NCBI GenBank assembly: GCA_903931835.1
Contig: CAIZEE010000258.1
Coordinates: 1-40,449 of the forward strand
DNA from: an uncultured Elstera sp.
Lineage (GTDB): Bacteria; Pseudomonadota; Alphaproteobacteria; Elsterales; Elsteraceae
DNA length: 40,449 bases
Direction: 5' to 3'
Shown: piece by piece, positions 1 through 40,449 of the stretch
Numbering within the stretch: the first letter of the stretch is position 1
Layout of the letters: each line of letters opens with the position of its first letter
Notes under the pieces: model-generated
What the model saw: only the letters and a program-made list of their open reading frames with translations
Told to the model about the DNA's origin: nothing
Databases searched by the model: none
Program-made: the position numbers and the translations under genes

Positions 1-108
1 AACGACCTCATCGACCAAGTCTGCGTATCGCGTAAGATCAAGCAGCGTTTTTGCTAATAGCTCTGCCCGATTATAGGTCGGAATGCAGATACTGAGGCTG
101 TTTTTCAC
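1..108 (-). CDS. Glycosyltransferase family 2, N-terminal fragment truncated by the window edge
   Basis: Minus-strand translation from GTG at 108: VKNSLSICIPTYNRAELLAKTLLDLTRYADLVDEVV, a typical GT2 N-terminus (S-I-x-I-P-T-Y-N-R). Absent from the ORF track because it is partial. Confidence 0.75.
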   Translation of the reverse strand, partial: MKNSLSICIPTYNRAELLAKTLLDLTRYADLVDEVV

Positions 109-148
109 AGTCTTTTCTCGCCTAGAAAACGTCGGAATGGCCAGGAGT

Positions 149-2194
149 CTATGTTGCTATGTCTGGCGTGCCAAGCCGTTCGATCAGGCCCAACAGAAGT
201 GTCTGGTCCGTATCGGAAAGATCGAAACGGACGCGCAGTTCTTCGCGAAGGCGCGACAACTTAAGGAACGGCAGGCTCACGCTCAACCCGTCAATATGGA
301 GCGTCCCGCTATCCGCCAATTTTGCTGCCTCGTCGCAGGTGATCCGGACGCCGCCGATCGACACATCCTGGATTGATCCCCTGACCTCGCCGAGCGATGT
401 CGAGAGCATGCATCCATGGGGCAATTCGAAGCGCTGGTTCTCCCGACGGTCGACGTCTTCAGACGCGGTTCGCACGACCTTGACCAGCCGGGTGCGAAGA
501 CCGACGACATTGTCGGCAACCTCGGCCGCCGTTGACCGGACATCGGCGGCGCGGCCGCCGGTCGATTGCGCCTCCTGTGCGACGCTGGAAATCTGGCGCG
601 CCACCTCACGAGCGGCACTTGCCGTCTCGACGATGCTGCGGCCGATTTCCTTGGTGGCGATCGACTGTTGGGCGATGCTGGACGCGATGCTGCTATTGAT
701 CTGGTCGATATCGATGACCGCAGCACCGGTTTCCTTGACGGCGTTGACCGCCGCTTCGGTCCCGCGCCGGACATTGTCGATCTGGATGGATATATCCTGC
801 GTCGCGCGGGCAGTTTGGCTCGCCAGGTTCTTGACCTCCGTCGCCACCACGGCGAAGCCCTTGCCAGCCTCGCCCGCCCGTGCCGCCTCGATAGTGGCGT
901 TCAGCGCCAGTAGATTGGTGCGCGCCGCAATCTCGCTGATCAATCGCACCACCGTGTCGATTTGCGCCACCGCTTGCGATAGCGACAGGATCACCTGTTC
1001 GGTTTCCTGGCCCTGGGCGACGGCGTTCCGGCTGATCTCGGCGGCCCTCGTTACCTGTTCCGAAATATCGGAAATCGATTTGGCCAATTCCTCAGTGGTA
1101 CCGGCGACCAGTTGAGCATTGGCCAATGCCTGTTCGGCTGCGCTCGCGACCGATTGCGAATCGGAACTGACGCGATTGGCGGAGCGAGCCATCTCCTCGG
1201 CCGTGTGGTCGAGCGAGGTGGTTCGGCCGGCGACTTTATCGACGGCATCGCGCGTCTCCAGCTCCAGGACATTCGCCATGGTGCGGAGCGCTTCGCGCCT
1301 TCCATGTTCGTTTTCGGTCTTCAGGCGTTCGGCCTCCGCTTCCAGCCCGCGTGCCGAAACCAGACGGTTACGCAGTGTTCTGGTCGCGCGGATGAGTATG
1401 CCGACCTCATCCTTGCGATCGGTTTCTGCTGTATCGGCAAGATCGCCATCGGCAAGCTGCTCAATTGCCGCAGAGGCGCGGTGGATCGGTCGCGCGACCT
1501 GGAAGACGGCGATCCACTGCAGCAGCAGATAGGCAAGGGCGAGGCCGCCAAGCGATGCATAGATCAGTTCATGACGGGCGATATCGCCCTTCGCGATGGT
1601 TTTATCGCGATCGCTTGCCATATCCTGACGCTCGAAATCGGCGAGCGTCTTGGACACGGTATCGAGCGTGGCTTTCATCTCACGCTCTTTCGCTTCGGAA
1701 AGCTGCACCGCTTCGGCGTGCTTGCCAGCGGCCAATAGCGAGAATACCTGCCGGCCCGCCTCATCGCGTCTGGTGACGGCGGCGCGGTAGCTGTCGACCG
1801 CTGCGGTCTCTTCTGGATCAGGATCGATGACAACGAGGCGGTTCAGATCGTCGATCACCGTCTTGATAGCCGCGTCATAGTTCGCCTGCATGCGGTGGAG
1901 CTCGTCGTTTGATGCTGCCAGCAGGGCGGCTTTCTCTGCCGTCTCTGCTTGCGACAGCGCGACGTCCGCCTCATTGGCGAGGCGCAGCCTCGTCCCGTTA
2001 TGGTCGATAATCAGGTCCAGCCCCGCCGTTACGCCGTTGAGCGCCTGAGAAAACAGAACGATCATCAATACAGACATGATCGCCAAAACGATGGCTGGAA
2101 TGGCGACCTTCTTCACGATGCTAAGATTGGAAACAAATCTCGCCCACCACCGCAACGGCGGCGGAAGCCAAATTGTATCGGAATCGAAATTCAT
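149..2194 (-). CDS. Methyl-accepting chemotaxis protein with HAMP and C-terminal PilZ domain
   Basis: Two TM segments, HAMP region, conserved MCP hairpin tip ([40 protein letters not shown]), then [10 protein letters not shown]...[10 protein letters not shown] (PilZ RxxxR and D/NxSxxG motifs). Confidence 0.93.
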
Positions 2195-2465
2195 CAGAAC
2201 AACGCCTCTTTCATGGTGGCGAGCCCGGACTCGGCTCCTAACTCACTAGAATTCACAATCTCAGGTCGGTTTCGGCTGCTTCCAGCACATCTGTTCTGGC
2301 TTGATCCGAATGTGAGGAAACTGCTGGCGGTCAGTATCCCAGCATACCGTATACCAATGCGGTTTGATCCCCTCAGTGTACATAAATGTCTCGGTCCGTC
2401 ACGAACGAACCGAAGGGACAGCTAACTCAGCTGGCGTCAAGTCCCGAAGCATCATGCCGCCAGCG

Positions 2466-3053
2466 TTATTTCCATCGCGCGACCGTGTAGGCCAGGTCCA
2501 TCAGCTCCCGGTCGCTGACCGGCTGCAGAACCTCTGCCATCGAGCCATCATAGCCGTGCCGCGTGTTGCTTTTGTACTCGCGCAGCGTCTTTAGCAGATA
2601 ATCTTCGCGCTGGCCTGCGATGCGCGGCACGTTGTCGGCGCCGCCGAGATTGGGGCGGTGGCAGAAATCACAGCGATTCTGCTTGATCAGCGCCCGGCCA
2701 TGGTCGATGCGTGCGGCGTCACCCGCATCCACTTGCGGCTGTGGTGGCGGCAAGGTGGCGATGAAGTCGGAGACAGCGCGCAGATCGTCATCGGTGAACG
2801 GCTTTGCCACCTCGTTCATGATCTCGTTAAGGCGCAGGCGATCGCGGAACATGTAAAGCTGAATCAGCGCATAGGGTGCCGTCTGGCCGCCGAGCGAGGG
2901 AATGTTCTCCGTCTCCGACGTTCCCTTCTCACCATGGCAGGCAAGGCACGGGCCGACCTTGTCGGCGAGCGTCTCCGCCTCGGCAATGGGCGCGGCGGCT
3001 GTGAGAGCCAGCAGCGCGCCCACCAATAGTTTGCGCATCGCGTCGATCATCAC
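2466..3053 (-). CDS. Periplasmic cytochrome c family protein, two haem sites
   Basis: Signal peptide [21 protein letters not shown]; two CxxCH motifs (CLACH, CDFCH). Confidence 0.9.
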
Positions 3054-3065
3054 TGTGGCGTCCCG

Positions 3066-4343
3066 TTAGTGGCTGTAGCTGAGCCGATAGACGGCGCCGT
3101 TCCAGTCATCCGAGATCAGCATCGAGCCGTCCTTCATCTGCAATACGTCGACGGGTCGGCCAATATAGGTGTTGTTCTGCAGGAAGCCGGTGACAAGCGG
3201 CACGACATCCTTGCGCTGATCGCCAGGCTCTGCCCAATTCGGCAGCAGCCCGTCCTTGCCGAGCTTGATTAGGACGACGTCGGCGCCGAACCTGTTGGTA
3301 CGGTTCCACGAACCGTGCCGCGCGAGGATGATATTGTCGTGAAATTCCGCCGGGAACATGCTGCCGGTGTAAAAACGCATGCCGAGCACGGCGGCGTGCG
3401 GCCCGAGCAAGGCGATCGGATGCACGAATTCCTCGCAGGAGCGGCCCCAGCCGAATTCGGGATCGGCGATGTTGCCCTGATGGCAATAGGGGTAGCCGAA
3501 ATTGTCCCTGCCCGGGTTCATCAGCCGATTGAGCTTATCGTTCGGTACGTCCTCCGACAGCCAGTCGCGGCTGTTTTCTGAGAAATACAGGATCTTTGTG
3601 TTTGGCTGCCAATCCATACCGACGATTTGGCGAATGCCGCGCGCCACCACTTCCACGCCGCTGCCATCGAGATTGATGCGGCGAATTTGGGCGTGCTGGT
3701 CATCGGGCATGCAGATATTGCAGGGGGCGCCGACCTGGAAATACAGCTTGCTGTCCGGGCCGATCGTGAGCGTCTTCCAGCCATGCGCCTCGTCCTTGGG
3801 CAAATCGCTATAGATCACCGTCGGCTTGGCCGGGTTATCGAGCGTGTCCTCGATATTCTCGATCTTGGAGATCTGCGACAGCTCGCCGATATAGAGCGTG
3901 CCGTCCTTGAAGGCGAGGCCGTTCGGCCGGTACAGGCCGGACGCAATCACCTTGACCTCACGGACTCCACCCTTGTCGGTGATCGCATAGACCTTGTCGG
4001 CCAGGCGCGTGCTGACGAACACCGTACCCTTATCGCCAAGCTTCAGCGTACGGGCATTACCGATACCGGACGCATAGACCTCCAGCTTGAAGCCCTTCGG
4101 CACGACCAGCTTGTCGAGCGGCAGTTTGTCCCGGGCCGTTGGGAGCGGCGGCGGGGCAACCGGCGCGAGCTTCTTGGCGGCCTCATTTTCCGGCTGACCG
4201 ATTAAGGGTGATCCGGGCGGCAAAGGGGCTGCTGCCTGTTGTGCCACGACGGGAGCCATAGCGAGCAGGCCATAGCATAGTGCCGCCAGAGTGCCAGTGC
4301 GCAGGCTTGTTGCAGAGATTGTCATTGAATTCCCCCTCCTCAA
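3066..4343 (-). CDS. PQQ-dependent sugar dehydrogenase / L-sorbosone dehydrogenase-like protein
   Basis: Secreted six-bladed propeller-like protein (LPKGFKLEVYASGIGNARTLKLGDKGTVFVSTR...HGSWNRTNRFGADVVLI...DVLQMKDGSMLISDDWNGAVYRLSY), typical of the sorbosone dehydrogenase family. Confidence 0.85.
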   Translation of the reverse strand: MRRGNSMTISATSLRTGTLAALCYGLLAMAPVVAQQAAAPLPPGSPLIGQPENEAAKKLAPVAPPPLPTARDKLPLDKLVVPKGFKLEVYASGIGNARTLKLGDKGTVFVSTRLADKVYAITDKGGVREVKVIASGLYRPNGLAFKDGTLYIGELSQISKIENIEDTLDNPAKPTVIYSDLPKDEAHGWKTLTIGPDSKLYFQVGAPCNICMPDDQHAQIRRINLDGSGVEVVARGIRQIVGMDWQPNTKILYFSENSRDWLSEDVPNDKLNRLMNPGRDNFGYPYCHQGNIADPEFGWGRSCEEFVHPIALLGPHAAVLGMRFYTGSMFPAEFHDNIILARHGSWNRTNRFGADVVLIKLGKDGLLPNWAEPGDQRKDVVPLVTGFLQNNTYIGRPVDVLQMKDGSMLISDDWNGAVYRLSYSH

Positions 4344-4439
4344 GCATCAAGCCACCCGCTTCGTGGGCATTTATGAGCTTAGCAGCGCCATTTTTCGTCC
4401 GATATGCAATCCGCGCAGAGCCATCTGTCGGCGCTCGGA

Positions 4440-7400
4440 TTATGCGTGGTGAAGCGCCAGGAGCACGTCGGATTGCGGCCGATCGGTCGCGAGCAAGGCG
4501 GCTGGGCTGACGACCGAGTTCATAGCCGATGATAGCGGCGGTACGATACTGCTGATGGACAGGGCAGGCGGCGAAGCCGGGGTTACTGGCGATGCAGTGA
4601 CCGCCGGCGCTACCACCGTGATCAAACTCCACGCGCCCCAATGCGGATTGGTCGACGTACCGCCGTCATTCGCCCGGACATAAAGCGATTGTGTGCCCGA
4701 TTGGATCTGATAGCGGACGCCGCTCAGCGTATTTGAAAACACAGCTGTGTTATTCGTCTGCGCCGCCCCGCTGAAGCTCAGCGTGCCTTTTGCCCCAGGG
4801 CCGCTCTTAACGTAGAATTCGTATTGTGAGACCGTGGTGCCGTTGGTGGGGTCGTTTTCACTGAACAGATCGCTCGCCGAATAAGACGCACCCGCTGTCG
4901 CAGCGACATAGCCGTTGGGGCTGATCGGCGTGATCATCGGGCCGGGCGCGCTCGCCACGGTTACGGTATCGATCACCCAGTTGCTCCACGCGGCGCCGTC
5001 AGAGACCCGGACATAGATCGACGTCGTCGCCGATGCCGAATTGGCGAGGAACGTCACGTGCGACAACTCTGCGGCGTTGACGGTGATATAGCCGCTGGCG
5101 CTACCGTCATTGTACAAGCTGCCGGCCGTATCGGTACTGAGATACTGCGCCCGGTCATAGAACTGATATTGCGTAATCGCGTAAGTATCGGATGTCATTG
5201 AGACCAGAGACGAGCTTCCCAACGTTCCAGCAAACCCGACACTTACCGTCATTGCCGCCAGCACCGGCGGAACCTCGGCCGGCGCCGTTATCGTGATGGT
5301 AGACCACGCCCCCCAATGCGGATTGGTCGACGTGCCGTTATTGGCACGGACATAAAGAATGTCTTTCCCCGCCTCGGCGACGTAGCTGACCGAAGCCAAT
5401 GAGCCCGCGTCGACATAAACCGGTGTGTCGTTTGGTTTGACCGAACCGCGGACCGACAGGCTCGCGATACCGCCGGTCGCGTCGGCCAGGTACAGCTCAA
5501 ACTGCGTTATCGCAGGGCCCGCCGGGCTGTTGTAGGCGAACAAGTCGCTTGTACCAAAGGCCTCGCCATGGGTCGCTGTCATCAGCCCATTGGACTGGGC
5601 GGTGACGGTTGGGCGCGCGGTGTCGGTGATCGTCACGGTGTCGATCACCCAATTTCCCCAAACGATGCCGTCGGAGGCGCGCACCCAGATAATCGCCTTG
5701 TCGGCGGCATTGTTGGATGTGGGCGTAAAGGTCACGCTCGACAACGCATTGGCAGCGACCTGGAAATAGCCGCTGGGAGAACCGTTATTGAGCAGCGTTC
5801 CGGCGGGATCTCCCCCGCGATATTGCAGTGGTTCAAAGAACTGATAGTTCGTGGCGTCCGATGGTGGGTTTAGCACCAAATTGGAACCCGACACGGTTTC
5901 GGTCTGGTCGATGGTCAGCGTCTGCGCTGTCAGCGCCGGCCCCGAGTCAGGCGGAGCGGTGATCGTCAGGGTTTCCCACGCCCCCCAATGTGGCTTCGCG
6001 TCAGTACCGTCATTGGCCCGGACATACAGAATATCCTTGCCGGTCCCGGCAAAATAGCTGACCGAACTGAGCTGACCGACATCGACATAAACCGGCATAT
6101 CGTTCCGCTGGACCGAACTGCCGATCGACAGGCTGGCGATGCCGCCGCCGGCGTCGGAGAGATAGAACTCGTATTCGGCAACTGTCGCATTGGGATACTC
6201 GCTCTGCCCGACAACCAAATTGCTGACGTTAAAATCCTGCCCGCGAGCAGCGGCGATCGCAGTCCCTTCAGGAGCGTTGACGATCGGACCCTGGCCGCTC
6301 GGAACTGTGAGCGTAAATGTGAACGGCGTGCTGGTCGCATAGCCATCCGCTGCCGTCAGCGTCACTTGTAATTGTCCGCCATAAAGCCCGGACGCGACGG
6401 TTATCGACGACAAATCGGCGGCGGTTAGGCTCGTGCTGGTGCCGACCGGTATTGCCGAGCCGCCTAACTCCAGCGACGCGCCTGAGCCCGTATAGCTCAG
6501 CGTATAGGTCAAATCCGATGTTGCGATACCGTTGGAATCCGACGCTCGTATCAGCGCGGAAAAATTGAATGGGACGCCGGTGTTGGTGGGCGCCACCGAC
6601 GTCAATGACAGAGCCGGCCTGGCCGGGGCGGCGGAGGTGAGGGTCAGCGTTGTCGAACCGGTTGCCCCGATCTCATCCTGAACAGTAATGGAGATGACTG
6701 CGGTGCCGCTGACACCGGTACGAGCGAAACTCGTCTCTTCAATTCCCAGGGCGTTTAGGTTTTCTACCTTGGTCCCAAGAGCGAAGCCATCGACGACAAG
6801 GACTCCGGAACCGCTTAGCACGGTAACAGTGTAGGTAAGAAAGGCGAAATGCACGCCGTCATTATCGGTCGCGTTAATAAGCGGACCCAGGGCAATCGAC
6901 TTATCGACGCCAAAAGCTATGGCCGCAGAGGCGCCAGTAACCGTGATGGCCGGCGGCGCCGGACCGGTCACCGTGATGGTGGTGCCGGCGCTTCCGCCGC
7001 CCTGATTGGTCGCGGTAACTGAGATCGTATCATAGCCGTAGATTGGCGTGACATAGGTGAACGTGCTGAGCTGAGCGGGCGTGATTGTAAGCACCGAAGT
7101 GGCAAAGTAGAACTGGCTACCCAGCATGAAATAGCCGCCCTTTACGGAACCGACATTGTCGAACCTATAGCTGCTGATCGTCCCAGTCGTATCGACCACG
7201 CTGAAGAGCGATGAGACGGCGATCGTCTGCTCTGGTTGGGAGATCGTCTGGTTGATTGCGGTGAGATAAAATCCGGATGCGCTGGCCGTTGGCGCTGGGC
7301 TGAACGCAGGAGCTGCCGCTTGGGTTGTTGCTGCCGTTTTAGCGGTCAAGGGCGACGCTGATGTGGCCGTTGGTGCCGCCTCCGCCGATACGGGCACTGT

Positions 7401-7553
7401 AGCACTCTCCGGCCGCGGGGCGGCGACGGGCGCTGCGATAACGAGTTCGGCGCTGCTCACCGTGGCGACGGGATTGCCGAAATAAGCGGCGATACAGGCA
7501 GGACAGCCGCATAACAGCGACGGGCGGTGGGGGACGACTAGATTTTGGTCCAT
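4440..7553 (-). CDS. Large repeat-containing (probably surface or extracellular) protein: cadherin-like N-terminal half, A-B-A-B-A repeats in C-terminal half
   Basis: 1037-aa ORF; repeated LYVRAN(D/N)GT..PHWGAWxxITI (A) and I(W/Y)VRxSDGxxWxNWVIDTVTI (B) units; low-complexity Ala/Pro/Thr linker after the N-terminus. Confidence 0.8.
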   Translation of the reverse strand: MDQNLVVPHRPSLLCGCPACIAAYFGNPVATVSSAELVIAAPVAAPRPESATVPVSAEAAPTATSASPLTAKTAATTQAAAPAFSPAPTASASGFYLTAINQTISQPEQTIAVSSLFSVVDTTGTISSYRFDNVGSVKGGYFMLGSQFYFATSVLTITPAQLSTFTYVTPIYGYDTISVTATNQGGGSAGTTITVTGPAPPAITVTGASAAIAFGVDKSIALGPLINATDNDGVHFAFLTYTVTVLSGSGVLVVDGFALGTKVENLNALGIEETSFARTGVSGTAVISITVQDEIGATGSTTLTLTSAAPARPALSLTSVAPTNTGVPFNFSALIRASDSNGIATSDLTYTLSYTGSGASLELGGSAIPVGTSTSLTAADLSSITVASGLYGGQLQVTLTAADGYATSTPFTFTLTVPSGQGPIVNAPEGTAIAAARGQDFNVSNLVVGQSEYPNATVAEYEFYLSDAGGGIASLSIGSSVQRNDMPVYVDVGQLSSVSYFAGTGKDILYVRANDGTDAKPHWGAWETLTITAPPDSGPALTAQTLTIDQTETVSGSNLVLNPPSDATNYQFFEPLQYRGGDPAGTLLNNGSPSGYFQVAANALSSVTFTPTSNNAADKAIIWVRASDGIVWGNWVIDTVTITDTARPTVTAQSNGLMTATHGEAFGTSDLFAYNSPAGPAITQFELYLADATGGIASLSVRGSVKPNDTPVYVDAGSLASVSYVAEAGKDILYVRANNGTSTNPHWGAWSTITITAPAEVPPVLAAMTVSVGFAGTLGSSSLVSMTSDTYAITQYQFYDRAQYLSTDTAGSLYNDGSASGYITVNAAELSHVTFLANSASATTSIYVRVSDGAAWSNWVIDTVTVASAPGPMITPISPNGYVAATAGASYSASDLFSENDPTNGTTVSQYEFYVKSGPGAKGTLSFSGAAQTNNTAVFSNTLSGVRYQIQSGTQSLYVRANDGGTSTNPHWGAWSLITVVAPAVTASPVTPASPPALSISSIVPPLSSAMNSVVSPAALLATDRPQSDVLLALHHA
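4610..6300 (-). repeat. Intragenic A-B-A-B-A protein repeat, about 675-bp (225 aa) AB period
   Basis: The PHWGAW-encoding sequence 'ccacg...ccccaatg' recurs at about 4629, 5304 and 5976 (spacing 675 and 672 bp); 'gtatcgatcaccca(g/a)tt' (NWVIDTV) recurs at about 4970 and 5640. Confidence 0.85.
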
Positions 7554-7591
7554 AGAGCTACGACGCCATAGTAATAGGTCCTGCGGTCGGG

Positions 7592-7611
7592 CGGACTGTA
7601 CCGTCAGTCCG
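7592..7611. repeat. Inverted repeat in 5' region of the giant repeat-protein gene
   Basis: CGGACTG-taccgt-CAGTCCG, perfect 7-bp arms. Confidence 0.6.
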
Positions 7612-7678
7612 GCTTCTTTGAAATAAGCTAAATCGCAGAGTGTTCGGTTCCTAAGTCAGGGAATTCCGGACCGAAGCA

Positions 7679-7698
7679 TATCTGTAATATTACAGATA
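7679..7698. promoter_or_regulatory. Perfect 20-bp palindrome, candidate operator
   Basis: TATCTGTAATATTACAGATA. Confidence 0.55.
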
Positions 7699-7903
7699 CC
7701 TCTTCGTTACATGCGATCGTATGTAATGAATTCCCGGGCAGGGCGCGTCGAGGAACGTCGTCATCGTTTCGAGGAATAGGTCCGGCCGCGCCGTGTGCGG
7801 GATATGGCCGTCGCTGTCACAGGCAACGACCTTGGCGTTCAGGCTTCAGGCTGACGGCAAGGCTCGGAATGGACAGCAAGAGCAGGATCACTAAGCGCTT
7901 CAT
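7690..7903 (-). pseudogene. Remnant of an alpha/beta-hydrolase C-terminal region, frameshifted
   Basis: Minus strand: MKRLVILLLLSIPSLAVSL then, after a frame change at a tandem GCCTGAA duplication, LNAKVVACDSDGHIPHTARPDLFLETMTTFLDAPCPG..., resembling the terminal strand plus 'GH.PH..RP..F...M..FL' of alpha/beta hydrolases. Confidence 0.5.
7707..7726. promoter_or_regulatory. Near-perfect 20-bp palindrome, candidate operator
   Basis: TTACATGCGATCGTATGTAA (one mismatched pair), centre 28 bp from the preceding palindrome. Confidence 0.5.
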
Positions 7904-7929
7904 CGAGGTTTACCCTGCCAGATCTCGCC

Positions 7930-8598
7930 TTAGAGAGCTGCGGCGCTGTTTGGCGCCTGGTCGACGCCGTAAGCCGCGAAGAAGACGTCAACGATGCGCT
8001 TCGCGACGATTTCGGCGTCAGGCGCACCGGGGGGATCGATACCAAGCACCATGCGCATATGTTTGCTGCCCGTACACATCGATTTCAGAAAACCAGCCAT
8101 CTCGTCTGGTTCCGACAGTCGCCGCAGGTTTCCGCGCTGTATGTGGGCTTCCAGAAAGTCGGCGATAATGCGTTCGTTACAGCCTGGTCCGCGTTCATAG
8201 AAGATTCGGCCGACTTCGGGCGAGCGTCCGCTCTCCCCGGCGATGATCCGATAGACGGCGATGCCCTCGGCCGAGCTGATCTTGCGTATGAAGCGCTCGC
8301 AAAATCGCTCCAGCGCGGCTCTAAGGTCCATTTCCTGCTCAAGGGCGGAAATCAGCGTATCTCGGAAAACCTCTGCTTTCCGGTCAATAACGGCGGCGAA
8401 TAACTCCTCCTTGGAGGAAAAATAGCTCCACAGCGTGCCCTTTGAGCCACCAAGTGCCGCCGAAATTGCCGACATCGACGTGCCGGCATAGCCATTTTCG
8501 AGGAAACAACGTTCCGCGACGTCAAGAATGGCGTTGTGCCTCTCAATCTGGCGTTTCTCCCTTTTGCCAAGGGTCGCTGTTTCCGCTGCCTCACTCAT
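7930..8598 (-). CDS. TetR/AcrR family transcriptional regulator
   Basis: N-terminal HTH (ILDVAERCFLENGYAGTSMSAISAALGGSKGTLWSYFSSKEELFAAVI); divergent from an efflux operon. Confidence 0.93.
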   Translation of the reverse strand: MSEAAETATLGKREKRQIERHNAILDVAERCFLENGYAGTSMSAISAALGGSKGTLWSYFSSKEELFAAVIDRKAEVFRDTLISALEQEMDLRAALERFCERFIRKISSAEGIAVYRIIAGESGRSPEVGRIFYERGPGCNERIIADFLEAHIQRGNLRRLSEPDEMAGFLKSMCTGSKHMRMVLGIDPPGAPDAEIVAKRIVDVFFAAYGVDQAPNSAAAL

Positions 8599-8620
8599 GT
8601 CGACTTACCGCCTTCTGTTA

Positions 8621-8644
8621 AAACCATACTATTTAGTACGATTC
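8621..8644. promoter_or_regulatory. Candidate TetR operator, site 1
   Basis: AAACCATACTATTTAGTACGATTC; core TACTA-TT-TAGTA; near-copy of the 8678 site. Confidence 0.7.
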
Positions 8645-8647
8645 ATG

Positions 8648-8676
8648 TTGACAAGGCCGATGACGCTCGTCATAAC
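8648..8676 (+). promoter_or_regulatory. Candidate sigma70-type promoter of the efflux operon
   Basis: TTGACA (8648-8653), 17-bp spacer, CATAAC (8671-8676), lying between the two candidate operators. Confidence 0.45.
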
Positions 8677-8677
8677 G

Positions 8678-8701
8678 AAACCATACCACTTAGTACGGTT
8701 T
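8678..8701. promoter_or_regulatory. Candidate TetR operator, site 2
   Basis: AAACCATACCACTTAGTACGGTTT, imperfect 24-bp palindrome (AAACCRTACYA..TRGTAYGGTTT), ending 4 bp before the efflux-gene ATG. Confidence 0.75.
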
Positions 8702-8705
8702 TTCT

Positions 8706-10214
8706 ATGACGCATCTCACCCCTCGTCCCATTCTGCCTAGTGCGCTCCTCTTCGCTCACCTCGCAGCCCTCCTTGCGGCCTTGGTTCTTACAGGCTGTGT
8801 GGCTGAACCCGAGTCAGGGACACAGCCGGAAATGCGGCCTGCGAGCAGTTTCTCAAGCGCCGCGACGCTGTCTCGCATTCCGAGCTCGACCGCATGGCCC
8901 GCAGACGACTGGTGGCGTGCCTACGGCGACCCGCAACTAACCGAACTGATCGAGGAGGGGCTGAAGGATGGCCCCGACGTCGCAATGGCGGTCGCCCGTC
9001 TGCACTCGGCGGACGGTTTTCGTCGGCAGGCGCATGCGGCCCTTCTGCCATCGGGTACCGGCAATGCCAATGTAGGCGAGGCCAAGCAAAGCTACAATAA
9101 CGGTATCCCGCCGATGTTCGTGCCGCATGGTTGGAACGACACCGGTCTCGCATCCCTCTCGTTTGATTTCGACATTGATCTATGGGGGAAGAACCGGGCT
9201 GCCTTGCGGGCTGCGACATCGGATAGCGAAGCCGCATTATTGGACGTCGAACAAGCGCGCTTGCTGTTATCGACTAACATCGCCAACGCCTATGCAGACC
9301 TCGCCCGGCTTTTTGCGGAGCGGGATGTTCAGGTGGAAGCGGTTCGCCTGCGTCAGGACAGTCAGGCGCTGGTGGCCAAACGGGTCGCCAATGGTCTCGA
9401 TACCAAAGCCGAGCTGAAGCAGGCTGATTCCCTGGTCCCTGCGGCACGGGCTGAGCTTCTTTCGATCGACGAATCAATCGGCTTAGCGCGTAATCAGATC
9501 GCAGCGCTGCTTGGCAAAGGGTCGGATCGGGGGCTCGCGATCAAGCCGCCAGCGGCGATGGTGGCGTCGCGCGGCCTGCCCGTCGATGTCACCACCAATC
9601 TGATCGGCCGGCGGCCGGATGTTGTGGCAGCCCGCGTTCGGGCACAGGCGGCAGCCGAGCGGATCAAGGTCGCACATGCCGATTTCTATCCCTCGATCAG
9701 TCTGTCCGCACTGATCGGTGTCCAGTCGCTCGGCCTGTCCAATCTCATCAAGGGGACATCGTCCTACGGCAATGCCGGGCCAGCGCTCAGCCTGCCGATC
9801 TTCGATTCAGGGCGCATCGCCGGGCAATATGACGTGGCGCGGGGAAATTACGACCAGGCGGTGGCAACCTATAACCAGGATGTCGCGACAGCGTTTCATG
9901 AGGTTGCCGATAGCGTCACCAGCCTCAGCATGTTGGGCGATCGCCTCGGCCAATCCCGCGAGTCGCTTGCCGATGCCGAGGAGGCATACGCCGTCGCCCG
10001 TCGCCGGTACGAGGGCGGGTTGTCGACCTATCAAACTGTTCTGACCGCCGAGGATACGGTGCTGCAGGCCCGCGTCACGGTGGCCGATCTCCAATCCCGT
10101 GCCTTCACTCTCGATGTCGCGTTGGTCCGTGCGCTGGGCGGGGGGCTGGTCCGTGAGTCCTCATCGCCGCTCGCCGCCGCCCAAACCACCGTCGACCAAA
10201 CGAATAAGGAATAG
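8706..10214 (+). CDS. Efflux transporter outer membrane lipoprotein (NodT/TolC family)
   Basis: Lipobox LVLTGC; PADDWWRAYGDPQLTELIEEGLKDGPDVAMAVARL; ...LIGRRPDVVAARVRAQAAAERIKVAHADFYPSISLSALIG. Confidence 0.93.
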   Translation: MTHLTPRPILPSALLFAHLAALLAALVLTGCVAEPESGTQPEMRPASSFSSAATLSRIPSSTAWPADDWWRAYGDPQLTELIEEGLKDGPDVAMAVARLHSADGFRRQAHAALLPSGTGNANVGEAKQSYNNGIPPMFVPHGWNDTGLASLSFDFDIDLWGKNRAALRAATSDSEAALLDVEQARLLLSTNIANAYADLARLFAERDVQVEAVRLRQDSQALVAKRVANGLDTKAELKQADSLVPAARAELLSIDESIGLARNQIAALLGKGSDRGLAIKPPAAMVASRGLPVDVTTNLIGRRPDVVAARVRAQAAAERIKVAHADFYPSISLSALIGVQSLGLSNLIKGTSSYGNAGPALSLPIFDSGRIAGQYDVARGNYDQAVATYNQDVATAFHEVADSVTSLSMLGDRLGQSRESLADAEEAYAVARRRYEGGLSTYQTVLTAEDTVLQARVTVADLQSRAFTLDVALVRALGGGLVRESSSPLAAAQTTVDQTNKE

Positions 10215-10218
10215 AGCC

Positions 10219-11373
10219 ATGCCTGACGATAGTTCATTAAAGATAGGTTCGGCGCCGGTAACGAAAGCGCCGCCCGGCGGGCTGCGTAGGCGGTTGCTGC
10301 TCGGAATTGCCGGTGTGGTGCTGCTCGCTGGCCTCGGTTACGGGACATGGTACACGCTGATCGGCGCGCATCATGTCAGCACCGACAACGCCTATGTCGG
10401 CGCCGATACGGCCGAGGTGACACCGATGGTGGCCGGCCAGGTACTGGATGTCCTGGTCGAGGATACGAAATCGGTGAAGAAGGGCGATGTCCTGGTCCGC
10501 ATCGACGACCGCGACGCCCGGATCGTCCTTGAGCAAGCTGAGGCGGATCTCGCGAAGGCGCGGCGGCAATTCGGCCAGACCAGCGCCACGGAAGCCGCCC
10601 TCGGCGCGCAGACGGAAGCCCGGACTGCCGCGATCGCCAGCGCACAGGCGCAGCTCGCCTCGGCGCAGGCGGCATTTGAGAAGGCGCAAATTGATCTCGA
10701 CCGCCGGCGTAACTTGGCACCCAGCGGGGCTGTATCGGCCGAAGAATTGACCACCGCTGAGAACGCCTTTGCTGCAGCGAAGGCCAATTTGGAGGTCACT
10801 CGCGCGGGTCTGGCGCAGGCTGGTTCAAGCCGCGGACAATCCTTCCGCGACCAGGCAGCTATTCGCGCCCTGATCGAGGGGACCACGGTCGACACCAATC
10901 CGGATGTCATTTCCGCCCAGTCCAAGGTCGATCAGGCGCAGCTCGACCTTGAGCGCACCGTCATTCGAGCGCCGGTCGACGGCGTGGTTACCGCCCGTGC
11001 GATCCAGGTCGGACAGCGTGTCGCCCCGGGTGCCACCCTCATGCGCATCGTGCCGGTCGCAGAGCTCTATGTCGACGCCAACTTCAAGGAAGGGCAGCTG
11101 CGCAAGGTCAAGGTCGGTCAGGCGGTCACTATGACCTCCGACCTTTACGGCGGCGATGTCGTCTATCATGGCCGGGTCGCGGGTTTTTCCGGCGGAACAG
11201 GTGCCGCCTTCGCGCTGATCCCGGCGCAGAATGCCACCGGCAACTGGATCAAGATTGTCCAGCGCCTGCCGGTGCGCGTCATCCTCGACCCGCGTGAGCT
11301 GGCAGCTCACCCGCTCCGCGTCGGCCTCACCATGGACGCCGATATCGATACCTCCACGACCGCGAGCGAATGA
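10219..11373 (+). CDS. HlyD/EmrA family efflux periplasmic adaptor
   Basis: ATG at 10219; STDNAYVGADTAEVTPMVAGQVLDVLVEDTKSVKKGDVLVRIDDRDA; DLERTVIRAPVDGVVTARAIQVGQRVAPG. Confidence 0.92.
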   Translation: MPDDSSLKIGSAPVTKAPPGGLRRRLLLGIAGVVLLAGLGYGTWYTLIGAHHVSTDNAYVGADTAEVTPMVAGQVLDVLVEDTKSVKKGDVLVRIDDRDARIVLEQAEADLAKARRQFGQTSATEAALGAQTEARTAAIASAQAQLASAQAAFEKAQIDLDRRRNLAPSGAVSAEELTTAENAFAAAKANLEVTRAGLAQAGSSRGQSFRDQAAIRALIEGTTVDTNPDVISAQSKVDQAQLDLERTVIRAPVDGVVTARAIQVGQRVAPGATLMRIVPVAELYVDANFKEGQLRKVKVGQAVTMTSDLYGGDVVYHGRVAGFSGGTGAAFALIPAQNATGNWIKIVQRLPVRVILDPRELAAHPLRVGLTMDADIDTSTTASE

Positions 11374-12899
11374 TGGCAGAGCCGACCTCAACCGGCGTGA
11401 TGAGTGGACCCACGCTATTGGTGTCGGCGATCGCGCTGGCGCTCAGCAATTTCATGGTGGTGCTCGATACCACGGTCGCCAACGTGTCGCTGCCCCACAT
11501 CGCCGGTGGCCTCGCGGTATCCTCGACCCAGGCGACCTGGATCATTACCTCCTATTCTGTGGCCGAGGCGATCTGCGTGCCGCTGACTGGCTTCCTGTCG
11601 GGCCGCTTTGGCGCCGTCAAAACCTTCATCTTCGGTATGATCGGCTTTGCCCTGTTCTCTCTTCTCTGCGGCATGTCGAACAGCCTTGGCATGCTCGTCG
11701 CCTGCCGGTTGGGGCAGGGGTTTTGCGGCGGCCCGCTGATGCCGCTGACGCAAACTCTGCTGCTCAGAATCTTCCCCAAGGAGAAGCAGGGTGCGGCGAT
11801 GGGGCTCTGGGCGATGACGACGGTCACGGCGCCGATCATGGGCCCAATCCTCGGCGGTACGCTCAGCGATGATTGGTCGTGGCACTGGATCTTTTTCATC
11901 AACCTGCCCGTGGCCGCCTTCTGCATCGCCGCCAGCAGCCGCTTCCTGCGAGCAGTCGAAACGGCGACAACGAAGCCCCGGATCGATCGCATCGGGTTGG
12001 TCTTGATGGTCATCTGGATCGCCGCCTTGCAGATCATGCTGGATCTCGGCCACGATCGGGACTGGTTCAATAACAATTTGATCGTGTTGCTCGCGATCAT
12101 CGCCGTCGTCGGATTTGCGTTCTTCATCGCCTGGGAATTCACCGAGGCGGAGCCTGCGGTGGATATCCGCGTGTTTCGTCATCGCGGGTTTACCGTCAGC
12201 GTGCTGGCATTGGCCTTTGCCTTTGGAACCTACTTCACCTCCGTCGTCATTATCCCGCAATGGCTGCAAAGCGACTTGGGTTACACCGCCGCCTGGGCTG
12301 GTTATGCCACCGCCTTGACCGGGGTCAGTGCGGTTGTGGCGTCGCCCATAGTGGCCAGGCTGTCGACCAGGGTCGATAAACGATATCTGGTCTGCTTCGG
12401 CATTACCTGGCTCGGCCTGTCCACCCTGCTGCGCATCTATTGGACGAGCGATGCCGATTTCTGGTCTTTGGCGCTGCCGCAACTGGTCCAGGGCATCGGC
12501 ATGCCGTTCTTCTTCATCCCCGTGACGACGCTCGGATTGAGCGCCGTGCAGCCGCGCGAAACGGCATCGGCTGCCGGTTTGATGAGTTTCCTGCGCACCA
12601 TGTCGGCCGCGATCGGCACATCCGCCGCAACAACGGCCTGGGACGACGATACCCGCGTGGCGCGGGGCCAACTGGTTTCAACGCTTCATACCGATGCCGT
12701 TCAGACGTCGCTCGCCGATCACGGCTTCTCAGTCGGTGCGATACGCGGCGTGATTGAGCAGTTGGTGAACAAGGAGGCGATGACGATCGCGACCAATCAC
12801 ATTTTTCTCATCTCGGCACTCATCTTCTTCGGCTCTGCGGCGATCATCTGGCTGGCGCCGAAGCCAACGCGCAAGATTGAGGCTGGGGCGGCGCATTAG
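11370..12899 (+). CDS. DHA2-family MFS multidrug transporter (EmrB-like)
   Basis: 14-TM-type MFS; FMVVLDTTVANVSLPHIAGGLAVSSTQATWIITSYSVAEAICVPLTGFLSGRFG; ATGA overlap with the upstream gene. Confidence 0.94.
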   Translation: MMAEPTSTGVMSGPTLLVSAIALALSNFMVVLDTTVANVSLPHIAGGLAVSSTQATWIITSYSVAEAICVPLTGFLSGRFGAVKTFIFGMIGFALFSLLCGMSNSLGMLVACRLGQGFCGGPLMPLTQTLLLRIFPKEKQGAAMGLWAMTTVTAPIMGPILGGTLSDDWSWHWIFFINLPVAAFCIAASSRFLRAVETATTKPRIDRIGLVLMVIWIAALQIMLDLGHDRDWFNNNLIVLLAIIAVVGFAFFIAWEFTEAEPAVDIRVFRHRGFTVSVLALAFAFGTYFTSVVIIPQWLQSDLGYTAAWAGYATALTGVSAVVASPIVARLSTRVDKRYLVCFGITWLGLSTLLRIYWTSDADFWSLALPQLVQGIGMPFFFIPVTTLGLSAVQPRETASAAGLMSFLRTMSAAIGTSAATTAWDDDTRVARGQLVSTLHTDAVQTSLADHGFSVGAIRGVIEQLVNKEAMTIATNHIFLISALIFFGSAAIIWLAPKPTRKIEAGAAH

Positions 12900-12942
12900 G
12901 TATTGGCCAGATCCTTTTGATGCCTTTCCACTCGGCCACACG

Positions 12943-14424
12943 CTAAACGCGAATGAAGCTGCCATGGAAGCCGACCGGCAGGGGGCGGGAAGCGCGCCAA
13001 CTGCAGATCGGCCCGTCGGCAATTCGGTGTGCGTCGAAGACATGCAACTCGGTGGCGCCCACATTCAGGTTCAGGCTGGTACCGACCAGCCAGCCGTCCA
13101 GCTCGTTGCTAGACCCCGGGCGCGGCGTGAACACCATCTCCTCGACGAATTGCCCCTGTCCCATGTCGAATAGCTGATGCGCCCCGCTGCGCCAGTCCTG
13201 GATCCCGATACCCCGGAACAGCGGCATGTCTGCGTTCGGCCGATCAAGATGAACGGTGTAGCGGTGTTGGCGATTTGAAAAACGGGGATCCGAGCGTGGA
13301 AACTCCGCTGCCACCCCGATGCGCTCAAGCGTTGCCCGACCGTCGGCGCCGAGGGTGATCACCGCCAATTGCGCTTCGGCATTCTTCGGCTTGATGCCTT
13401 GAAGCAGCAGCTGTCCACCGGTGATGGCAAAGGCGGCATCGTCATAGATACAGGCATCGAAGCGGATCGTGCCGTCGGCTTCGGCCCAGGCGCTCGACAT
13501 GTGGAAGCAGAAAAACGGCGGCAGAACGAAGCTGCGCCGAATGCCGAGATCGGCTTTGTCGAGCACCAGAACGAGCGTCCCTTGCTCGGGGCGCCAGACG
13601 AACCCGGCAATCTCAGGTGTTGCGATGTGGTCTTCGATCCAGGGCTGTAGAACCAGGATCAGTTGCGTCGCGGTCATGGTGAAATCATGGATGTAACTGG
13701 CGCGGGGCAGGCGGATGATATCGGCTGATTGCAGGGCGCCGTCCGCCGCGATCCGCCAGATAACCGCACGGTCTCCGGCGAGACCGAGATTCCAGATCCG
13801 CCCATCGGGTTCGAACCGGGGATGCGCCAGAAACGGCACCGACTTTAAATCAGGCCTGAATGTCTTTGGTCCGATGGTCGCAAGTGTCGCTGGGTCCAAC
13901 CGGATGGCGGAGCCGGCCTCCCACAGCGCCCATAATTCATTGCCCACCTGGATGACTGAGGTGTTCGCCGCGTTGGCGTCATCGCTGTTGGCGATCTTCG
14001 TGCCCGGCTTCTGCGCCGTCCCGAAACCGGACATGATCATGGCGCCGGCTTCGGACTCGACCCGTCGTTTCTCCGTGGCGACAAATCGGGCCCGCAGTGT
14101 CGCCTTGCCATCGCGCAGGTCGAACGCTCGGACCAGCCCGTCGCCATCGAACCAATGTCCGGAATTGCCGCCGGGACGGCGAAATTTCGCGGGTCCGTTG
14201 CGGAATAGCGTGCCGGCCAGTTCAGGTGGCGGCTGACCGTGCAGCCGCGTCAACGTCTCCGGCGCGATATCGCCCTCGATATCGGCGACCAGCAGCGACC
14301 AATTCGGCACTGCGGGGGCAGCCTCGGCCCGCGACAGGGCAGAAGGCAGGGAGAGTCCGGCGGCGCCCAGCGCCATTGTGTGTAGGGCGTTGGTGAGGAA
14401 GCGGCGGCGATGCATCGGAAACAT
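12943..14424 (-). CDS. Carotenoid oxygenase family protein (RPE65/CCD type), Tat-like signal
   Basis: RRRFLTNALHTMALGAAGLSLPSALSRAEA; conserved-His contexts AHPRF, IHDFTMT, CFHMSSAWAE and terminal PVGFHGSF. Confidence 0.9.
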   Translation of the reverse strand: MFPMHRRRFLTNALHTMALGAAGLSLPSALSRAEAAPAVPNWSLLVADIEGDIAPETLTRLHGQPPPELAGTLFRNGPAKFRRPGGNSGHWFDGDGLVRAFDLRDGKATLRARFVATEKRRVESEAGAMIMSGFGTAQKPGTKIANSDDANAANTSVIQVGNELWALWEAGSAIRLDPATLATIGPKTFRPDLKSVPFLAHPRFEPDGRIWNLGLAGDRAVIWRIAADGALQSADIIRLPRASYIHDFTMTATQLILVLQPWIEDHIATPEIAGFVWRPEQGTLVLVLDKADLGIRRSFVLPPFFCFHMSSAWAEADGTIRFDACIYDDAAFAITGGQLLLQGIKPKNAEAQLAVITLGADGRATLERIGVAAEFPRSDPRFSNRQHRYTVHLDRPNADMPLFRGIGIQDWRSGAHQLFDMGQGQFVEEMVFTPRPGSSNELDGWLVGTSLNLNVGATELHVFDAHRIADGPICSWRASRPLPVGFHGSFIRV

Positions 14425-14447
14425 GTCGATCTCCGTTTTTTCTGACG

Positions 14448-14945
14448 CTATTCGAGCGCGATGGCTTGTTTGGTCTGCCCCGTCGGCGCCAGACTGAACG
14501 CCGCATCCGACCAGCTTGCCGGCGCCAGCGATCCGGTTGCGTTGTTGGAGAACGCGTAGGGTTCGGTCGGTATGCCCAAGACGTTGGCGTCGAGGGCGCC
14601 GTTGCCGTTGAGATCATGGAAGATCTTGGCGGCGTAGCGCCCAGGAGGCAGTGCCTTGATGGCGACTTCCGGCACGTCGCTAGTGCTGGGAAGCTTGATG
14701 CTGCAGATCGGCTGCCCACCATTGGCATAGGTTGCCTCGGAGGCGAAGATTGCGATCATGATCGGCCCGTCATGCCCCTTCAGCGCGGGAAAGGTCAGAA
14801 CAAGCGTTGCTGGATCGGTCGGTTCGGCGCGTAGCGGCAGACAAACGCCTGTTACTATCAGTATGCTGGCGACCGACGCAGCTAAGGCCCGGCGCAGCCG
14901 GATCGCTTGGTTTTGACGGATCGGTCGGCTATGCATGCAGCTCAT
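14448..14945 (-). CDS. DUF2141 domain-containing secreted protein
   Basis: KGHDGPIMIAIFASEATYANGG...ALPPGRYAAKIFHDLNGNGALDANVLGIPTEPYAFSNNATG is the typical DUF2141 pattern. Confidence 0.88.
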   Translation of the reverse strand: MSCMHSRPIRQNQAIRLRRALAASVASILIVTGVCLPLRAEPTDPATLVLTFPALKGHDGPIMIAIFASEATYANGGQPICSIKLPSTSDVPEVAIKALPPGRYAAKIFHDLNGNGALDANVLGIPTEPYAFSNNATGSLAPASWSDAAFSLAPTGQTKQAIALE

Positions 14946-15010
14946 GTGGAAGGACCTCGTGCGGGTGACTGTGACGCCAATCTACGCAGACATTTTTGGC
15001 CGCGCCGTCC

Positions 15011-15829
15011 ATGGTTCGTGAGCCGACATCACAATTTCGCGAACGGCTGACCCGGTTCATTCGCGATGCGCGAATGACAATGAAGCAGGCGCAGGACTGG
15101 TATCGCGCGCTGCTGATCGCGCTCGTGTCTGTCGCGGTGTTGACCATCCTAGGTCCGCTCGGCAGCAGCGCCCTTAGCCTATGGCCGCGACTCGGTTATT
15201 GGTTCGTGGGGATGGTTGGCGGCACGGTGATCGGAGTTATCGTCGTCACCTATCTGCGCGATCGTATAGGCTGGGCGGATCGACCGATCCTGACTGGGCT
15301 GATCGCAGCCGCTATTCTGACCGGGCCGGTCAGCCTGCTGGTATGGGCCACAGGGTCAATCGCGTTCAATGACGATGTTTTCGAGCTGCAGGCGCTCGGC
15401 CTTGATATCGTGCCAGTGTTCACCGTTTCCTGGTGCATGTGCGCGATCAACCTGCTGGCGCAGCGCCAGCCGGTTGAAACGCATACGCACCCTGCCGATC
15501 CCGCAGCACCGCGATTCCTCGAACGCCTGCCGCCTAAGCTCTGCGGCGCCGAACTCTGGGCGGTCGAGGCCGAGGATCATTATTTGCGGCTGCATACCAG
15601 CCAGGGCACCGATCTCGTACTGATGCGGCTTTCCGATGCGATCATCGAGTTGGACGGTATTGAGGGTGCGCAGACCCACCGATCCTGGTGGATCGCCCGT
15701 AAGGCCGTGCACGCCGCAGAGCTGATCAATGGCCGCGCCATCCTGAGCCTGGCTGACGGTACGATTGTACCGGTCAGCCGCACCTATGTCCGAGCGCTAC
15801 GCGCCGAAGGGTGGTTCGACCAAAAATGA
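15011..15829 (+). CDS. LytTR-type DNA-binding protein with N-terminal transmembrane region
   Basis: About four TM helices then LCGAELWAVEAEDHYLRLHTSQGTDLVLMRLSDAIIELDGIEGAQTHRSWWIA...VPVSRTYVRALRAEGW (LytTR). Start uncertain (TTG 14996 or ATG 15011). Confidence 0.85.
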   Translation: MVREPTSQFRERLTRFIRDARMTMKQAQDWYRALLIALVSVAVLTILGPLGSSALSLWPRLGYWFVGMVGGTVIGVIVVTYLRDRIGWADRPILTGLIAAAILTGPVSLLVWATGSIAFNDDVFELQALGLDIVPVFTVSWCMCAINLLAQRQPVETHTHPADPAAPRFLERLPPKLCGAELWAVEAEDHYLRLHTSQGTDLVLMRLSDAIIELDGIEGAQTHRSWWIARKAVHAAELINGRAILSLADGTIVPVSRTYVRALRAEGWFDQK

Positions 15830-15835
15830 TCGACC

Positions 15836-15964
15836 TCAGTCAGGCGACAACAAAGGGCCTAGCGACTTCTCAGCGTCTTTCCCGTTGCTCGTCGGGTCTT
15901 TGGGCCCAGCAGAAATCCCCACGCCGCCGGAATGGTAGTTGGGGTGGACCACGAGAACGCGCAT
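15836..15964 (-). pseudogene. Truncated bchE-like (anaerobic Mg-protoporphyrin IX monomethyl ester cyclase) N-terminal relic
   Basis: 21 bp after the hemN stop, SD AGGGAGGA, ATG at 15964: MRVLVVHPNYHSGGVGISAGPKDPTSNGKDAEKSLGPLLSPD*. The first 14 residues match the highly conserved BchE start (MR.L.VHPNYHSGGAEIAG...). Confidence 0.55.
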
Positions 15965-15985
15965 ATCCGGTCCTCCCTGCTTTTG

Positions 15986-17347
15986 TCACACCGCCTGAGC
16001 GTGGCGCGGTTTCACCTCGTTGTGATCGAGATAGGCGTCGAACACCGCAGCGATATTGCGGAGGAAAGGACGCCCGGCTTCGGTTACATGGACGACGTGG
16101 CCCTCCTGGCGGACCAGGCCGTCATCCGCGAACCGTTTCAGCCTGGCGCTGGCGTCGAGCAGCGGTGCTGGGTCGGCCTGATGGGCGGCCGCCAGCGACG
16201 GAAGATCAGCTTCCAAGTCGCACATAATCGCTTCGATGGTCGCGCGTCTCAGGCGATCGTCGGGCGATAGCGCGATGCCTCGCGCGGTCGCAAGCATGCC
16301 AGAGCTGATAGCTGCGGAATACGCCGGGACGGAGGTGGCGTTTTGCACATATCCCTGGGGCAGGCAGCCGATCGCGCTGGCGCCGATGCCGATCAGCGCA
16401 GGCGCCGCGTCCGTCGTATAACCCTGGAAACTGCGATGCAGGCGGTGGTGGCTCGATGCGTCGGCAAGGGCATCGCCCGGGCGGGCATAATGATCGAGCC
16501 CGACGGCCAGATAACCCCCTTCTTCCTCCAGCACCCGTCCGATTGCAGCACGCTGTTCAAAGCGTGCCTGCGGGTCGGGCAGGATTGCTTCGGGAATCAG
16601 CGATTGATTCCGCTTCATCCACGGGACGTGTGCATAGCCAAATACCGCGACGCGGCTGGCGTCCAGTCGCAGTGCGGTGCGCGCCGTTTCAGCAACGCTG
16701 AGCTCCGTCTGGAACGGCAGGCCGTAGATCAGATCAAGATTGATTGCCGCCACGCCCATGCCGCGCACGAGGCGCGCGCAGGCCTCCGTCGCTTCAAAGG
16801 ATTGGATGCGGCCGATGGCTGCCTGCACGGTCGGTTTGAAATCCTGCACGCCCAGGCTGACGCGGTTGATACCCATATCGGCCAGCGATGCGCAGCAATC
16901 AGCAGGCAGTGCTGTCGGGTCCAATTCGATGGCAATTTCGGCATCGGATGACAGGACGAATGACGTGCGGATGAGATCCATAAGACCTGTCAGACAGTCG
17001 CCCGGCAGCGTCGTCGGTGTACCGCCGCCCCAATGAACGTGGCTGACAGTTTGCCGGCGGCCGATCAGCCCCGCGACCAAGCGCAATTCGCGTTCCAGCA
17101 TCGCGGCATAGGCGCGGCGCGGCGCCTCGCGACGGACCACACCGGTGTTGCAGCCGCAGTAATAGCAAAGCCGATCGCAGAACGGCACGTGCAGATAGAG
17201 CGAGATCGGTGAGGCGGGCGCGAGCGATTGCAGCCATTCGTGATAGGCGTCGGCACCGACCGCCGTGTTGAAATGCGGCGCTGTCGGGTAGCTTGTGTAG
17301 CGCGGCACTCTGCCATCGTATCGCGCGATGAGTTCTGCTGGTGTCAT
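15986..17347 (-). CDS. hemN: Oxygen-independent coproporphyrinogen III oxidase
   Basis: MTPAELIARYDGRVPRYTSYPTAPHF; radical SAM CDRLCYYCGCNT; HWGGGTPT. Start set at ATG 17347, not the 17782 start of the longest ORF. Confidence 0.95.
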   Translation of the reverse strand: MTPAELIARYDGRVPRYTSYPTAPHFNTAVGADAYHEWLQSLAPASPISLYLHVPFCDRLCYYCGCNTGVVRREAPRRAYAAMLERELRLVAGLIGRRQTVSHVHWGGGTPTTLPGDCLTGLMDLIRTSFVLSSDAEIAIELDPTALPADCCASLADMGINRVSLGVQDFKPTVQAAIGRIQSFEATEACARLVRGMGVAAINLDLIYGLPFQTELSVAETARTALRLDASRVAVFGYAHVPWMKRNQSLIPEAILPDPQARFEQRAAIGRVLEEEGGYLAVGLDHYARPGDALADASSHHRLHRSFQGYTTDAAPALIGIGASAIGCLPQGYVQNATSVPAYSAAISSGMLATARGIALSPDDRLRRATIEAIMCDLEADLPSLAAAHQADPAPLLDASARLKRFADDGLVRQEGHVVHVTEAGRPFLRNIAAVFDAYLDHNEVKPRHAQAV

Positions 17348-17381
17348 ATGAGAAAGACTAGTCGCGACCGACGGCGCTTCA

Positions 17382-17395
17382 TTGATGTGAATCAA
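17382..17395. promoter_or_regulatory. FNR/FnrL-type box
   Basis: TTGATGTGAATCAA, perfect match to TTGAT-N4-ATCAA, upstream of hemN. Confidence 0.88.
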
Positions 17396-17567
17396 ACCCG
17401 CGTCGGCGGAACCAGCGCGCCAGATTGGCGCGGGACAGCGCATGAGGGGCGGTTGAGCGACGCGATGGGAGCTTTGGTGCGCCCGGCATCGCGCCGGGGC
17501 TTCGCCTTGACAAGCATCGGCGTGGTCTCTAAGGCTGGCCGCTTGCCATATTCGGGCGTTATCTCCC

Positions 17568-18701
17568 ATGACTTTGCCATCAGATCTGGACGCCGTTGAC
17601 CGCCGGTTTTTGGCGCGCGCCACCGTGGCGCCCGGCGCCGCTATTCTGGCTGCGGGCGAGGATGCCTCCCAATGGGCGGCTGCCGCCCGGCTTGCCGCTG
17701 GCAGCGCCCGAGTGGAAGTCGTGGCGCCAGGACAGACGATCGCCGACGTGATGTCGGAGCGCGCCATCCGCCATATCTTCATGTTGCATCATCGCGGGCC
17801 GAACCCGCTGGCGATGCTTGCGACTGTGACGCAGATGCTCACCCATTCTCGGATCGATCTGCTCACCGTCGGCGATTTCGACGTGGGTGAAGACTTGCCG
17901 CCGCTCATCGAGTTGATGGCGGCGCGTCGCTATCAGCTATTCGGCATTGAGGCCGATGGTGCGGGCATAGAGCCGATCTTCACGCCGGCTGATGGACTGC
18001 ATTTCCATCAATTTCTGGCGGTGCAGGAGCGCCTGTTCGATCTGTTGATGTTTAATACGCCGCGCTCGCTCGATGTTGCTGAGCTGCTGCAGACGCATCG
18101 CGTTTCGGTCAGGGGGTTGGTCCACGTTGGCGCGCATGAGGGCGAGGAACTACCTGCCTATCGCCGGATTGGCGATTTTCCGATCGCGCTGATCGAGGCC
18201 CATCCCGGGGTTCATGATCGGCTGGCCGCGATCATGGCGGATCAGGTCAATGTGATGACCGTCCACGCTGCGATTTCGGATCGCGAAGGACCGGTGACGC
18301 TGCGCGTCAATATCAACGACGAATGCAATTCCTTGCTGCCGATTGGCACGCTGTCGCGGCTTCTGCCGACAATGGTCGAATGCGCAACGGTTGAAGTGCC
18401 GGGCCGCACGCTTGACGGCTTGTTTGCCGACTGGCGCGCCGCCGGGGCGGCCATCGCCAACGCCAATGTCCTGGTTTCGGACATTCAAGGGGCGGAACTT
18501 ATGGCGCTTGAGGGTGCGCGATCTATTCTGCCGCAATTCGACGCGGTGATCCTGGAAGTGTCGTTCGACGACCTTTATGCCGGCTGCGCGCAAGTCGAAG
18601 ACATCGACCAATTCATGAGCCGCGCTGGTTTTAGCCGGGTTGCGACCGTGTCGACCTATCACCGCGACTGGAGCGACGCGTTTTATCGGCGCGATCGTTG
18701 A
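17568..18701 (+). CDS. FkbM family methyltransferase with N-terminal extension
   Basis: C-terminal half: VSVRGLVHVGAHEGEELPAYRRIGDFPIALIEAHPGVHDRL...LKVRTLDGL-like TLDGLF...VLVSDIQGAELMALEGARSIL. Confidence 0.85.
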   Translation: MTLPSDLDAVDRRFLARATVAPGAAILAAGEDASQWAAAARLAAGSARVEVVAPGQTIADVMSERAIRHIFMLHHRGPNPLAMLATVTQMLTHSRIDLLTVGDFDVGEDLPPLIELMAARRYQLFGIEADGAGIEPIFTPADGLHFHQFLAVQERLFDLLMFNTPRSLDVAELLQTHRVSVRGLVHVGAHEGEELPAYRRIGDFPIALIEAHPGVHDRLAAIMADQVNVMTVHAAISDREGPVTLRVNINDECNSLLPIGTLSRLLPTMVECATVEVPGRTLDGLFADWRAAGAAIANANVLVSDIQGAELMALEGARSILPQFDAVILEVSFDDLYAGCAQVEDIDQFMSRAGFSRVATVSTYHRDWSDAFYRRDR

Positions 18702-18734
18702 GGGCGGCAAGAAGTAATCAGCGGGTCGTGCGAT

Positions 18735-18776
18735 GAAAAAAGGGCTTAGCCGTTACCAGCTAAGCCCTTTTAAAAT
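18735..18776 (-). terminator. Intrinsic terminator downstream of tRNA-Ala
   Basis: AAAAAAGGGCTTAGC-cgttacca-GCTAAGCCCTTTT; on the minus strand the hairpin is followed by TTTTTT. Confidence 0.85.
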
Positions 18777-18852
<76 letters not shown>

Positions 18853-18948
18853 GTAAATGATTGGGATGCGCGGGCGTTGGGCCCGAGCAAGGCCGTCTTG
18901 ATATCGGCAACGCTCTGCCGTGCCAAGCGAAAAGATGAGCGCTTAGGT

Positions 18949-19317
18949 TTAGCGCTCGTCCTCGTCCTCGATATTCTCGATGACTTCGGCCATGTCGTCT
19001 TCGTCTTCGCCGAGTTCGGATGCATCCTCGATCAGATCGGGATCTTCCTCTTCCGCACCATCGGCGACGATTTCGGCGTCCTCATCCTCGACCTCGATCA
19101 GGTCATCGGCATCAACGACGATCTCCGCATCCTCGATGATCGCCGGTGCGACTTCCTTCTCCACCGCAGCCGGACGGGCGCGGCGCGACTTCAGGATGGC
19201 CTCGGGATCGAACACCGTGCCGCATTTCGGGCAGACAATCGGATCACGGCGCAAGTCGTAGAACGCAGCGCTGCAGCTGTTGCACTGGCGCTTAATACCC
19301 CATTCCGGCTTGACCAT
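18949..19317 (-). CDS. TIGR02300 (FYDLN acid) family protein
   Basis: [40 protein letters not shown] plus very acidic tail. Confidence 0.92.
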
Positions 19318-19468
19318 TAAATTTCTCTCCGTTCGAACGGCGCGATGCAATGACACGCTCGCGTGCCGCTGTCAAAGCAAAATGCTTGGATTGCCAAGGA
19401 CAATTCCGCCACCCGTGACGGACTGGTCCAAAGCCGGCCTGTATGCTAGAGCCTGGGTCGTATCCGAT

Positions 19469-20818
19469 ATGACGGGAGTAGGGACGGGCGTGACCGATCG
19501 TGGCTTAACATCGCGCAAAGTTGGGCGCTTGAGTGGAACTGCGCAAGTGCCGGGCGATAAGTCAATCTCCCACCGTGCACTGATGATCGCCGGCATCACC
19601 GTCGGCAAGACGACCATAACGGGATTGCTGGAGGGCGATGACGTGCTGGCGACCGCCTCGGCGTTGCGCGCGATGGGCGCCAAGGTCGAACAACTCGGCG
19701 GCGGCGTCTGGCGGATCAGCGGTGTCGGCGTCGGCGGTCTTGGCGAGCCGGCTGAGCCGCTTGATCTCGGCAATGCGGGAACGGCGACGCGGCTGCTGAT
19801 GGGCTTGGTCGCAACCCATGACTTCACGAGTTTCTTTACCGGCGACGCGTCGCTGTCGAGCCGCCCGATGGCGCGGGTGATCAAACCGCTGGAGGCGATG
19901 GGCGCGCGTATCGTCGCGCGGTCCGGCGGTCGCCTGCCACTGGCCGTGATCGGCACAGCCACGCCTTTGCCGATCACCTATACGCTGCCGGTGGCGTCCG
20001 CCCAGGTCAAATCGGCGATCCTGCTGGCCGGTCTCAATACGCCGGGCGAGACGACGGTGATCGAGCCGGTGCTGACGCGCGATCATACCGAGCTGATGCT
20101 GACCCATTTCGGCGCCGAGATGCGGATCGAGGAATTGGCCGAGGGTGGGCGCAAGATCACGGTGATCGGCCATCCGGAATTGGTGCCCGCCGACATCGTG
20201 GTACCCGCCGATCCGTCCTCCGCCGCATTCCCGATGGTGGCTGCCCTGATCGCACCGGAGGGCGATATTATTCTGAGCGGCGTTGGCACTAATCCACTGC
20301 GCACCGGGCTGATCCAGACGCTGATCGAGATGGGTGCCGCGATCACGCTGGAAAACCCGCGCATCGAGGGTGGTGAAAGCGTGGCTGATCTGCGGGTACG
20401 TAGCAGCGCCTTGCGCGGCATAACGGTGCCGGCGGAGCGGGCGCCCAGCATGATCGATGAATATCCGGTTTTGGCTGTCGCCGCAGCCTGTGCCACCGGC
20501 CGCACCACGATGCTCGGCCTCGGCGAATTGCGGGTCAAGGAAAGCGATCGGCTGGCGGCCATGGCGACCGGGCTGGCGGCCTGCGGCGTGAAGCTGTCGG
20601 TCGAGGGGGACACCTTGATTGTCGAGGGCGAGGGCAGGCCGCCGCTTGGCGGGGCCATGATCGCAACCGAGCTCGATCACCGCATCGCCATGTCCTTCCT
20701 GGTTCTGGGCACGGTGACCGCTGAACCCGTCATGGTTGATGACGGATCGCCGATCGATACCAGCTTCCCCGGATTTGCCGCGCTGATGAACGGCCTTGGC
20801 TGCCGGATCGGCGCGTGA
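19469..20818 (+). CDS. aroA: 3-phosphoshikimate 1-carboxyvinyltransferase (EPSP synthase)
   Basis: [64 protein letters not shown]. Start uncertain. Confidence 0.95.
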
Positions 20819-21438
20819 CCAGTCCAAAGATCATCGCCGTTGATGGTCCGGCGGCGTCGGGCAAGGGCACGCTGGCGGCGAAGCTCGCTCGGCATTTCGG
20901 CTTTCATTTTCTCGATACCGGGCTGCTCTATCGCGCGGTCGGGTATCAGGTGCGCGATGCGATTGGCGACCGCGATGCTGCGATTGCTGCTGCCCGCGCC
21001 TTCGATCCTGCCTGGTTGACGCAGCCTGAGTTGCGTGGTGATGAAGCGGCGCGATTGGCCTCGCAAATCTCCGCCATCCCCGAAGTTCGCACCGCCCTGC
21101 TCGACTTCCAGCGGCGCTTCGCAGCTCAGCCGCCGGGTGCTGTTCTGGATGGGCGCGATATCGGCACCGTCATCTGTCCCGATGCTCCGGCAAAGCTCTA
21201 TGTCACAGCCGACGTGGAGGTGCGCGCCCAGCGCAGGCTGAAAGAGTTGCAGGGGCGGGGTGTTGTCAGTATATATGCGGCGGTTCTGCAGGACCTGATC
21301 GACCGAGATACACGCGACAGCGCACGCAGTGCTGCCCCCCTCAAGGTGGCTGACGGTGCCTTTGTCCTCGATACCTCAGCGCTTAACGCGGATGAAGTTT
21401 TCGAAGCCGCCCTCTCCTGGATCACCCCGCGGATCTGA
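20815..21438 (+). CDS. cmk: Cytidylate kinase
   Basis: [56 protein letters not shown] start overlaps the aroA stop. Confidence 0.95.
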
Positions 21439-21443
21439 CGTTT

Positions 21444-21465
21444 TTTCACGCGTCCATGCGTGAAA
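21444..21465. repeat. Inverted repeat in the cmk-rpsA interval
   Basis: TTTCACGC-gtccat-GCGTGAAA, perfect 8-bp arms. Confidence 0.6.
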
Positions 21466-21583
21466 CCGACGTCCCTTTAAACCTCTGATCTGCTGCAACG
21501 GCAATCGTCCAGCCGAAGCGGCGCGGTATCCGGCAGTGAGCCCACTGGTCCGAACCGGCAGAAAACAGGACTTGGGAGTTTTG

Positions 21584-23323
21584 ATGGCTAGAGCGATTGC
21601 GGCAACGACGACGACGGATATGGCGCCGCCCCCGTCTATGGAGAATTTCGCAGCCCTGCTCGATGAGACACTGGGCAGCGGCGACGGTCTGGAAGGCACC
21701 GTCATAAAGGGTCGCATCGTTGCGATCGATAACGACCATGCTTTGATCGATGTTGGTTTGAAGTCCGAGGGGCGCGTTCCCCTGCGTGAGTTCGCCACCC
21801 CCGGTCAGAATCTCGAACTCAAGGTTGGCGATACGGTCGAGGTTTTCCTTGAGCGTATGGAAGACAAGCATGGCGAAGCGCAGCTGTCGCGTGAGAAGGC
21901 CCGTCGTGAGGAAGCCTGGAATGTTCTGGAAACCGCGTTCCAGGAAAACCAGCGCGTCACCGGCGTGATCTTCGGCCGCGTCAAGGGCGGCTTCACTGTC
22001 GATCTGTCGGGTGCCGTCGCGTTCCTGCCGGGCAGCCAGGTCGATATCCGCCCGGTGCGCGATATCGGACCGCTGCTGGGTTCGCCGCAGCCTTTCCAGA
22101 TCCTCAAGATGGATCGCCGCCGCGGCAACATCGTTGTCTCGCGCCGCGCCGTGCTGGAAGAAAGCCGCGCGGAGGCTCGCTCGGAGCTGGTCGCCTCGCT
22201 GAAGGAAGGCCAAGTGCTCCAGGGCGTGGTCAAGAACATTACCGATTACGGCGCCTTCGTCGATCTGGGCGGCGTGGACAGTTTGCTGCATGTCACCGAC
22301 ATCGCGTGGCGCCGTATCAACCACCCGTCGGAAGCGCTGACCATCGGTCAGAATGTGACCGTGCAGGTCATCCGCTTCAACCCGGAAACCCAGCGCATCA
22401 GCCTTGGCATGAAGCAGCTTGAGGCCGATCCGTGGGAAGGCGTCGACGCCAAGTACCCGGTCAATGCGAAGTTCATGGGCCGCGTCACCAACATCACCGA
22501 TTACGGCGCCTTTGTGGAGCTGGAGCCGGGTATCGAGGGTCTGGTGCATGTCTCTGAGATGAGCTGGACCAAGAAGAACGTGCATCCTGGCAAGATCGTT
22601 TCGACCAGCCAGGAAGTCGAAGTCATGGTGCTCGATGTCGATCCGCAGAAGCGGCGCATCAGCCTTGGCCTGAAGCAGTGCATCGAGAATCCCTGGGACA
22701 AGTTTACCGACCAGTTCCCGGTTGGTGCGGAGATGGAAGGCGAAGTTCGCAACATCACCGAGTTCGGCCTGTTTGTCGGTCTGCCGGGCGATATCGACGG
22801 CATGGTTCACCTGTCGGATATCGACTGGGAGAAGCCGGGCGAGGAAGCCGTCGAGGACTACAAAAAAGGCGACATGGTCAAGGTCAAGGTGCTCGATGTC
22901 GATATCGAGAAAGAGCGCATCAGCCTTGGCATCAAGCAGCTCACCCCTGATCCGTTCGAGGCCGGCGCAAGCTCGCTCAAACGCGGCGATCTGGTGACCT
23001 GCACCGTGTCGGCGATCGTCGATAACGGCATCGAGGTTGATCTGGGCGAAGCCGGTCAAGGCTTCATCCGCAAGGCCGAGCTTGCCCGTGAGCGTTCCGA
23101 ACAGCGTCCTGACCGCTTCGCCGTTGGCGAAAAAGTCGACGCCAAGGTCACCTCGGTCGATCGCACGACCCGGCGCATTCAGCTGTCGATCAAGGCGCGC
23201 GAAGTTGAGGAAGACAAGCAGGCCATGGCCGAATTCGGTTCGTCCGATTCGGGCGCCAGCCTGGGCGACATTCTGGGTGCGGCCATCCGTCAGGCTCGCC
23301 AGAAGGATGACAAGGATAAGTAG
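21584..23323 (+). CDS. rpsA: 30S ribosomal protein S1
   Basis: Multiple S1 domains (GVVKNITDYGAFVDLGGVDSLLHVTDIAWRRINHPSE...); ATG at 21584 gives MARAIAATTTTDMAPPPSMENFAALLDE. Confidence 0.96.
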   Translation: MARAIAATTTTDMAPPPSMENFAALLDETLGSGDGLEGTVIKGRIVAIDNDHALIDVGLKSEGRVPLREFATPGQNLELKVGDTVEVFLERMEDKHGEAQLSREKARREEAWNVLETAFQENQRVTGVIFGRVKGGFTVDLSGAVAFLPGSQVDIRPVRDIGPLLGSPQPFQILKMDRRRGNIVVSRRAVLEESRAEARSELVASLKEGQVLQGVVKNITDYGAFVDLGGVDSLLHVTDIAWRRINHPSEALTIGQNVTVQVIRFNPETQRISLGMKQLEADPWEGVDAKYPVNAKFMGRVTNITDYGAFVELEPGIEGLVHVSEMSWTKKNVHPGKIVSTSQEVEVMVLDVDPQKRRISLGLKQCIENPWDKFTDQFPVGAEMEGEVRNITEFGLFVGLPGDIDGMVHLSDIDWEKPGEEAVEDYKKGDMVKVKVLDVDIEKERISLGIKQLTPDPFEAGASSLKRGDLVTCTVSAIVDNGIEVDLGEAGQGFIRKAELARERSEQRPDRFAVGEKVDAKVTSVDRTTRRIQLSIKAREVEEDKQAMAEFGSSDSGASLGDILGAAIRQARQKDDKDK

Positions 23324-23358
23324 TCCTACCTAACTACTTGGGAGGCTGAACAACCGAC

Positions 23359-23409
23359 GCGACCGCTCCAGTTTGCCCCATGGGCCGACTGGGCGGTCGT
23401 TTCTTTTTG
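23359..23409 (+). terminator. Intrinsic terminator of rpsA
   Basis: GCGACCGC-T-CCAGT ... ACTGG-GCGGTCGT followed by TTTCTTTTT. Confidence 0.85.
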
Positions 23410-23521
23410 TAAAAAGCCCAATAGGGCGAATGGCTTATCCTTGACGCCGCGAGCCCAAGAGGGCACGGTAACGTTGCAAAGCTTCGCCGAGAACGTCGAA
23501 TGACGCTGGCAGGAGGATGAA

Positions 23522-23815
23522 GTGACGAAATCCGAATTAATTCTGCGATTGGCAGAGCTCAATCCGCATTTGTACCAACGCGACGTTGATCGCATCGTAT
23601 CGACAATTTTCGATCAAATCGCACAAGCCCTGGCCCGTGGTGACCGGGTCGAGCTGCGCGGCTTCGGCGCATTCTCGATCAAGAAGCGCGAGGCGCGGAT
23701 CGGCCGCAACCCCCGTACCGGCTCATCGGTCCAGGTCGACGAGAAGGCGATCCCCTTCTTCAAGACCGGCAAGCAATTGCGCGACCGGCTGAACGAAAAA
23801 GATGGCAAGGCGTAG
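23522..23815 (+). CDS. ihfB: Integration host factor subunit beta
   Basis: [98 protein letters not shown] before GTG; directly downstream of rpsA. Confidence 0.95.
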
Positions 23816-24167
23816 CAACCTCGCGCGGCGATTATCCTGGATCGCCACAGTCTTTTTCGGCGTGGTGTTGAGCGTTTTCTCGGTCGCGAATCACGCGCCG
23901 GTCAGCATCGATTTATGGCCATTGCCACTGGGCGTGGACCTGCCGCTCTTCGCCGTAGCGCTCGGTATGCTTGCTCTCGGCATTATGGTCGGCGCCTTGA
24001 TGTTTTGGGTCCAGATGCTGCGCTGGCGTCTGCGCGCCCGCCGGCTGGAACGCCGCCTCGACGATATGCAGGCGGCGAGCGTGGTTGCGACCGGCAATGA
24101 ACAGCTAAGGTCGGCCGCTCTCACAACCGCAGCCACAGTCGATGCTGGCACGCTGCCAGTACTCTGA
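23802..24167 (+). CDS. LapA/DUF1049-type small membrane protein
   Basis: Two TM helices, [53 protein letters not shown]; located after ihfB. Confidence 0.8.
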
Positions 24168-24209
24168 TACCGCCGGACTCGCTGCGTGAATTTCCGGCTT
24201 TGGGAAAGT

Positions 24210-24238
24210 TTGTCATCGCCTTGTCATGAAACTGTAAT
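24210..24238 (+). promoter_or_regulatory. Pho box (PhoB binding site), three 11-bp-spaced half-sites
   Basis: TTGTCAT-CGCC-TTGTCAT-GAAA-CTGTAAT at 24210, 24221 and 24232, upstream of pstS. Confidence 0.9.
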
Positions 24239-24318
24239 AGAGGCGCGTTAGGGTCCGGCTGTCATGAGCCCATGCTGACGTTCCTGTCGGAATCGACGCT
24301 CAGTTCCAGGAGATCGCC

Positions 24319-25374
24319 TTGACCATACTTCCCAAATTTCTCGCTGTCGGCCTGTTGTCTGCGGCAATCGGACTGGCTTCCGTCCAGCCGTCCACCGCCA
24401 CCGATATTTCCGGTGCGGGTGCGACTTTCCCGAACCCGATTTATACCAAATGGGCAGAAGCTTTTAAGGCGAAGACCGGCAACCAGCTCAATTATCAGTC
24501 GATCGGCTCCGGCGGCGGGATCAAGCAGATCCTGGCCAAGACCGTCGATTTCGGCGCCTCGGACGCACCGCAGAAGCCCGAATGGCTTGAACAGAACGGC
24601 ATCATCCAGTTCCCGATGATTATGGGCGGCGTCGTGCCGGTCATCAACGTACCGGGCATTGAGCCGGGGCAGATGAAGCTGACCGGTCCGCTGATCGCCG
24701 ATATCTATCTCGGCAAGGTCACCAAGTGGAACGACAAGGCGATCGCCGCTCTCAATCCCAGCCTCAAGCTGCCGGATGTCGCGATCGCTGCGGTCTACCG
24801 CTCGGACGGGTCGGGTACGACCTTCAACTTCGCCGATTACCTGGCCAAGGTCAGCCCGGAATGGAAGGAAAAGGTCGGCGTCAACGCTTCGCTCGAATGG
24901 CCGACCGGTATGGGCGGCAAGGGCAATGAGGGTGTTGCAGCCCTGACCGCACGCACGCCTGGCGCCATTGGCTATGTCGAATACGCATATGCCAAACAGA
25001 ACAAGCTGACCTACACGCTGGTCCGTAACAAGGATGGCGAATATCCGGCCCCGGATCTGGCCTCCTTCGGTGCTGCCGGCGCCAATGCAGATTGGGCGCA
25101 TGCTCCCGGCTACTATCTGATCGTGACCGACGCGCCGGGCAAGGCCAGCTGGCCGATCGCCGCCACCAGCTTCATCCTGGTCTACAAGGTGCAGGACAAG
25201 CCGGAGGTCGCCAAGACGGTGTTGTCCTTCCTCGACTGGTCTTATAAGAACGGCCAGGACATGGCCAAGGGCCTCGATTACGTGCCAATTCCCGACAATG
25301 TCGTAGCCCTGGTCGAAAAGACCTGGGGTGAGATCAAGGGAGCCGACGGCACGCCGATCTGGACCGGCAAGTAG
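24319..25374 (+). CDS. pstS: Phosphate ABC transporter substrate-binding protein
   Basis: Signal peptide; ISGAGATFPNPIYTKWAEAFKAKTGNQLNYQSIGSGGGIKQI; TKWNDKAIAALNP; YRSDGSGTTFNF. TTG start with SD AGGAGA. Confidence 0.96.
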   Translation: MTILPKFLAVGLLSAAIGLASVQPSTATDISGAGATFPNPIYTKWAEAFKAKTGNQLNYQSIGSGGGIKQILAKTVDFGASDAPQKPEWLEQNGIIQFPMIMGGVVPVINVPGIEPGQMKLTGPLIADIYLGKVTKWNDKAIAALNPSLKLPDVAIAAVYRSDGSGTTFNFADYLAKVSPEWKEKVGVNASLEWPTGMGGKGNEGVAALTARTPGAIGYVEYAYAKQNKLTYTLVRNKDGEYPAPDLASFGAAGANADWAHAPGYYLIVTDAPGKASWPIAATSFILVYKVQDKPEVAKTVLSFLDWSYKNGQDMAKGLDYVPIPDNVVALVEKTWGEIKGADGTPIWTGK

Positions 25375-25399
25375 CCGCTAAGCTAAAAGGTCGATGAAA

Positions 25400-25424
25400 G
25401 GGGATGGGGCTTGGCCCCGTCCCC
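25400..25424 (+). repeat. Strong intercistronic hairpin between pstS and pstC
   Basis: GGGGATGGGGC-ttg-GCCCCGTCCCC, 11-bp stem with one G-U wobble, no T tract. Confidence 0.75.
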
Positions 25425-25446
25425 TGACTTGTTATGAGGATGTATT

Positions 25447-26409
25447 TTGGCTGACGTCACAGCGCAGAGTCCCACTGCCCGCCGCCCGGTATCATGGGCC
25501 GACGACGTCTTTCGTTACGCCACAGCTTTCTGCGCAGCGCTTATTCTGTTCATGGTTGGCGGCGTTGCGATCACGTTGTTCCAGGGCTCGCTGCCGGCAA
25601 TGGAAGCCTATGGGCTGGGTTTCGTCACCGCCGAATCCTGGAATCCGGTAACCGAGAAATTCGGCGGACTCGGTCCGATTTACGGAACTTTGGTGACCTC
25701 CGCCATCGCGATGGTGATCGGCGTGCCATTGAGCTTCGGCATTGCCGTGTTCATCACCCAATTATCGCCTGGCTGGCTGAAACGGCCGCTCAGCACCGCG
25801 ATCGAGCTGCTGGCCGGCATTCCCAGTATCATCTATGGCATCTGGGGCCTGTTCGTCCTGGCGCCGTTTCTGCAGGAACACATCTATCCCTATTTCGTCG
25901 AGACGCTGGGCGCCTTGCCGGTGATCGGATCGCTATTCGGTGGACCACCGCTTGGTATCAGCGTCTTCACTGCGGGCCTCATCCTCGGCATCATGATCCT
26001 GCCATTCGTCTCATCGATCATGCGCGACGTGTTTGAGACGGTACCGCCAATGCTGCGGGAATCGGCGTTCGGCCTGGGGGCGACGACCGGGGAAGTGGTC
26101 TGGAAGATCGTTCTGCCGTTTACCCGTATCGGCGTCTTTGGCGGCTGCATGCTCGGGCTCGGCCGTGCGCTCGGCGAGACCATGGCGGTGACGTTCGTCA
26201 TCGGCAATGCGCACCGCCTGCCGCACTCGTTATTGGCGCCCGGCACAACGATCTCGGCCGCACTCGCCAACGAATTCAACGAGGCGACCGGCGACCTCTA
26301 TCTGTCGTCGTTGACCCTGCTTGGCCTCATCCTGTACGTCATCACACTGATCGTGCTCAGCATTGCTAAGGTCATGCTGACGCGATTGCAGCGGCAAGCC
26401 GGGCGTTAG
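25447..26409 (+). CDS. pstC: Phosphate ABC transporter permease PstC
   Basis: GLGPIYGTLVTSAIAMVIGVPLSFGIAVFITQL; GIPSIIYGIWGLFVLAPF; GLGRALGETMAVTFVIGN. TTG start with GAGGA SD. Confidence 0.94.
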   Translation: MADVTAQSPTARRPVSWADDVFRYATAFCAALILFMVGGVAITLFQGSLPAMEAYGLGFVTAESWNPVTEKFGGLGPIYGTLVTSAIAMVIGVPLSFGIAVFITQLSPGWLKRPLSTAIELLAGIPSIIYGIWGLFVLAPFLQEHIYPYFVETLGALPVIGSLFGGPPLGISVFTAGLILGIMILPFVSSIMRDVFETVPPMLRESAFGLGATTGEVVWKIVLPFTRIGVFGGCMLGLGRALGETMAVTFVIGNAHRLPHSLLAPGTTISAALANEFNEATGDLYLSSLTLLGLILYVITLIVLSIAKVMLTRLQRQAGR

Positions 26410-26420
26410 GGGCCAGCATC

Positions 26421-27266
26421 ATGGATCTTTACGCGCGCCGCCGACTTGGCAATCGATTGATGATCGGCTTCTCCTGTGGGGCGGCCTTGCTTGGCGTTTT
26501 CTGCTTGGCGGAGATCATGTGGACGCTGCTGATCAACGGCATCTCCGCGATCAATCTCGATATTTTCATCAAGGACACGCCGCCGCCGCCCGGCGCCGGA
26601 GGCGGATTGCGCAACGCCATCTTCGGCAGCATCGCGATGACCGCAGTCGCGACGCTCGCGGCGACGCCAATCGGCATTCTGGCGGGCACGTTTCTCGCCG
26701 AATTTGCACAGAAAAGCCGGTTCGGGCACATCGTCCGCTTCGTCAATGACATCCTGCTGAGCTCACCATCGATCATTATCGGCCTGTTCGTCTATCAACT
26801 GATCGTGCTGCGCGAGCATCATTTCTCAGCCTGGGCCGGCGCCTTTGCGCTGGCGCTCATCGCCCTTCCGGTGATCGTGCGCACGGCGGAGGATATGCTG
26901 AGCCTGGTTCCCGCAGCGCAGCGTGAGGCTGCGGCGGCGCTGGGAGCCCAGAAATGGCGTGTGATCGTGTCGATTTCGTTCCGCGCTGCGCGTCAGGGGC
27001 TGGTGACCGGTGTGATGCTGGCGATCGCGCGTATTAGTGGGGAAACAGCACCACTCTTGTTTACCGCTCTTGGTAATCTGAATTGGAGCACGGATATGAA
27101 TGGGCAGATGGCGAGCCTGCCCAAGGTCATCTTCGACTTCGCCTTCAGCCCGTATGAGGAATGGCAGAAATTGGCCTGGGGCGGGGCGTTGCTAATTACC
27201 GTAACAATCTTGATGCTGAATATCGGGGCGCGCGCCTTGTCGAATTGGAGCAGTGAAGCGAAATGA
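26421..27266 (+). CDS. pstA: Phosphate ABC transporter permease PstA
   Basis: [53 protein letters not shown]; follows pstC. Confidence 0.94.
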
Positions 27267-28165
27267 ATTCTCCATCTTCTTCCGTGCCGCTGACGCCGCG
27301 CACCGCATCCAGCTTCGGTGCAGATGCGGAAACGCCAGATCAAGGCCAGGGTGGTGCCGCTGCCCCGTCGCTATCAGGATTTAGAATGCCCACCGATGCC
27401 ACAACAACGCCCGTCGACAAGGTCGTCATCCGTGACTTGAACTTTTATTACAACAAGTTCCACGCGCTGAAATCGATCAACCTGAATCTTTACGAAAAGA
27501 ACGTTACGGCATTTATCGGCCCGTCCGGCTGCGGGAAATCGACCCTGTTGCGTGTTCTTAATCGCATCTATGAGCTGTACCCCGATCAGCGCGCCGAGGG
27601 CGAGGTGATCGTCGACGGCCAGAATATTCTGGACCCTCGCCTCGATCTCAACCGGCTGCGCGCCAAGATCGGCATGGTCTTCCAGAAGCCGACGCCGTTC
27701 CCGATGTCGATCTACGACAATGTTGCCTTTGGCATCCGGCTCTATGAGCGTCTGCCGAAATCCGAGCTCGATGGCCGGGTGGAATCGGCATTGCGCCGGG
27801 CCGCCTTGTGGGAAGAGGTCAAGAACAAGCTACGCCAGAGCGGGCTCAGCCTGTCAGGCGGCCAGCAGCAGCGGCTGTGCATCGCGCGCGCGATCGCCGT
27901 GCGGCCCGCCGTGTTGCTGCTCGACGAGCCGGCCTCCGCCCTTGATCCGATTTCGACGCAGAAGATTGAGGAGCTGATATCCGAGCTTAAATCGGATTAC
28001 TGCATCGCCATCGTCACGCATAATATGCAGCAGGCGGCGCGCAGCTCCGATTTCACCGCCTTTATGTATCTCGGCGAGTTGGTCGAATTCAGCGCGACCG
28101 AGGCGATGTTCACCCATCCGACCCAACGCCGGACTGAGGATTACATCACCGGCCGGTTTGGCTAA
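27263..28165 (+). CDS. pstB: Phosphate ABC transporter ATP-binding protein
   Basis: [66 protein letters not shown]. Confidence 0.96.
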
Positions 28166-28351
28166 AGCCTACGCCACCGGCGCCGAGCCGCACCGCCTCA
28201 TTGTCGAAATAGCACCGGCCGGCGATCTTTCGCATTGGCGGCGAGTCGCGTTTGCTCTAGAACGTGGCTAGGAGATCCACGGTGCAGGCACAGTATCAGC
28301 CTAGCGCTCGTATCCCGACTCGCGGGATTCGCGAACAGGAGGGCCACGCCG

Positions 28352-29422
28352 GTGAAACAGATCAAGATTTCAGTCAGAAACTTTCACTCGATTTGCCACT
28401 CGGCTATTGTAGCGATAGTTGCCATCTCCTTTATAACACAGGCAAAACCAGCGCATGCTGATTACAAGATAACTATATTGCATATTAACGATGTATTGTC
28501 GCGATTGGAGCCGGTTGACCATAACGGCGTGCCATGCCCGATCGAAGTCCGCTTCTCCGCGACCTGTATCGGTGGCGCTCCCCGGTTGGCGGCGGTGATA
28601 AAGTCGGCGCGTGAGCAGTCCGGCAACGTGATATTGCTCGATGCCGGTGGCGAGTTTACCGGCTCGCCCCTATGGGATTCGCAGAAGGAACGGGCCATCT
28701 CCAGCGTTCTGACAAGGCTGGGTGTTGATGCGATGGGGGTTGGGTTTACGGAATTCGCCGAAGGCTCGCCGGTGCTCGGTCAGTTCATTCGCGAGGTCCG
28801 TTTCCCGCTGTTGTCGGCCAATGTCAATGTCGAGCGCGATCCCTATCTGGTCGATCAGATTTGGCCGTTCGTGGTCATCGATCGCGGTGGCGACCGGATT
28901 GGCTTGATCGGCTACAGTTCGGAGGATATCAGGACGAAATCGCATCCCTCGCTTGAGACGCGCATCGATCCGATCGAGAATTCGGTCAAATTTGCGGTGC
29001 GCATGGTGAAGAGTATGGGCATCACGAAGATCATCGCGATCAGCCATGCGGGCTATGCGCGCGATAAGCAGATCGCTGAGAATGTTGAGGATATCGACGT
29101 CATCGTTGGCGGCAATTCCCACACCTACCTTGCCAACAAGGTAAAGGAAGCCGAAGGGCCGTACCCGACCGTGATCAAGGGGCCAACCAAGAAACCGGTG
29201 TTGGTGGTGCAGGCGGGCGCGTTTGGTCAGTATGTCGGCAAGCTCGATGTCGTGTTCGATGCGAAGGGCGTCGTCAAATCCTGGAAGGGTGACCCGATCC
29301 TGCTCGATGTTGGCGTTACCGAGGATGCCGACATGCGCGCAGCGCTCAATGTCATGGAGGCTACAGCCGCCCAGCAGGCCTCCGTCAGCCCCGTCGCAGC
29401 AGCGGCCGGAACAGTCCGGTAG
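28352..29422 (+). CDS. 5'-nucleotidase/UshA-family metallophosphoesterase-like secreted protein with degenerate metal-site motifs
   Basis: GTG at 28352 after SD AGGAGG; signal peptide; family-level motifs recognisable but altered: HINDVLSR, DAGGEFTGS, GFTEFAEG, ISHAG, GGNSHT. Confidence 0.8.
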   Translation: MKQIKISVRNFHSICHSAIVAIVAISFITQAKPAHADYKITILHINDVLSRLEPVDHNGVPCPIEVRFSATCIGGAPRLAAVIKSAREQSGNVILLDAGGEFTGSPLWDSQKERAISSVLTRLGVDAMGVGFTEFAEGSPVLGQFIREVRFPLLSANVNVERDPYLVDQIWPFVVIDRGGDRIGLIGYSSEDIRTKSHPSLETRIDPIENSVKFAVRMVKSMGITKIIAISHAGYARDKQIAENVEDIDVIVGGNSHTYLANKVKEAEGPYPTVIKGPTKKPVLVVQAGAFGQYVGKLDVVFDAKGVVKSWKGDPILLDVGVTEDADMRAALNVMEATAAQQASVSPVAAAAGTVR

Positions 29423-29424
29423 CG

Positions 29425-30525
29425 TTAGGCCCCGAAAATCGACCGTTGCGGGTTGAATAGCGTGCCACCCGTCACCGGTTGAGGCACGCCGGTGGTCCCT
29501 GGGACGCTGAGAGGAAGACCAAGCCTGGAGCGGACCGCCAGATAGGCAAAACCCTGCGCCTCCAACGCATCGCCATCCCATCCAACCGCTTCCACCGTTT
29601 CAACCGGCGCCTCCAGGCGCTGCCGCAGGTGATCCAGCACGGCAAGGTTGTGACGACCACCGCCCGTCACCAGCCAGCGTAGCGGCGGTGATGGCAGATG
29701 AACGCTTGCTGCCGCCACCGCCGCAGCGGTGCAGGCGGCCAGTGTGGCGGCTCCGTCGGCGGCGGAGACCGAATTGTCGACCAGTGTGCCGAAACTGTCC
29801 CGATCCAGCGTCTTGGGCGGTTTTCGGTCGAAATAGGGGTGAGCCAGAAACCTGTCGATGACCGATGCCTGGACGCGACCGGTCGCGGTTAAGGTGCCGT
29901 CGCGATCAAAAGCCTGCCCAGTCTGTTTCAGGACCCAGTCGTCGAGCAGGGCGACGCCGGGGCCGGTGTCGAACGCGAGCAGAGTATCGTCCTGTCCGAT
30001 CCAGGTGACATTGCCCACACCCCCCAGATTCAGCACGGCGAGCGGCTTTGGCAGATCGCGCGCGAGTGCCTGGTGGTAGAGCGGCAGAAGCGGCGCGCCT
30101 TCGCCGCCCGCCGCCACGTCAGCTGACCGAAAGTCTGAGACGACCGGCACACGCAGCAGCGACGCCAGCAGGGCCCCGTCGCCGATCTGCCAAGTCCGCC
30201 GCGCCTGCGGCTGGTGTAGGATCGTTTGGCCGTGAAACCCTACGAGATTGATCTCTGCCGCCCGCAACCCGGCGCGGGCGAGCAGGCGTTCAACCGCATC
30301 GGCATGGGCGATCGTCATGTCGCGTTCGATGGGCTGGACGAGTTCCAGCCGATTGCCGCCCAGGATGGAGCGCAGCCGCTCGCGGAGATCGGCATGATAG
30401 GGCACGGTGATGGCTTCACCCGTCGCCTGCACACTTTCGCCATCGGTCTCGATTATCGCCGCGTCGATCCCGTCGAGTGAGGTGCCGCTCATCAAGCCGA
30501 TGCTGCGAAACATCTGCCGTTTCAT
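29425..30525 (-). CDS. anmK: Anhydro-N-acetylmuramic acid kinase
   Basis: IGLMSGTSLDGIDAAIIETDG; GFHGQTILHQP; NLGGVGNVTWI; FDTGPGVALLDDW; LVTGGGRHN. Confidence 0.95.
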   Translation of the reverse strand: MKRQMFRSIGLMSGTSLDGIDAAIIETDGESVQATGEAITVPYHADLRERLRSILGGNRLELVQPIERDMTIAHADAVERLLARAGLRAAEINLVGFHGQTILHQPQARRTWQIGDGALLASLLRVPVVSDFRSADVAAGGEGAPLLPLYHQALARDLPKPLAVLNLGGVGNVTWIGQDDTLLAFDTGPGVALLDDWVLKQTGQAFDRDGTLTATGRVQASVIDRFLAHPYFDRKPPKTLDRDSFGTLVDNSVSAADGAATLAACTAAAVAAASVHLPSPPLRWLVTGGGRHNLAVLDHLRQRLEAPVETVEAVGWDGDALEAQGFAYLAVRSRLGLPLSVPGTTGVPQPVTGGTLFNPQRSIFGA

Positions 30526-33500
30526 TGGGTTGGCTCCGGCGCTGGTGGCGTAGCGGGTGTCGAGGATGTCAGGTGATCAAACAGCGACCGCAATATACCG
30601 GGTGCGAGAATACTCAGCGCATTGACTGAAACCTCTGCCGTGGCGGGTGGCCCCTTGACGGTGTAGGTCCAGGCGAACAATCCGCCACCTTCGCCGCCTG
30701 TCAGCAAATTGCCGAGTAGCGGAATCGCGCCGACGATACGGCTAGCACTATAGATCGGCACGATCGTGCCCGACAGATCGACCGCTCCGTCCAGTCGATC
30801 GATCTTGCCGGCCGCAGTCAGGCCTAGCGCCAGACCGGCAGCGCGGCCCTCGGTAATCTCCGTCGCCTCGCGTGTCCGTAAGAAACTGGCGGTCAGATTG
30901 TCGAAGGCGATACCCTCGCCAGTCAGCAGTTCCGGTATCCCGGTAACCGAAGCGACGGCCAGCAGGCGCGCCAAGATCGGCGCCTTGACCAGGCGATAAT
31001 TCTTCAGCTCCGCCTGTCCGGTCATGCGCTGCCGGGTATTCTCCAAAACGCCATCCAGTTTTAGCGTGCCGTTCCGTATGTAGTCGGTGAAACCGACAGC
31101 TTTGAGCATGGCGCCGGCATCGCTTGCGGTGATCGCCAAATGCCTGGTATTGGCCTCAGGTGTCAGTCTGAGTGTCACGTCATGCGCGCCGTCGATCGGG
31201 CGGGTCGACGCATCGATCGAGGCGACGACCCAATGCTGTCCGCTATGCTGGGCCGACGCCATGACGCTGAACAGCTTCTGGTCTTTGCCGAGAACCAGTT
31301 GATCGAGCTTTAGCTTAATGTCGATCGGCACGACGGGCTCGTTATCGTCAAGCGTCGTCTGCTTGGCGTTGTAGGGGCCGGACCAGTCAAGGCTTCGTCC
31401 GCTGAGATCGATGTCATAGCCGCCGGCGTCCCGCCAGGCGACATGGCCGTGCAGATCGGTATCGCCATAGCTCAAGCGCTTGATGTCGACCGTCGACAAT
31501 CCACCGGCCGGCTTGAACTTGCCGGAAATCTGCCCGATCAATCCGCCGCCATCGATAAAGGCGTCGCGCAGCATATCGGCGTGACCATCGAGCAGATCGA
31601 TGTCGAACTGCGCGGTCATGTCCTGGCCAGGCGGCTTATTCCAGCCGAGCTCGGTGATTTGGGCCTGGGCATCGCGACCATCCAGAAATACCGCGACTTT
31701 GGCGTGACGGTCATCGGTTTCGCTATAGTCGATGGTCGCGTCCAGCGGCCCGGTCGCGAAGCGGTCGATATGGAGATCGAAGCGTTGACGCGCGTCGTCA
31801 TCGATGACGGCGTCGACCAGAAGTGTGCGGCGTGGTGATACCGCTTGGGCGAAACTCTCAGTCCATGTCGCTGCGATCGGCACGCCGTTGAGCTTACCAT
31901 TGCCGGTCATATGCAATTTGGTCGCGTCGAGGGCGAGCGCAAAGTTTCCCTCGGTCAGGTCGTATTGGCGGATCACCGCCGGGACGGACAGGCCGGTAAT
32001 CGTCGCCGAGGTGCCGACCCGCAATTGATCGACCGACAAATCATGGACCAGCGGGAAGGCCATGGTCAGTTCGATTACGGCATCCCCGCCGATCGAACCG
32101 GGCGTGATGCCGAAACGCTTCATATAGCCAAGCGGTTGGGAGTCGATGACGGTCAGCGCGTCGGCGACCTTTCCGGCCAGATGAAGATCAATCGCAATAC
32201 GATGATCATCGCCGTCCAGCCCCGTAATGGCGATTGTACCGCCTTGAATTTCCTGGTTCTGGCAGATACCCGATTTGACCTGGATGTCGAAGCGCGCGGC
32301 GTTGAAGGTGGCGGAGCCGGAGACGTGTTCCGCAGCCGGCAACTGGCCAAAGTAACTGACCCGCGCGTCATTGATCTCAAGAGTACCGTCGAGGGGGCCT
32401 TGCAGGATGGGGGCCCCGGCGCCGGCGCGGGAGCCGGCGAATTTCATCGAGAGCGGCCCGATCGTCCCGTGCGTCATGTTTGCCAGTATCCATTGTCTGG
32501 CGCCGACCGACACGTTGCGCGGCCAATAGGATTTGAGGTCCTGTATCGGCAGCGCGCTGACCTTGAGCGTACCTTGGAGCGTTGCCCGATCGGCTGGGTC
32601 GGTGATCGTGGCGCTGCCGCTGATCAGCGTTTCGACTTGATCGGTCGGATTGGTCAGAGACACTTCGGCCTGCTCAAGCACGATCTGGTTGGCGATTGCC
32701 GAGTAATGCAGCCGCGCCGACAGTTCGGACAGTTTGACGCTCTGTATCGGTAGCCGCGCGTCGTTTAACTGGCCCTGGTTGGCGTGAACCACAGCCGCCA
32801 GATCGGTCAGTTTCCCGTTAGCCGTCATTGCGACTGTGGCGTCGATATCGAGCGGGGCGTCGAGCGCGACGGCATCCGCCAAAGCAGGGATACGGCTTGC
32901 GAGTGACGGCAGTCGTAAATCGTCGACGCTCACGTTCCCGGTGATCTGCCCGATCGACTCAGCACCGATCGGTGGCTCGTAAGCACCCTTGGCACCGATC
33001 CGTGTCGTCTTGCCATCCAGGTCGAGATCCAGCGATGCCTCCCCGGTTATGCGAGGGCCGGCGCGGGCCAAGTCCAGGGTTATGTTCGGCACCTCCCATT
33101 TGACGGCCACGCGGCGATCGTCGACGGTTAGATGCCCCGCAATAATGTGGAGGCGCTTCAGATGCCGGAACCGGCCGGTCCGTTGCTGGCCGGGTTCCGC
33201 CGGCGTGTCGATCAGGGCCGATAGCGGGCGATCGACCAGCGCCGACCGGCCTCCCGGCGTAGCATCCGCGTTGCCGAGGCCGAAGGAGAAGGTGCCATCG
33301 GTGTCACGCACGACCGTTAGAATCGGGTCGATCAGCGATATCTCGGTCGGCGCGATCTCCCCGGTCACCAAGGAGGCGCCAGACAACCTGACACGGGCGA
33401 TGCCGATCGTTGCCAGGGTTTGGCCCACACTGCCATGAACCTGTATGTCATGAACTTCGATCGCCAGCGTGCGCTCGGTCGGCTGCCAGATCAGTACGGC

Positions 33501-33686
33501 ATCGCCGACGGTGACTTGGCGCGAGTTGGCGTCGTCGCTGAGGCTGGATGCGATCAGCGGTGACAGGAAGGCAAGCTTCCATGGCGCGTGGCCGATGCGC
33601 CAGGCGCCGTACACGGCACCTAGCGAACAGGCCGTGACGATCACAATGACCGCTTCCAGCAGCAGGCGAGGGGCGCCTCTGATCAT
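30522..33686 (-). CDS. AsmA/YhdP-like (DUF3971-type) envelope protein
   Basis: 1054 aa, N-terminal TM, beta-rich repeats; AsmA-like C-terminal region (LTAAGKIDRLDGAVDLSGTIVPIYSASRIVGAIPLLGNLLTGGEGGGLFAWTYTVKGP). Confidence 0.85.
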   Translation of the reverse strand: MIRGAPRLLLEAVIVIVTACSLGAVYGAWRIGHAPWKLAFLSPLIASSLSDDANSRQVTVGDAVLIWQPTERTLAIEVHDIQVHGSVGQTLATIGIARVRLSGASLVTGEIAPTEISLIDPILTVVRDTDGTFSFGLGNADATPGGRSALVDRPLSALIDTPAEPGQQRTGRFRHLKRLHIIAGHLTVDDRRVAVKWEVPNITLDLARAGPRITGEASLDLDLDGKTTRIGAKGAYEPPIGAESIGQITGNVSVDDLRLPSLASRIPALADAVALDAPLDIDATVAMTANGKLTDLAAVVHANQGQLNDARLPIQSVKLSELSARLHYSAIANQIVLEQAEVSLTNPTDQVETLISGSATITDPADRATLQGTLKVSALPIQDLKSYWPRNVSVGARQWILANMTHGTIGPLSMKFAGSRAGAGAPILQGPLDGTLEINDARVSYFGQLPAAEHVSGSATFNAARFDIQVKSGICQNQEIQGGTIAITGLDGDDHRIAIDLHLAGKVADALTVIDSQPLGYMKRFGITPGSIGGDAVIELTMAFPLVHDLSVDQLRVGTSATITGLSVPAVIRQYDLTEGNFALALDATKLHMTGNGKLNGVPIAATWTESFAQAVSPRRTLLVDAVIDDDARQRFDLHIDRFATGPLDATIDYSETDDRHAKVAVFLDGRDAQAQITELGWNKPPGQDMTAQFDIDLLDGHADMLRDAFIDGGGLIGQISGKFKPAGGLSTVDIKRLSYGDTDLHGHVAWRDAGGYDIDLSGRSLDWSGPYNAKQTTLDDNEPVVPIDIKLKLDQLVLGKDQKLFSVMASAQHSGQHWVVASIDASTRPIDGAHDVTLRLTPEANTRHLAITASDAGAMLKAVGFTDYIRNGTLKLDGVLENTRQRMTGQAELKNYRLVKAPILARLLAVASVTGIPELLTGEGIAFDNLTASFLRTREATEITEGRAAGLALGLTAAGKIDRLDGAVDLSGTIVPIYSASRIVGAIPLLGNLLTGGEGGGLFAWTYTVKGPPATAEVSVNALSILAPGILRSLFDHLTSSTPATPPAPEPTQ

Positions 33687-33777
33687 GCGCCGCGGCCCAT
33701 ATGAATTTCCATCGCCAGGTAGAGACCGCGATCCTTGACCAGCACCGCCGGCCCGCGCACTCTGGCCGCTGCTATTT

Positions 33778-36700
33778 GTGGGCCACCCACCGAAAGAGGC
33801 AGGCGCGGTGTCGCTCTATCCATTCCTCGTCGCCATGCACGACCTCCCCATCGCGGGCTCGCCGGACCGCGTGCGGGTGGCGGTCGAGCGTTGGCTCGCG
33901 ACCGTCGACGAGATGGGAGGCCAGGCCCGCGCTGCCGCCATGACCATCCTGGAGGATGCCAGGGGAAGCGCACTCATTTCCGCGATTTTCGGCAATAGCC
34001 CCTTCCTGACGGAATGTTGGTTGGCAAACCCTGGCTTTGCTGCCGAGTTGCTCGCCAAAGGCCCCGACCGCACCTTCGCTGAAATCCTGTCGGGCATCAA
34101 TGACGAACTGGCGGCTGCGGCAAACGTGGACATCGTGATGCAGCGGTTGCGGGTGGCCAAGGCGCGCGTGGCGCTGACCGTTGCCGTGGCGGACATCGCG
34201 GGCCTGTGGCCGCTTGATCGGGTGACCGAGGCGTTGAGCGATTTCGCCGCCGCATCGCTCGACGTGGCGGCTGGCCATTTGGCGGCCTACCGGACCGTGG
34301 CTCGCGGCCAGACCGTGACGCCGCCGCAATGCCGCGACGCGCGGGCCGGGCTGATCATCCTCGGCATGGGCAAGCTCGGCGCCCGCGAGCTTAATTATTC
34401 GAGCGACATCGACATCATCATTCTGTTCGATCCCGATCGCGCGCCGCCGGCCATTCGCGAGGCTGCCGAGGCAAGCTCGCTTGGTCAGATCTATACGAAG
34501 CTTGCACGCGATCTGGTGCAAATCCTCGATGCCAGAACGCAGGACGGCTATGTCTTTCGAACCGATCTGCGTTTGCGCCCTGATCCCGGATCGACACCGC
34601 TCGCCCTGTCGGTTCGGGCCGCAGAAATCTATTACGAATCGGTCGGCCAGAATTGGGAACGGGCGGCGATGATCAAGGCGCGCGCCGTCGCTGGCGACCG
34701 TGTTGCCGGCCGCGCCTTCCTTGAGCGGTTGAAGCCGTTTGTCTGGCGGCGCAGTCTCGATTTTTCCAGCATAGCCGATATTCATTCGATCAAGCGCCAG
34801 ATCAACGCCCAGCGTGGCGGTGCGACCGTTGCGGTGCTGGGACATGACGTCAAATTAGGCAGGGGCGGCATCCGCGAAATCGAATTCTTTGCCCAGACCC
34901 AGCAATTGATCTGGGGCGGGCGGTTGCCGAGCTTGCGCGTCTCTGGCACCTGTGCGGCGCTTGATGCACTCGCAACGGCAGACCGGATCACCTGGGCGAG
35001 CGCCAAGGAGCTGAAACAGGCTTATGTCTTCCTGCGCACGGTCGAACATCGCCTGCAGATGATCGACGACCAGCAGACGCATTCCGTACCGAATGACTGG
35101 GAGGGCTTGCGTGGTCTTGCGGCGTTCATGGGCTATCCAGCGGCCGAGCTCTTTGAGGTTGAGCTACGTGCAATTTTGACGCTGGTTGAGAGCCATTACG
35201 CGGCCTTGTTCGAAGAAGCGCCGACGCTGTCCGGGCCAGGCAATCTCGTCTTTACCGGGGCCGAAGATGACCCGGCCACGGTCGCGACGTTGCAAAGCCT
35301 TGGCTTCGTCGACCCTACCTCTGTGCTGACGGCTGTTCGGGGTTGGCATCACGGGCGTATCCGGGCGACGCGCAGCACCCGGGCGCGCGAATTGCTGACG
35401 GAGTTGATGCCTGATCTGCTGGCCGCTATGGCGGCGACCGCCGAGCCTGATCAGGCCTTCGCCGGGTTCGACCGCTTTATCACCAATCTGTCGTCCGGCG
35501 TCGGCATCTTCTCGCTGCTCTACGCCAATCCCGATCTGCTGCGGCTGGTCTCCTGGATTATGGGAACAGCACCGGGATTGTCGCAGTATCTGAGTTTCTA
35601 TCCGCAACTGCTCGACTCGGTCATTGCAACGCCGCTGCAGGCCGACGCCCTGCCTAGCCGAGCCGACCGCATTGCCGATTTGGGCCGCGTGCTGGGGGAG
35701 GCGCGGAGCATCGAGGACGTGCTCGATAGCGTCCGCCGCTGGTCGGCCGAGGCGCGGTTCGCGGTTGGCCTCGCGATGCTGGAAGGCAGCATCACGCCCA
35801 GCTCCGGCACCGAACAATTGAGCGATGTGGCGGAGGCGGTCATCGCGCAATTGCTCAACCGGATCGAGGATAGTTTCGCCGCCATCCATGGCCGGATCGA
35901 TGACGGCAGTTTTGTCGTCATCGCCTATGGCAGGCTGGGTGCGCGGGAATTAGCGCCCGGCTCCGATCTCGATCTGGTCTTTGTTTACGAGGCCCCTGAG
36001 GACGTGCAGTCGGACGGTCCAAAGCCGCTGCCATCCTCCCTCTATTATCAGCGCCTGGCGCAGCGCCTCATCTCCGGTTTGACCGCACAGACTGCTGAAG
36101 GGCCGCTCTACCAGATCGATATGCGGCTGAGACCAAGCGGCAATAAGGGGCCGATCGCGTCGGAATTTGCCGGTTTCCTGCATTATCACGAGGAAGAGGC
36201 GTGGACCTGGGAACAGATGGCGATGACGCGGGCCCGCGTCGTAGCGGGGCCGGAGGCACTCAGCCAGCGTATCACTCGCGCCATGTTGGCTTTGCTGTCG
36301 GTGAACCGCCCGTCCGCCCGGCTGATCGTCGATACTGACCAGATGCGTCGGCGTATCACAGCTGAACGCGGCCGCATATCGCCCTATGATTTCAAATATC
36401 GATCCGGCGGCCAGATCGATGTCGAATTCATCACTCAGTATTTGATCCTGCGCCATGCCGGCAATCATCCAGGCGTAATATCCGGCAATACCGTGGCTGC
36501 ATTGGAACGGCTCGCCGTGCGCGAACTGATCGCACCCGAAGATGCTGATATTTTGATCCGTGCCGCGACTCTGTGGTCGAGCCTGCGAGCGCTCCTGCAT
36601 CTGACCCTGGTTGGTCCCTTCGATCCCACAACCGCACCCCAACTCCTAAAATCGGCACTCGCCAAGGCCTGTGGAGCCGTTGACTTTGCCGCGTTGGAGC

Positions 36701-36816
36701 GAGATATCACTAGCACTGCGGATAGCGTTGCCGCGATCTATCGCAAACTATTAAGCGACCCGGCCGAGCGACTCGGACCGCCGGTCGTCAAGCCGTCCAC
36801 TGAGCCACAGGAGTAA
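33778..36816 (+). CDS. glnE: Bifunctional glutamine synthetase adenylyltransferase/adenylyl-removing enzyme
   Basis: Two nucleotidyltransferase modules: LGMGKLGARELNYSSDIDIIILFD and IAYGRLGARELAPGSDLDLVFVYE. Start uncertain (GTG 33778 or downstream ATG). Confidence 0.95.
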   Translation: MGHPPKEAGAVSLYPFLVAMHDLPIAGSPDRVRVAVERWLATVDEMGGQARAAAMTILEDARGSALISAIFGNSPFLTECWLANPGFAAELLAKGPDRTFAEILSGINDELAAAANVDIVMQRLRVAKARVALTVAVADIAGLWPLDRVTEALSDFAAASLDVAAGHLAAYRTVARGQTVTPPQCRDARAGLIILGMGKLGARELNYSSDIDIIILFDPDRAPPAIREAAEASSLGQIYTKLARDLVQILDARTQDGYVFRTDLRLRPDPGSTPLALSVRAAEIYYESVGQNWERAAMIKARAVAGDRVAGRAFLERLKPFVWRRSLDFSSIADIHSIKRQINAQRGGATVAVLGHDVKLGRGGIREIEFFAQTQQLIWGGRLPSLRVSGTCAALDALATADRITWASAKELKQAYVFLRTVEHRLQMIDDQQTHSVPNDWEGLRGLAAFMGYPAAELFEVELRAILTLVESHYAALFEEAPTLSGPGNLVFTGAEDDPATVATLQSLGFVDPTSVLTAVRGWHHGRIRATRSTRARELLTELMPDLLAAMAATAEPDQAFAGFDRFITNLSSGVGIFSLLYANPDLLRLVSWIMGTAPGLSQYLSFYPQLLDSVIATPLQADALPSRADRIADLGRVLGEARSIEDVLDSVRRWSAEARFAVGLAMLEGSITPSSGTEQLSDVAEAVIAQLLNRIEDSFAAIHGRIDDGSFVVIAYGRLGARELAPGSDLDLVFVYEAPEDVQSDGPKPLPSSLYYQRLAQRLISGLTAQTAEGPLYQIDMRLRPSGNKGPIASEFAGFLHYHEEEAWTWEQMAMTRARVVAGPEALSQRITRAMLALLSVNRPSARLIVDTDQMRRRITAERGRISPYDFKYRSGGQIDVEFITQYLILRHAGNHPGVISGNTVAALERLAVRELIAPEDADILIRAATLWSSLRALLHLTLVGPFDPTTAPQLLKSALAKACGAVDFAALERDITSTADSVAAIYRKLLSDPAERLGPPVVKPSTEPQE

Positions 36817-36821
36817 TATGC

Positions 36822-37286
36822 ATGAGCCTATCCGTCGGTGACGCCGCCCCTGATTTCACTCTCCCGACCGATGGCGGTGGTACGGTCAGCCTGTCGGCGC
36901 TCAAGGGAAAGAAAGTCATCCTGTATTTCTACCCGAAGGACGACACGTCGGGCTGCACGGCGGAGGCTTGCAGCTTCCGCGATGGCCTGCCGCATTTCAC
37001 CGGGGCAGATGCGGTGATCATCGGCCTGTCAAAGGACAGCGTGGCATCGCACGACAAGTTTAAGAAGAAATACGAGCTGCCCTTCATCCTGGCCTCCGAC
37101 GAGGGAAGCGATGTGTGCGAGCGCTATGGCACCTGGGTTGAGAAGAGCATGTATGGCCGCAAATATATGGGCATTGAGCGCGCTACCTTCCTGATCGGCG
37201 CTGACGGCAAGATCGCGCAGATCTGGCACAAGGTGAAGGTGCCGGGCCACAGCGACGAGGTGCTGAAGGCGGTAAAAGCCCTCTAA
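36822..37286 (+). CDS. bcp: Thioredoxin-dependent peroxiredoxin (BCP type)
   Basis: GDAAPDFTLPTDGGGTVSLSALKGKKVILYFYPKDDTSGCTAEACSFRD. Confidence 0.93.
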   Translation: MSLSVGDAAPDFTLPTDGGGTVSLSALKGKKVILYFYPKDDTSGCTAEACSFRDGLPHFTGADAVIIGLSKDSVASHDKFKKKYELPFILASDEGSDVCERYGTWVEKSMYGRKYMGIERATFLIGADGKIAQIWHKVKVPGHSDEVLKAVKAL

Positions 37287-38470
37287 TCCAACTGTAGCAG
37301 CATTGCCTTCAGATAGGCGCTTTCGGGCAGGAACGGGTGCACCGGGTGATCGGACGCGGCCCCCGAACTCAGCAGGATGCGGCCATTGCGCTCGGCACGG
37401 CTAAGACCGCCGCGAACGGCGTCGGCAAAGGCTTCAGTCTCGATATTATGGCTGCATGAGGCGATGAACAGGAAACCGTCCGGTGCGACCAGCTTGGCCG
37501 CCTGTCTTGCGAGCTTGCGATAGGCCTGAAGGGCCGCCGGCACGTCCTTGCGCGATTTGGCGAAGGCCGGAGGATCGGCGACGACGATACCGAAGCGTTC
37601 GCCCAGGCTTTCCAGCCGGTCTAGCGTTCGGAAGGCGTCGCCTGCGGCCGTGGAGACGTTGGCGCCGACATCGTTGAGTCCAGCAGAGATCATCGCCCTG
37701 TCGAGTGCTGGCTTCGAGCTATCGGCCAGCACAACACCGGCCGCACCCGCGACGGCAGCCTGAATGCCGAAGCCACCGCCATAGCAGAAGAGGTCGAGAA
37801 CCGTTTTGCCCCGTGCAAGCCGAGCCACCGCCGCGCGATTGTCCCGCTGATCGAAGAACCAGCCGGTCTTCTGGCCGCCTAACACGTCGACCTGAAAGCG
37901 GCTGCCATTCTCGATAATCTCGATCGGCCCTGCCAGCGCGCCGCGTGCGACGATCACTTCTTCCTCCAACCCCTCCGTCCCGCGGGCTGGCGTGTCGTTG
38001 CGCAGGACGATCGCGCGCGGAGCGAAGAGGCCATCGAGCGCATTGAGGAGGGCGTCTTGATGCTGCGCTATGCCGGCGGTGTTGAGCTGGACGACCAGCA
38101 CATCGCCATAGCGATCGATCACTGTGCCGGGAAGACCATCGGCCTCTGCATGCACCAGCCGGTAATAGGGTGCATCGAACAGGGTCTCTCGCAGAGCCAG
38201 GGCGCGCCGCAACCGGGCCGTCAGGAAATCCGTGTCGAGGCTATCGATATCATCCCGGCTGACGATCCGCGCGGCGACCAGTGTATGCGGATTGAACAAA
38301 GCGGTGCCGAGCCTTTGGCCGTTCGAGGCGGATAGGCGAACCAGCGTTCCGGCGGGCAGGGCCTTCGCCGCTGCATCCATCTGGACTTCGTTGGAATAGA
38401 CCCAGGGATGGCCGGCGCGCAGCCGCGCATGCCGGTCGGGCAAGAGGGTGATCATCGGCAAGCTGGACAT
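37283..38470 (-). CDS. rlmI: Class I SAM-dependent rRNA methyltransferase (RlmI-like, PUA plus MTase)
   Basis: RHARLRAGHPWVYSNEV (PUA); VLDLFCYGGGFGIQAAVAGAAGVVLADSS; VVADPPAFAKSRKD; IASCSHNI. Confidence 0.88.
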   Translation of the reverse strand: MSSLPMITLLPDRHARLRAGHPWVYSNEVQMDAAAKALPAGTLVRLSASNGQRLGTALFNPHTLVAARIVSRDDIDSLDTDFLTARLRRALALRETLFDAPYYRLVHAEADGLPGTVIDRYGDVLVVQLNTAGIAQHQDALLNALDGLFAPRAIVLRNDTPARGTEGLEEEVIVARGALAGPIEIIENGSRFQVDVLGGQKTGWFFDQRDNRAAVARLARGKTVLDLFCYGGGFGIQAAVAGAAGVVLADSSKPALDRAMISAGLNDVGANVSTAAGDAFRTLDRLESLGERFGIVVADPPAFAKSRKDVPAALQAYRKLARQAAKLVAPDGFLFIASCSHNIETEAFADAVRGGLSRAERNGRILLSSGAASDHPVHPFLPESAYLKAMLLQLD

Positions 38471-38511
38471 GGGGACCTAATGGTTCTGTCTTGCGGTCGC
38501 CCAATGGGCGT

Positions 38512-39024
38512 TCAGCGCGGCTTGCGTTGTGTCGCGATCGGCTGGGCGAAGCGCAGCTCCGCATCCCAGGGGAAGACGATCCAAGTGTCCTGGCTGACCT
38601 CGGTGATATAGGTATCGACCATCGGCCTTCCAGCGGGCTTGGCATAGACCGTAGCGAAATGCGCCTTGGGCAGCATATCTCGGACGATCTTGGCGGTGGT
38701 GCCGGTATCGACCAGATCATCGACGATCAGCCAGCCCTCGCCATCGCCTTCAACGCTTTTGAGCACAGCACTTTGGCCGAGCGAAAACTCGTCCGAATAG
38801 GTCCTGATGCAGACCGTGTCGATCAGGCGGATGTCGAGTTCGCGCGATATGATCGCGGCTGGCACCAGCCCGCCCCGGGTGATCGCGACAATGCAGCTCC
38901 ATTGACCAAGATCGTGCAGGCGCCAGGCCAGCGCCTTGGCGTTGCGATGCAGCTCCTCCCAGGATACGGCAAAAATCCGTTCCGGCAGGGCCGGCCCATC
39001 ATCTGTTTGACTAGCGTCGTTCAC
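38512..39024 (-). CDS. gpt: Xanthine(-guanine) phosphoribosyltransferase
   Basis: [85 protein letters not shown]. Confidence 0.9.
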
Positions 39025-39047
39025 AGGGTTACGCGTTTCCCGTCCGC

Positions 39048-40205
39048 TTAGCGGACGAAGAGTTGTACTTCGTTGACATCTGCCGTGGGCGACGTGATCG
39101 CCGACAAGGTGACCCGGTTGGCGGCCAGGCCCATATCGGCCAGCGAGCGCAGGACAGTCTCGGCATTGCGCTGGGCGGCGGCGCTGCCAAGGGCACCCTT
39201 GCCGGCGGCGGAAGCAGGCGTCACTGCAACCAGATCGAAATTGACATCCGGGCGGCGCTGAATCGCCTGATTGACCGCGCTATAGAGCGTCTGCTCGAAC
39301 GGCACGCTCGCCTTGTCGAAGCGGATCACGACCAGCGGGCGGCGACTGCCGATCGTGCTGGCGGTGGTCGGCGAGGCGGCAAAGCCGGCGGCCTGGAAGC
39401 TGCGATTGGCCAGGCTGTTACCGTACAGCTCGCCGGTCTTGATCGCAACGGCCAGCGTGGTCAGGTTGAATCGCTCATTGGAGACATAGGCGTTCTGGCG
39501 GCTTGCCTGATCGGTCACCTGGCTTTGCAGCCGGTTGATCACGACACCGGCACGGCCAACCTCGTCCTCCAAGACCTGAAGGGCGACATGATCGGCATCG
39601 ATCGCGCCCGGCAGGCCGAAGGCCGCACGGATATTATCCAACAGATAGGTCGACATCGAGGCATCGCCTGCGACGAGGCCCATCAATTGATTGAGGCGCG
39701 AGGCAGCGTCGCCCATGCGGTCAAGATCGGCCTGAGCCTCGGTCCATTTCTGGCTGAGTTCAGGGTTGCCGGGCGTGGTGCCGGCCTGCAGATGCGCGTT
39801 GATCGTGCCGGTTTGCGCGAAATACGACTGCGACGTCTGCGCGGTATCGGCTTCGATCTGGTTGAACATGGTGCTGTGGGTCGCGAGCTGTTCCTGCAGC
39901 CGCGCCGCATCGGCCTTGAAGCCGGCAATTTTCTGGCCGACATAGGTGCTGGACGGAGTGATTGCGGCGCTGGCACTGGGGCCAGAGGTGACGGTCGTCG
40001 AGCCGGTCGATGCGACGGTGGTGGCGGGTTTGGCTGTGTCTGACGGGGCATCTGGAGCATCATCGGTAATGCTCGGCAAGAAATTGCTGCTGCAACCACT
40101 TGGCAATGTTGCCGCGATCATAATCAAAGCGGTCGTCGCTACGCCAATCCATCTGGCCGACGAACCCGACCAAGCCGGCGCATTCCACCTGTCGACATGA
40201 GCCAT
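39048..40205 (-). CDS. Putative lipoprotein with coiled-coil-like middle and OmpA-like C-terminal domain
   Basis: Lipobox LPSGCSS; C-terminal [42 protein letters not shown]...[24 protein letters not shown] has an OmpA_C-like pattern. Start set at ATG 40205. Confidence 0.65.
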
Positions 40206-40218
40206 CTTATTGATTTTC

Positions 40219-40249
40219 TTAGTATCTGTTGAGTACAAAAGGATACTAA
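40219..40249. repeat. Nested inverted repeat upstream of the lipoprotein gene
   Basis: TTAGTATC-tg-TTG-agta-CAA-aag-GATACTAA. Confidence 0.6.
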
Positions 40250-40271
40250 TGGAACCACGCGCGCTTTCCAA

Positions 40272-40295
40272 GCCGGAATTCTTGAGCATTCCGGC
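40272..40295. repeat. Inverted repeat between the lipoprotein gene and tRNA-Arg
   Basis: GCCGGAAT-tcttgagc-ATTCCGGC, perfect 8-bp arms. Confidence 0.6.
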
Positions 40296-40370
40296 AATGC
40301 GTCAATAGCGCAGGTCGCACGATCTCGGCCCTTGTTTTGCCGCGAAGCTTTCAGTATGTTCCGCCACCTC

Positions 40371-40447
40371 GCGCCCGTAGCTCAATTGGATAGAGCACCA
40401 GACTACGAATCTGGGGGTTGGAAGTTCGAGTCTTTCCGGGCGCGCCA
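40371..40447 (+). tRNA. tRNA-Arg (anticodon ACG)
   Basis: GCGCCCGTAGCTCAATTGGATAGAGCACCAGACTACGAATCTGGGGGTTGGAAGTTCGAGTCTTTCCGGGCGCGCCA; cloverleaf, anticodon loop CTACGAA, encoded CCA. Confidence 0.97.
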
Positions 40448-40449
40448 TT

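Follow-up and report, generated by a model that had tools for sequence, protein, structure and literature searches.

A candidate periplasmic pseudoenzyme of the 5'-nucleotidase family in Elsterales

We analyzed a 40,449-nucleotide stretch of Elsterales DNA (the window, here always the whole stretch) and found a gene for a short relative of CD73/UshA-type 5'-nucleotidases that lacks most of the active site and all of the C-terminal domain. With moderate confidence, we favor the view that its product is a lineage-specific periplasmic pseudoenzyme serving as a binding protein, independent of the pst genes that precede it. A preliminary description had proposed a secreted pseudoenzyme attached to the pst cluster. 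The pseudoenzyme part of that proposal stands, as catalytic residues and C-terminal domain are lost in orthologues too, whereas the pst cluster did not hold up as a clue to function.

Results

The window protein contains the N-terminal metallophosphatase fold of the 5'-nucleotidase/UshA family (COG0737), as profile, PDB, and model searches all indicate. Its nearest matches are CD73 (E 2.4e-50) and, among the NCBIfam models, NadN (E 1.3e-40), both confined to residues about 32–340. The Pfam Metallophos model (PF00149) matched neither the window protein nor two orthologues, even at E 0.01, and the C-terminal 5_nucleotid_C domain (PF02872) was not found in the window protein by Pfam; a full-length paralogue from Elstera (L027) reaches 55 bits with PF00149 and 157 bits with PF02872. 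No member of the short clade has the C-terminal domain in the family alignment, and the window leaves no room for one, since the convergent anmK ends 3 bases downstream of the gene. The N-terminus is signal-like by eye and is predicted as a helix in the models; this putative signal peptide suggests that the protein would be exported to the periplasm (Table 1).

Table 1. Positions of the pseudo-5'-nucleotidase gene and its features in the window
Feature	Position	Strand	Description
Pseudo-5'-nucleotidase gene	28352–29422	+	GTG start at 28352, stop 29420–29422, 356 aa; NCBIfam and PDB matches
Shine-Dalgarno-like AGGAGG	28337–28342	+	9 bases 5' of the GTG start; read directly from the sequence
Putative signal peptide, residues 1–36	28352–28459	+	Likely cleavage between AHA and D; basic start, hydrophobic helix 8–28 in models, AxA motif; by eye
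Metallophosphatase-fold domain, residues 38–332	28463–29347	+	CD73 match; AlphaFold pLDDT 90; Foldseek to CD73
Motif NDVL (46–49)	28487–28498	+	Asp kept, metal His lost
Motif DAGG (97–100)	28640–28651	+	Bridging metal Asp lost
Motif GFTEFA (131–136)	28742–28759	+	Metal Asn, catalytic His and Asp lost
Motif SHAG (231–234)	29042–29053	+	His kept in the window protein; lost in Elstera and one G004 copy
Motif GGNSHT (253–258)	29108–29125	+	Metal His lost, last His kept

An AlphaFold model built from 30 sequences (mean pLDDT 90) superposes on CD73 chains at an rmsd of 1.5–1.8 Å over about 305 columns (Foldseek); because full-length enzymes are part of this alignment, the model may be biased towards their fold. 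A model from 8 sequences (pLDDT 77) gave the same matches at 3.4–3.9 Å. The modelled domain ends near residue 332, with no second domain after it. We predict with confidence that the metallophosphatase fold is retained. The relation to the UshA/5'-nucleotidase metallophosphatase domain and the missing C-terminal nucleotidase domain, which the preliminary description had read by eye, are thus borne out by profile searches, gene spacing, and structural superposition.

We searched nine genomes of the order, all from one family and three of them from the single genus Elstera (G001, G002, and G003). Besides the window genome, short forms are present in all three Elstera genomes, including Elstera litoralis Dia-1 (G002; NZ_LAJY01000009.1, match at 1610–2569), and in a genome of another genus (G004). 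The latter holds one complete copy plus two fragments at contig ends, a 5' piece and a 3' piece, which probably represent one second copy; the fragments share no alignment columns and are not paired in the tree. Two genomes (G007 and G008) have full-length proteins only, and neither form was found in G005 and G006.

Across the class (385 genomes), every match from beyond the family with an E of 1e-66 or lower lies in a frame of at least 516 aa. Likewise, all 44 matches outside the order (E 1e-40 or better) among 399 Pseudomonadota genomes are in full-length frames, the shortest of 524 aa. A single-sequence scan of genome contigs gave no matches; an alignment scan of genome contigs recovered Elstera litoralis and two MAGs, together with one Fusobacteriales protein that is full-length. 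The short form is restricted to Elsterales in the genomes sampled, and these samples leave room for rarer occurrence elsewhere. All short forms fall into one clade with full support (100/100) in a tree computed with the metal-site columns removed. The window protein is the first branch of this clade, which fits its retaining more remnants of the metal site than other members.

The three Elstera species carry, next to the short form, an intact full-length 5'-nucleotidase (L027:7634–9247 and orthologues), about 40% identical to the short form over the shared domain. These paralogues have frames of 551–607 aa, keep all metal ligands, and contain both Pfam domains (tested for L027). The presence of both forms in all three species would suit a short form that regulates the full-length enzyme as its partner or serves as its decoy, e.g. 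by competing for a binding surface. We regard this as rather unlikely, because no close full-length paralogue was detected in the window genome (93% complete) or in G004 (75% complete), and because CD73 dimerizes through its C-terminal domain, which the short form lacks.

Alignment with 20 full-length alphaproteobacterial relatives places the losses in the active site. Six residues of the site (H49, D100, N132, H133, D136, and H255) are absent from the window protein, and three (D47, H232, and H257) are retained; the complete dinuclear metal-ligand set and the catalytic His–Asp pair required in the COG0737 family were not found in it. The active-site set consists of the metal ligands and the catalytic His and Asp, the standard textbook set for UshA and CD73, with positions taken from the motif alignment and not from a structure file. 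Among 37 positions invariant in the 20 relatives, six of the eight active-site positions are lost against three of the 29 others (Fisher p 0.0008, a descriptive value because the active-site set was fixed after the losses had been seen). H257 was left out of this count, as some full-length relatives have Asn there.

The motif changes NDVL, DAGG, GFTEFA, and GGNSHT, and the persistence of SHAG and the last His, are as the preliminary description had reported them, and the same ligands are absent from the orthologues in two other genera, some with additional losses. Each of the clade's seven rows shows loss of catalytic residues; two of these rows are fragments covering part of the sites only. 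Across the members covering each site, H49 is replaced by L, R, A, or Q, D100 by G or N, N132 by F, D, P, or A, H133 by T, R, or A, D136 by A, V, or S, and H255 by N, A, or S; D47, C62, C72, and the glycines of the fold are invariant. Because the substitutions differ between genera, no new conserved metal site is apparent, and no metal ligands at shifted positions were seen in the alignment.

Judging from these residues, the window protein is very probably catalytically dead. D47, H232, and H257 might still hold one metal ion, and their retention would be expected of an enzyme with altered chemistry, e.g. at a one-metal site. Such an enzyme is nonetheless unlikely, given that neither H232 nor H257 survives in Elstera or in copy a of G004 and that the substituted positions vary as described.

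Gene order in the window is pstS, pstC, pstA, pstB, the pseudo-5'-nucleotidase gene, and convergent anmK. Tandem overlapping Pho-box-like sites, TTGTCATCGCCTTGTCAT and TTGTCATGAAACTGTAAT, at 24210–24238 (+), about 80–110 bases before pstS, would fit PhoB control of the pst genes; no Pho-box-like site was found in the gap upstream of the window gene. That gene shares its strand with pstB and starts 186 bases beyond it; no terminator-like site was found in the interval, and export would bring its product to where PstS works. This arrangement might be expected if the protein sensed phosphate or nucleotides by binding them and worked together with the Pst transporter encoded next to it, but the relatives make that role quite improbable. 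The three Elstera genomes, two of them >95% complete, have the short form and no detectable relative of the window PstS, whereas G004, G005, and G006 do have PstS relatives, and two genera of the order possess pst but not the short form. In G004, which has both, pst and the short form are on different contigs. In G004, G005, and G006, other genes follow pstB wherever the contig continues, and no short-form orthologue adjoining pst was found in the relatives. The metal- and phosphate-binding residues and the nucleoside-binding domain are also gone from the window protein.

We consequently rejected pst linkage as a functional clue, since neighbors and presence/absence disagree among relatives; neither linkage to pst genes nor consistent co-occurrence with them, the latter a check suggested in the preliminary description, was found there. 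The neighboring pst system is probably not the partner of the window protein. As a separate observation, the three Elstera genomes may take up phosphate another way.

In Elstera, the short-form gene lies between a divergent 2-hydroxyacid dehydrogenase gene and selO. The latter follows directly on the same strand in all three species, and this adjacency, seen at L020 8176–10695, L021 10872–13401, and L023 1562–3994, suggests an operon in this genus. As a general clue selO was also rejected: the linkage is seen in Elstera only, the SelO relative of the window genome (37%) is on another contig, and none was detected in G004. One short-form copy of G004 has a beta-lactamase-family gene beside it. 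Because the neighbors differ in all three genera, they indicate no process.

The short form is under purifying selection in Elstera. Nei–Gojobori dN/dS among the three species is 0.08–0.10, compared with 0.11 for selO; with dS near 1 these ratios are rough, yet far below 1. Selection was measured in Elstera only, as the genomes sampled include no close relative of the window gene. At about 1490–1610 of L023, the stretch of the E. litoralis copy that corresponds to the longer N-terminal region of the two sister species is in another reading frame, which points to either a frameshift or an assembly error just ahead of its signal region. Although a dying gene could look like the window gene, with domain and active site gone, and the E. 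litoralis copy seems frame-shifted, a decaying remnant without function is very improbable in view of selection similar to that on selO, intact frames in three genera, and the persistence in the window gene of a ribosome-binding site, a signal region, the cysteine pair, and the residues of the fold.

Discussion

Under the favored reading, a periplasmic binding protein independent of pst, a full-length CD73/UshA-type 5'-nucleotidase would have given rise in Elsterales to a non-catalytic descendant that lost the C-terminal nucleotide-binding domain and the dinuclear metal site. The exported descendant would then have been kept in the periplasm as a folded binding protein, and may act through its conserved fold by binding a partner, like other inactivated calcineurin-like folds. 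We infer the lack of activity, and also the mode of binding, for which VPS29 and polymerase B subunits provide the analogy.

Like CD73, Thermus 2z1a, UshA, and NadN (COG0737), the short form has the N-terminal metallophosphatase fold with conserved cysteines and glycines, at 32–35% identity to CD73-type structures (Foldseek alignments). Unlike CD73 and the bacterial 5'-nucleotidases, it combines the absence of a C-terminal domain with the loss of most invariant active-site positions. Dead phosphatase relatives are well known in eukaryotes. VPS29 has been called an inactive phosphatase fold (PMC7539009), and DNA-polymerase B subunits have an inactivated calcineurin-like fold kept for binding (PMC4996933); both are eukaryotic and intracellular and belong to other superfamily branches, so that they serve as analogies only. 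The UshA-like (seleno)proteins, represented by NCBIfam NF041198 and NF049981 and by an UshA-like COG0737 entry in PMC2398784, are likewise an unusual UshA branch, defined by a Cys/Sec motif. The two NCBIfam profiles match the window protein weakly, at scores far below the cut-offs (73 bits vs 275 and 18 vs 140). A limited literature search found no description of an exported bacterial dead phosphatase relative of the 5'-nucleotidase family, a weak indication of novelty.

More tentatively, Elsterales may have repurposed the half of a 5'-nucleotidase that once carried catalysis as a module dedicated to binding proteins in the periplasm, which would make it an extracytoplasmic equivalent of VPS29 in bacteria; we consider this possible, but doubtful. 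Similarity-based annotation would label the window protein a 5'-nucleotidase. In the three Elstera species the live and the dead form coexist in one genome, and two other genera apparently have the dead form alone, which makes the route from enzyme to non-enzyme testable in this order.
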